DNA of 64,000 nt from Hericium rajendrae (taxonomy: Eukaryota > Basidiomycota > Agaricomycetes > Russulales > Hericiaceae): NCBI GenBank assembly GCA_033439255.1, contig CM065878.1, positions 4,092,001 to 4,156,000 of the forward strand. The letters run 5' to 3'. The notes under the pieces are model-generated. The model did not search any database and had not been told where the DNA came from. It saw nothing but the letters and a program-made list of their open reading frames with translations. Positions 1 through 64,000 of the stretch are shown here, in pieces (within the stretch, counting starts at the first letter, position 1; every line of letters begins with the position of its first letter). The position numbers and the translations under genes were made by a program.

Positions 1-3000
1 TGCACATTGGCCTTTCGCTCGGCGATATGCTGGGTGATGTAAGTCATGGTCTTCTTATCCGCAATGGTGTCGCCGATTCCGATGCTGAAACCATTGTGGA
101 ATAGCCAGAAGTTGACCACTTGTTGCAATCCCGTAAACAGGGTGCGAGTGGCTTCCGGACCCTTCTCGCGGAAGACGACATGGACGAGACCACCTTGAGA
201 TGCACCGACCGTCTTCTTCTCGACTATGCCGAAGATAATCTCTCCGTTCTCAATCATCATGCCGTCATCGAAAACCGGGTTGGCGGACTTCGGCTCAGGC
301 GAACGCTGAATATTGATGCCCCTGGGAATCGTCATGCTCAGGATTTGCTTGCCAGTCCAGAGCGGTTTAGGCTTGACGATTGCCGGTATGGGGACTGTGC
401 CATCCCAGTCGGGGACCCAAAGCAAGATGTTCTGGACCTGATTCCAATCGAGGAAGGTATCTCGGAGGGTAAACTTCCGGATACCACAAAGCGTGTCCTG
501 GACGATACCCATAACAGGCTTGTTCGCTTGCGGAGAGATGATCTAAAATCCACAATAAGACCTCGGCTGATGGTAATGTAAAGATATAACACTGACCTGC
601 CGTGGCACCCAAGCTATCTGACTTAGCTCGGCGCGAGTTTCTTCGCTTTGAGGAACGCTTCGGCAGGAGTGAGATACAATTTCTTTTCGTGGATAGTAAG
701 AAGACTTACTGCATGTTCATCTCGTCACCGTCGAAGTCGGCATTGTATGGAGGTGTTCTGAAGAAAATTATAGCTCAAGACTATGAAAAAATCTTTCCCC
801 GTTACTTACACAGATAGATTCAGACGGAAGGCTGGATAGAAAAAGGACACGTAAGGATTTGCGAAGAAAGAAGCGTCGATCGACATACTGGAGTACGGCA
901 TTAGACGAACACGATGGCTCATCATACTCATTTTGTGCAGTGAAGGTTGCCGGTTGAAAAGAACGAAGCTGTGAAAACACCCCAGATTAGCATACCATAA
1001 GCGCAGGTATAAATCTGACAATACTTACTCTCCATCCTTCAAGTGTCGCTCCACAATCCACCCGTACTGGAGAAACGCATCTGCCCGCTTGTTGTACCGC
1101 AAATCGATGCGTTCACCGGTGTCGCGGACGACGTATCGGGCGCCAGGGTACGCCGTAGGACCATTCCGAACGAGTTCTTGCAAGTACGCAATATTATAAG
1201 GCGTAACTGAGATCAATACGTCAGTATATTCGGAGCGACGTCGAGAAGAAAATATAGCGTACCCCGCTCTGGGTATGTAAGCGTCATCGCTATGCTTTTG
1301 GGTACCCCGACTTCGTCCAGTTCCAGATTAGGGTCACCAGTGATGACAGTGCGAGCTGAGAAATCGACACGTTTGCCCATCAAGTTACCACGCAGACGAC
1401 CCTCTTTGCCCTTCAACCGCGCTCGAATGGCCTTGACAGGTCGACCAGATTTCTGCAGAGCTTGGGGAATTCCGGCGATGTCGTTGTCCATATACGTGGC
1501 GACATGGAACTATCGCATGGGATCAGGGACATGTTGAAATCTGTAATTCACGCGACGTACCTGAAGAAGCTGCTCGAATTCGGTGATAACGTGCGCTGGA
1601 GCGCCCTCTTGCTCGCACCGACGGACGTTAACAGAGGCTTTGATGATGTCTCCCAATTTGTAGGTCAGATCATCTTCACTTCGCATGGCGCCTCCGTCGA
1701 CCGCGATACTCGGCCGTACAGGCGGTGGCGGAACGGGCAGGATAGTCAGGATCATCCATTCCGGACGGGCGTACTCGTCGGACAGACCGAGTAGGTGAAG
1801 GTCCGAGTCAGTGATTTTCTTGAGAGTTGTGTACACTTCTGACGGCGTGAATAACCGCTTGTCAGGCTGAAGAGATTTGATTTCCTAAAAGGCCAGTTAG
1901 GCCGTCGATGAAATAATAGCACATTAAAGTACTCACGTCATCTTCATCTTTTGACCTCTTATACTGTAAGAAAGCTTCAAGCCTTCTTTCCTGATCTGTG
2001 GCTGGGGATGACCACAACCGCCGTGTCCCTTCTTGGGCTCCTCATTCTCCTGCTGGTCGCCTTCCTCCTTGGGCTCGTCGGGCTCGCAGACCATTTTACC
2101 TTTGCAGTGGGCCCAAACGATAGCCATACGGGTCTTCGGATCTCGCACGTGTCGAATCTTGTCGGCGAAGTTGGGGTCCGACTTACAGCAGAACACATTT
2201 CAGAGAATGATTGCGAACGCGAGGCGAGAACGACGAAAATGTAAAGCGTCAGTAACAATGTAACAAGGGAACGACCGCCACCCGCACAAAAAAAAGGAAT
2301 ATACATGAAAGGAAGGCGGGCGATTGGTCTCGAGTTACTAAGTGCTTGCCAGGGGCTAGCCTCTCGAACTGCGTCACAGTGAGGGCTCCCCAGCCGTCCA
2401 ACACGACAGCGCTGCCAGGATCAACAGGCAACTGTCTATAGGTACGTTTTCGCACTCCTCGCTCAGCCCCCATTTCACCCGCAACTGCGCGTCCAACCAT
2501 CACTGGGCGTTTTGGCCGATGCGGCGATCAAGCGACCGAAAACGCGCATCGACCACACCACAGGTAGAAGAACGCCTCGATTGTCGAGGACTGACACAGT
2601 GCGGGTTTGGGGTTCCCCATGGTGTTTGGAGAGAGCCCCCAGAAAATTGGGTGGTGGGGTGCGAAGCAAGCAGGGAAAAGGATACGCGACTCACGATGTC
2701 CGCTTTCAATTTCCCACAATTAACACATATACTCTCCAGGATCTTCTTGACCTTCACGATGAAACCTAGAGAAAACGAGATGAGCACATGCAATCGATAT
2801 GTTCAGCGCCCATCACGACGCACCTGGGTGGAAAACGGGCCTCGCCAGCTCAATATGGCCAAAATGCCCTGGACACTCCGACATTCCCTCTCCACACGTC
2901 TGACACTTGAAGTTCCGGTCAATCGTGCCCATGCGAGGATCCATCAGACCGCCCATCTTCGGCTTGTGAGTGGTCTCATCCATGACTTCCGGATGCTCAA

Positions 3001-3165
3001 TCTTGGCGACGGAGTAGGCTTTCTGAAAAATAGCTAAAATTTCAGCCCCAAGTCTAACGCGTCGCGCGTGGCACTCACGATTTCCTCTGGCGATAGGATA
3101 CCAAACTGCACTTCCTTCACTTTGCGGATCGGAGCCGCAGAATACGCGAATTGATGGCCCAACAT
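1..3165 (-). CDS. RPB1: RNA polymerase II largest subunit RPB1, N-terminal half (partial)
   Basis: This is the largest subunit of nuclear RNA polymerase II, which carries the catalytic Mg-binding loop. The gene runs right to left and leaves the window at base 1, so the trigger loop and the heptad CTD are not seen. The start at 3165 reads [20 protein letters not shown], typical of the family. Visible landmarks are the N-terminal zinc region ([17 protein letters not shown], about 2,860-2,900), the HGGCG segment (about 2,010), the clamp/dock region with [17 protein letters not shown] (about 1,320-1,380), [13 protein letters not shown] (about 920-950) and the active-site DFDGD (724-738). At least ten exons are joined by introns of about 50-60 bp, except one of about 518 bp (2,182-2,699). 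Near 1,971-1,973 the frame slips by one base: GLKL continues as [12 protein letters not shown] only in another frame, and the next intron fits that second frame. The gene itself is certain; the slip is probably a consensus error. Confidence 0.97.
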
Positions 3166-3925
3166 GGCTGCGGGAGAGGAGACAGGAGGCGAGATAATAA
3201 GAGTGGGTGAAACTGTCCAAGCGCGTCACAGAGAGAAAGATGCGAAAGCCAAAGAGTCCTGAGGGCAATAAAAGCGCGTAAGGTAAAGCCTGAAAGCAAA
3301 TCCAAATGGATTGGAATGCTTTAGAGTAGTTTTGGAGGAGCGAGAACCGCGAGCGACGGGAAAAGTTGAGGCGAGTCGTCAAAGCCGAACGAGACGGAAA
3401 TACTGCCGGAAAGTGACAGTATGCGACCAAAATGGATCCTAGAGGTCTTCTACGAGACGAATCCTGGGTAAAAGCAGAGAGACAGGGAGCAACGCTGACA
3501 GGCAGCGAGGACGAGGTGGTCGTTGAGGGACAACCTGCGATGGAGAACAACGATGGAACTCCGCTCCAATTGCTTACTCTAAAGAGTCATTACTCATCGG
3601 TTCCGCCACACTCGCTCTCTTTCTCCCCAGCAACTTTTCCTCATTTCTCGCCTCATCTGTCAATTGGCTTGCTCCTCTGTCTCCTTGTTTGTCTCGCATC
3701 CTTCCTGTGCCGTCTTGCGAATTTCTGGGCACGCACTCGTTTTCGCTGCAAGGCCGGAAACACGCTCAAGCTCTTCGTCCATAAGCCGGCGGAGTACGAA
3801 AACAGCGCGTCAGTATCACGGCTTAGCTTGGAGCTCTCGACCTATCCTAACAGCACAATCTCAAAGACTCGGGACGCTCTCCTCATCATTTGCTTTAACT
3901 TGGCCAGTGTTCATTTCCGGAAGTT
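3166..3925. promoter_or_regulatory. Shared upstream region of the divergent RPB1 and VPS27 genes
   Basis: This is 760 bp between two divergent start codons, so it should hold both promoters and 5' leaders. It has pyrimidine-rich tracts on the VPS27 side. I see no convincing TATA box or coding exon in it. Confidence 0.5.
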
Positions 3926-6332
3926 ATGTCGGCGATCAGCAATTGGTTATGGGGAACCTCTCAGCTTGATGATGCTGTCGGTGCGCACGTCAGTTCACGT
4001 CAAGCGCTAGGCGCATCGCTCACCTCCTTGGTTTTATACAGACAGAGCAACATCTGAGTTGCTACCCGCAGGCGCAGAGGACATCGCACTGAACCTTGAG
4101 ATATGCGACCAGATTCGTTCGAAGAGCGCTCAACCCAAAGATGCTGCTCGCGCTCTCAAACGCCGACTGAACCACAAGAACCCTAATGTCCAACTGCTGG
4201 CACTGAATGTGCGTTTTCATGAACTCCACACAAATTTCATACAAATTTACACAATGAACAGCTCTTGGACGTCTGTATCAAGAATGGCGGCGACCATTTT
4301 CTGGTGGAGGTTGCGTCCAAAGATTTCATGGACAACCTGGTCTCGATCTTGAAGCTTCCCATTTTGAACCGAGATGTCAAGATTAAGATTCTGCGATACT
4401 TGCAGACATGGGCGATTGCCTTCGAAGGAAAGCCAAGTCTGAGTTATGTTGGACAGGTGTATAAGGATCTGCAGGCCGACGGTGAGGAAGTTGTGCTCCC
4501 TTTCTTACTTTAACTGACAAGAAGTCACCAGGTTTTAGCTTTCCGCCTCGGGACCCTTCAGTAGCTAATACAGTGATGGTGGACACTTCAACTGCTCCCG
4601 AATGGATCGACTCAGACGTTTGTCTGCGCTGCCGGACCGCCTTCACATTCACGAACCGAAAGCATCACTGTCGCAACTGCGGACAAGTGTTTGATCAACA
4701 GTGTTCATCGAAGGCGCTGCCTCTTCCTCACTTCGGCATCACGCAAGAGGTCAGGGTATGCGATAGTTGTTATACGAAGTTGACACGACACAAGGACAAG
4801 CCGTGAGTATTGTCGGATCGTATCGTAGACCTTCATAACATGATCATCAGGGAAAGACATCACCGCTCATCACACAGCGTGCCCGGTGCACGGCATCGTT
4901 CAACCCGGGAGGCAGCTGATGCGGAACTGCAACGTGCAATTCAGCTCTCGCTCGAGGAGGTCCATGGTCGTCAACATGGTCGGCCAGGATACGTTCCATA
5001 CCAGCCCGATCCAAGCGCGTGGCAGACTTCGGAGCCGCCTTTGGTTGATCGTGCCTCTCGCCCACCTCAGAACGAGGAGGAAGAAGATGACCCTGACTTG
5101 AAGGCAGCTATCGAAGCCAGTCTGCGCGAGGCGAATGCCCCGAAACCCAGTGCCCCCATCGCTGTCGAGACGCCTTGCGTGGAACAAGCACCGTCATTTG
5201 CTTACCCTGGTGCCGGATACTCGCAGTCGTATCCTCCTACTGCTGCGCCCTCACAGCCTCAAGCACCAGCGTTGCCGAACTATGATTTGGAACCCCTGGA
5301 GTCTGATACCATCTTGACTTTTAGCCAGACCGTAGAACAGGTACAGGCGCAGGGCGGGCGTGACATGTCTCGGTACCCAGCCGTAACACAGCTGTACGAG
5401 AAAGCGAGCAGCTTACGTCCCAAGCTGGCTATGAGCCTTGATGACTCTGGGAGGAAGGAAGGTTTGTTTCATTCCATCAATCTTCTGCATCAATGTACTG
5501 AAGACCGTTTGCGAACTCTTCGCTAGAGATGCTCACAGAGATGCATGAGAAACTTTCACAAGCTGTTAAGTTATACGACAAACTTTTGACAGAGCAGCTT
5601 TCGCGTCCGACATGGCGAGCGGCTCCTGCGCCTCAGATGGCGGATTCTGCGTATGGTCACTGGAATCCAGCACAGACTCCCGCATCTCCCGCTGCTCAGT
5701 ACACTCCCCAGCAGCAACAAGCTTCTTCAAGCTACGCTCCTCCTGTTCAACAAGCCTACGAAACTCCCGTCACTTCAGAAATGGGTTATCACCACCAGGC
5801 TGCCCCTCCACAGTCTTGGTCACAATACTCGGAGCTGACAACGACAGCACAGCCGTATGAATCTCAAGTTCCATACGCTTCGCACCCTGCTCCGACTCCA
5901 CAGTTCCAACCCATATCTCCACAGTATGCTCAGTACCAGCCTGTCTCCATTCCCCCACCAGCAGCTCCGCCCGTCCATATTCCTGCGCCTCCGGTCTCTA
6001 TTCCTCAATCACCGCCTTCGCAGATGAATGTTCATTCACCTGTCTTAACGCCTTCGCAGCCTCCTATCTCGTCTCTCGCTCGCCACAACACCGTACAATC
6101 CTACACCGTCGCTTCCCCTCCTCCAATCAACTCAGGACTGGCCAGACACCACACGGTCGCGGCCCCACATGGACCATCTGCACAGCCGCCACAGTTCTCA
6201 GCGCCCACTCCTATGCCCGATTTCCCCTCGGTTCCTACGTCTGTGCCTCAAGCGTACCCGGCTTACTCGAATGGCATCCCCGCTGGGGTGGAGCAGACGG
6301 AGAAGAAGGAGGCACTGCTGATTGATTTATAG
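3926..6332 (+). CDS. VPS27: VPS27, ESCRT-0 subunit (VHS-FYVE-UIM protein)
   Basis: This protein sits on endosomes, binds PI3P and ubiquitinated cargo, and starts the ESCRT pathway. The start at 3926 reads [18 protein letters not shown] and splices (3,981-4,041) into the VHS domain ([37 protein letters not shown]). The FYVE zinc finger (about 4,605-4,795) has [10 protein letters not shown], the PI3P-binding RKHHCRNCG and a closing CDSC. Two ubiquitin-interacting motifs follow ([28 protein letters not shown]). A GAT-like helical region is then spliced across 5,463-5,526. The tail is rich in proline and glutamine and ends in the clathrin-box-like LLIDL just before the stop. Introns near 4,209-4,261, 4,472-4,531 and 4,806-4,851 keep the frame. 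The domain order is complete for the family and no damage is seen. Confidence 0.96.
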
Positions 6333-6731
6333 GTTGGGCAATTGGTGTCGCGCGAGAGAGATAGGCTCCTTGCATGGTTGCATCACGGTGTTACGGATTA
6401 TGAACGCTATACTCCTTGTGTTTTGTATGCATTAATATGTTTGTGGTATTTTATGTGACATTATATAGACGTGTTCAATGGATTTGCATGCATGCATGCT
6501 TCGTGCAGTATTCTCGGCGCCCAGTGAGAGCATCGTGGTTTTTGGATGAAGTCGTGCCCAGAAAGGTAATTACGGGCAATTATGCCTGTACGCGTCTAAA
6601 CTCAGGTCACTTCCGCAGTAGCGCCATCGTCATCCTGGTTGCAAGGGCACCCCGCCAGATATCTCGGTATTCTGGTCAGCTACCCTGCGCCAACCATTTC
6701 TGTCACCATCTACCCCCGGGACGCTGTTTAA
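6333..6731. other. Intergenic region between VPS27 and VPS35
   Basis: This 400 bp stretch holds the VPS27 3' end and the VPS35 promoter. It has a short gcatgcatgcatgc run near 6,486. I see nothing else in it. Confidence 0.4.
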
Positions 6732-9700
6732 ATGGCGGATATCGTCATGGAGGAGGGAAAGTTGTTGAGCGAAGCGTTGAGCACCGTGAAAATCCAGGTC
6801 CAGCAGATGAAGAGGCATCTCGTGAGTTCATTCTTCGTGCTGGAGATGTCTGAAAGGGCCCGCACGTAGTGCGCGTTTGGTTTGCTGATAATGGGGTCGT
6901 GTAGGAATTGGATCAGCTCATGGACGCGCTGAAGAGTGCCAGTCTGATGCTAGCAGAGCTCCGAACGTCATCCTTGTCACCAAAGCAGTATTATGAACTT
7001 TGCGAGTAGCCATGCTCTGATTCAACTGAACTACAGCTCACTTTGGATACCACCAGATATGGCCGTGTTTGATGCCCTCAGATATCTGACCAACTACCTC
7101 TACGATGCACATACCCAATCGAAACACCACCTCGCCGACCTGTATGAACTTGTACAATATGCTGGCAACATTGTACCCCGTCTGTATCTCATGATAACCG
7201 TCGGCTCTGTCTACATGTCCGTTCCCGACGCCCCCGTGAAGGAGATTATGAAGGATATGATGGAGATGTCGCGCGGAGTGCTGCATCCCATACGCGGCCT
7301 TTTCCTTCGGCACTATCTAAGCGGGCAGACGAGGGACCACCTACCTGTTGGGTCTGATAATGGGTGCGTTCATCTTTTACTCCGTCTGGTTATATAGCAG
7401 CTTATCGGCTCTAGACCTGGAGGAAACCTGCAAGACTCGATCACCTTCGTTCTCACCAACTTTATTGAGATGAACAAGCTGTGGGTCCGCCTGCAGCACC
7501 AAGGCCACTCTCGCGACCGCGAAAAGCGCGAGATGGAGCGAAGAGAACTGCGCATCTTGGTCGGAACTAATCTTGTCCGACTTAGCCAGCTGGATGGCGT
7601 GGATTTGGATCTCTACCAAGGAACCATCCTGCCCGCTGTCCTGGAGCAAGTCGTACAGTGCAAGGACGTCATTGCTCAGGAATATCTCATGGAAGTGGTC
7701 ATTCAAGTATGCTTGTTCGATAATGCGCTCTATGTCCGCTAACCGCCATCCTGCGCAGGTGTTCACAGACGACTTCCATCTCCATACTCTCGGCCAATTC
7801 CTATCGGCAACAGCCCAATTACAGCCGAAAGTCAACATCAAGCAGATTGTTATAGCGCTGATTGACCGGCTCGCGGCTTATGCGGCTCGGGAAGCAGAGA
7901 ACGAAGATCCTGAGGAGACGAAACGCCAAGAGGAGGCCGCGGCGAAACGACTTGCGGAGCGCGTGAAGGTGCAGCGCGCGCGTGTTCGCGAGGCTAGCAA
8001 TCTCGCAAGCCCGACCAGCGAGTTCAAGCCGGAAGCCGATGCTTGGGGATCACCCACCAGCCCGACGCTTCCTGCCAGTCCTCCAATAAATGGGATTAAT
8101 GGAACCGGTGGGACGACGCATGCAGACGCGGAGAAGGGACCGGAGGCGGATGCCGAGAAGGCAGACAAGGGCAAGGAGAAGGAAGGTACTGCGCAAGTCC
8201 GAAAGTTCAGGGGAGTGCCCGAGAACGTCAAGCTTTTCGAAGTGTTTTGGGAGCAGGTCGTTCAGTTGATCAAGGTGTGTGTGGCCCAGTTTCGGTCTCA
8301 TCCCTGAATGATATTTACGATATGCAACCTAGGCACGACCAGATCTGGCGATTCAAGATGTTACTGCTTTGCTCGTGTCCTTGACTAACCTCTCACTCAG
8401 CTGTTATCCCGACCGCCTAGAGTATGTCGACCAGGTCCTCGGGTTTGCTCGTGATAAGATCAAAGAGTTCTCAGACAGGTTTGTGATATAATTTTTATAA
8501 TTTGTGTCTCTATTAAACTATGTTCACAGCCCTGACTTGCATAGTCAACAGACCACCAACAATCTTTCTGCCCTCCTTGTTGCTCCCATAAACTCTTATC
8601 AATCCGTTCTCACTCTCCTTGCTCTCGCCCACTACGTCCCCCTGCTGAACCTGCAAACGTATGCCACGCGCCGTACACTAGCCCACTCCATTGTATCATC
8701 AGTGCTGAAGAATGAGACGATCATCGAGGCACCAGAAGATGTAAACGGCATCCTCGAGTTGTGCCATGTACTGATCAAAGATCAACCTGATGCTGGCGTT
8801 GGCATGGGTAGTACCGGTCCACCGAGTATTCGAGACACCCGGCGGCATGGGCCGTATGGCGGGGAGCATGAGGATGTCGCGGAGGAGCAGGGCTGGATTG
8901 CACGAATGGTGCATTTGTTCCGAGCGGAGTCGCTCAGCGCGCAGTTTGAGGTATGTCGTCGCCTGCGCCTGCATGATGTCTTGGATGCTGATGTCCCTGA
9001 ACCAGCTGTTACAATCCGCCCGGAGACATTTCGAAGCTGGCGGTGACCGGATGCGGTACACGTTCCCCGCGCTCATCACCTCATCCATCAAGCTTTGCAG
9101 ACGGTATAAGAATCGGGAACACTTGGTACGCTCATCATCCCAGTAGCTGTGCCCGGCGATCGCTGATTGGGTGGGAACAGGAGGACGATTGGGCAACGAA
9201 AGCACAGGCCATCCTCAAGTTTATCCGCCAGCTCATCTCGATACTTGCGAACCAGGTCGAAGCTCCAGCCATCGCGCTGCGTCTATTCCTTCTTGCCGCT
9301 CAGATCTCAGACGAGTGTGGCTTTGAGGATCTTACTTACGATCTGTATGTCGAGGCCTTCACGGTCTACGAGGAGAGCATATCCGAGTCGCGCGCTCAGC
9401 TTCAAGCAATCACGCTGATCATTGGCACACTGCAAGGCGCAAAGGTGTTCGGCCTGGACAACTATGATACGCTCATCACTAAGGCGGCGCTGCACGGGGC
9501 GAAGCTGCTGAAGAAATCCCATCAAGCGACAGCAGTGCATCTTGCGAGTCACCTGTGGTGGCAGGAACCGCCACCTCCTGAAGGTCCACCGGCGGAAGAA
9601 AAGGACGCTGAAAAGTCTCCGCCGCCAAAGGAGAAAGAGAAGGAGGAGAGCGCGGAGAATGCGAAGGCTGTGAGTCAGGGTTCTTTGGCTGCATCGCTGG

Positions 9701-10190
9701 ATTGTGTTCATCTATCATTGCAGTATCCGCATCAGGATAGCAAACGTGTGCTGGAATGCCTCCAGAAGTGTCTCCGGATCGCGAACTCGGCGACAGAAGA
9801 GATCGTCACCATCCAGCTGTATGTCGATGCGCTAGACCAGTACCTGTTCTACCTCGAACGAGGCGCGACTGCGGTATGTTTACAATGTCATATCAGTGCT
9901 TGAGCTCGATCATCTCATCTTATCTGCAGGTGACGCCGAAGTTCGTGAACTCTCTTGTAGAGCTCATCACCGCAAGCATCGACAACATCTCCTCGCCGGA
10001 CGTGCACCCGTCACAGCGTGCGCCTCCTGGGTTACTGGAGAACGTCCAGACGCCAGAGATGATCACGCGGCACTTCCGGAATACCCTTCTCCACATCCAG
10101 GGGAAGAAGGCTGTGACAGACGTCGGCGGTGCGAACGAGCGATGGGACGATGTTGATGTGGTCGGAGCCGTGTTGAAGATGGGCGTATGA
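6732..10190 (+). CDS. VPS35: VPS35, retromer core subunit
   Basis: VPS35 is the alpha-solenoid scaffold of retromer, which retrieves cargo from endosomes to the Golgi or plasma membrane. The start at 6732 reads [20 protein letters not shown] and runs into the family signature [20 protein letters not shown]. The segment [18 protein letters not shown] is rejoined by splicing out about 6,988-7,059. [20 protein letters not shown] and LMITVGSVY, the most conserved retromer block and the region around the VPS26-binding PRLYL motif, follow at about 7,125-7,210. A lineage-specific charged insert of about 110 residues (7,890-8,190) and another near 9,570-9,670 lie in the solenoid. The protein ends in [15 protein letters not shown] at 10,190. 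At least eight short introns are present. The next gene, BCP1, is convergent with about 200 bp between stop codons. Confidence 0.96.
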
Positions 10191-10391
10191 TGATTCTCTG
10201 TCCTCGGAATGGATGCCACCAAGCCAGCGTGGCTTGGCTTTTTATTGATCTTTTTTACCTGCAACGCTTTGCTCCGTTATTGATAGGCCTATTTCATGTC
10301 CATTTTGTTTACTGCCATGATTTACATAATGTGCTCTCCCTCTACCGTCCGGAAGCGCTCTAGATACATAAGGTCTCTGGTAAGATAAGTG

Positions 10392-11491
10392 TTACTGGGG
10401 GACGGCGTAGACTTGCGCCATCTCGGCCACTAATTGTGGCAGTTTTTCAGCAGGGATGAGCATCAGCCGGCCACCCTGGTCCAGCCCGAATGAATCTTTC
10501 TCTCTGGGTTGTACATTTGTTAATCCGTAGTCCAGAGTGAATAAAGCAGCCTGATAACGAAGGCCAATGATCAGATAATTTCCCAACCAGAAACGGATTA
10601 GTTTGACTACTTTTTGGATCACGTCGTCTTCGTGGTGGAAAGAGTGAACACCTCCACTGGTCGGAATTGGCGCCGAGCTGCGTTGGCGTTTTGTTTGTGG
10701 AGCGGCGGCCTGCATCTCTGCCTCCTCTTCGGCGGATAGTCGGTACGTCCGCGAGATAAGCAGGAAATGTGTGAAATTGTATGGCTCATTCTGTCATAGC
10801 GCAACACAGCTCAGCAGATCGAACACAGAACCCGCGCAGAAGCAGGATGAAAGAATCAATGCGCACCTCGTCGATTGCCCACTTGATTTCATCCGCCAAC
10901 ATCCTGTACATATGCGGGACGACCTGCACGGGCATGTTGATCAGGCGCTCGCTGAAGATAAAGCCGACATGGTTCTGCGACTCGAGGCCGGCTGCGCCGA
11001 TCAGGCTCTGCAGTGTAGCATGGAATGGGACGTTATTGGCGGACTTTAGCAGCGCATATGCAATGATAGCTTTTATCGACGGGTGATTCTAAAGAAGAAA
11101 GGCACGGTTAGAAGCAAAGTTATCAAACATGCCTCGACGGCGTACCTTGTGCACATGCATATTCAGCACCGTCAGAAATGCATAAGGATCGCTCTCTTTT
11201 CCATCGGTCTTGACTGTCGAGCCTATCAAAGGCTGCGACAGTATGAGTTCTGCAAGTTGGTGTGGATGGAAGAGCTCTGTATCCGTTTGGAAGAGCTGGG
11301 TGGAGAGCCGCTTGAGTGCGAGGAAGTCGACATCGGGATTGGGGTCGAAAAACTCGAAATCGACATCGACAAGGCTCTACTGATGCGGCGTGAATAGGCT
11401 AAAGTCTGAGACGAGATAACAAGGGGGCACATACGACATCGCTATCGTCGCCGTCGGCGCCGTCGCCAGTCTGCTGCTTTCGTTTTGACAT
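10392..11491 (-). CDS. BCP1: BCP1/BCCIP-family nuclear protein
   Basis: Proteins of this family act in nuclear export and as a chaperone of a large-subunit ribosomal protein in yeast. The start at 11491 reads MSKRKQQTGDGADGDDSDV, an acidic N-terminus after one basic patch. After an intron come VDFEFFDPNPDVDFLALKRL, then LAELILSQP, GSTVKTDGKESDPYAFLTVLN and AAGLESQNHVGFIFSERLINM, which are the core BCCIP blocks. The C-terminal part has PYNFTHFLLISRTYRL, a KRQR-containing basic stretch (likely a nuclear localisation signal) and TLDYGLTNVQPREKDSFGLD. The stop is at 10,392-10,394. It is shorter than many plant and animal members but complete for fungi. It is divergent from the proline dehydrogenase gene, with about 290 bp between their starts. 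Confidence 0.93.
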
Positions 11492-11784
11492 TTTGCCGTG
11501 ATGAAGGATGTGGACAAAATCGATTCCAATAAATGATCGACTCGCGCGACGGCAAGGCGGGCCGGATAACAGGGACGCGGGATGCAGGCGTCGAGACGCG
11601 CCCCGACTGCAGCGACGGAACGGAACCCGATAACCCGACCGGTCAATAAATACGGCCACCCACCTGCATGTCTGCAGTCTTATCATTTACATACTTGATC
11701 GAGTCACCAGTACTTATAGCACAAGCTATCATCTAGTACGTCTTTTATCTTTATCCCGGCCGTTCACCCTTTCCCTAGCCTCGC

Positions 11785-13862
11785 ATGCTGCCTCGTCTGC
11801 TCGCTAGGCGAGTCGCCGTATCCACCAGATCAGCGCATGCGCTACCCTTCACCAGGGCGTTCCATAGCACGAGGCCACCGATAATCGGAAGCCGATGGAG
11901 GCCTCGTCGAATGGCAGGCGCAGGCGCTTTGGGAGGAGCCTTACTCCTGGGATTCGCGGCTACCACATTCCATGCTGACGATCCCGGAGTAGATGACAAG
12001 GAACGCAGGCAGCCCACAGCGCTGTCTACCCTCATCCGGACTTATGTGGTCTATTCGATGTGTTCTATCCCGGTCTTGGTGGACTGGTCACCATCGATCT
12101 TGTCCTTCCTGTCATCCATTCCTGGGGTGAAGCAAATCACAGAGTATGCTGTGCGTCAGACGTTCTTTGCTCAGGTTCGTTGCGAATGTTGGTTTCAAGA
12201 CGCTTGACGTGATCATGTCTCGGTACAGTTCGTAGGTGGCGATACGGCTCTGCAATGTATCCCCTTGCTCGAGCAGATGCGGAAAGGGGGAAAGGGTGCC
12301 CTCTTCGCCTACAGCATTGAAGTCGACGAGCAAGCGGCCTCCGGAAACGGCCATAAAGCGACGGAACCTGTGCATAAACGCATAGTGAACGAAATGATTC
12401 ATTCAATCGACGTGTCTGCAGACTTTGAGGAGCGCTACGCCCTCGGCAGCAATGGCAATGGTAAACGGACATGGGTAGCCTTGAAACTTGTGGGTCTAAC
12501 AGTCGATGACGTCGAGCATTGTCATCTTACGGCGTTCATTCCAGACTGCAATGCTACCTGACGCACAATCCTTGGTTAATCTCTCAGAGCATCTCACAAA
12601 GACCCGATCTCGACCCTCGACCGAAATTGCGTTCCCCGGCTGTCCACAACCTACTGACCTCGACTGTCTGTATTCCGACAAGATACCACCAGGCTCCCCG
12701 CTGACCGAACAAGATGTTATCGACCTCAGAGAGCTGCATGCTGATGTAGTAAAGATTTGTTTACGGGCACAAGAGCGTGGCATTAGAATCATCATAGATG
12801 CGGAACATAGGTAAGCTGCCTTTATATGAAGCGGCGAGTTTGTACTAACCATGCCGCCTCTGCAGTTGGTATACCGTATGTCCCCTCGAGTAGCTACGTG
12901 CGGCGACAGACATAACACTTTTTGCAGCCTGCCACGGACGCAATCAGCCTCTCCCTTATGCGCCAATTTAACCGTTTCCCCGCGCGCACATCCGGATTGC
13001 AACCAACTCTGCCACTCATCTATACCACTGTCCAAGCATACCTCCGTCGGTAAGCCCATGCTCACCACACTCTCAAGATCTATACATGACCGCTCTCCTC
13101 CCCAGAACGCCAGAATACATCGCCCAACTCATCAAGGACGCCAATGTCGGAAATTATGCACTCGGCGTCAAGCTCGTCCGCGGCGCGTACCATGTGCAAG
13201 AGAACGCCGCGCATAACGCCCGCGCAACCGGCTCCGCGCCTTCGCTGTCGATCTCGCCTGACCCATTCCCGCCCGTATGGTCGACCAAGGCGGACACGGA
13301 CGCGTCTTACAACGCCGCCGTGCGTGTGCTCGTCGATACGGTGCGGGCAGACGTCGCGGCGCGCGGACGTGCGCCGGCGATCGGGCTCTTGTTCGGGTCG
13401 CATAATCGGGACAGCTGCAATTTGATTTTGGAGTCGCTTGTGGAGAGGGGGCTAGCGGTCAAGGAGAAAGAGCGGGGACAGGAGGTGATCAGGATTGGAG
13501 ATGAAGTCGCTGAGAGGCTCACTTTGGCGCAGCTGTACGGTCAGTTCGGGAATGCTTTTATCTTCGCGTGGTGTTTGCTGAACGTTGGGATGCAGGCATG
13601 AGTGACGAGCTTACAGATTATCTTGTCGTCAAGACGAGGTCGTCTTCGCCGTTCGTAATCAAGTATATACCATACGGGGCACTTTCAGAGGTAGAGATCC
13701 ACGTCTGCGTAACGCCGCTCTGACGCTGACATCAATCCCCTTCAGGTCATGCCATACCTTGGTCGTCGAGCGATCGAGAACAAGTCCGTACTTGGGGCGG
13801 GCCAGGCAGCCGCGGAGCGCAAGCGGGCCTGGCAAGAAATCCGCAAGCGTGTGTTGGGCTGA
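11785..13862 (+). CDS. PUT1: Proline dehydrogenase, mitochondrial (PUT1/PRODH)
   Basis: This FAD enzyme oxidises L-proline to pyrroline-5-carboxylate in mitochondria, the first step of proline use. The start at 11785 gives a basic, Ser/Arg-rich targeting peptide (MLPRLLARRVAVSTRSAHA) and then a short hydrophobic stretch. The catalytic barrel holds RIIIDAEHSWY, NYALGVKLVRGAYH, LLFGSHNRDSCN and FVIKYIPYG. These include the strand and Arg/Lys motifs that bind FAD and substrate. The gene has at least six introns. One exon is only 10 nt (12,866-12,875) and completes SWYT between RIIIDAEH and the next exon. The last intron (about 13,691-13,745) precedes VMPYLGRRAIENKSVLG and the stop. CAND1 is convergent, 153 bp downstream. 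Confidence 0.95.
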
Positions 13863-14015
13863 ATGTACAATGGAGGAAGATAGATCTATTTCTGGGATTT
13901 AGCGTGGTAAGAATTGGATTGCAAGTCGTTTGTGGTGTAAACTGCGTGTACCGAGAATAGGAAATAGCGATGGTACAACAATGAAAGACGTTATACATTG
14001 TACAACGGGCCCCGC

Positions 14016-17000
14016 TCACGCGGACAGCTCCTTCAAATCCTTTGCCCATTCTGTTTTGCTGAGTTCTGCAAGGAGCGCGTCGAATTTTGGCGACGAGCCG
14101 GGGGGCGCGATCTTGCTGAGTGCGGCGATGGCGCGGAGCGTGCTGCGCTGCAGCTCGGCGGCGCGCTCCAAGTCTTGTTTCACAGTGTCCTTGCCGATGT
14201 TCGGGCCTTTCATCGAAGCCTCCAGGAGCGGCGTTGCCTCTGTCAGGTGCTGGGCGACGGCTGTGGGTGCGATCTGCGCGAGCCGGAACAGCATCATATG
14301 GCAGATGACCTTGATCTCGTCCGACTGGTCCGCTAATCCGACGAGGACATGGCCGAGGAAGTCGTTAAGATCTATCTTGGTCAGACAAGTATCCAGCTGA
14401 ACGGAATGCACAGTCAGTATCCACAGTAGGGTGGGCGTCGATAACGGACTCACCAGCGTGTAAAGGGTTTCGTAGGCTGTCTTCCGAGCTTCAAGGCCAT
14501 CGTCGACTTTGTGCTGCCAAGGACCCATCTGCACGGTGCGGATTAGTTCTGGCTTCAGGACTGTCTCCTTGTACAGGTTGGGAAGGAGCGTCGACAAATG
14601 GTCGCGGATTAGGTGGGGCTTGGTGCGAGCTGCAGCGTTCAGTGCTGATAACGCTAGCTTTCGCACATTCTGAAGTGATGTCAAGTTCAGATCTCGAAAG
14701 TGGTTAGATCATGGGTAGACGTACCAGGTCTTCGTCCAGCATTAACGACAGAAAATCAAGGACATGTGGTGCCAGGATTTCGTCATAAGCTTGTGAGGAA
14801 TCGGCAAAGGTATATCTGATGGATGACAGCACAGTTGCTCTGGTAGTCGCACTGGGATCGCGGAGGCGAGCCTTGCGATTCATACATTAGCAGTAGTTCA
14901 CTATCACACGGGGACAACCTACATGGACCTGGGGCAAGTATCGTGCAGGCTGTGCGGTGACAAGCTTCCCAATACATGCTGAGGCAACGTTCCGAGTGCT
15001 CTCATCGGCATTTTCTGACAATCGGAACAAAGGAGCCCACAGCGTTTCTGCCATGTTCTCCAACTGGCCGTGAGATGTGTGGGTCACAACCTCTTTCAGA
15101 GCTTGTAAAGCCAATAACCGTTTCTGATCATCGCCCTCAACAATCTTCACGATCGCTGGAAGAAACTGGTGCAGGTTGCCGATGGCAATATTCCCTGGGA
15201 TGCTTTTCAGTCACTGGCACTCTCAGCCCAGAATCCGACGTACCTGCAGCAAACGCTGCGGCGATTCGCACTTCCTCTTGTTCCGCCGTGAAAAGATCAA
15301 TGATATTTTTAAAGATGTCCTGAGGTGCCATATCGCTGCAAAAGTGCGGTTAGATTATAGCCTGGATTCAACTTCAGTGGGCGTACATGCTGCGACCAAC
15401 TTCTCCAAGGATGAGAAGACTCAATACTACCTGCGGGGGAGTAGCCTTAGAGGATTTCTACAAAGAGGCATCAGTCTCAAACATCGGAGTTAGAGGCACA
15501 GTCGGTGCAAACCTTGATGTGTTTCGCATATTCAGCGATAACACCGGCTGCCACTCCCTGGCAGCTCGTCACTATTTGAGCCACGCATTTCGCGACATTC
15601 GGAAAAGACGTCTCATTCTTCGGCACGCCCTCCGCCGACTTGACAAGTGATGGCACGACGTGAGCAGCAATCTGTGAGTCAGCTTCGACAAGAGCTCCGA
15701 AAAATGCCAGCACAGAGTCCAAAGTAGCGCCTGAGACAAGCTGAGAGCGGGCGACGCTGTAGACATCGTTCAGAAGGTCGCGCTCGATTTCCTGGAATGT
15801 GATACTCGGTGATGTCTGCAATAGAATGGTGTAAATAGACATGGCTTGGGCGAGGAGTGAGATATCGGCCGTGGAGATATAGGGTTTGAGTTGCGGTACA
15901 AGCACTGGAGGGAGATCGGCGGGTACACCACCATCGTAACTTATGCGTTGATTAGCAATGCCGAAAGAAGAAGAAAGACAGAGAGTACTTCGCAAGGAGA
16001 CTGGCCATGCATTCGAATATATCGAGTTTGCCCACTCTTCCACTCTTCTTGAGCAAGGACATAGTCCACTCCACGCTGCGGTTGGTCCATTCCGTGCCGA
16101 GGTCCACTTCATTCGCCACTTTGGTGACCACCTTCACAGCACCTTCGGTCCTTCCGGATGAACGGCATATGTAGTCCCATTCCTTCTGATCCTTGGTCTT
16201 CATGATATCAGTTGCACAGATCCAGAGATCTGCGATGGCATCTTCCGCACATGCGCGGACCTCAGCATCGGTATCATGATTGCTCAGCCGTTTGAGTGCC
16301 TCGTCATAGATACGGTCAACCCATTCCTGATTCTTCACAGGCTTCAATGCGTTCAAAAATGACGACAAGGCCCGGAATGCCTCTGATGCAACGCGGGGAT
16401 GTCTTTCACCGACGGCTCTGAACAAAACAGGGGCCAAAATTGGAAGAGAAGCTGTGAATGTTGCCGGTGGATGTGATGAGAAGAACAGGGACAAAAACTG
16501 TAAGCAAGAGATGTGCAAAACGGATGTTGAAGTTGATGGCGACTGCGACAGAACGGACTTGGATATCGATGTGATTTGCGGAGTGTAATTCGCCAGACAA
16601 CCTGGAAGCACCTTGAGCAAAGTGTGGAGAAGACTAAAACCTGCCTGAAGCGTGCCAGGTGCAGTCTTTGGCGACTTGATCTGATTCAAAAGAACTTTTG
16701 CCAAAGAAGGCACCTGGGACTGGAGAAGGGTATACGCAGTCTCTTCCACCTCCATGCCGTCCTCTGTACGTTTCCGCTTTCCTCCGACAGAATCTTTGGC
16801 TTGAGGTCCACCTCCGTAGACGCTGGTCTGATTGAGAAGGATAGTGTACGTTGCCCATACTTCCAATCGCACCGTCTCTTCGCGATCGCCAAAGCGAGAG
16901 ATCAATACAGGGGAAACCTCTTTGTACAGAGTGACGAGGAGCTCTGGTCGGGTTGCGATAATGGCGCCCAAGAGTTTGGTAGCTGAGCGACGGATCTTGT

Positions 17001-18439
17001 ACGATGTGTCTTCTTCGTCGGAATATCTGTAACGAAGATGACAAAATGATACTATGACGGTGCAGACTACTCACTCGTCCAATTCAGCATCGTCTTCGTC
17101 CTCTTCATCTGCCATTTCCTCGTCTTCATCATCCACTGCCGCATAATTCTGATGAAGAGTAAGACACGCCGCCCACACAATATTATTGAAGGCTTACAGG
17201 GTCATATTTGACGTATTGATTGGCTACCTGGATGATTGCAGGGAGAAAGGGCGCAATTTCAGTCGGGCACTTCAAGACCAATGCTTCCGATGCCTGACAA
17301 AGCGTAGGTTAATATAAGATCACGGACAGAAAGCACTGGCCATACTTGAAGTGAGCCGTCCCTGAGTTCGTCGTCGTCTCGCTGGACGGCATTCAGAATT
17401 CCCGGTACAATAGAGTCCACACCACTTGCGACTCGCTGTGGAGATGTGCGTGCCAATGCTGCGACGAGTTGAACGGTTGTCCTCTGCTTGTCTGCAGTGG
17501 CAGATTGTGAGAGATTGGTATTCAGTTCGGAGGTAATTAATTGCGACGCGATATCGGGTGAGGAGTACGGGACAAATTCTGCTAATGTAACAATGGCGCG
17601 TTTCCGAACAGCAGGTCTCGGATGAGAGAGGAGAGGTGTCAAGACCTGAACCGGAGGCGAGCTCAAGGGCAGACCTGAAATGAACGTCGGGAACTGAATG
17701 ATAAGGATCTTTAGGATGTCCAATGTTTCCATGAGTGTTTCAGGAGAGACTTGAGGCTAGGTCAAATGCATTCAGATGAGTGTCAAGATTCAAGATCTCG
17801 GATGCACGTACGTTTCCGAGCTGGCCCAGCAATTTCGGCGCCAGCTTCGCACATGCCTTAGGAGTGACCAGGGCATCAGCAGGAAGCTCAGACGTGATTG
17901 TCTTAAGGGCTTCAGGTGTACGCGTTAGAAGCATTCTTGCATATATGAACGCCACGCACCTAAGCCTGAGATCTCTCGGAGCTCTTCGTCCTTGCTTGCA
18001 GAAAAGTCGATCAGTTTATCAACCACCAGCTCCATCTGGGTTTCCCGGATAATCTTGACCAGCTGTCCCAAGCTAGATCCATGTCAGATTAGGGAGTTAA
18101 AGGGAGTTTCAGGGACATGCCATTTGACGGCCTGGTTTTTGACCTCGGAGATCTTGTCTTCTACGAGCTGTAGTACCTGTTTCAGGACTTTCAACTCGAC
18201 GTTCTCATCACCAAGGAACGCCTGGGGGTCGATCTTGATCTCCTTCATAAGATCGCTCAAGCCCATGTAGCTAGATGATACATGCTTAAGTCCGGATTAC
18301 GCGTCGAGTGAAGCAGGCCTTACCGAAAGTCCTGGTCGGGCGATTGCATCTAGTATTGGGTCAGAATGCAAGCCTCAGCTACAAGTTACGAGATCTTTAC
18401 CTTCTCGACGAAGCCATTCATGAGATATGTTTTCGTCAT
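14016..18439 (-). CDS. CAND1: CAND1/TIP120, cullin-associated NEDD8-dissociated protein
   Basis: This is a long HEAT-repeat solenoid that wraps unneddylated cullin-RBX1 and exchanges F-box substrate receptors on SCF ubiquitin ligases. The start at 18439 lies in a 39-nt first exon (MTKTYLMNGFVEK). It is followed by a second small exon (MQSPDQDFR) and then YMGLSDLMKEIK, matching the N-terminal HEAT repeats. The C-terminal TIP120 domain is clear: VRKLALSALNAAARTKPHLI, then PNLYKETVLKPELIRTVQMG and VDDGLEARKTAYETLYTL, ending DLKELSA. An acidic stretch (about 17,080-17,150) resembles the acidic loop found in the family. More than ten short introns are present. No reading-frame damage was noticed. 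The F-box gene at about 30 kb would be a typical client class. Confidence 0.95.
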
Positions 18440-19133
18440 CTTGTCCAAAGGAAGGACGAGTAAGTGGAAGGTGAAAGACAAGAGTGACGTCTCTTGAGGC
18501 CACACTCGAGACAATTATTGGCACGTGCTGAACGGGCTCTAGTATCAGATTCGCCGCCACAGACGCGTTCTAGTTCGCGAACATACACGAGGATAGAGGA
18601 TCACATTTATGGACATCAGACAAATTCATAATCACAGAAAAAACAGGGACGCAATGGGCCGGGGCCGCAACTGTAAACTTAAGTTACTGTACTACCATAC
18701 TTCCAGGTCGACGTCCAACGACAACACGAACTTGACATGAACCCACCACGCGTCATGGGATGTGCTGCGTCATAGAAGAAATGTTTTGATATCTCGGAAT
18801 GGGTACGAAGCGCTCATGCGGAGAAACCCCCCCCTCTCCCTTAAGTACAGTCCGAAGGGCAGCCTATGGTCATATACAGTACAGTATATTTAACAATTGT
18901 TCCATTATTGCCGACTTCGAATAATGAAGAGGATTCTGCATGTACTATTCTACTTTCCGTCCGTCCGTCCGTCCGATCTACCAGCGGCTGCGAAGATTGG
19001 TATACGTCGCCAGGACATTTGTCATGTGAATGAATGAAAAAGGTCCATCGAAATCACGGATCGTGTCCTAATTCCATGCCTGGTATGCCCGGAATAAATA
19101 GCTCGTAATCATGAAGGCGGCGACGTCTTCCAT
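18440..19133. other. Intergenic region between CAND1 and the Tudor-like gene
   Basis: These 694 bp contain a short ccgt tetranucleotide run near 18,956-18,975. They also hold the CAND1 promoter and the 3' end of the next gene. I see no coding exon. Confidence 0.4.
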
Positions 19134-19838
19134 CTATCTGTGACGTGAAGCATGCAACAAGAGACTTCGAATGTGTGGCGTGTCGGGCTTGATCTCGCCC
19201 AGCATTGGTGAAAAGCATCGTCGGACGTATTTTCGGTATATGACCGAATATAGAGGAAACTGATCCTGCTGTAAGTCCGTCGTCAGTCTTTATATCGAAC
19301 AGATACGATGAAAGGAAGCTTATACCTCATGTGTTTGAGCTTTGCGGACACACTGACTGAGAACTCTACCATGATACCAGGTGCCGGTCTTTGACTTTAC
19401 CCAGACCACATCCCCTTTCTTATGTGGGCGTTAATGCCACCCGTCTATGATGACAACAAAGAGATGTCTGCTTACCTTGAATGTGTATGGCCATGGCTCA
19501 TCAATATCGTTCGGCTGACGCTCGGCACCCGCAAGGCAGTCGTCTGCATCATCACTGAGGCTGGATAGACTTGAAAGACCGTCGTCGTCCATCCAAGCTG
19601 TCTCAGGAACGGATGCGTTTCGTGGAAACACGATATCAGGCCGCATAGACGAGGCTCGCTCGCTGACGCTTCTCCTGGGACTAGATACTGATGATGACGA
19701 AGGAATGCTCCAGGCGTCTTCTTCAATCGCGGCATGTTCTTCGCATGGTGGAAAACTCTCCTTGACTTCTGATGTGAAAGGTGGCGCGAAATGATCCGGG
19801 AGGCTGCGAGCCCATCGCTCAATGTGAGTCATTGACAT
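19134..19838 (-). CDS. Small Tudor/PWWP-like basidiomycete protein of unknown function
   Basis: I do not recognise a named gene. A low-complexity, acidic and Ser-rich N-terminal half (PSSSSVSSPRRSVSERAS, LSSLSSLSDDADD) leads into a compact C-terminal module. That module is KGDVVWVKSKTGTWYHGRVL, then PLYSVIYRKYVRRCFSPM and LGEIKPDTPHIRSLLLHA, with the stop at 19,134. The alternation of a lysine, aromatic WVK and WYHGRV resembles the beta-barrel of Tudor or PWWP domains, so methyl-lysine or chromatin binding is possible but is inference. Introns at about 19,428-19,476 and 19,269-19,326 join the exons in frame. The start at 19838 (MSMTHIERWARSLP) is the simplest choice. In-frame sequence continues upstream to an acceptor at about 19,920, so a further 5' exon (possibly MAAKFGFG at 20,175) may exist. 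Confidence 0.65.
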
Positions 19839-20713
19839 GACAACGGTGTCAGAGGATGTTGGGGGAAGGTGAGATAGCTTGAGGTATCGCGGGGCTGAAA
19901 GCTGTGCTATGTGATTAGAGATCGAGTGAGTAGGATCGCAGGAAGGGTAAAACAACAAACGGCACCTTTTATATGCAGAGGGAGGCAGTGGTAAACGCTT
20001 TGACGTTTGATCGCAAGACAGAGCGGACGCAGCCCTTGTGCCCCAAGCACAGCCTCATGACATGCCGCCTGCGCATGGAGTGCAAACAATAGAACAAGAA
20101 CTCACCCAAATTAGGAAAAAAGGGACACAAAAGGGACAATAAGCGGTGATTACCAAAGCCGAATTTAGCCGCCATAAGCGCCTCATTCAACTGTCACCAG
20201 AAGATCTGCGAAGTCTCTGGACAAAGGTCGATAGAAACGCTTGTGCTGCAAACAAGGAATGAATAATAAGACAAAATGTGCTTGTCAGTTGTCCTTGTAT
20301 AAAAACAGGAGCTCGAACACAATAGTGAAGACCTTGTGGGGAGCATGAAAAATGTAAACGTGCCCATAAGCCCGCCACGTTCCTGTTCGAAGACAATGGG
20401 GCTTTGGCACCTCTTTGTGCATGGCTGCTTCTGCAAAAGACATTGAGAACACCCATAAGACTATGGGGGAACATGCTGTCCAATATATCACGTCATGGTT
20501 ACGTTACCTTGCGTTGACTTGCTGCGCGTGGATACCAGCATACGAGACGGTGCGACTAAACCTCGTATAATGTATGCACCAAATGATAAGAAAGGACAGT
20601 GTGATCACGGAAGAGATCCGTAATCAGATGGAATGGGTACGGCGTTCGTGATCCTACATGGAAAAATTGATACAACCAAGCTGCCGTTGGTATATGCGCT
20701 TCACAGGGAATTG
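19839..20713. other. Region between the Tudor-like gene and VPS4
   Basis: The left part may hold 5' exons of the Tudor-like gene. The remainder (about 20,190-20,700) has only short unsupported reading frames. The VPS4 3' end lies at the right edge. Confidence 0.35.
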
Positions 20714-22444
20714 TTATGCTCCGTCGTTTCCTGCAAGGTCCGGAAATGTCAGACAATAATGTGACGAATGCAATAGGTACGTACCGCTATCTTTTGTCCA
20801 TTCATCGTGCTTCCGGATGTCATCTTCTGTCACGGTGGGTCGGACGCTTTGGAGCGATTTCAGAAAATCAGCGTAACGTAATGGAGGCTCTTGCAGCTCG
20901 TCGCTCTCTATTTCGGACCAATTCTTCTCGACGGCTTCTGGATCGCCGGGAGAGCACGGTGTCCATTGCATTTTCTCCGCGTCATCCTGTGAAGGTATGC
21001 GCTTGAAATGCGTCGCCGAGAGGACTTTGCGGACGGGTTGCATCAAAGCGTCTCGAACGACAACTGCGATATCCGAACCGGAGTAACTGTGGAATTGCAA
21101 TTAGAGTCAAAGCATATGGGGGTCAAAGCATGGCATCGCTGCATACCCCTCTGATTTCAATGCAAGTTCGCGATAGTCCTTCTGGGCAAGTTGACAAGGT
21201 GTCGAACCAACATGGATTTCGAACATGCGTTTTCTTGCGTCTGTCCCGGGGAGTGGGATATATATCCGCTTCTCAAATCTACAGTCCATTCGTTTTCAAT
21301 ACAATTCGTCCGCTGCGAAACTCATAGGTAGGACTTACCGCCGCTTGATAGCAGGATCTAGTTGCCATGGTATATTTGTTGCTCCCAGAACCAGCACACC
21401 GGTATCATCGTGCCCAACTCCATTCATCTGCACCAAGAACTCCGTCTTGATGCGCCGTGAGCCCTCGGATTCCGCCTCGCTTCGTGTGCTTGCCAATGAG
21501 TCCACTTCGTCGATGAAGATGATTGCTGGCTTCGACTCTCGCGCCATCTGGAAGAGCTGCTTGACCAATCTAGACACGAGCTCAGCCGCGCTATCGCCGA
21601 CCAATTTTGATACGAACGCACCTTTCGGAATCACCTTGCCACTTGCTGACAAGATCACTTGAGCTGACGCTGAAGAATGTGCTCTTTGCCTCTGTAGCGA
21701 CGGCCTTCGCGAGATAGCTCTTCCCCGTCCCTGGTGGCCCGTAGAGTAGGATACCGCGCCATGGTGTTCGTTTGCCAGTGAATAGATGCGGGAATTTGAT
21801 GGGTAAGATGACGGCCTCCTTCAGCGATTCCTTCGCGACTTCGAGCCCGGCCACATCATCCCAGCGCACGTTCGGCTTGTCGACCAGTATGGCACTCGTC
21901 AAGCCCGCTCGGAGTTTCTTGACTTCCGGGTCGATGTCTCCCTCTTCTTCCTCCTTCCTAGGTTCCAACCCGAAGAGGAGTGGAGAATGGTCAGATTCAC
22001 GAATGCAGGACGGCTGGAGGCTGTCGATTCCAGCAGGACGCAGACTCACTTTGCGCCACCACCAACGCCATTCACCACCGCCTTCTTCGTCTTCTTCTCC
22101 GTCGATTGATGCAGATACTCCTTCAACATCTCCGCGCGGTTCAGATATTCAGTAATCTTCTCCCTGATCATCGCCTTGGACCGCTCGTTACGCTCGTCTG
22201 GGGCGCGGGCACCGTCAGTCAGCACGACGCACAGACCCAAGGGACAAGCAACGCACATTTGAGAGAGAGCATGAAGTAGTCGAGCGCATTCGAGTACTGC
22301 TTGTACGCCTCCGCATAGTTCTGCTTCGTATCCTCCTCGATGGCGCGCTGCACGATCTCGATAGCGCGCTGCACGGCCAACAGTCAGCAGTCGCTCGTGC
22401 ATAATATACACAGCACGCACGTCTAAGTTCGCTGCCCCGGACAT
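20714..22444 (-). CDS. VPS4: VPS4, ESCRT-III disassembly AAA ATPase
   Basis: VPS4 extracts and unfolds ESCRT-III subunits on endosomes and at other membrane scission sites. The start at 22444 (MSGAANLD) splices into the MIT domain ([36 protein letters not shown]). The linker is followed by [20 protein letters not shown], Walker A GPPGTGKS (about 21,730), Walker [11 protein letters not shown] (about 21,510) and the second region of homology, with [20 protein letters not shown] spliced across about 21,290-21,335. The beta domain ([12 protein letters not shown]) and C-terminal helix ([20 protein letters not shown]) close the protein. It ends NDGA after a final intron (about 20,731-20,785). Length and order match yeast Vps4. 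It acts downstream of the VPS27 encoded in this window. Confidence 0.96.
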
Positions 22445-22993
22445 TGCAGGAATTCTCCAGGGACGGTCGCGATGGGGCAGAGAGACGAGTGAGTCAGTGA
22501 GAACAAGCGAACAAGCCACTAATCGCAGCGGAACGCGATGATTGCCTTTGTTAGGGCGCGCGTGCTCGGTCCGCGCGCTCCCGGGTCCAGCTTTTCCTTG
22601 ACTAACATTCACACTAACCCTTAGAACAATTCATTTTCTTGCGATTACGGATCGTAAAATGACATTAAATATCTGGCGACATTCCTGGCATAAAAGTTAA
22701 GCTGACCATCCCAACTCTACAACGTATGAACACCGCAGAGAATGAAATGGAAGCTGAGCTGTAGTACAGAGGCAAATGGAGACAAAAAGAGATCGTGAAG
22801 TAACACTAACGAGACAGAAGCGTGGTGATCAACGAAAGGTAAACCTAAGGCAGGACAACCACAACAGTGTACAGACCAAACATACGTGCAGAAACCTAGC
22901 AGCGGGCATACTTGTCCGAACAAGACCATCACGCCACCGAGGCTGGCGATCAACTATGAACCCAAGAACGGACGCTGCAATGCGCAAGCTGCA
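22445..22993. other. Intergenic region between VPS4 and the HAL4-type kinase
   Basis: This 549 bp stretch holds the VPS4 promoter and the kinase 3' untranslated region. I see nothing else in it. Confidence 0.4.
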
Positions 22994-24965
22994 TTAAGGC
23001 AGGACCTGCACCTGCTGCTGCAACGATTGCAGGTTCACGTGCACATGCTGTGGATGCTCGACCATGTGGCAGACCTCGATGCTCTGGATCCACGGATGCT
23101 GCATGCACTCCTCGATCAGCGCGCGTTGCTTCGGATCCGGCTCCAACATGCGGCGAATGAGCGATCTGCACGACCGCGGCGATAAGTTGTTGATCGTCGG
23201 CGGGCAGGCGGTTTGCTGGGGATTTGCACATGCTGCCGTGTACGCGGCGTACAGGGCGTCGGTAGATTGGGCTACACGCCACGGCAGCTCTTGGAAGTGC
23301 AGGCAGTAGTAAACCACACCGCATGCCCATATGTCGACCAAACGTGCGTCGTAGGCTGAAGGGCCCACAAAGGCAGGAGGTTAAGGAGAGCCAAAAGAAA
23401 GGCGAAGGCAAAATGATTAGGGGTTTGCCGGAGTAAATGGCATGCTCGGCTTACGTTTGCCCAAGAACTGTTCCGGGGCGATGTAGGGTTCACTACCACA
23501 AAGCCCCGTCGACATGTGCACGGTTGCTTCCCAGGGCAGACGATATACCGTTGAGGCACCGTAGTCACCGATCTATTATTGCTCAGCAACGAATACACGT
23601 GGGATAGAAGGGGAAAGCTTACCTTAACATGACCCTTGGTGTCAAAGAACAAGTTCTCTGGTTTGATATCGCGATGGGCAACGCCCTGGCTGTGCAGATA
23701 TGACACGCCAGACAAGATTTGCTTGAAGCTGCACTCGATCTCGCTGGGGGACATGCGACCGCGTTTGATGGCCGCATACAGGTCGCCACCAGGGCAGAAC
23801 TCCATAACCTCGCACCAATGTTGATTCTCGTCTTGAACGAGGTCCACGGTCTCAACGATGTTGATGTGATGCAGGGTCGACGAGATACAGAATTCTGCAG
23901 TGAGTTTCTTGACGTATTCTTTTTCTGTCTCATTTTTTCGTCTCTTCCGGAACTCCTATAGAGCGCAACACAATGCATTAGATGATGTGCGCAACACAGA
24001 TCCCACAAAGCTACGCACCTTGACAGCATACAGCTTCTCTTCAGTCCGATCCCATTTGTGAGCTAGACGAACTACGGAGGTGGCACCCTTCCCAATGGCA
24101 ACCCGTTCACATGAACCGTACTTCTTCAGCAAGCTGGCAGTGCTCTCGCCAACGGTAGACTTGCCACCGTTCTCCGAATCGGATTTCTTGCTGCTCGCAT
24201 TCGACCGCATGGAAGATCTCCTCACGAGTTTGGGTCCCGAGGTCAACAGATCCTTCAAAGTAAACTTCGAGGTCCCGCCATCGGAATGTACTGATGGTGT
24301 ACCCTTCCGAACTTGGGTATCTGCGCCTTGTTCCGATGACAAAGTGGGAGGTTGCACATTGTTCGAGGGCGACTTTTTCGACGACTTGGTACCAATCCTC
24401 CATGAAGACACGTCGGGCTTAGCACCAGACATGCTAGGCGCCCTGCTCGGTGCCTGACTCGGAGGCGCGCTCGGGGGTCTCGTCGAGGGTACGCTCCAGC
24501 TTTCACTTTCAGATGGCGAGGGCGAGTCCACTGGCGATGGCGTCATCGAGCCCGGGGTTGAACTAGACTCCGGATGACCCTGCGGGAAGACGAGCTTCTC
24601 GAGGCTGCCTCTGGTGTGTCCCGGCTGCTTCGGATGGGCATGAGCCTCGGGGCATGGCATGGGGATAGAGTTGCTTTGGGAACTTGCATTGGGAGGAAGA
24701 GGATTCGGCGGAAGCGCAAAGTCGCGTTTCTGAGGAGAGGTGCGGTCGTGCCCGTGCGCTGACGTAGGTGCTTTGGCAGCCTTCTCATGAGACGGCTTTG
24801 CGATTGGAGAGTAGCCCCATTGATGTGGCTCTTGAGAGAAGCGATGGCCGCAGAACGAGCTGTGGGCTTGGAAGATTCGCCATGTGGGGGTTTGTCAGAG
24901 CCGTCCTGACCTTCAGCCTCGGATGGAGCCTGTGCGGCGTCCGCGGCGGTGTCGGTAGTGGTCAT
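22994..24965 (-). CDS. HAL4/SAT4-type serine/threonine protein kinase
   Basis: This resembles the fungal HAL4/SAT4/NPR-like kinases that tune nutrient and ion transporters. A long Ser/Pro-rich N-terminal region precedes the kinase domain. Visible motifs are the glycine-loop region (VAIGKGATSVVRLA), catalytic Lys in LYAVKEFRKRRKNETEKEY, TAEFCISSTLHHINIVETV, MEFCPGGDLYAAI, AHRDIKPENLFF, GDYG in place of DFG, GSEPYIAPEQFLGK and DIWACGVVYYCL, ending QSLQQQVQVLP. Introns at about 23,957-24,029, 23,576-23,628 and 23,356-23,452 fit the frame. The first 45 or so codons (MTTTDTAADAAQAP) are in a different frame from the later EPHQWGYSPIAKPSHEK. An 80-bp intron with a weak donor (about 24,832-24,911) would join them, otherwise a base is missing. 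The kinase assignment is firm; the exact subfamily role is inferred. Confidence 0.85.
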
Positions 24966-26585
24966 GATGGGCGAAAAAAATTATAAGAGGATGGGATGTC
25001 GGTTGAGGCGAAGGGCGGAGAGAACGGATGAGATGACAAATGCGATAAAATGTGATATCGATAGTGAAACGGTGCACGAGTGCAGGGAGGTGGGCTGCGT
25101 TGGGGGGCGTGTCTATAGCGATATCATGACGGCAGACACGTTGGAGTGGGTGGGGAGACTTGGGCGAGGCAGAGGCGAGCGAGAGGGTAGCGACAGGGAT
25201 AGACCCCTCTCGCTATTGCCCGAAGAGAACGAGGAGAAATAGGACAGAAGACGAAGCGTGCAGTAGCTGATGGTGGCGAAAACAAACAGCAGTGTGCGGA
25301 ACAAAACGAAAACACGCTACGAGCTGAGCTGAGCCTCCTCTCAAGATTACTAAGCAACGCCACACGCCCAATGCCTCCGCTGTCCGCAGCGTCGTCTGCT
25401 TCCGTCGACCATCCCTGAGTCACGCAGTCAGTCCACAAGGCCAGAACCTGCCAGAACCTCGCTCGACGCTCACGGCTCTCTTCGTTGTTCTCCCGCCCCC
25501 GCAAACACGGTCAGCACGCCACTCCCATTCGGCATCAGAAGGCATGTTTCTCGACTCCGACGGCGCAGAGCTCACCTGTTCCCAGAATCGTCATCTTGTC
25601 ACCCACATGCGCAAATTGACATGAGGGCTTTACGCCCTTCGCCGGACAACATGTAACGTGTCTTTCACCATGCACGCCATGTCAGCGATCCTTTCGCAGG
25701 CTTGCGCCGCGGCTTCATTGACTCTACGGCCTTTTGTTCCGTGGTCCTTCCAGTTCCACGTCGTCGTCCTGCACTTAGTAATGCACTGCAATATAGCTCA
25801 GAAATATTCATTCAGCTCATACTGTTCGGACCATGGATGCTCAGGGAAATTTTTGCCCCGTGAAACGACATCCGTCGTTGTCCGGTATGTTCAATATTAT
25901 CTGTGTCGTCACCGCTGCGAGCGCCACTCGAGCGCCTCCGCCGGCGCAAGCTTGAGGCTGGCGCCTCAGGGCGCACCGGGCCGCGTTTCCGATCCGATTA
26001 CAGATCGGGTCTGTTTGGCAGCAGCCTCCGATCCAAACAAACGCTTTCATGTGCCTGTACTCAACTTCCTGGACTTCTTGCAGAAGTGCTTCCTATCCAG
26101 GGTCCTGAAGGTTTGGCGCGAGAGTTTGTGACCTCATTTGATGGCAATCCTCGGACTGAATTCGGAATGTTAGCCGGTGAAAGCCATTTTTTGGTCTTCG
26201 GATATATGGTCGTTTCGACCCAAGGCTCAGGCGTGTAACCAGTCTACACTTCACATTGAATTATTGACGGCGTCGGTCTGCTAGCGATGTTCATATTCTG
26301 TCACAGATTGATTAATGTCTCGCTCACATCGATGTATGGATGATAGCTATCTTTTAATTCTGGAACATACGTCGTTGGGGCGTCCATATTGCATACATAC
26401 AAACGTGTGAATAAAGTACAAGTTGGAAGCCAGTTCCTTCCTACTGAGACACTAATGATACAGGGAGCCATTGAAATCCTAAGAGCCGGAGCTGGAAAAA
26501 AGGAACGAAACCGGACTTGGAACTTGGAACGGGAAGGGTCCGTAACTGAGGGATGAGACAAGTCCATGTTCAGCAACCTTTGCGT
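24966..26585. other. Long gene-poor interval
   Basis: This is 1.6 kb upstream of the kinase and downstream of the seven-transmembrane gene. Reading frames here (for example about 25,658-26,131 plus) have no recognisable domain, splice structure or conservation signal. I read it as a promoter and 3' flanking region. Confidence 0.4.
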
Positions 26586-28254
26586 TTACACGACCGTCCC
26601 AACATTATCTGCTGCCCTCTCCCTTTCACCGAGATATCCAGGTGGCTTCTGCCAATTTCCTGAAGCGTATTCGCGTTCCACCATACTGGACGTCTCCGAC
26701 CCAGTCTCTTGCATCGTCCTGAAATGCAAGGCAGACAGGGTTCCGGTCCCAGCCTTCGACTTCGAAATCACGTTTTGGAGAGCGCTGCTATGCACCGAAT
26801 CCTGCACGTTCTCGAAGCCTTGGCCCATCCCGACACGGACAATGACTAGGGTCGGAGCAATGGACTTGTGATATGTAAGCTTGTGTTCGAGAAGAAATTC
26901 GTGGATCTTACCAGGGTATGATTCAAGAACACGGCAAAGATCGTCTGTTGTAAGATGCATCTTGTGAGACAAACGAGTGAAAGGGATTAAATGTGCTTAC
27001 GCTGTCAATAGATATGAAAAACCCGGTCACAAAGCTCAGAATAAGAGATGTTGAGTAAAGTGCTCCAGATTCCACGCTTCAAAAAGTTAGAGTCAAAGAT
27101 GATGCGGTAGAATCAATGGAACCACGTACATTATAGCGATTGCAGTGCGATACTTGCTTCCAGCACTGCGCCCCATGGTCTTCTGTATGTCTCTAGCTAT
27201 GAGCCAGATTCTTACAGCTAAAATTTACCGGTGATAGTTGAGAAACCTTATCTGAGTCACGAAGGCCTGTTGCAAAAAACGCACCTATAAGGCTTGTAGT
27301 CACTATAGTCAAAACCAATGAGAGAATAGCAGCAGCGGCGGAGAATTGAGCAGCCGACTTGTTGAGGGCTATCTGAGTCGTGACATCTCCAGATGCCTTC
27401 CCGTAGAATGCGTCTCGTATAAAGACATAGAAACGGCTTAGATAGCCCACGACAGCGAGGTTGCAGGCTGCGAAATTTGAGGCTCGACGCGAAGTTTTCC
27501 AGCTACATGTGAGACACACCTGTTGTACCGAGCAGAAGGACCGCAGAAGGTACAGCTACCCATTTCCTGGAGCCCCACAGGATCCAGCAACGATAGATCT
27601 GATTGGCGATAAATGATAGTCAGCATATGCAGACACATAGATCATATCTTGTGCACCAGTAGACCGTCAGCTACGGCCCTGCATTTCGCCCGACATGTCA
27701 GAAAGCAGAACAGAAAATGAGTAGAATCTCCGTACATATTCCCCGATAACATAGCAAGTTGGATAACATTGAGCAGATTGTTGATCATCACCTCCCTCTC
27801 TCCGGCTAGACTTGGCTTGACACATGAGAAAGACAGACCGTCATGTCGCTCGCCCGTCGTGGTGTTGATCGGTGTCAAAAGTATCATAATGAAATGAGCC
27901 AAGGTGACGCCGGTGGTGAAGACAAACATGGCGATCGTGACGGCCAAATAACGCCTGTTTGGGTTCTTCTGTACAAGGATGTAAACGGAGGCAGCAAACA
28001 ATGAAAAGTAAAGTCCTAATTGAATGCAAGATGCAGCTCAAGTCAAGCAGCTTGGAGACAACTGGCACACTGACCATATAAAACGGCTTCGGTCTGAAAA
28101 CAGTCGTTGTGTGAGCCTAGTCAATCCATCTATGGAAGTAAAAACACACCCAAAGCGAAGCCAAAATGGTCTACATGTGTAATGTGAGCGTGCAAAAACC
28201 ATGACAGACATATCGAGACGATATACGCACCCTGTACTCTTGTTCCCCGCACAT
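26586..28254 (-). CDS. Multi-pass (about seven TM) membrane protein of the mushroom-expanded family
   Basis: This belongs to a large family of membrane proteins common in Agaricomycetes whose function is unknown. The start at 28254 (MCGEQEYR) and two very small exons (21 and 19 nt) give TILASLWTEAVLYGLYFSLF, the family's typical first helix. Then come VYILVQKNPNRRYLAVTIAM, a helix with TLAHFIMILL, GDSTLIYRCWILWGSRKWVA, the ILSLVLTIVTTSLIGAFFAT helix, GRSAGSKYRTAIAIIVESGA with LYSTSLILSFVTGFF, and SIAPTLVIVRVGMGQG. The DS-x-x-YRCW and VESGALY motifs mark the family. A hydrophilic tail of about 90 residues ends at 26,586. It has about nine introns, many near 50 bp. The exon next to the last relies on acceptor caacag near 26,955, which keeps TIFAVFLNHTL in frame. 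Confidence 0.8.
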
Positions 28255-29338
28255 GGTCTACACGTGATAACAGAGTGAATTCGAAAGAAAGAAGTTGAGT
28301 GAGGACGCAGCTCTAGTGAGTGATCATTTTATAGAAGTCAGGAAGTCCTATATATGACGGCATGCGTGGTCAAGGTAACACCGCAATGCCCGCTCTCCGG
28401 AAGAACGGGTTCATTGAGTCTACGAAGGATCCCTTTGACAGTTGATGGAGCCCGGTGAGAATGTTCTTGGCCATCAAGCAACAGATACGATTGATAGGTG
28501 GTCGGCGGCCTTGATTCCGACCAAGGCAGGACAGTATATTGAGATATCCTATTAAATAGTTGATAGATTGACGAGGATGATTCATTCTCCCGAAATTCAA
28601 CCTGCGCCATCCTGTAAATTACGTTGACGAAGAACGGTGAAAAGCACGCCGTGTACAGGAGCCACACCAGTCTGAGCGTAGATAAACGAGACGGAAGTCA
28701 GAAGAACCGCAGATAGGTGCTTCATTTAAATAAATCCGTGTTTTACCTACAAAGTCTGTCCGAACTTCCAGCTCGACCATTTTGTAAACGAATGTTCAAA
28801 TGGAACCTCCATGCGCAGGCCGTAACCTAGTCCGATAAATAGCATGAATTCGAGTCAAAACAACGTACTTCACTCAAACCAGAGTTCCGTGGGATCGCCA
28901 GCCAGTTTGACAGATGGCGTAAATACGGGTGAGAGACTGGCAGTCTGCTCGGCGCAAGATCTGTCCATTTGTATCAATGAAAGGAATGATTGGAAAGGCA
29001 AGCCGCAATACTGCCGATCAGAAGAAACAAAGACTTCTATCCGTCGCTGCTACAAAAGACATCTCATTGGTTTGCGGTGAAAGTGGGCGCTATGATGCGG
29101 CCCCTGCAATCTGGTTCAAACCGGTGAGATGGATTATGGATTGTGTTGAAGCAATGTCTTCTACTTTCTTACTCTTTTCTACCTGGCTTACTTTTCGAGT
29201 TTTGCAGAGTTTCTTCATTAGGATAGCTGAGTTTGAATCATGTACTTCGCCAACTCACCACCATCTGCTTGTTCTCCTCTCTGAAAGGTTCTCGACCATG
29301 TGGTAAGTGGGCAACAGTTGGGATATTAAAGCTGACAA
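28255..29338. other. Intergenic interval with a possible gene remnant
   Basis: This 1.1 kb stretch includes a minus-strand open stretch at 28,338-28,667 starting MWLLYTACFSPFFVNVIYRM. Its hydrophobic beginning could be a fragment of another membrane-protein copy, but I cannot extend it into a gene. The rest shows no supported feature. Confidence 0.3.
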
Positions 29339-30735
29339 CTAAAACAGATAATAGGATATGTAAAGGTTTACTGCGCAACGGTTGATGAGTCGGCAATAAT
29401 CTGCAATCGGAGGGTAACTTACAGTTGAATCCGATACTGCAGCTTTGGAGGCGACTAGAGCTTCCAATTCCGCCAACGCAATGAAGTCATCCTGCTGCTC
29501 GTTGAAATCATCGGCCTGGGTGTCGAGTAGCACAAACCTCGCGTCGACGAGCTCCACGTAGCGGACATCTGTTTCTTCCCCAGTCGTCCAAGAGACCATG
29601 TCGATGCTCAATTCGACCAAATGAACCAGTTCCCTTCCAAACCTATCGTAGATCTGAGCCCATGTTCTGCTCGGCGCCCAGCCGATATCACTCATCTCCA
29701 TTGTGGTGAGCAACGGACAGCGTGTAAGCTCCAGATGTCGGAGGCCATGCTTGTGACGAATAATGAAGCCATCCACCTGCGTGTAGGAGTCGACGATGAA
29801 ATGCTCAAAGACAACGACGCCAGATTTGGAAGATGCAAGCCCTGAAAATGCATGCGATGGCCTTCCAATGGGAGTGTCCGATAGGACAGGGACAAGGACG
29901 TCAATGAGTCTCCTAGTGAACCGAAGACAATGTTCTGCATCGTATGCGTCCAAAACACCCGGAAGCGGGGATCGTCGACGTCGTCGTACGTAGAAATCCT
30001 TAGGTTCTTCAAGCGTCCGATCAGCGAAGCGAATTCTGGCCGTGTGTATAATGCGGTATGCAGAGGGGCGACATTGTCAAGTATCAATGTATCGAGGTGG
30101 GACGGGACAGGGTGATCGAGGATAGTATTGAGGATAATCCATTGTTCTACATAGCCCTCCGCACGGGAATCGAAAGTTCCAGAGAATTGTGGTTCCAAAC
30201 GTATATCGGCGTATTCGGGGTAGTTCTCGGGAAAGTCACATCCTGGACTGAACTTGAATTCTAGCTTGCTCAGAGCTGTGAGGTTCTGAATGAAGCAGAA
30301 GACTTTATGGAGTTCCGACCGAATAATCTCGGAATCATAATCTTCGCTGCAGGGTTGGTATTTAACAGGTCGGAGACGGGGCACAGCCCCAGTCATTTCT
30401 GGCAAAAGATTCCGTCAAACCATATTGATCCTGAGCAAGAGTAGATACACACCTATGTCCCCATCCTCGTCAACATCACTATCAGGATACTTTGTATTAT
30501 TGTCCCGGACATCGTAGATGAGCTCATGCACGGCCGGTGCGATCAATGAAGTTCCGAAGAACTGCTGTGCGAACTTCAGGTCGCGTGGCCAATCGCTGAG
30601 ACGCAGCTTTTGAAACGCCCGAGGTGTCGCGAAGGTGTGCAGTGTATTATTGACAGCACGGAGTCGGAGGAGATCCTTCCTGGAGTCGACGTTGCCAGCA
30701 ACGGCATACCATAACTCCGGAGGCAGACGGACCAT
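29339..30735 (-). CDS. F-box/leucine-rich protein, frame break inside
   Basis: This is an F-box protein of the type abundant in basidiomycetes, presumably a substrate receptor for SCF ubiquitin ligase. The start at 30735 reads MVRLPPELWYAVAGNVDSRK, a degenerate F-box (LPPELW, then DLLRLRAVNN). After an intron at about 30,397-30,456 it continues EMTGAVPRLRP and LTALSKLEFKF, then leucine-rich segments including SLTSLSLSYRTL and LHLPNLASLSL. Near 29,805 the expected continuation EHFIVDSYTQVDGFIIRHKH is one frame away, so one base appears to be missing (or the gene is truly broken). Downstream, HKHGLRHLELTRCPLL fits the family. The 3' end is ambiguous: a 52-bp intron at about 29,371-29,422 would put the stop at 29,368, otherwise it is at 29,339. 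Confidence 0.78.
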
Positions 30736-31169
30736 GATTGTCAGGGAAGTAATTTGTCAACTTCTGAGGAAAACGAGGTATAGTCTCTGAGGAAGTCAAC
30801 AAGCGACTGGAGATTTTTATGCTCGTGAGACTCAAAATCGTGCCATCAAATATCGTACCACACGCCTTGATGTTTGGGGTGAGTAACGTTGACGACGAGT
30901 ATTTTAAATTTTAATCGGATTCGTTCACTGGAGGAAGTCTGGCGTTACTGTACTTGGCGTGTTTGTTTGGCAAGAGCTTCTGAATCAAACAACCACCTGT
31001 GGCTGTGCACTTATATATCGGCAGCCACACCTCTGCCACACCAGTGCCGCACCTCACGACCGGCGGTTCCGCACGTTCAAACTTACAGAGTTACGGCTTA
31101 TCCACTGTCCAGCGAAACATCCTGGTCAACGCACGGACCATACTTACGTTAGATCCCCGGCTTTCACAC
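30736..31169. promoter_or_regulatory. Divergent promoter region of the F-box and MED9-like genes
   Basis: This is 434 bp between two divergent starts. No TATA-like element is obvious. Confidence 0.4.
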
Positions 31170-31641
31170 ATGGACTCGCAACCTCTGCAATCTTCAGCAT
31201 TCGAGTCCCTACTTCCTAAATTGTTGACAATCCTCGAGCTCACGCAAACAGCTGAGGGCACCATCAGCACACCACAGAGCAAGCAAGAACTTTTGCAAGC
31301 GGTGAATACAACTGTGCGCGCTTGGTTACATAGACTTACTAAGTATTCTTAGACAAATGAATTCAAGGAATCACTTATTCGTGCCAAGGAGCTGGCGAAT
31401 GCATTGCCAGGTGGCGAGCTTGTCATTGCAGAGCAGGATGAAATCATTGCCATGTTGGAACGACTGAAGGAGAAGAAAAGGTAAAACGGCGTGACATGGC
31501 TCTGATCGCAACGTTATCAAATGACCAATCCTGCTTTCTAGGGAGCAGCTCGCTAGCTTCTCCAAGCAAGAGCTGTCCACAACACCTGCGAGTCAAAGCT
31601 TCAAGATGGAGATAGATTCAACAGCCTCAACTCCCGCGTAA
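31170..31641 (+). CDS. MED9: Probable Mediator complex subunit 9 (MED9/CSE2-like)
   Basis: This is a small helical protein of about 120 residues. The start at 31170 (MDSQPLQSSAFESLLPKLLT) leads to KQELLQAVNTT. A 39-bp intron follows, with branch site ctaa next to ttag (about 31,313-31,351). Then come NEFKESLIRAKELANALPGG and LVIAEQDEIIAMLERLKEKK, a second intron (31,482-31,541), and REQLASFSKQELS with a Ser/Thr tail. The pattern of a short LLPKLL helix followed by a coiled-coil of regularly spaced Leu and Glu matches Med9-like Mediator middle-module subunits. A different small coiled-coil subunit cannot be excluded. Confidence 0.62.
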
Positions 31642-31967
31642 AGCTTAAAAATGCATCTTTTGCCATCTGTATGCCTGGCGTACACTTTATCTTCCGCCCA
31701 GACCAAATTCCATTCCGGTTTCATTTTCGTCGGCTGGCTTATCCAAAAGTATTTCTTCTTCGATGAAGTCATGCCGGATGGTCTTAATCCTCGCACCATA
31801 AAACGTAACTCCACCCTCTCACCCTTTACCCTCACCGGACAAACACGCTCTCCAGTCGTGCTGCTGGGCCGGCCAAACACACCATTATCTCGACACTATA
31901 CGATTGCGCAGGATCGGCATACATCCAGACACTCCATCATTTTCTGACTGACCGTCCCCGAGATTTG
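31642..31967. other. Interval between the MED9-like gene and a decayed secreted-protein gene
   Basis: This 326 bp stretch has open frames on both strands (for example 31,593-31,880 minus) without recognisable features. It probably holds the MED9 3' end and the former promoter of the next gene. Confidence 0.35.
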
Positions 31968-32772
31968 ATGCATCGAGCGCACCTTCTTCTCTTGCTCATC
32001 GTTGTGTTCTTTCTCACACTGACAGCTTTGGGTTAAGCCTCATTCTCGCCTACTGTGTCGTGGGGCAATCCTGCAACGGGAGACGTCTATGGTTTTGATG
32101 ACACTATCAATGGCAATCGGATGGCAGACCAAAAGATTATGTCACCCCCATTTCGCTTATAGTGCCGGCAGAGTGAGCTATGGTCCTAAGTTCCAGAAAG
32201 AACCGGTTCATGTGTGATTTCAATGTACGTCGGGTTCGATGCGTGTCAGTGTTGCCTTTCACTGATGTGCTCCTCGTGGCAGGAAAGTACCTGACGTGAT
32301 AATGCAACCCTGATACTGCTTCCAAACGAAGGATGCTTTTGGACAGACCACCATCTTCACCGCCAAGTTCAGCTCGTGATCCAGAGCATATCTTCCAGTA
32401 TCTCTTCACAGGCGATCCCGGAAGGCGCTCAGTCGGATCCTCCAGATGATCCATCCGCAGGTCTGCCTGCTTTGGCGGTGCCTCACCATCCACTGCTGCT
32501 GTCAAAGACGCATTGGCGCCATCCGGCCTTCACACGCTCTGCCTACCCCGAAGAGCACACGTAGGGCAACTAGCTACAGCACAAACCTTGCGCGACCTCT
32601 GTTCTCCTTGCCTTATCGAACGGTGACCCATCCGCCGTTGCACGAATTGTTCCTCTTTTCCTCGCGGGATTTGTGTTGATCTGTGCTGTTGCTTTTGGTA
32701 TCTGTCACAAGCGCAGGCCTGTCGCTGAGCAAGCAGAGGATATTCAGATCCCACGAGAAAGCGAGCGTTGAC
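31968..32772 (+). pseudogene. Decayed gene for a secreted, C-terminally membrane-anchored Ser/Thr-rich protein
   Basis: The ATG at 31968 begins a clear signal peptide (MHRAHLLLLLIVVFFLTLTA) but meets TAA at 32,034-32,036. In the same frame coding-like sequence continues as FSPTVSWGNPATGDVYGFDD, a pattern I associate with fungal Ser/Thr-rich cell-surface proteins. A second piece, DAFGQTTIFTAKFSS, is followed by TGA (about 32,380). The C-terminus is intact in another frame: DPSAVARIVPLFLAGFVLIC continues into one transmembrane helix and then a basic stop-transfer CHKRRPVAEQ, ending ESER at 32,772. So the ends survive while the middle has stops and frame changes. Because single-base errors occur elsewhere in this window, a partly intact gene cannot be excluded, but at least two independent stops favour a pseudogene. 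Confidence 0.6.
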
Positions 32773-33396
32773 CTATCGCTTAACGCTAGTTGATGCTCGT
32801 CCACAGACAGGAAACAGGACCACAAACGGGCCTTAGACACGTTTTCACATCATGCGGTCTGGTCGGCCATCACAGTGCTGCAGAGGTCCCTCAGCTGAAC
32901 GTATCGCAACTCAAAGTGCCGTGGATTTGAGGTTGACATCGAGAAGGCGCCCATTATCAATGCCCTCGTGCCCAAAACGCGTGCAGATGCCGCGCGGCCT
33001 TACACTAGCAACATCTGCTCACCTGCTGTAGACTCCATGCTGGCATATGTACCTCGAATGCACTCCAGAACGCCGCCCAAGCCCACGCACCAACCTTGTA
33101 CTCTCCGTCAGGCGCAGGCTCTGGTCCAGCCAAGTCCTGCGCATTCAGCTGCACTCGCTATCGAACAACGCAGGAGATCCAACCATGTGATGAATGTTTA
33201 TAGTTATATCGAGCCTTATAAGTCTGTAGAGATTCGCCAGTCATGGATATCCTCCTGCAGATGACAGATTATTGGGTATCGTCAGGTTATACAGAGCAAA
33301 TGAATTATTGCTGATCTACCGAGAGTGTAACATTACCATGCAGTCGACGGATCATCGACTTCGGATACCTAGCCTCCAAAATAACTGTCGAGTGCA
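32773..33396. other. Gene-free interval
   Basis: This is 624 bp with no splice-consistent coding sequence that I could support. A short plus frame at 32,968-33,264 has no recognisable content. Confidence 0.35.
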
Positions 33397-35750
33397 TTAG
33401 GATTGAGAAGGAAGACCTTCTTCGTCGTCACTACCATCACTATGTGCGATGAAAGTACGCTCATCTGAAGGGGATAGCGAGCCTGGCGTAAATATAAAGC
33501 CCCTATGAATGGAAGATAGAAGGGCAGATATGGGCGTCTTCGCATCCTCCATATCGTTGAGAAATCTCTTCATCGGCGTCTGCACAGCATGTAGGTTGGT
33601 TGTGCATGCTAAGTCAAGGGACGGAGGAGGCATGTCCTCGACTTCAACTCGTATTGGAGGTGTTGTAGATGCAGCAGGATCAATTTCACTGAGTGGGCTC
33701 GGAACGGCCTCCCCATCCTCAGATATCACGATCGGTGGGTTTGGAGATTGGGGGAGTGGTACTTGTGTAGGATCAATCTGCGGCTCGGGAGTGGGAGGTG
33801 AGTCAGGCGTAGGTATGGGCACATTGGAATCGACCGCTGGCTCTTGGCGGTCTTTCACGGGAGCCACCTTCTTGGGAGCTTCCTGTGAAGGCTTCGATTT
33901 AGCTTTTGCCTGTGCCCGTTTCGCGGGAGGAGCCGCCGATGTCTTTTTCTCCGACTTCATGGCTTTCGCGCGCGCGAGCTGCGACAGCGTCGGTTCGGTG
34001 ACACCCTTCCGACGAACTGTAGCAGTTTTGGCTGCAACGACGCGATCAAAGTGCGCAGTCTGTGATCGTGGAACTGGTGGCTTCGATCCTGGATGAATGA
34101 AGTTCTTGGCCCTATCCGAAGATAACATTGAGACGACGCGAACGTGCGATAAGGAGGAGCTACTTACGAGGCCGGTGGCTTTGACGGGACAGTCGACTTT
34201 GACGGAATCGGTGGCTTCGACGGAATCGGTGGCTTCGATGGAACAGGTGGCTTCGACGAAACAGGCGGTTTTGACGAGGTCGACGTCTTCAACGAAGCCG
34301 ATGACTTTGATGGGACCGATGGCTTTAACGGGACCGGATGCCTTGACGTTGCTTTTTGTCGTATTTTCGGGCTGCTGACTTGAAGAGCTTTCCTTCACCT
34401 CTGGAGGGGGGAGAAGAATACGTCTCGCTCCGCCCTTCTCCTTGTTGGGGCCCGATTGCGCAGGATCGCTGGTGGGAACAGTCTTCTTCGAAGGCCGGAG
34501 CGGGCCGACAGTCATGCTCATCGTCCTAGGCATGTCTCCGCGGGTCGGCTTGTCCAAAGGCTGGGGCCGCTGCGAAGGAAGTATGCGGAGTGGTGGCACA
34601 GTCACGGTCGTACCCCCTTCAGGACTCGTTTCGACTTTGGTCAATGGTCGCATGGGGCCCTGACGTGAGTGGAAGATCTCTGGAACGTTGTTTGCAGAAG
34701 CCGCAGGCACATCTTTACGGGCGGCGAGTGTCATGCGTGCGGATGTGGCATCCTTGACCAAGATAGTCGACGCAGACCGCGCTCTGCCATGGGTTGGGCG
34801 CTGTTCTTGTCTGCCACGATCCATGTGAAAGTCGCCATCGCTGTTGCGGGACGTTCATAAGGCACTTGTGAGGAGTGGGTTGAGGAGGAGGAGGTCGGGC
34901 GGGGAGGAGCTGGCGGCTGAGCAGCCGTTATGTTGAGATATTTTCTCGTTGTCGGGGACATCGTTGCAGCGAACCTTTCGGTCGTGAATCAGGTTGATTA
35001 GGGTGAAATCAAAGAAACTAAACTCACTGGTCCACCCGCTGTGGCAGCAGAATTTTATATGCATCCCATACTTTCCTACACAGCTTCCGTACATCTGCAT
35101 TTGCATCCGTCGCCGACACGAAAATGGCTCTCTCCACATCATGCGCTCTGACTTCCTTCTCCAGATCCGGCGGATTAAAGCAATTTAGACAGACATAGAC
35201 GCCCTCAATAGCAGTCATCCGGACACTCGTTGACTTGTCCTTCAGTGCATCTGCAAGATATGGCAGAATGGAGGGCAGCGTCGTCTCCTGGATGATTGTT
35301 TCGATGCCGCCCTTCGCCCGCGCGATAAACACCTTGTTCGGCCGCGCACAGACGGCCAGCAGCGCCGGCAAGAACATGGGCAGGATGGGCTCGAAGGCGC
35401 TCCCCAGCGCTCGCGCCGCAGAGCATAAAAGCTCAATCGCAGCACCAGAGAGGCGTGAGCGCTCAGAGGCGGCCGCTTTGGAGATCGGCCGGGCATGCTC
35501 CCGGAGGAAGGGTGTCAGCACGGAGGGGAAGTTGCGGCCGTCGTTGTCGACCAGGACAGAGAGGGCCTTGAGGGCTTTGGCGATGGTGTCCCAGCTATCT
35601 TCGGTCTCCAGAAGTGTCAGCGAGCCACGATGCCGCATCAACTCTTTCTGATATTCTGCAGACAGTTCAGACTGCGTGCGATCAGCGCAGAGATGGAGTT
35701 AATGCGTAAGTACGACACACCTTGGCACCGCGTTCAAACTCGCTAGGCAT
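33397..35750 (-). CDS. TOG/CLASP-N-like protein with long disordered tail
   Basis: The start at 35750 (MPSEFERGAK) splices into SELSAEYQKELMRHRGSLTL and a HEAT/TOG domain of about 190 residues. That domain holds EDSWDTIAKALKALSVLVDN, IELLCSAARALGSAFEPILP, MFLPALLAVCARPNKVFIAR, PYLADALKDKSTSVRMTAIE and LCRKVWDAYKILLP. This resembles the CLASP N-terminal domain, so a role at microtubules is likely. The tail (33,397 to about 34,824) is disordered, rich in Pro, Ser, Lys and Ala. It includes a hexapeptide repeat zone (34,180-34,345) and ends SDGSDDEEGLPSQS. The join between the two parts is unresolved. The frame reached by the intron at about 34,986-35,033 has a TGA at 34,855-34,857, while another frame across the same stretch (MSPTTRKYLNITAAQPPAPP) looks more protein-like. 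One or two base errors, or two genes, would explain it. Confidence 0.6.
34180..34345. repeat. Imperfect 18-bp tandem repeat inside the TOG-protein gene
   Basis: About nine copies of a unit close to ggcttcgacggaatcggt follow each other. On the coding (minus) strand they give degenerate hexapeptides such as SVEATD, SIEATC and FVEATC. The period of 18 keeps the reading frame, so copy number can change without breaking the protein. Confidence 0.75.
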
Positions 35751-36558
35751 CCAGTAGATAACGTATGTGCGTGGTGTGTGATAGGGTATAATGCGATGTA
35801 ATGAGTAGGACAAGAAGCCGAAGCAAAGCAAGCACTGTTGTGGTCGGCTGCAAGCAGCACGAGGCGGTCGCGCGTTCAAGAGAACAGACACGTGATCGTG
35901 TTTCGTAGTCACGCTTGCGAGGACCACTTCCTGTCTGCGTCCGCGAACAGTTTGAACTTTTTGTCGAGGAGGAGTCGTTTTTGACGTCTAGAATCCCCAA
36001 TCACAAAAAGAGCATATTCCGGCAAATTTTAAGCACAACTACGATCCGCGAACAAGAATCATCCCTCTGCTATCTATTCAGCACATGCAATTGGTGATGG
36101 ACAAGTCAGAACAATCGTGTGTTTCAGAAAAATATAATACTCTACCTAAGCAGCACATGCCGAGACTACAGCGACATACGCACAGAAGATAATAATACGA
36201 ATAAACACGAATTGAACATGAACACAGATAGTACAGTACGCAACAGATCGACGTGTTTCGCTGGTATGCCAGCTTCAGTTGGAAACAAAATTACATAGAA
36301 TTACAACGGTGGGACGCAGAAATCAGTAAATGGATATTTGGAATGAGCGTGAGATAGTGAGATGCCAAGTTGTACATCGTGTGGATTGGGTTTATTAATT
36401 ACAAAGACAAGCGGTGTGGTATCGAAAGGTATCACGGCCGGCCAACGAATGGAACAGTAGAAAGATAACTGAAATGTCTTGCTTAGGATATCACAATGAA
36501 GCGAAGGGTAATGGGAATAGTAATATATGGATACAACACAACGCACCCAATGGCTCGA
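35751..36558. other. Gene-free interval
   Basis: This 808 bp stretch is AT-richer in its right half. It probably holds the TOG-gene promoter and the 3' region of the next gene. No exon was identified. Confidence 0.35.
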
Positions 36559-39320
36559 TCATTCAAACCACTCGCTCCTCCCCGCAGCTTCCAGCTCGAA
36601 CTCATCGGCGCTGGAAACCGGAAGGGGCGGCACGCCCTGCAGACCGAGCACGCTCGTGGGGTGGCTCTGCGGGGTCGGAAACATAGGAGCGGGAATGTTG
36701 AGCAAGAGATCCGAGAGCCTGTTCGAGAGGGATGAAGGCGCGTGCATGGATTGGGGCACCATGTTCTCGAGACCGAGCGCACTCCATGTGAACGATGGAG
36801 ATGAGTTCACTTCCGGCGAGGCGTACGAACCTGGCATCCACGGCCGCTGCTCGCATCTGGACTGCGCCCAGTCGGCCAGCACTCCAGGGAAGGACCCAGG
36901 AGACGATGCCATCGACCATACTGAATCCTCAATGCTGCCGCTCTCATCGTCGGCATCCCCATGGTCCTCTTCCGCTAAGTGATGGCGCATGGTATAGGCA
37001 ATCCGCTGCTTCCTGACTGTCTCCACTGTCTCCAGATGCCTTGCTTCAGGATGAAGTGATGGCATGACTGTGTCCCTGGTGGCGTGGCTGACATCGCTCT
37101 CACCGCTGATGGACGTCATCGATGATGCAGTCGCGGTGGACGTATCGGAGCGTGCGGTTGATGTCGAGGTTGTGGATGCAACTGATGCTTTACGAGCATC
37201 AGTCGTGTTAGACAAAGCCTAGAAGAAGGTGCGATAAGTCCCACAGTCCATGCGATGACCGACTCGAGTGCTAGTTACACACTTCAATCACCCATTCAGG
37301 CTCGACCTCTGAGTCTGGACGGACATCCCCATCAAAAGCTGCATCCGAAGGAGCCCATGGGTTTGTGAATCGCACGCCTGCATCCTGCGCTTCGAACCCG
37401 TCCATGGTGAGGTTGGCGCTCCCACAGTCCAGCAGCATCCCATCCAGGGCCTCCTCAATTGCAAGTTCCGAGCGTCGCCCGACCTTCTCGTCAACACGGC
37501 TTGCAGCTGCGTTCAGATCTAGAGTTAGAGGGAACGGGGATCCCGACCTGACTCTGCCCTCAGGCCTTGGAAGGATGGTCTCGTCCGGGCTGGAAGACGT
37601 GCCTACGACGCTTCGCCTCCTCGATTTCGTCCTATAGACGGTCCTTCCGACCATCCTTATGCCTGATTCCTGCCCTCAGCTGCTCGTGCAACGCCTTGGC
37701 AGGTCCTGGCACAGACGGAAGTGGCTTATGCTTCGATTTCCTGCGCCTGTGTTCCTGGCTGGGAACTTTGGGTAACGGCGCATTCGGCGGCGGTGCCATG
37801 GGTGGCGGGAAAGCAGGGGGCGGGAACGGCGGCGGCGTGCTGACTGTAACTGTCACCCCACCAATATCTTGGTCAGAAGGGGGAAGGGGAAACGTGAACG
37901 AAAGTGGAGAAGCGCAAGTGGCAGATTGGTATTTAAGAGGAGAGACAGAGGATAGAGACGTGATGTGCAGCGGCCGGAGCTGAGAGGGTTTCGACACGGT
38001 GCGTGAGCCGCGGGAAACTGAATCGACGCCACCGCGCAGTGGTGAGCCGGAGAGAGATTTTGACGATGCCGAGCTATCGGTGCTAGGTCGATTTTCTAGC
38101 CCTGGTGTTGAACGTGACTTGTGGATCTTCTTTGGCCGAGCTGCTTGTGCGGTCGTGAGTGCAGCCTTGCGAAAAGGATCGTCTTCCGGCGTGATCGGAC
38201 GGTCTGAAGGTTTGGTGGACTGGGAATCGAAGGGGGGTGCGAGATGGCTACCAGTCATTGACTGATGATGATCATGCGTATTATCATTGAAGAAGGGAGT
38301 GACAGGCGTTGTCGCGGGCGAAAAGGACAGACTTGGTGTAGACTGTGCAGGGGATGACGGATTATATGCATGCACATGCGCTTGGGCATAAGGGTGAGGT
38401 GGAACAGGTGTCGGCTCAGAAGTAAGAACCATCGGAGGAGCAGAGAGCGGCGCTGGCGCGCTATTCGAGTTGAATAAGTTATACTTGGAGCGCGAGAGTC
38501 TCAACGTGCGCAGCTTTGCCGTAAAAGACGGTCTAGATGGCTGCTCCGCATTGGATTGATTTTCCCCCTGCTGCCAAGGCGATGGTCAGAAATAGTATCG
38601 GCGCGACGTAGACTAAATACTCACATGAGCTACAGTATTCTCAGCCACATTAAGGAGGGGGACAGATGTGGACTTGTGGAGGGGCGTGGGGGAATGCACA
38701 CGCTCCGAGTGCGCATCTGGATGTAGAATGCGAGGCGGGCTGTCGAATAAGGAGGAGAGGCGACGAAAGGCACCACTGCCACGCGATGGTGTTGCCGGGG
38801 GAGGCTGAATGGCTAAAGTGGCGTGCGCACTGATATCGCTGTCAGAATCATCTTCGAAGAAAGAATGTGGGATGGGCGGGACGGGTGGGAGCGCGTCTCT
38901 GTCTGGAGGCGAAGGAGGGTGAACATGAAAAAATGCTCTCGGAAGAGACTTTGCGCGGGCGCGCGAACGGAGAGATATTGGTGACGACGACGCGATGGAA
39001 ACTACAGAGTGTTTCTCAGAAAAGGTGGTAGGGAGAGCGCCGTGAGTCGCGGGATGGGGTTGTCTAGTGACGACGTCGTGAACGCGAGACTTGACCTTGC
39101 GGAAGAGCGAGACAGTCGGCGTGCGAGGTGGCTCGTCGATGGTTGGCGAGGCGAGTGGATCGGCATTGTTTGAGGCGTGGGTGGGTAGGAGGTCGAGGTC
39201 AGAGTGGCCGATGCCGTCAAAGGTTGCGGAGACGAGCTGAGAGAACTCGTCGACGGAGAAGGCAGGACTCCTGCGGGCGAGCTCCATGGGGGCAGAGTTG
39301 GGCTCCATTGTGGGCGACAC
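36559..39320 (-). CDS. Large disordered protein of unknown function
   Basis: I do not recognise this gene. The start is near 39,308 (MEPNSAPMELARRSPAFSVD) or at an upstream in-frame ATG (39,320). It encodes a Ser/Pro-rich protein of roughly 850 residues in about four exons. An intron at about 38,579-38,632 joins NVAENTVAH to QGENQSNAEQPSRPSFTAKL. A run with STPPPFPPPAFPPPMAPPPN and basic RRRKSKHKPLPSVP (about 37,730-37,840) suggests SH3 or profilin ligands. An intron at about 37,218-37,275 joins EWVIE to ALSNTTDARKAS. Near 37,640-37,650 the frame changes from RHKDGRK to TVYRTKSRRRSVVG. One extra base in aagga would explain it, and otherwise a TAG ends the first part at 37,632. The C-terminal exon ends ELEAAGRSEWFE. 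A cytoskeletal or polarity role is only a guess. Confidence 0.55.
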
Positions 39321-40997
39321 TGCATGGTGGGGACATGCATCGCAGACTTATAGCCAGCGTGAAGGAATGTTGTGCATGAACGTCAACCATCCATTTCCAC
39401 TTTGCGTTTTACGCTTTCCTTTCCTGGACACGCGTCCACCAGCTGTCGTCCTTGCCGGTCCTTCTTTCTGCCTAACCGTCCCAAAACATACACCAGAATA
39501 CAGCCTGATCCTCTTGTTTCCTGTTCGCCAGCTTGCCCAGCTTCCCTCAGAGATTTGCCATCCCCTTCTCCCCTCTCTTTACTGCTCCACACGTGCGAGC
39601 ATCCCTGCCTTGACTTGGTCTTTACATCACCAAGACAGAATCAGACAGATCCTCGATCAGCCATCTAACGCTTCCCTGCTTCCCTCGCCATCCTTCTGCA
39701 ATTACGTGACAGCCCAAATACGTCCGCACACACAATCATGCGAGCTCATGCACATGGACATCTATCGTGTCATCTTTTCCACCCAAGCTCTCTCCCTGTC
39801 AACATCAAATTCTTTGCATCTGTCTCCACTAATTTGGAAACCCATTAGACTTCCTCCCATTCGGAAGAAAGTCCTTCATTCGACGTTCAAGTTTCGCCTC
39901 AGCTTTCCTCTTATCCTTGCGATCGGTCGATCGACACAATTCTTGTCGTGTTAAAGCTTGTTCTCAGTCTCGAAAGGCCTGCGCCGCCCGCGGCATGCGG
40001 CCCGTCCAGGACTCAGTAACCTCCGCCAATCTCTTCAGAACCTCGATCCATGTCACCCTGCGGCTTGCGACTTCATACTAAACGTTCCTGAACCAGTATT
40101 ACGACCATTCTTTCGACATGCTTTCCGTCCATCTCGCACTCGCTTTCCCAGTCGGTTAGTACACCGACGATGCAGCCCGCTTGGAGAATTCAGCCATAAG
40201 TCCCCGTCCTGGCCCGCTCTCGTTATCTCTCGTTAGCTCTGCATACGGAAACGTGGTGAAAGTTAATTTCCCGAGCTTGCCCCGCACCACATCCTTTACC
40301 GACATCTTTAGTCAATGGTGACATGAGCCGTCAAGGTCCGCTGTCGCTTCCGACGTATGTAAGTCACCTGCGCCACTTGACACCAGAAATCTAGCACTAC
40401 ATAAGTAAGATTCGCGGATGACGTGGGCCGACGGTGCGACAAAGGTCTACATATATTCTGAGGAGGTATATTACTTCATGTCTGTAAATAAAAACTGCAA
40501 GACAGGATTCCAGATAACTATGCTAGGCGTGTTCTATGACCTATGACGACCATATAAGGATGCCTTTGTGATTTGTCCAGGAGCAGAAAAAGAGACAGCG
40601 AGAACATGTTCTACGGATATGTCGCATTTATCAGGGGTGTCGCGTTGTCGGTGGGGGTGGAGGTGTCCGGAGAGAGAGTCATGATAAGAGGGATACAGCG
40701 GAACATGGACATGACTGTCTTGAAGAGCGTGCAAGGACCTAGATTGGCAATAGCCCAGGCGGAGAAAGAAAACGATACCTGTGTATCCAAAATTGAGAGA
40801 ACATGCCGACGATATTGGAATTGCAAAAACAAGAGAAAGACCAGGCATAAGAAAGAGAGGTGGGGCCGAGATAAAGCGATGCACAAGCCTCGAGAGCAAG
40901 CTGAACGCAGACCAGAGAGACGAAACCAAGCCCCAGACAAAGAGACAAAGAGACGATAGACCAGGCCTTCTTGACAAGAGAGCATCTTTGATCTTCA
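39321..40997. other. Long gene-free interval
   Basis: This is 1.7 kb between two minus-strand genes. Open frames such as 39,286-39,954 plus are pyrimidine-rich and show no domain. It likely holds a promoter, a long 5' leader and the 3' region of the next gene. Confidence 0.35.
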
Positions 40998-42403
40998 TCA
41001 CAAGCTGCCCGCCATGATTGCTGGCCCTACAGTATCTGCATCGCCGAGAGATGTCCCGGTCGTTCGAGAGGCATAGGTCCCACCGGTGATTTCCAGGACT
41101 GCGTCTTCGCCTACATATTTCGGGCCGCCAACGCCATCGACAAGTTCTGGGGCCTTGCGCCGGAAGCCACCATAGCAGCCGATCATATCCGCGCCTGCAT
41201 CCCCGACCGCAGCACACGCTCGCAATGGGGCTTTGACGCGCGTGTACCCAATCCCCATCCCCATCCGGCGCACACCTACCCCAAGACCGAGGCTTCCTAT
41301 CGTATCGCCTTTCTTCATCAGCGCACTCGATTTTCCGTGACCAGCATCGGCGCTTGCACCTCCGGGTGAAAGTAGGCTCAGACGAGAGGTCGTCCGCCGT
41401 ACTTTCTTGACGAGGACGTTGCCCTTCTTGCGGCTCTTCTTTTCGAGCTTGTGGATCTGCTCCGCCATGCTGTACGGCATGGGATACGCAATTGGAGACA
41501 AGTGTGCGGAGCGCAGCTTCCCCACGGCCGATTTGGACTTGCGCAACTGGGGAGACTGTACATGAGCATCCTCCGGGGGATTGAATGAGAGCGAAGAGAG
41601 CGCGCTCCAGCGGAATGTCTTGTCGGCCTTCAGGCTGGGAGTCACCGTTACCTCCGCAGCGTCGATCTCGCTCGGCCCTTCCGCGTCAAGGGAGGGCACG
41701 TAGCTCTGCCTGTCTCCCGCTTTGTCGTCCTTGTCGAGCCCGTGCCAGTCAATGGACGGGACTTCCACATCCCATTCCTCTTGTCCTGTGTCTCCAATCA
41801 GCTTCCACTATCATCAGGCAAGAATGCTATCGCACCTGACGCGACAGTCGGACCGACACTGCCAGCCCTTTTCTTCTTCAGCAAATTTCTGCCCTTACGT
41901 TTACCCGTCCCATCATTTCCTTCCCGCGTGACAAGTACAGGGATGGGCATCGCCAGCGCGCAGCGTAAACTCAGTTCTTCTTGCCCATCGCATGAGTCTT
42001 CGCGTGCGCGGGCACACATGTCCCGCTCGACCATCGAGAGCGATATCTCCGCGCGCCGCGCAAAGGTAGCGGTTCCTGCACCCAGAACGTCCGAGTCACA
42101 CCGTGGGCGCGACGTGTCTATATCTGTGCCCGAGCGCTCCGGGAGCCACATCCCGAACTCGTCGACATCAACGTCGACGGATAAATCGAAGTCCACCCCG
42201 AGGCCCAGGCCGCGGGCATCTCGCTGGATGCATGTTTCAGTCTGATCGATCTGGCTGGATGACGCAGACAGTATAGAGGGAGGCGACGGTTTGAACGGCC
42301 TTGTGTCCGACGATGGATCCTGGTTCATGATGTGCGATTGCGATGAAGTTCGCATCACCTCTCCTAAACTATCAGAGCTCAAGACTGGCATAGAGAGTGA
42401 CAT
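40998..42403 (-). CDS. Basidiomycete protein of unknown function, Ser-rich with conserved basic core
   Basis: I do not recognise a family. The start at 42403 (MSLSMPVLSSDSLGEVMRTS) gives a disordered first half with an acidic run (VDFDLSVDVDVDEFGMWLPE) and a basic patch (GKRKGRNLLKKKR). The second half has EEWDVEVPSIDWHGLDKDDK, then KTFRWSALSSLSFNPPEDAH, HKLEKKSRKKGNVLVKKVRR and a Gly-rich C-terminus ending SLGDADTVGPAIMAGSL at 40,998. The two halves are in different frames around 41,803. Either a 50-bp intron with a weak gtcggt donor, or one missing A in ggaag, restores the reading. The many Lys/Arg runs fit a nuclear protein, but function is unknown. Confidence 0.55.
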
Positions 42404-42653
42404 TGAGAACGGCCTGACGGCCTTCCAGAGTCTTTTTCTGTGCCTGGCTAAGGACGGCAGTGGATGGATGTTCAGAGAGGGAAGCAGTGCATGTTTGAAG
42501 GGTAAGAGTAGATGTCGAAAATTCTAGTGCAGGGATGCTGGGGAATGAAGGAGAGCCACATTTTGCGGAGGCGAAAAGCCCAGACTGGGAACGGGTGTGA
42601 CCTGGGCGTGACTGACGAACTGGATGATCGGGAGAGCGTGCTGGATAAGGGAT

Positions 42654-44560
42654 CTATGAGCTTAGACATGCGAAAGGTAGGATATCTCTACCTGCAAGTC
42701 CTCTTCCAGCTATTTTGTTCCAGTCCCTAGGACGTCCGTTCAGCAGAGCAAGCATGAGATGAGAAAATATCACATACACGTCACTAAACCATTCATGTTG
42801 TTTGACTTCTTGAAATGATATCCTTTTCGCGGGATTGCGCTCTAGGCACTAAAAAGAGCCAACTGCTGAGATACAACAGAGCCACGATAGAAGAGTCGGG
42901 GTTACCTTATGGATCAGGTCTTGGAGGTGAGGATTGATCTCATGTTCAGATAATGAAAGTCCGGAGTCCGACAAGACGCTCGTGCGCATTTTCACCGGGG
43001 AAATATTGCCTACTTGCTTGTCCGGAGCCAAGAAAGGATGCTAAGTTACCGCACAACCGACAATTAATTGTTGGCCTCCAGATAGAATACCAATCGTTGA
43101 CGAACCTGACCGCATGCAAGCCATCCCAAGACGACACCATATGCCCACCAGTCAACCTCAAAGCCGTGGTCCCAGCCAAGCAATAATTCAGGTGCGGAAT
43201 CCCATTCAGTCACACCTTCGCAATCGCCGAAGCTGAGCGTTGCAGCCTCAGCTCTCAAGATAGCAGAATGCTCGAAACCTGAGATGACGATGTGCCCTTG
43301 CAGGTGGACGAAGATGTGCCCCGGTCTGAGAGCACGGTGCACGATCTCAGTCCCATGCAAGAACGAAAGTCCACAGGCCTAGACAGCAATGAAGTCTCGA
43401 CGAAGGTTCTGCGAAAATGGCATGAAAAACCTCACCAATTCGCCCGCCCATGATTTTGCTCGTGTGTCCAGGACTCTTCCCTCCTCCTGAAGGACATCCA
43501 GCAGACTCCCACCTTCGCAGTACTCGAACATCGAATATACCACACAAGCGTCCAAGTCCTCCCACGCACGCTCCATTTGCTGAACATACAGATTGCCTAG
43601 CCCCGCCTCTTTCTTCTCCCTGAGCAGGTTCAATATAGCGTGTTCTCTCTTAACAAACTCTGTCAAGGGAAGACTGTGCGTGCGAATGACCAGGAGTGGA
43701 GGAGGATGATACTTGGTTGGGAGTACTTTAATTGCACAGTTTTCGTGCGGGGAAAATATCGTTTGAGGAAGGGGCGCGGAGAGAGCGAGATGAGAGATAG
43801 ACCTAGGCGAATGATGGAGTGTGCGTAAGAGCGTAAAAGACGGATGGCGTGGACCACAACCGGGTTGCGAAAAGCGGCGGGTCGGAGTCAGACGAGCAGG
43901 CTTCTGTGTATGTACGGTGCTGATCGCTGTTGAGGTTTTCACCTTCGGCGTCAGAACCATGACTTCCTAAATCGGATAATAAACTATTAGATTTCTGTCT
44001 TCAATCAGGAGTGCACACGTATGTGAAACGTACGTCGATATCATCATCCTCCCACTCGGAATCGATGTCTCTGATATTGGACAACTGCTATGTTTGGAGC
44101 GGACTACTTGTCAGTTCAGCGGCATGTTGAATATGGAGTAAGCTATATACCTCGACGTGGTAGCTATTATCGGCCTTGACAGATACTCCCCGAGACGCTG
44201 ACAGAACCTCATAACTGGAGCGCATACCGCTGGGTGCTGCCTTCACATCTTCTGTATCTAGAAATTCAGCGAAAGACTCCTGAAGATTCCCATGTCATCT
44301 TCGTTCCATAGTTCGTTCGGTGAAAGCTCACGGAAAAGGGTGCAGTATCGAAGAGTTCTGCGTTGAGTATTGGTGCGGCGGACAAAGGGTTGGGATCAGG
44401 CGGAGGTGTGAGCGGCGATGAGAAGAGCACGGCTGCCGCCTATAAAACGAACCACATCAGACGTCGGCTATGAGCCTCGACAGATAACGAAATCACGTAC
44501 TGGTGTAGCGCCAGGTATGGAGCTCACAGAGCGGTGAGAGCCAGGGAATGAAAGTGGCAT
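42654..44560 (-). CDS. Protein kinase-like gene with lost catalytic residues (pseudokinase)
   Basis: The start at 44560 (MPLSFPGSHRSVSSIPGATP) is followed by four small Ser/Pro-rich exons (for example LTPPPDPNPLSAAPILNAEL and DIDSEWEDDDID). The kinase fold then begins: CAIKVLPTKY keeps the ATP-site Lys, then LTEFVKREHAILNLL, CVVYSMFEYCEGGSLLDVL and an alpha-E helix ending FLHGTEIVHRALRPGHIFVH. There HRA replaces HRD. The DFG site reads SGFEHSAI. Later APELLLGWDHGFEVDWWAYG (APE, DWWAYG), HPFLAPDK and ERNPAKRISFQEVKQHEWFS keep the C-lobe pattern of AGC-like kinases. So the fold looks complete while two catalytic Asp residues are gone. A signalling scaffold role is inferred. The C-terminal end at 42,654 assumes no further intron. 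Confidence 0.75.
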
Positions 44561-44975
44561 CACAGCGAGTGCACACGGTGCAAACGGTCGTGCTGGTTTA
44601 GAACTGAGGTCGGGATTGTATCGTGTTACGAATCTGCGAGATGGATTTCTGAGCTTCTACCTTCCCCAAAAGAATACAACATGTGTCATCCGCCCAGTCT
44701 GCCAGTGGATATGTCAGAAAAGCGAAATTTCCGTTTGCTAGATATCAAGTCGAGCAGCATCGGTGACCAACGTAGAGAAGAGAAGACTATACCAATCTGT
44801 TGCTGATCTGCAGCCTGTGATGAATTGTGACAGGAAGTTGAATTCATGAACCCACATTATCGGATTTATAGTACAGTTGGGAGTGATAAAATAGCACGGC
44901 GTGGACATGAACCTTTCCGAAAGAGTAACCGCTATGGACAGCGCACCGATGCAATACAATTTCCACGGGGGCAAG
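44561..44975. other. Interval between the pseudokinase and GET2 genes
   Basis: This is 415 bp holding the pseudokinase promoter and the GET2 3' end. I see nothing else in it. Confidence 0.35.
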
Positions 44976-46066
44976 CTACAGTGCACGATCTGACACAGAT
45001 CCGGACATGGCCACTAGAATACCTAATGCAACTATGGCAGCCGCAACATCATCTAGTAGTGCACTTGTCATCGACACATATTTGAGCCCATATATGATGA
45101 CCGATGCCAGAGCCCTGGGCAAATGCGGCAAAGCAATGCTCAGTAGCATCGGTGGTTGCGCCGTATCCTTAGTCATGTGTCAGTACCCACAGTGTGCATT
45201 CGACAATAGCACGTACCATGCCCGTAAATATGTGGAGAGAGTGTAAGGCAAGCTCCAGGGAAACAAACGCCCAAAAGAAAGGCTGTGGAATTTGAGTCGA
45301 CACCTTGTCAATGATCATGATCAATTAAGCTCACCACGGCTTGTATGCCCCATGTGCGTAAGGTAGCCTCTCTCCTCGCTAGCTCCGCCCACCTCCACCA
45401 CCCATCGGAAAAGACGGTAGCAGAGGGCGTAGAGGCGAAAGCCTCTGGTTCCTTGAATAACACGAAAAAGGCCACTAAACACCATACAGCCACTATATGG
45501 ATAAGAGGCATGAGCTTCTGAATTCGGGTCCGCGGTTTCTGCGGAGCGACTTGTGCGAGAGGGTTCGGGCCAAATCCACCTTGGGCGAAGGAAGACATGA
45601 TTGCCGACAATGGGTCGTCAGGAAGGTTTTGATCGGAGGCTTGTGAAAGGCTCGGCTCTGGAGAAGGCATGGATCCGCCAGATAATAGAGCATTCATCAG
45701 TTGCTGTTGTTCCTGAGACCACCCCGAGGAACTTGGTTGTAGATTATTGCCGGCGCTGCTGGAAACTTTGAAAGGGGATGCGCCTGACGATCTGGGAACC
45801 GGTCCAGGCGCTGGGATCTCTGGTTCTTCGCCCAGAAAGTTTTCTAACTCTCGCTGGGAAGCCGGTGGAATTGTCGGAAGTGGTGGATCTGCAGAGTTCT
45901 GTTAGAATGCTCAGATCTGAGAGAAAAAATGGTTGGAAGCACCGTCGTGAACGAAGGCTGCAGCATCGTCTCCGCGCGCAGAGGTCGTAAGTTTCGCCAG
46001 ACGATCTGTACCTCTGTTCAGGATCGCCTTCCTCCTCGCCTCTGCTCTTGCTGCTGCACTTGACAT
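44976..46066 (-). CDS. GET2: GET2-like subunit of the tail-anchored protein insertase
   Basis: GET2 pairs with GET1 in the ER membrane to receive tail-anchored proteins from GET3. The start at 46066 reads MSSAAARAEARRKAILNRGT followed by DRLAKLTTSARG, the basic N-terminal GET3-binding helix of the family (RR-x-x-IL, then R/K-rich). An intron at about 45,895-45,945 joins FVHDD to PPLPTIPPASQRELENFL. A long cytosolic linker leads to three hydrophobic segments: LMPLIHIVAVWCLVAFFVLF, the FFWAFVSLELALHSLHIF helix, and DDVAAAIVALGILVAMSG before the stop. Introns at about 45,279-45,340 and 45,173-45,220 fit. The family is poorly conserved, so the call rests on the N-terminal motif and the three-helix layout. 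Confidence 0.78.
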
Positions 46067-46404
46067 AATAGGCCGAATTATTGCGATGAGTCGGAAGACT
46101 AGTAGATGTGACTTGAGCGGTGAGACGCCGTGTAGTGGGACGCTGTATAGGTGTCAGTCTGAGTGACGACACGAGTTGCGTGGCGGTGGCGGTGCGACAT
46201 GCAGTCGGCCAAACTTACAGCTGCTCACACGTCCTGGCCTACCGTCCCACAGTACCTACAGTTAACAACTTCTAGTGCGTTTCACAGTATCCATTCCTAA
46301 CCACTACACAATCTTGCATCTACAATCGCACTCGTTTCTGCAGAAGAGTCACCCACCCTCACCACCTTCCTTCGGGCTATAACCAGCTCGTCGATCTCCA
46401 CGAT
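46067..46404. promoter_or_regulatory. Divergent promoter region of GET2 and the ArfGAP gene
   Basis: This is 338 bp between divergent starts. It is pyrimidine-rich just upstream of the ArfGAP ATG. No specific site was identified. Confidence 0.4.
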
Positions 46405-47783
46405 ATGTCGAGACAAGACAAGGCCACCACTGAGAAGCATACAAAGATTCTCAGGGAATTGGTGAAGAGGCCGGAGAACAAGGTGTGCGCTGACTGTAAG
46501 CATAATGGTGAGTCGGCCTCTGTTGATATGGGATACATCTCATGTTCTTGTAGATCCCCGCTGGGCATCATGGAATCTGTACGAAATCACTAGATCTATG
46601 GGTCACACATTTTTCTCATTATTACACCTATAGCGGCGTCTTCTTGTGCATACGATGCTCCGGTATTCATCGTGGCATGGGCACCCATATAAGCAAGGTC
46701 AAATCCATAGATCTTGACACTTGGACACCAGAGCAGATGGAAGTAAGTTCTCGAGCATGGCGGGATGATGCTGGTATTCATATATTCTTAGTCCATCTTG
46801 AAGTGGGGAAATCGTCGTGCCAATCTTTACTGGGAAGCACATCTCAAAACCGGCCATATACCCCCCGACCAGTGCGCCTTCTTCCCGTCTTTCGTATCAT
46901 GCTTCTAATGTCTGGATAAAACAGCAAGATGGAGTCGTTTATTCGGTCCAAATATGAGTCACGCCGATGGGCAATGGATGGCCCTCCGCCATCTGATCCG
47001 TCCGTGTTGGAAAATGAGACTTCAGCAGATGCTGCTTCTCTCAAACAGCCTTCTGTGGCACCTAGTCCAAGCGCTGCTGCGCCAAGACCCTCCATCGATT
47101 TGATTTCGGCTGCTCTTCCAGCTTCACCTGCCACACGCCCCTCCGGAACGGCACGCCAACATCAGCCCCATCAGTTACTTTCAACTCAACATATCCGCAA
47201 CCAGACCACCGGCGCAGCGATCCCGACACCTTCGGTGACTCAGCCGACGCCTGTATCTGCTCCTCCGAACGATTTGTTCTCTCTCGATTTCCACGCTCCT
47301 TCAATTGTGGATCCCCGTGTACAGAACAGCGAAGTACCGAAGAAGGATGTGAAGCAGGACATTCTTTCTCTTTTTTCTTCCTCATCGCAACCCACGACAC
47401 CTGCATCTACCGGAGCAGCGTCCTTTGGATCGCCTTGGGGGCAAACCACAGGTGGCGTGTCGCAGGGATCAACGTATGCGATTCCTGCTGCCATCGGACA
47501 ACAGACCGGAGGGAATTGGGGCGTTGGCTTCGGGTGGAATACGACGGCATCTCCTGCAGCAATGCCCTCCCACAGTAACGTCTGGGGCGCTCCGACACTG
47601 TCCACGCAGCCTGCCGCCACTTCTCAGCAGCAGTCACTTACTGCTGGTGACATATGGGGCACTCAGTCAACTTCTTCGGCAAGCTTTGGGCTAGGGGGCC
47701 AAGTCACTTCGTCGCCGCCTACTACGAACGTGGGTCAAGGGAAAGACGATGTTTTCGGGGATATATGGGGCGACTTCAAATGA
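46405..47783 (+). CDS. AGE2: AGE2-type Arf GTPase-activating protein
   Basis: It stimulates GTP hydrolysis by Arf, which controls coat release in trans-Golgi and endosomal traffic. The start at 46405 ([20 protein letters not shown]) runs into the ArfGAP zinc finger: [20 protein letters not shown] continues to [20 protein letters not shown], giving the C-x2-C-x16-C-x2-C pattern with the catalytic Arg in IHR. The finger is spliced across about 46,506-46,554 and 46,579-46,634. [20 protein letters not shown] and [20 protein letters not shown] complete the domain after two more introns. The C-terminal 270 residues are low complexity (Gln, Ser, Thr, Gly) with repeated W-x-W/GxxW units, ending FGDIWGDFK, similar to clathrin-adaptor-binding tails of SMAP/AGE2 proteins. 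Confidence 0.93.
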
Positions 47784-47995
47784 AGTTGGGCTAATATTTT
47801 ATTTGGCCCTTGATCTGTCCCAGTACTGCATTGGATCTTGGTCTCGATATGTGTGGTCGTAGCTAGGCATCATAACCACTTCGATGCACCGCCCTTCATT
47901 AATTCCAGCAGCAGCATATACGATGGTAATCAGCTACAACAAGTACATATACACCCTTTCCATGGATACAATACTGGCATCTTCGACGTATCATG

Positions 47996-50709
47996 TCATA
48001 TAGACGCGAGATCCTGCCGCATAGTCAGATAGATTGTTTCAAGGATATTGGAGATTTAGAATATACCTTCTCAATGATTTTTCTAGCAATCGGATGGAAA
48101 GCATCCTTCGATCTTGCAAAATACTCCTTGGCCAACGCTGGATCGACTTTGCTGGCTGCACGGAATACGGTTCTACAGAATTTCATCCGGCCTTTGATGA
48201 CACCAGTCTCATCGTCACCTACGACCCATCGGAGAGCATCCTTGGCGAAAAGTTTAGCAGCTGGAGAAAGCGGGTCTTGTAGTGCTATGTCATAAAAGCG
48301 CATGCGGATCTCAGCGTTGGTGGAGGTTGACAGGCGATAGAGTGATCCGAGATGTGAGATATGAGAAGGGGGCAGAGGCGCGAACGAAGACAACCGTTCG
48401 AGAAAGACGACTGTGAACAATTCAGACAGCGTTGATTAACCGGGTGAATGTTTCATTTCATTTCTGCCGCGCACCTTTCTGATTAGCATTGAAGTCCTGA
48501 ACATCTGACTCCGCGAAAGGTAACTTCTCGGCTTCAGAGATTGATCGGGAGGCATCCCACCGCTGGGCTAAGTTATACGGTGGAGCGGCCAGACTCATAT
48601 CATACTCCATTTTCACTGGCAATTCAACACCGTCACCATAAAGCCATGCCTAGTGATCAAGCCGTCGTTAAGATATTTTTAATTATTACAGATCCTCGAT
48701 GCAGAGTGACGCACCTTCCAATCGATTTCATTGAGAGCCTCTGTTTGAGCTTTGCTTCCGTTCTTCTCATAGTAAGTAAATAAATGGGCTTTCCACTGAT
48801 CCGTAGTTATACTTTTCCCCATGAAGGTTTTGACATAATCCTTAACATACGGCAGGAAGATATCAAGTCCACCAAGCTTCTGCTCTGATTACTTCGTCAG
48901 CACAATGTATGATAGATTTCTCTCACGCCGAGTCTCTCACCAATGTAAAGCAGAAAGTTTGCCCCTTTCTCATACGGAACGGTACTATATGCTTCATCCG
49001 GATCTTCACCGGGCTCGAAGTCAATAACGAGCCGCTGGTATTTCGGTTTGTCCTTGTAAAGGTTCAAAGCATTCTGTAGGGCTTTAAAACCAATGAGGAA
49101 AGAGAATCCGCGTTCAGCCGGGGAATGAAGGAATTGCTGCAGAAGGCGCTCAATATAAGTTGTCCAGCCCTCATTTAACCAGAAATGGGTGGCATGAGCG
49201 TGTCTGAGAAGTAATTAGTAGAGTATACAACGAACAAACGGCACAATCGCTGATTTACTCACGTAATACCGTTACCAAACCACGAATGAGTAAGTTCATG
49301 GACGACAACGTCAACCAGGCTGCGGTCTCCGGTTAACAGTGCTGTACAGCCCAGTCAGAACGAGATAACAAGATAGTCAAGGATAGATTGACTTGGTGTT
49401 AAGAATGATATGCACGCATTTTCCTAAGTGGACATGTCAAAAATCACTATTCTCGAAAAATAGGAACAGTCATTACCATGCCTCCATAGGGGAACGACGG
49501 CGGAAGGACGAGAAGATCATAAACTCCGAAGCGATAAGGTCCTACAATGTCTTCCTCCTTAGACAAAAATCTGGACCTGGGATTAACATTACTCGTTGCA
49601 GGTAGGTGGTCGATGTTTACTTGCCTCCCTGTGTCCTCACTGAACTCCCAGTAGGAGGATTCCATGAGCTCGGGTTCAGCCCATACACCGCTTGTCCAAG
49701 ATTTGCCCTCTACAGCTGGGAAAGACTGATAGCAAAGATTGCCACTGGCAATAGCAATAAGATATGAGGGTATAGGGACTGGCTGCCAAACATAAAAGTT
49801 TTGAGTTAGAGACGTTGACGGCATGAATGATGGGAGAGATACGAACTTGATCATATGTGTACGTGACGGTTTCTCTGCCAACGACCTTTCCGTCGTGCGC
49901 AGGCCCATTCGCAGGAGGAGAAACGCGAATTGCGGAGAGAAGCACAGGGAGGACAGATACAACTTGAGCCGAATACGTCTGAGTCATCGTCAGTCAGAGA
50001 ATTATTAAGGCACAATTTCGGGAATTACCATCTTGATAGATGGTGTGTCTACAAGATGCCACTCAGCTCAATATCTGTCTCTAAATTAAAAGACTGACCT
50101 TGCAATGGTGCCAAGGCCCTCGCATAGATGGGTTGACACTGGCTAAATAGGTAAGGGAGTTGGCCACCTTGCGTTTGTCTGTGATAGAAGACATAAAATT
50201 AGGCACGACTACAGAAATAAAGAAAGGCATAGATGCCGTACTCTTTCTCAAGCCATTGCAGGGCGATACAGCATTCCGAGGTTTTGTAGAAAATCTTCAC
50301 CGATATTTTTGCACCAGACTTCGCGCCTGTCGGAAGAGGGATCTGGAGAGCGGATCCCATAACGGGGTGCCGTTCTGTTAAGTGGAACTAGGCATTGAAC
50401 TCGGCTCAGATAGAATTCCTCATCCGCTTTGATTTCACTGGCTTACCGATGCAGCAACACCATCTACCTCGATTGTCTCTATGTTGAGGTCAAGGGTGTC
50501 AAAGCTGCATGAGGTATGAGAAATGCTGGTGGCATCTCTGATCAAAAGGCGTAGACATACATGACTTGGGCAAGGTGGTCCTCCTTGAGTACCATCGTAT
50601 GAGTTGCCGAACCTGACAATTCCTTTCGATGGAAGTCGAGAGCCCATTCGAAGCGGATGTGGGTAGTCGCAACCTGAAGATAATTCGACTGAGAGGTTGG
50701 ATCCGACAT
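47996..50709 (-). CDS. LTA4H: M1-family zinc aminopeptidase of the leukotriene-A4-hydrolase type
   Basis: This is a bifunctional-type M1 metallopeptidase. Fungal members have aminopeptidase and epoxide hydrolase activity in the cytosol. The start at 50709 reads MSDPTSQSNYLQVATTHIRF and continues HRKELSGSATHTMVL. The catalytic domain has GNLCYQSFPAVEGKSWTSGV, WAEPELMESSYWEFSEDTGR, IVGPYRFGVYDLLVLPPSFP, YGGMENA (joined by an intron at about 49,414-49,477), the zinc motif VVHELTHSW (about 49,283-49,309) and NEGWTTYIERLLQQF, then PYEKGANFLLYI. The C-terminal helical domain (AEIRMRFYDIALQDPLSPAA, AKEYFARSKDAFHPIARKII) ends EKDLASI after a last intron (about 48,019-48,079). At least a dozen introns are present. 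The gene looks complete. Confidence 0.94.
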
Positions 50710-51122
50710 ATTATCTGAAAAAGTTCCTCGAGTTGATATCTTCGTGGATCCGACTTGCCGATTACTATCTATCAGAAGGAATGACGTGAGTTAATAGTAT
50801 GTCACTGGCCAGCGAAGATTTCTCTGACATATAGCACCGACGAGACTTGCAAGGCAGTACTAACAGGTACCCAACTGTTTATTTGGTCGCGTCGGTATGT
50901 ACTATGATCAGCGGGTGCAGCGGTTTGCGGTCGACGTCGATATCGATGTCGACGATTTGATTGCTGACTAAGCGATATTTTCTGCTACTTATCACAAACA
51001 TGTCCTTTTCACGGCACCAACTTGTCCGACTTTCAGATCTCAGATACCAATAGATCTCAAGTGCCTGCAGCTTCATGGAAGCAGCTTCGCCAGCATAGTC
51101 GTTGTAGTTGTTCATTTCCAGC
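50710..51122. promoter_or_regulatory. Divergent promoter region of the aminopeptidase and RPA12 genes
   Basis: This 413 bp stretch contains a gtcgacgtcgatatcgatgt-like alternating run near 50,930 that is partly self-complementary. No other signal was found. Confidence 0.4.
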
Positions 51123-51785
51123 ATGCCAGCACTTACAGGCCTCACACAAAAGATAGGTTCGTAGCTGCATGACTAAACTTGAGAAACCCATTCACACATC
51201 CTAAAGGTTCATTGGTCTTCTGTCCGAATTGCGGCACACTTTTCGACCTTCCACGAGAGGGAGAGATGTCAGTGGCATGCGAGCATTGCGGTCATGAGGA
51301 ACCAGCGAACAGTACGTGAACTTATGCGCTACTCAGTCTTCCGTGCCGAAACGTCAATGATTTTGCAGCATATGAGAACATAGAGATCACAACGCGTTCT
51401 CATCCCGATGCATTTCCGTCGACGTTGAGGCAAAAGCGGAAGACCCAGACCAAGATACACGAGGGTAGTGAAGGTCTGCTAAAGGTGCGAAACTCCACAC
51501 TCTGACTCTAACTCTAATCGAAATGAAACATGAAACATATCACAGGTCACAGAAAAGTGCCCTGAATGCGGCCATATCGAAGCGTATTCAAAGGAGATAC
51601 AGGTATGTAAATTGAAGTAACGCCTCGCTGCTGTAGTTTCTAATCGCACGTTCCAAGATGCGGAGTGCAGACGAGGGATCAACTATTCTGTACACAGTGA
51701 GTGGCCAGTATCTTGTCATTGCTGTTATTTCTCATCTATGCCTAAGTGCGTTGCCTGCAAGCACGGTTGGCGCATCAATAACTAA
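51123..51785 (+). CDS. RPA12: RPA12, RNA polymerase I subunit A12.2
   Basis: This small zinc-ribbon subunit of RNA polymerase I supports transcript cleavage and termination. The start at 51123 (MPALTGLTQKI) splices over a 48-bp intron into GSLVFCPNCGTLFDLPREGE and CEHCGHEEPAN, the N-terminal zinc ribbon. After further exons (TYENIEITTRSHPDAFPSTL) comes the C-terminal TFIIS-like ribbon: CPECGHIEAYSKEIQ, then MRSADEGSTILYT with the RSADE acidic hairpin, and CVACKHGWRINN before the stop. Five introns of 42-65 bp are all in frame. The gene ends only 49 bp from the convergent OST5-like stop codon, so the two 3' untranslated regions must overlap. Confidence 0.93.
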
Positions 51786-51834
51786 GCATAAAAAGTTGCC
51801 CTGCCGCAACTTTGATGGAGTATGGTGCACGCCT

Positions 51835-52201
51835 TTACACATAGACTCCCACAGTACAGAATAGTGCGACCACGCCGAATCCACCCAAAGCACTAGCCGT
51901 TGCGGCTACGGCTGCTTCGCGGACGGGCACTGTGTCTTTCGAAAGGCTATGATGACAATGAGTTTTGTTCGTCGCACAATTTGCAATGACATACGTAGAG
52001 AAATAGAATGCTAGAACGAATGTCGTTGCCAAAAGCACGAATGCGAGGACAGGAAGGAGGCCAGTGTGCAAGTAGGGAGAGAATGCTGGCAAAGTCTTGT
52101 AAAGATGCTGCGCGGCGAGTAAGGTCATCCACGCTTTGAGTAGACGTCGAGTAAAAGGCTACCTTTGCCGCATCGTAAGTGGTAATGCTGTCCTGGGACA
52201 T
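51835..52201 (-). CDS. OST5: OST5/TMEM258-like oligosaccharyltransferase subunit
   Basis: This is a two-helix ER membrane protein of about 90 residues, probably the small OST subunit that aids N-glycosylation. The start at 52201 (MSQDSITTYDAAK) joins over a 58-bp intron (about 52,105-52,162) to HLYKTLPAFSPYLHTGLLPV. The first helix is LPVLAFVLLATTFVLAFYFS. After a short loop, REAAVAATASALGGFGVVAL FCTVGVYV forms the second helix. Its ending GFGV with a final GVYV matches the GFGV...GIYV pattern of TMEM258. The loop has a CATNKTHC segment not typical of the animal protein. Confidence 0.75.
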
Positions 52202-52569
52202 TGGGGCTACAATTGGATGATGGCTGACGGATCTCGAGAGTGAGGTAGCTGATTGACTTGGAGAGACCACACAGGTCGCGTCAACGGCGTGCCAGTATAT
52301 CTGGCGTGGCGACAGGTGGCCTCGCCCCAAGCTGACGTATTTATATATCAAGGCGCCGCGGCAGTGACGCAAACACGTGTCATCAAAGGGATATCAACCC
52401 TCCGTCAGCGCTCTCCTTTCTCTCTCCTCTTCAGCTTCCCGTCCTCCTGTCCTTTCCATTTCGCCTTTCCATAGCCGTTGTACGTCGTCTGCTCTGCGCA
52501 GCAATATTATCGTTGCTGATTGGTTCTTCCTTTCCCCGTCTCGACGTTGCCGCTGTGACCTCCTTTTAG
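52202..52569. promoter_or_regulatory. Divergent promoter region of the OST5-like and YOP1 genes
   Basis: This is 368 bp between divergent starts. A pyrimidine-rich tract (about 52,405-52,470) lies upstream of YOP1. Confidence 0.4.
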
Positions 52570-53280
52570 ATGTCGTCTGCCCAGAAGGTCCAGCAACACC
52601 CCGTTTTCCAGCAGGTGAAGAACAAAGCCAGCTACTACAATCAGCAGTTGGATAAGGAGGTACGCCTCATCTCGTGTTCTATCAGTCTCAGCTGATCGTC
52701 TTCCCTCGATTGTCGCACACCGCAGCTTTCCAAGTATCCCTTCCTTATCAACCTCGAGCAGCGCACACAAATCCCCAAGACGTATGCCTTTGTCGGCACA
52801 GTATCCCTAGTCACTTTCTTCCACTTCATCAACGCACTTGCTGCGCCTGTTTCAAATTTGGTGGGATGGGCTCTCCCAGCCTACCTGTCGTTCAAGGCGC
52901 TTGAGACCCCTGGCCACCAGGACGATGCCCAGTGGCTTACTTATTGGGTCGTCTTTGGCTTCTTCAACTTCCTTGAAGGATTTGCACTTCGCATTGTCCT
53001 GTATTACTTCCCCTGGTACTTCGCATTCAAGACCGTTTTCATCTTGTGGTTGCAGCTGCCTGCATTCCGCGTGAGTCTTACCTTCATTGGTATGTTGAGG
53101 CACACTTACCTACCTGCTTTACTCCCGTAGGGTGCCCAAAACATATACTACACTCTGTTGAAGCCAGTCCTTGCCAACATTAGCCACCCAGGACGCGTTT
53201 CCCCATCCACCTCACAGAACGACACCCCAGTGACGGCCGAGGGTCTCCGCGAACGGGTTGCGACGGCCACCTCCGAGTGA
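52570..53280 (+). CDS. YOP1: YOP1/REEP (TB2/DP1/HVA22 family) ER membrane-shaping protein
   Basis: YOP1 forms hairpins in the membrane and keeps ER tubules curved. The start at 52570 reads MSSAQKVQQHPVFQQVKNKA and SYYNQQLDKE, then after an intron ELSKYPFLINLEQRTQIPKT. The hydrophobic hairpins are YAFVGTVSLVTFFHFI and NLVGWALPAYLSFKALETPG, followed by the conserved DDAQWLTYWVVFGFFNFLEG and YYFPWYFAFKTVFILWLQLP. A second intron (about 53,072-53,130) joins AFR to GAQNIYYTLLKPVLANI. The tail is short and Ser/Thr-rich. Length of about 190 residues is usual for fungi. Confidence 0.95.
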
Positions 53281-54534
53281 AGGAGTGTGAAGGGGGTTGC
53301 CTTCCATCATCTTCTCTCGATAGAACATCGTATGCACTCCGTCTTCAGTCATCTGCCTGCTCTGTTTTGTGTTACTATATGACTCTTATCTTCGCTGGTT
53401 TCGCTGCCTTGTGTCCTAGCGTTACTTAGTCCCGTTCTACGAGTTTGTAATGACATAATGAATCTACCGTGCGGGCAGCGCCAACGCTACTAGCCAGAAG
53501 TGGAAGAGTTCCTGCTGCAAAGACTCAGTCGAGCGAAGCGAGACGGAAAGATTTTCGTGGCCTTATCTTTAATCTATGATATGTTTTGGAGCTCATTTAG
53601 ATTCAGAGTCCGCTGATTCGCGTGACCCGATTGGACGAGGAGCTCATTTTGGACGTTGGCGAAGCATATGAAATGGCCTCTGGAATATCATACCGTAGAT
53701 TTAAGTACGAAAAGTCGTCCAATGGTGTCTGTAGCCTCTAGCATTAGTTCCTGGTCCCGAGTAAGGAACAGGTCTTCTCTCTGGTTTAAGGCTTGAACTG
53801 GCTACCTTGCGTGTTCTCGGCAGTCTCCGAATGGCGTATGAACTTAAACTTTGATAATTATGGTGCAAATTGATGGTTACAGGCAAAACGGTCATAGCAA
53901 GGGACTGCACCAGAAAAAAGTTGACAATGTTGGTGAGAGAGGTGGGCAGGGCCAATGGGATAAGGTGACAAGAGATGGTCCAAAGTGGCAAGTCCATGCC
54001 ATAAGTTCTGTCGGTGAGCCTCTATCATGAACTTTCACAAACCACTTGGAGAAAGTGGGCTGATGCTTCACATGGCAAAATGATTCCTTTCATTTTTTCC
54101 CTATAAAGGTGCATAGATAAGTAAACTTGCTTCTTGCTTCTTTGCATAATGTAAATTATCAAATTCTGATAACATATCCTCAAACTCACACTGCCTACTA
54201 GTGGCTGCTCCATTATAGTGTCAGATTCTTTTTTGCCTGTCAACAATTCTTGCAGTAAAATGAACAGCTTCAAGTTATGAGTCATATTCTAGGAAAAACT
54301 ATAGGAACATTCTGAATTCTGTGAGTTCTGATTAGATCAAATTGTATAAGGTACAAGGGGCTTGCGGGATTGTAATCCCGGACTAGGGGTAGGGTAGTTA
54401 GTTGGGTCTGGCTGCATGTTATTGGAAAAATCTACCTTATGACATAATCAAAATTATTGGCACGGAATTGCTATTTTGAGCTGGCTAGGCATACACAGAA
54501 CTCAGGCCGTACAAGTAAATTGGCAGCCAAGACA
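53281..54534. other. Transition from genes to the mobile-element island
   Basis: These 1.25 kb contain the YOP1 3' region, then AT-rich sequence without supported genes. A short inverted repeat cgggatt/aatcccg lies at 54,365-54,380. It could mark the left flank of the transposase element, but no target duplication was found. Confidence 0.4.
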
Positions 54535-57500
54535 ATGGCAGACAACACAGAAGTGAGTCATTCTCATGAATCTGAAGCTATCATTACTCATAATGAATAT
54601 CCTGACTTTTCAGGAAGACCAGCTCGTCGTCGACAAGGATGGCTTTGTACTGTGCCCAAGATGCAGCTCTAAAATTCTGATCGGCAACGGTGGACTTAAC
54701 AACTTCATGAAACAACACCTAGGAAACAAGAAGTGTGAGAAGGAGAGAAAGAAGCAGGAGAAGGACAGGACATCTCAGAAGAAGACCCAGCTACTTACCT
54801 CATTCTTTTCAAAGAAGAGTGCAGCAACGCCGGTGCCATCGACAGTCTCAGCGCCTCCATTGATTGCAGTTCCTCGTCCCCCACTCGAGCACGTATGATA
54901 TGCCAGTCCAGGCGCATCAGAGTCCAGTTGCATTGTGCCTGCAGGACAGCAACTTCTTCGTCAACTACAAGATGCAATAAAGCACATACCTGCGTCAATG
55001 CCAGAGGCCGAGGATGGTGATCTTATTGCATGGTTTGCAGGAGAACTGCTGACACTTCCTTCAGAGGATGCATGGGAAATGCTAGATCCCATGCTGAACC
55101 AGCTCGTTGGATATGGTGTGGCAGCAGAGAGGGCCATGCTGGATATGCGTTGTGGCAAGAATGGGCTGGATGGGCTCTACTGGTTCCTCAAGCACTTCAT
55201 CGAGATAAAGCAGGTTGAAGTGGTGTTGCTAGAAGGGAAGATGAGTGTTCTGCTCAAGGCTATCAAGATTGTGTGAGCATACCTGCATCTACTGTACAAT
55301 AAATGGACTACTGACACTTTCTTCAGCTCCAAGGCAGGTCATGACACAAGCGATGATACGTAGGAACCTTGTGATGATGATGCCGATCTGGTGATGCTTG
55401 ATGGTCTGCCCGACGATGCTGACAAGGTACTGCTTGATGGGCCGTCTGATGGAGCTGATCTGGTCATGCATGACGGACCGCCCAACGATACTGGAACGGA
55501 GCGTCAAAGTGATGATGAATCCAATATTGTGCTGCTTGATGGATCACCTCATAACTCTGCATCAGAACGATGACCATTGACTGCAGATAATTTGGTGGAG
55601 GCCCATCGGCAGAACAAAGTCACCATCATCAAGCATTCAAAGCAATGCCAGGGTTATGCACTCATCTTTCTGCCAGGTCAGACAGCCAATTCAAGTTATT
55701 CCTTTATGCTGCATGATGCATGAAGCTTACCATGGGAGTACAAATTGCATGCCGATATGTTTACGTTAAGAGCACGATCATGCTCAGGTCATGTTGTTAT
55801 CAAGGACCGATGCCCCGCATGCAACAAGCTAGAAGAAAACAGTATCCTCACTGGTATCATCAGCCAAATTGCAGAGGGCATTCATGAAAATGCACCATTC
55901 ATGTACTATGGGTGCACCGCACTTACTGACCTCACTCAGTGCAAGAACACCACCATCGATGAGCTTCGTCTGCATTGCCTCAATGATGCGAGGAAGCTTG
56001 TTGTCCATGCAGGCATCATCGACCAGCATAAGCAGATGTTGCTGGCTATCGCCAGTCAGAAGATTCCCTGTATTGGCCAGGCTTTACATGTGGGGTTCAA
56101 GCGAAACATGGGGATGCATGCCATGTTAGAACTGGTGAAAGGGCAGCAAATGGGACTTACCATCTGAAGAGCTTTGATGAAGAAGATGACTTGCAAGCAG
56201 TACTCCTCTCAGACTGGGTGGAGCTCGAGTCACAAACATTGCTCACCGGATACATGGGTCACCTGCTGCAGCGACCATCCATCGATGACCCGCAATCATG
56301 CTCATTCTTGCCTCTTCTGAGGTTCCTCAGATCCAGGAGATTCAAAGAAACATCGTCTCTTGTTTCGAAAGCTTGAAAGATCTAGAGATCATGAGGTTAG
56401 GTGGCATTTTTCATGGTGTAGTCATGTTCGATGAGATTGCTACTGAGCATTGTCCAAGATGGGATGATAAGAGTAACAAATTCCTTGGAATCTGTCAGAA
56501 ACATGCTGCAAAGACAATGCTGGTGTTCAAGACGAAGGAGGACCTTGAGATGGTCTTCGAAGATTTGGAGCGAGGTGAGGTTCATCTTGTGTCAGAGGTA
56601 AGTGCTTCAGTCGCTGCACTTTCCCCATTGGTCATTACTAATTGCCTGACATGTTTTCCATTGTCTACAGGCAACAGTCGGGGCTGTTGGCCTCTTGAAC
56701 TTTGATTCTCGCCTTTACAGCACATGCCCCGTTCTCGTCTCAGGCAGCTGTAAGCACGAAAATGCCGGGCAACATGCATCCATTATCCAGACCATGATTG
56801 ATGCTGTGAATAGCAGAGCAGATCTCATGCACACCCATATCATATCGCTTGCATCTGATGGCGAGGCTCGATGTGGATGAGCACTTATTAACCTCACCTT
56901 CAAGAATATGCTCCAGCCATCATCACCCATATATGCCATGCTCAATCCGCTTGCCCTCATGGACTTTCATGTTGGAGACGACGACATCACACCGGACAAG
57001 GACTATAAGCATGTCTTCAAGTGCCTTCGCAATGCTTTGCTTCGCAAGAAAGGCATTTGTGTCTGTGGCATTTGGCTCACACCCTCAATTATCCAGGCAC
57101 ACCTTCATGATGCGGGGCACTCCGCAATTCACGTTCGGTCTGTATTTGACCCAGAAGATAAGCAAGACGTTGTCCTCACCTACAATCTACTGAAGGATAT
57201 ATGGACTTTGCCACCATGTGAGCTGTCTACCAAGGTGCAACCTGGCTTCGTAGCTGCTCGGGATGCATTGAAGACCTTTGGCTTGTTCTGTTACCATTTG
57301 ATCTATCCCTACGTGTGCATTGACATGTCCCTGACCAAACAGCTCGAGCACCTTAGCATCATGGCCCATCTTGCACTAGCTCTCTTTGCTCATGATAGGG
57401 CACATGCAGACTTTGTGCCATCTCCACTTTATATCGACATCATGCTCATGGTAAAAAATGTCTACTTCTGTGTTGCAAAAGCCAAAGCTGATCTTCCAGA

Positions 57501-57852
57501 TAGCAAATTCTTCATTATTCTTCTCGGTACTGATTGCCTCGAGATGCTGTTTGGCATTCTTCGCACCATGGTAGGCAATGATGCTAATCTCGATGTCTTG
57601 CAACTTTCTCTTTGACTGGCTGGCACAACTGATGTTGCAAACATCTTCACGCAGTACCCTGAATGGGACAAGGGACCACATCGCCTTCACCTTCCTGCTA
57701 TTTCAAGGAGCAATATGACCATCCCAGATGCAGTGGACCATATCAACTCTCGATCATGGAGAGCAGATATCACTGTACGAGGGGTGTCTCTGGCGAGTTG
57801 CTGGAAGACCGGCCGACGTCTAGCCCATCAGGAAAAATGGTTCTTTAGGTGA
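54535..57852 (+). pseudogene. Decayed DNA-transposon-like gene (zinc finger plus transposase-like core)
   Basis: ATG at 54,535 (MADNTE) splices to EDQLVVDKDGFVLCPRCSSK, a short Cys/His zinc-finger region, with a Lys-rich tail. Further pieces are AWEMLDPMLNQLVGYGVAAE, RDRCPACNK-like and KDRCPACNKLEENSIL, VMFDEIATEHCPRWDDKSNK, ATVGAVGLLNFDSRLYSTCP, THIISLASDGEARCG, HVFKCLRNALLRKKGICVCG and LLGTDCLEMLFGILRTMVGN. This resembles a family of large basidiomycete transposase-like proteins. A link to P-element/THAP9-type transposases is my inference from the SDG and LEMLFG-x-x-R blocks. In-frame TGA or TAG codons occur at 54,896, about 55,360, 55,571, about 55,721, 56,878 and 57,613, plus frame changes near 56,140 and 56,290. 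Most stops could come from CGA or CAG by one C-to-T change. The gene is dead. Its missing C-terminus seems to lie at about 61,290. Confidence 0.7.
55372..55500 (+). repeat. 36-bp in-frame tandem repeat in the transposase-like gene
   Basis: Three to four copies encode DDADLVMLDGLP, DDADKVLLDGPS, DGADLVMHDGPP and a diverged fourth copy. The period of 36 bp preserves the frame. Confidence 0.7.
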
Positions 57853-58124
57853 TAGCCGGGATAGCACTACCAAAGCCACACCTTGGATACGGTAGCGAAG
57901 CCTCGGCTACCGATAGATAATCAGTTTGATATCTGTTGATCCAGAGATGTTACAAAACTGGAATCATGGCTACAGTAGTTCTCATAGCACATGTAGATCA
58001 TGAGACCATCCGACATCCTCATAAGCACACTCCAAAGCAACAGTCATTTTTTTTTACTATGAACAGTCACAATATATATTCATTGGGCTTGAATAGCATG
58101 TTTACAAATTAAATAAGTCGGCAG

Positions 58125-58966
58125 GGGAATACGCGCGAGTCCGCACGGAGGTGCGGGAAGTGGCGGGGGTGCAGGCAGCAGCACGGGCATGCTGAAGGTG
58201 GCATGGGCACGCTGCGTGGGCATACTGGATGTGGTGCAGGGGCATGTGAGTCCGTGCAGGGATGCGGGAGGCGGCAGGGGGGTGCGGGCAGCGGCATGGC
58301 TGTGTGCAAGGTGGCGCAGGCATGCACACATTGGCACAGGTGCATGCGAGTCAGCGTGGAGTCATGGAAGGTGCAGGCACACGGGAGGCATATGGGTATG
58401 CTGGCAGTGGTGCGGATGCGCAGGCATCAGCACGGGAGGTGCATGTGACTCTGTGCGGGATGCTGGAGGCCGCAGAGGGGCATGGATGCAGTGTTGCTGG
58501 CATGATCGAGTCAGTGGGGGCATGCTCGAGGTGGCGCAGATGCACTCGAGGCAATGGATGCATGCAGGAGGCAGCGTGGATGTGTGTGAGTGCAGCGTGG
58601 GTGCGCTGGCATTGACACGGCCACGCTGGAGGCGGCATGGGTGCGGGAAGCAGCGGGGGTGCAGGAGGCGGCGCCAGTGTGCGGGAGGCAGTGCAGGGGC
58701 TCAGGCATTGGCACGGGTGCATGCGAGTCTGTGCGGGGTTGCAAGAGGCGGCAGGGGTGCGCGGGAGGCAGCACCGGTATGATCGAGTCAGCGGGGGTGC
58801 ACAAGAGGCGGTGCAGATGCACGGGAGACGGGACAGGTGCGCTCAAGGCGGTGGGTGCATGCAGGAGGCGGCGTGGACAGGTGTGAGTCAGCGGGGGTGT
58901 ATGCGAGCCGGCGGGGACATGTTCAAGCCAACGCCAGCATGCACGATTCGGCGGGGGCCTGTACAG
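58125..58966. repeat. Left minisatellite array, 20-bp unit, G-rich on the plus strand
   Basis: Consecutive 20-base units can be read without gaps at 58,267-58,366, for example ggaggcggcaggggggtgcg and cgagtcagcgtggagtcatg. Other parts slip by one to fifteen bases. Length divided by 20 gives about 42 units. Units are diverged in sequence but keep gcatg and gagtc or gaggc cores. Confidence 0.85.
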
Positions 58967-59094
58967 TGTCAAAATGAGAGTATCAGGCGATACTCTCGAT
59001 ATCAGTGCAAAAAAGAGGTCAATGAAGTTGTTTTACTCACCTTATAGCCCTCTACACTATTGGCCATACCTTGCAGGTTTGAAAAACAAAGTGT

Positions 59095-59130
59095 GAGACG
59101 TGTTTGGCTGCAGCCAAATGTTTCCCACGC
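59095..59130. repeat. CTGCAG-centred palindrome in the central module
   Basis: The perfect core is tttggctgcagccaaa. Outer arms gtgagac and ttcccac pair imperfectly. It resembles the palindrome at 60,794-60,829. Confidence 0.75.
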
Positions 59131-59188
59131 ATCCCCCGCATTTTTTTTTGTTCAAGTCGAAATGCGCACAAGCATGGCCCGCTGCGCA

Positions 59189-59232
59189 CCGATTCATTTG
59201 AATGACCATATATGGTCATTCAAACAAATCGG
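59189..59232. repeat. 44-bp near-perfect palindrome
   Basis: The sequence equals its own reverse complement except for two base pairs on each side. The central 28 bp, from tttgaatgaccata to its mirror, are perfect. Confidence 0.9.
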
Positions 59233-59477
59233 ACCACGCGGCTCCGTGTGCAACAACTTTGCACTCGACTGCACTTCGTTTGCCATGTCACCCTCTTCCA
59301 CCCCTTCCTCACTGTGGAAATTTTATTGTAAGTTTCTCCCATACTTTTCTGATTCTTGTTGGGCTGGGAAGAAAGGTGAGTAACTACAGTTTTGCTGTAG
59401 CTTCATTTTACTTATCAAGAGAGTATCGCTCGACAATGCGTTGTTGAGCGATACTCTCATCTTTGTACCCTTCACAT

Positions 59478-60787
59478 GCCCACAGACTCCTGCGTGCCCG
59501 GGCTGCCTCATGCATGCCCGCACTGACTCCTGCATGCCCGCGCTGAGTCGCCTGCCCCCCCATCGACTCCCGCACACCCCCATCGCCTTGCTTGCGCCCC
59601 CACCGAGTCACACATGCCTGCGCCACGTTGCGCAAGCCTGCACTGACTCGCTCGTGCCCATGCCACCTTGCTCACATCCCCATCGAGTCACTCACACCCC
59701 CACCGAGTCGCACTTGCCCGCGCCAACTCGCCAACTCCTGCACACCCGCGCTGTCTCCTGCGTGCCCACGTCGACTCCCGCGCATCTCTGCCGACTCCCG
59801 TGCATTTCCACTGACTCCCGTGCATCTCCATTAACTCCCGGCACCCCCGCCAATGCCCCCACACTCCCGTGCCCCCACGCCGACTCCCTCATGCCTGCGC
59901 CGACTCGATCGCCGGCGCCACCTCCCATGCCCCCCTGCCGCCTCCCGTGTCCCCCTGCGCAGACTTGCCCGTGCCTGCGCTGATGCCAGCATGCTCACAC
60001 CACCGTTTGCGCGCCCATGCCGCTGCCCGCGCGTCCTTGCATGGACTCTCAAGCCCCCGCGCCATGTCCAGCGCATCCCTGCCACGTCCAGCGTGCCCTT
60101 GCCCCTCCTGTGCCCCCGCGCGGGCTTGCACGCCCCCGCGCGGTGTCCAGCGCACCCATGCGGCTTGCAGCATGGCTGTGTTGACTCGCATGCACCCGTG
60201 CAGACTTGCACATGCCCCCCGCTGACTCCCACGCTGATCCCTGCACCCCTGCACCGCCTCCCGCACCCCTGTGCCAACTTGCATGCACCTATGCGGACTC
60301 ATCGTGCCCACACCACCTCGCACATGCCTGCGCCGCCTCCTGCATGTGCATGCCACTGCACGCATGCCCACACTGCCTCCAGTGCACCCGCACCACCTCC
60401 ATGCACCCACGCCGACTCGCGTGCACACATGCAGACTCCTGCCTGCCTGCCCGATGCACGCCCACCCACACTGGTGCCTGTGCCCCCACGCCACTTCCAG
60501 GATGCCCATGCCATCTCCTGTGCCCCCTCCCCCCCCCACCGACTCACATGTGCCTGTGCAGACTCGTCGTGCCCGCGCCACCTCGCAGTGTCCGCGCCGC
60601 CTCCTGCGTGCCCATGTCACTGCTTGCATGCCCGCGCTGGCTCCAGTGCATCTGTACCGACTCCCGCATGCCTGTGCTGACTCCCACATGCCTGCACCGA
60701 CCCCTGTGCACACCTGCCGCCTCCTGCACACACCCGCCAACTTCTGCATGCCTCCCGCTGACCCCTACATGCCCATATTGCCTCCTG
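59478..60787. repeat. Right minisatellite array, same 20-bp unit, C-rich on the plus strand
   Basis: Ten gap-free 20-base units read at 59,525-59,724, for example gactcctgcatgcccgcgct and gagtcacacatgcctgcgcc. Each is the reverse-complement type of the left array. Length divided by 20 gives about 65 units. Long open frames across it are a by-product of the repeat composition. Confidence 0.87.
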
Positions 60788-60793
60788 TAGTAC

Positions 60794-60829
60794 GTGGGAA
60801 CTGTTTTGCTGCAGCAAGACATTTCCCAC
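60794..60829. repeat. Boundary palindrome gtgggaa...ctgcag...ttcccac
   Basis: A 36-bp near-perfect palindrome lies immediately right of the right array. Core and outer arms match the palindrome at 59,095-59,130, which suggests related element ends. Confidence 0.8.
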
Positions 60830-61080
60830 GGGCATTGGGTGCTGTAGGTGCAGAAGAATATGGACTGAAAGATGTACTACTAGTGTACAAGATGTAATTA
60901 GCCAAAAATATAATACTTTCTGTGGTATACTGCTGGAGATCTGATATAAGAGATAATCATGGATGATAACAAACTATACATAACTATAGGTGGAATGAAG
61001 CTACCAAAGGGTATAGACTCTATTGTAGGTGCACTGTAGATACTGTAGCTTTGAGCAGCTATGGTAGATTTGGCCATCTA

Positions 61081-61125
61081 CAGACTGCTATGGACTGCTA
61101 CAGACTGCTACAGATCAGCTACAGG
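61081..61125. repeat. 10-bp tandem repeat cagactgcta
   Basis: Four adjacent units read cagactgcta, tggactgcta, cagactgcta and cagatcagcta. The surrounding 61,030-61,215 has at least seven CTACAG or CTGTAG hexamers, as expected of transposon subterminal repeats. Confidence 0.75.
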
Positions 61126-61287
61126 TAGCAAATATAGAGACCCACTTGTCACCAAGAGCTACACAATCTATGGAACCTTTTTCAGCTACTGTAGATTAAT
61201 ATTGCTACTGTAGATCCCTGTAGAATCTATGCCTTTTCCAGATGGCCTGAACAGCTGTGTCCATTCTGCATTGATATCCTTTCGAAG

Positions 61288-61700
61288 ATGGACAACACAC
61301 CACATGCCTCAATTCTTGCACCTCATAGCATCCTCTTGTTTAGTCTCTCACTTTCAGATAGCAACCTTGAGGAGGATATGGCCATTGTAGATGACTCCAA
61401 TCTGCCGAGCTTCACTGAGTCCATGATACATACTACGGAGGGGCTCCAAGAGCTTGAAGACTCTGCAGTTGATGCTGAATGGGATACCAGCACAGAGCAA
61501 CAACCATTCTCGAAAGCCATAGATCTCGATGGCGGAGGGACACTTGTGAACAAATTCAAGGTTCTCGCGATGCTGTTCAAGTACAAGAAGACAGTGAGCT
61601 CGACTGACTGCCTGCACCGCGTACAGCAAGAAGGTCATTACAAGTTGATGCCGCAGCTTATTGATGGACCAGGCATTGATGTCACGGATCGCTCCATTTC
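61288..61700 (+). pseudogene. Probable C-terminal remnant of the transposase-like gene
   Basis: The open frame (61,288 onwards) has SNLEEDMAIVDDSNLPSFTE, an acidic stretch, and LVNKFKVLAMLFKYKKTVSS followed by TDCLHRVQQEGHYKL. This combination of a basic V-x-K helix and STD-x-x-RV motif looks like the end of the same large transposase-like protein family found at 54,535-57,852. It lies on the same strand in the expected order. The assignment is inference. The frame runs into the LTR region after about 61,700. Confidence 0.45.
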
Positions 61701-61769
61701 TCTCCGCCTTCTTCTCTGCCATCAAGGCATCGCGTCGGTCATGTGCTCCAGCAGCCCCATCACATGTTC

Positions 61770-62053
61770 ACTTCCTCACATGACCTGGGGCTATCCTTCA
61801 CCCATGCCCTTGTTCACCTTTGGGACATCCTATTGTTCTCCCTCCCATTGTTCTCCTTTTGGCCACCATTGTTCTCACTCTATTGTTCGACCCGTTATGG
61901 TGTCCATTGTTCTTTTCCCATTGTCGTCCCAGTACTTATAGGCTCCCTGTCGCTCGCCTATTTCCCTAGATTGTCCATTTCGTCTGTACCGTACTGTACC
62001 TCCAATACAGGTCACTGCGCTGCTAGTCGCTCTCTGCTCTCTCGCTCCCATCA
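61770..62053 (+). repeat. Candidate 5' LTR with repeated attgttc motif
   Basis: The left edge is uncertain (TG dinucleotides near 61,766-61,800). The right edge is taken as CCATCA, just before a candidate primer-binding site. Between 61,835 and 61,925 the motif attgttct/attgttc occurs about five times with irregular spacing. A TATA-like cttataggc follows at 61,935. Confidence 0.45.
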
Positions 62054-62057
62054 TCGC

Positions 62058-62072
62058 TGGTGACTTGGGTGG
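62058..62072 (+). other. Candidate primer-binding site
   Basis: TGGTGACTTGGGTGG begins with TGG, complementary to the CCA end of a tRNA, four bases after the proposed LTR end. The tRNA was not identified. Confidence 0.4.
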
Positions 62073-62289
62073 TTCTCTGCTGTCTACGACCGAGTCTTGA
62101 CACCTGGACAATCTCTCATACACCCGCCTCACCTCCCTACTATCGCCCATCATACCTTTCTTCTTTGAACCCTTCACCGCCGACATCTTCACCGAATCCC
62201 GACATCCATTCCATCAACCTCATCTCCCCTTTCCCATCGCCAACACCATCGAGGGTAGTGCACTCATCCCCCTCCTCCGCTATTGTGCT

Positions 62290-64000
62290 GTGAAGTGTTG
62301 GGAAGCCGAAGGAGTTTGGTTTCGATTGAGGTCGTGGAAACCACGTGCAGGTGCTATCTCCATTGCCTTATACGTTCGAATTCGAGTTTCCTTTGACGTC
62401 GACTTGCAAGAATTCACGTTCGGTGCCTCGGATATCGCTTACCACTGTCGCCAACCCAACCGAGGATCCCCTGCAAGTATCCTACCATCGACCTCGTTCC
62501 CCTTTTGCACACTAGGTCTCTTCACCCCTGAACCCTCACCTGAGCCTGTGTGGGCCAGAGAACGCTTCGGCCACCGATTCCTCAGAAACCCGTACTCGGA
62601 CCCCCTGTACCCTCGTGCTCTTGGTCGTCGCCCAGTTGCGGCTGACTTCTTCTAGACCTCACCATTGATCCCACCGACCCCCGTTTCCAGACCACAGAAC
62701 CATACCCACTCGGCGTCTTCGCCTCGCTCGACGAATACTTCATCTACACCCTTTCTGGCATCGTTCGAATAGACTTCGTCACTCCGGACGAGGACGACGA
62801 CGGTCCCGCACAGTGGTACTTCGCCGATCGTGACGACCAGGCAGACCTCGAGCTTAACGACTTCGACGTCGCAGCTACAGAACACCATCGCCAACACCCC
62901 GCTACCCCGCCGCTTCCCACCGTCGCCCTTCCTAGTGCAGATTCTCCCCCTGCTCGCACCACCCCACTTGTTGTTCCCCCAGGTATTACCTTCAACCCGG
63001 TAACCAACAAGCTACCCGCCTCGATACCCTTTGGGCCCCACCACCACCACCTGTTTCGACGCCTACCCCAGTACCAGTCCCCTCACCTGCTCCACCCGTT
63101 GCCGCTGTTGCATCGACATCCACCGTCAACGTCAAACCAACCATTACCACAGCCCCCCCTGTTCAGCCATCCATCGACATGTCCAACCCTGAGATCGGCG
63201 TCAAACCTGCTCCCTTTGAGGGAGATCGTTCCAAGTCCAAGGAATTCCAGCTGCGTATTCGCTTATTCCTTCGCGCCAACTCTACCCGGTATAAAGATGA
63301 TACCGCCCAGATCTCCCTCTTCCTCGACCTCTGCCAGGGCCCTATCGCCGGCCAGTGGGCCACCCAGCGCGTCGAGGAGATCCTTGAGGATGACGATCTC
63401 GTGGCTGCAAAAACATCTCCAGCTCATGTTCCCCGTTATGCCAACCTCACCGCCCTTCGAACTCGCTTCAACTTGGACTTCTCTCCCCTTGACGACTCCA
63501 AGGATGCCTCCCATGCTATCCAGACCCTCCAGATGGGTACGCGCCCGGTAGTCGACTACATCACCGAGTTTGAGTCCTTCGCCCCTCACACCGGCTACAA
63601 TGACGTGGCCCTGATCGACTGGTTCCTGCATGGCCTCAACAGCGCCCTGCGCGATGATTGCCAGCGCAGCTACCCCACGCCCACCACCCTGGCTGAGTGG
63701 AAGGCGAGGGCCCGTGACAGGAATGCTGCCTACCTCATGCGCACCCGGTTCCAGAGTCCCCGCCCTACAACTGGGCGCACCCCGGTGAGCACTCGCTCCC
63801 CTCAGTCCACATCTACGGGCCGATCCCGCACAGTCGCTGCTACAGGTGCCCCACTGTCCAAACTCTCGGAGCCTGACCGTGAGCGCCTCAGGCGTGAGGG
63901 CGGTTGCTTCCGCTGCCGCCAGAAGGGCCATGGCTTCCGCGACTGCCCCCTCAATGCCGACTCCAACCCCCGTGCCTCAACCCCTCGTGTCCGAGCGCTA
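62290..64000 (+). CDS. gag: Retrotransposon gag polyprotein (partial, two frame slips)
   Basis: The recognisable part starts near 63,179 (MSNPEIGVKPAPFEGDRSKS) and continues KEFQLRIRLFLRANSTRYKD, DLCQGPIAGQWATQRVEEIL, RTRFNLDFSPLDDSKDASHA and VVDYITEFESFAPHTGYNDV, the capsid-like gag core. It then reaches a zinc knuckle CFRCRQKGHGFRDC (about 63,907-63,950), pattern C-x2-C-x4-H-x4-C. Upstream, a Pro-rich leader and an acidic segment (IDFVTPDEDDDGPAQWYFAD) lie in another frame joined near 63,033 (gggcccc). A further segment from 62,290 joins near 62,652. Each needs one extra base. The true start is uncertain. This structural protein packages element RNA. Confidence 0.75.

Follow-up and report, generated by a model that had tools for sequence, protein, structure and literature searches.

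A probable non-autonomous Plavaka transposon with internal inverted 20-bp arrays in Hericium rajendrae

The 64,000-bp window analysed here, which is part of contig CM065878.1 of the Hericium rajendrae assembly GCA_033439255.1, contains one copy of a mobile element that is dispersed in many copies with sharp ends. This element is probably a non-autonomous member of the PlavakaB group of DNA transposons, moved by cut and paste through the transposase encoded by full-length Plavaka elements; its core would serve as a divergent promoter and its two arrays as methylated CpG islands. We file it as a variant form of the known PlavakaB group, here with internal inverted arrays. The window copy occupies positions 57826-61244 (3,419 bp; C1:4149826-4153244 in contig coordinates) and consists, in order, of a left end, a G-rich 20-bp array, a palindrome-rich core, a C-rich 20-bp array and a right end. 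An earlier note on this DNA had drawn the element limits at 57853 and 61287; the ends given here are those set from the alignment of 21 copies.

A search of the genome (46.77 Mb, 19 contigs) with the core as a query returned at least 40 separate places, including the window, that match over roughly 200 bases or more, a count that is a lower bound because 40 of 67 candidate places were scored. Twenty copies with 10-kb surroundings and the window make up the 21 copies examined at length; L036 was found separately from the core search. The core is kept in all 21, and the G-rich left and C-rich right arms are visible in most of them (weakly in L013, with an insertion displacing the left arm in L014, and with a G-rich stretch within the C-rich arm in L015, L016, L021 and L026). 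The sequence likeness among copies stops abruptly at CATCWGGAAAA on the left and at TTTTCCAGATG on the right, which defines 11-bp terminal inverted repeats (TIRs) of the form CATCWGGAAAA. In the window, the left repeat is CATCAGGAAAA (57826-57836, plus strand), with one mismatch to the right repeat CATCTGGAAAA (61234-61244, minus strand). Of the 21 copies, 18 yielded both ends, and L013, L021 and L022 yielded one. An exact 2-bp target duplication accompanies 14 of these 18, the exceptions being the window with 3 bp (GCC, 57823-57825 and 61245-61247), L023 with 1 bp, and L010 and L026 with none. The proposal of a mobile element, to which the earlier note had opposed a single copy with no element-like boundaries, is borne out by the number of places and their common ends. 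The joined flanks of the window copy match nothing in the genome except the window itself.

Inward of the TIRs lie a left subterminal region (57837-58128, plus strand), within which no outer 38-bp palindrome was found, and a right subterminal region (60831-61233, plus strand) with CTACAG/CTACTGTAG repeats. An outer 38-bp palindrome, CGTGGGAACTGTTTTGCTGCAGCAAGACATTTCCCACG, borders the latter at 60793-60830, and L009, L015, L016 and L026 have such a palindrome on the left as well, 335-348 bp inward of the element end. The arrays, with limits drawn by eye, extend over 58129-58960 (left arm) and 59478-60785 (right arm), both on the plus strand. Their lengths of 830 bp and 1.3 kb agree with the roughly 840 and 1,310 bp first described, and the other structural observations of the earlier note hold as well: the self-match at lag 20 is the highest among lags 3-69 in both arms of the window (0.42, z 3.7, on the left; 0.51, z 4.8, on the right), the GC skew flips from +0.34 to −0.39, and a middle of about 0.5 kb separates the G-rich and C-rich arrays when 57000-62200 is read. 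Tandem Repeats Finder, which the note had suggested as a check, gives period 20 in both arms, in short pieces only, as expected from the divergence of the 20-bp unit.

The ends connect the element to Plavaka. A 12-base end pattern occurs at 240 sites in the genome compared with 17 for its reversed control, so many elements share it, and at least three pairs of pattern matches, among those listed (100 places of the 240), are 12.4 kb apart and each enclose PF18759 hits. The 12.4-kb element that was read (L029 and L030) is 12,416 bp long with a TG duplication and has 16-base terminal repeats, the right copy of which equals the last 16 bases of L015; its 419-aa frame matches the Plavaka transposase (E 1e-85). 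The right end of the window element aligns to this 12.4-kb element at 69% identity over 195 bp, and its terminal 208 bp are 88% identical to L059 and L060. Plavaka transposase genes lie about 11 and 14 kb away from these two loci, which were read at the right-type end only, their other ends not having been found. As the element is without a transposase (the genome profile search lists no PF18759 match within the window copy) and the 12.4-kb elements with the same ends enclose one, we call it a non-autonomous Plavaka derivative. The lack of a transposase also means that the mobilising enzyme is one we infer: full-length Plavaka elements of the H. rajendrae genome would supply it, their transposase recognising the CATCWGGAAAA ends and the subterminal CTACAG-type repeats.

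We placed the element in PlavakaB because its ends and duplication fit that published group. In the available part of its description, PlavakaB, a CMCT group, is defined by the termini 5′-CATCA..TGATG-3′ and a 2-3 bp duplication (PMC12730594). CATCAGG forms the left end in the window, L015, L016, L021 and L026, and CATCTGG forms most other left ends and the right ends, the fifth base (A or T) being a small departure from CATCA. The duplications are of 2 bp or, in the window, 3 bp, with three copies at 0-1 bp. CATC..GATG termini and 2-3 bp duplications are thus common to both, but the PF18759 transposase is encoded by full-length relatives with the same ends and not by the element itself. These relatives also have a weak TET/JBP-like match, which is below the curated cut-off in all three 12.4-kb stretches and in the neighbourhoods of L059 and L060 (29.7-31.1 vs 34.9 bits). 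An element made up mostly of inverted 20-bp arrays and a core, without a transposase, is not described in the accessible part of PMC12730594. Classification of non-autonomous elements by ends and duplication is also the practice in PMC8290104, as far as its main text was available, with end motifs placed in the supplement. Genome-wide, there are 46 TET/JBP matches (38 above the cut-off, many with equal scores) and 132 Plavaka matches, counted as pieces.

The core was compared in 39 copies (the 21 read with their surroundings, 17 fetched as short pieces, and L036), and conservation was calculated over 22 representatives. From left to right, the window core displays a hairpin, GAGAGTATCAGGCGATACTCTC (58976-58997), which is the left counterpart of a 40-bp hairpin, GAGAGTATCGCTC...GAGCGATACTCTC (59419-59458); a minus-strand intron-like motif (GTGAGT, CTGAT, AG; 46 nt; 58995-59040); a central 38-bp palindrome (59092-59129), imperfect in the window and of a kind found in the 12.4-kb Plavaka element; a 30-bp palindrome around CCATATATGG (59196-59225) with a CArG-like box (59206-59215), CArG being a type of MADS-protein site; a conserved GTAAGT (59328-59333, plus strand; mean conservation 0.955); and a plus-strand intron-like motif (GTGAGT, CTTATC, AAG; 44 nt; 59376-59419). 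Both intron-like motifs were called from the splice consensus. Conservation is 0.85 overall and peaks at the central palindrome (0.90), CCATATATGG (0.95), GGTGAGTA (0.91) and a branch-like CT(A/T)ATC..AG (0.96). CCATATATGG is exact in 34 of 39 copies, and GTAAGT occurs somewhere in the core of 33. The 40-bp hairpin, at 0.79, is below the overall value; its spacer reads GTGGTGTC or the reverse complement, GACACCAC, in different copies, which we rejected as proof of cruciform inversion because a longer palindrome, shortened unevenly by deletion, would account for it equally well.

The palindrome around CCATATATGG exists as two sequence types, with its symmetry kept in both. Its covariation is 0.137 compared with 0.076 in shuffles (22 distinct sequences; 0/500 shuffles reach it), a value to be read with the provisos that the 30-mers were located by palindrome likeness and that related copies can exceed shuffles without constraint; two of five measures are not above shuffles (both-side pair changes, 249/500; pair types, 393/500). 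The plus-strand intron-like motif, with a span of 43-45 nt, is present in 34 of 39 copies and in 0/1950 shuffles. The minus-strand motif, pointing the opposite way, is present in 13 of 21 copies and in 14/2100 shuffles and absent from eight (L009, L017-L022, L027), its pattern having been loosened after a stricter version gave 6/39, mostly in shorter pieces. The shuffles moved two-base blocks, which is a simple control. In the full-length element, 38-bp palindromes are found at L029 6277-6314, near the middle, and at 9119-9156, the second preceding GTAAGT, CTAAT..TAG and the start codon (ATG) of the transposase frame. It is mainly this arrangement, a similar palindrome ahead of GTAAGT..CTAAT..TAG and a transposase ATG, that leads us to interpret the core as a putative divergent, spliced promoter module. 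Such a module would derive from an autonomous Plavaka element and drive outward transcription on both strands, giving two spliced, non-coding transcripts; their bodies would be the C-rich arrays, which take the position otherwise filled by genes. A search of Rfam gave no match, and a bacterial promoter scan relies on a bacterial model that is not applicable to a fungus.

The arrays change far more than the ends. In six pairs of close copies (L017 was used twice), 445 of 12,743 array sites differ compared with 28 of 5,453 sites in the end regions, a divergence about seven times higher; the core accounts for 64 differences. Transitions in CpG context make up 349 of the 445 array differences, with the reservation that the context was loosely defined and that the array sequence itself is CpG-rich. 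Array indels longer than 10 bp (n = 11) comprise nine of 19-21 or 40 bp and two of 102 and 123 bp, and single-base and 2-3 bp indels are also present. The observed/expected CpG ratio of the arms is 0.9-1.3 in L009, L010, L014 (right arm), L015, L018 and L024 and 0.5-0.9 in the window and L012; that of the right ends is 0.0-0.2. In Agaricus bisporus, according to the available part of PMC7473861, CpG methylation resides almost wholly within transposable elements. The pattern of the array changes leads us to propose methylation-driven decay of CpG-rich arrays that look non-coding. On this view, the arrays would act like CpG islands under methylation and vary by gain and loss of units.

A bolder reading, which we regard as speculative and rather unlikely, is that of a selfish element with an epigenetic payload, whose spliced divergent promoter transcribes a pair of non-coding CpG-island arrays. 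These would draw in or absorb cytosine methylation and serve as a methylation sink or timer. The three 38-bp palindromes would perhaps draw a regulator of the full-length element too, and the ends would keep their sequence and mobility while the arrays decay by CpG transitions. The Plavaka elements that probably mobilise it in the H. rajendrae genome would carry TET/JBP-like oxygenase domains. The decay of CpG in arrays next to nearly unchanged ends, beside such domains in full-length elements, makes the way in which fungal transposons handle DNA methylation a directly testable question.

Could the arms and outer palindromes be a separate mobile element that inserted into a Plavaka derivative and now travels with it? 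The 38-bp palindromes found on both sides of the arrays in L009, L015, L016, L026 and L057 are consistent with such nesting. So are six of seven other TIR-bounded elements that we read (L031-L037): L036 belongs to the inverted-array family as a diverged copy, and L031-L035 and L037 share the TIR without paired arrays (six of the seven have a duplication of at least 2 bp). We nevertheless consider nesting unlikely, as the 21 copies with surroundings have both Plavaka-type ends in 18 cases and one end in the other three, and the 38-bp palindrome is also a part of full-length Plavaka; this comparison covers those 21 copies, the seventeen others having been read at the core only. Two candidates for an autonomous carrier of the arrays were rejected: judged by eye, a 3.5-kb piece from within C1:374135-388795 resembles a Gypsy-like polyprotein, and the core of L057 contains an insertion of about 4.9 kb.

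It is less plausible still that the arrays encode repetitive proline/arginine-rich proteins and that the element is a pair of divergent protein genes. The C-rich strand does contain long open frames (e.g. 422 aa in L024 and 373 aa in L010), and the core is promoter-like in both directions. However, open frames are long on the other strand too and in several frames at once, as expected for arrays with 70-75% GC. Furthermore, 265 changes in the C-rich array are spread evenly over codon phases (91/91/83, counted from the element start and somewhat blurred by indels), most of the longer array indels have lengths not divisible by three, and copies differ in a possible start codon, which is either ATG or ACG.

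The likeness to Foldback, from which the earlier note had named the element, concerns shape. A true Foldback element would have long terminal inverted repeats composed of tandem repeats that pair as a hairpin needed for mobility, and we consider this improbable here. In favour of it, inverted arrays of one 20-bp unit surround a middle module and do align to each other: in the window, the reverse-complemented left arm matches the right arm at 68% identity over 674 positions with a score of 116, compared with 15-18 in five shuffles and 21 in direct orientation, and five of eight copies tested give 62-68% over 636-965 positions with scores of 79-156 (shuffles, ≤22). The hairpin proposed at over 800 bp would therefore extend over some 670 bp, with only about two-thirds of the positions paired. 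L014, L018 and L019 score near shuffles (24, 24 and 30), the value for L014 being uninformative because of its displaced left arm. The arrays are internal, beginning about 300 bp and ending about 460 bp from the element ends, and the ends are 11 bp long and match Plavaka; the duplications are mostly 2 bp, not the roughly 9 bp of Foldback. Because of these short ends, arrays that stop short of them and duplications, we do not regard the element as a Foldback.

The arms of one copy are, moreover, hardly better matched to each other than to those of other copies. The own right arm ranks 6, 2, 4, 10, 5, 8, 1, 5, 2, 1, 12 and 4 of 12 for twelve left arms (mean 5.0 vs 6.5 expected), a slight lean at most, and we rejected concerted evolution of the two arms within one copy on these ranks. 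In L017, L018, L019, L020, L022 and L027, period 20 is not leading in the left arm, and the left arm of this group (L018 5417-6300, minus strand) matches other places at 67-83%, outside the list of core matches; perhaps it was exchanged with another repeat family. An L018-type left arm scores 17-24 against every right arm tested, yet L018 and L020, located on different contigs, are 99.4% identical and so have moved recently. With complementarity of about 65%, near background in a recently mobile subfamily and not clearly better within copies, arm pairing seems dispensable for movement. The mirror-image look would have arisen by divergent duplication and not from a hairpin required for transposition. 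A subfamily with non-complementary arms that still moved is a natural test of the function of inverted tandem arrays.

Tandem-repeat inverted arms around a non-coding middle are shared with Tetris and Tm1, in which, according to the available parts of PMC4079207 and PMC3169594, the repeats form the terminal inverted repeats, the duplications are 8-10 bp and arm likeness averages 93% in Tm1. In contrast, the present element has internal repeats with a likeness of about 65%, 11-bp ends and a mostly 2-bp duplication. Galileo, of the P superfamily, likewise has a Foldback-like look in another transposase superfamily, with tandem repeats that vary in number, long terminal repeats and proposed secondary transposase sites, as given in the accessible part of PMC3573991; the arrays described here differ in lying inside the element. 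Thus, the Foldback-like shape appears in yet another transposase group, Plavaka, with arms that are internal rather than terminal. A keyword search of the literature found no basidiomycete Foldback element, and no such element is among the matches listed in wider searches, which are a small part of all hits; repeat libraries may hold related forms. An assembly artefact or a single local inversion has a negligible chance, given at least 40 dispersed matches and 18 two-ended copies with common ends, each in different flanking sequence.

The probable Plavaka derivative of the window lies within or next to a series of long frames (54557-57825 and 61245-61941), possibly another decayed transposase gene; by eye, the series starts with a zinc-finger-like stretch, and it matches TNP-like_RNaseH_C very weakly (E 0.063). 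The flank at 61680-64000 is itself repeated, being 96% identical to the sequence left of L012 and 90-93% identical to sequences flanking L019. Elsewhere in the window, 18-bp tandem repeats, possibly coding, occupy 34172-34336. Closely similar copies of the element in opposite orientation are found 10-43 kb apart on one contig at C2:1811808/1822097, C9:1487514/1497591 and C5:1352507/1395271, and may be local hops.
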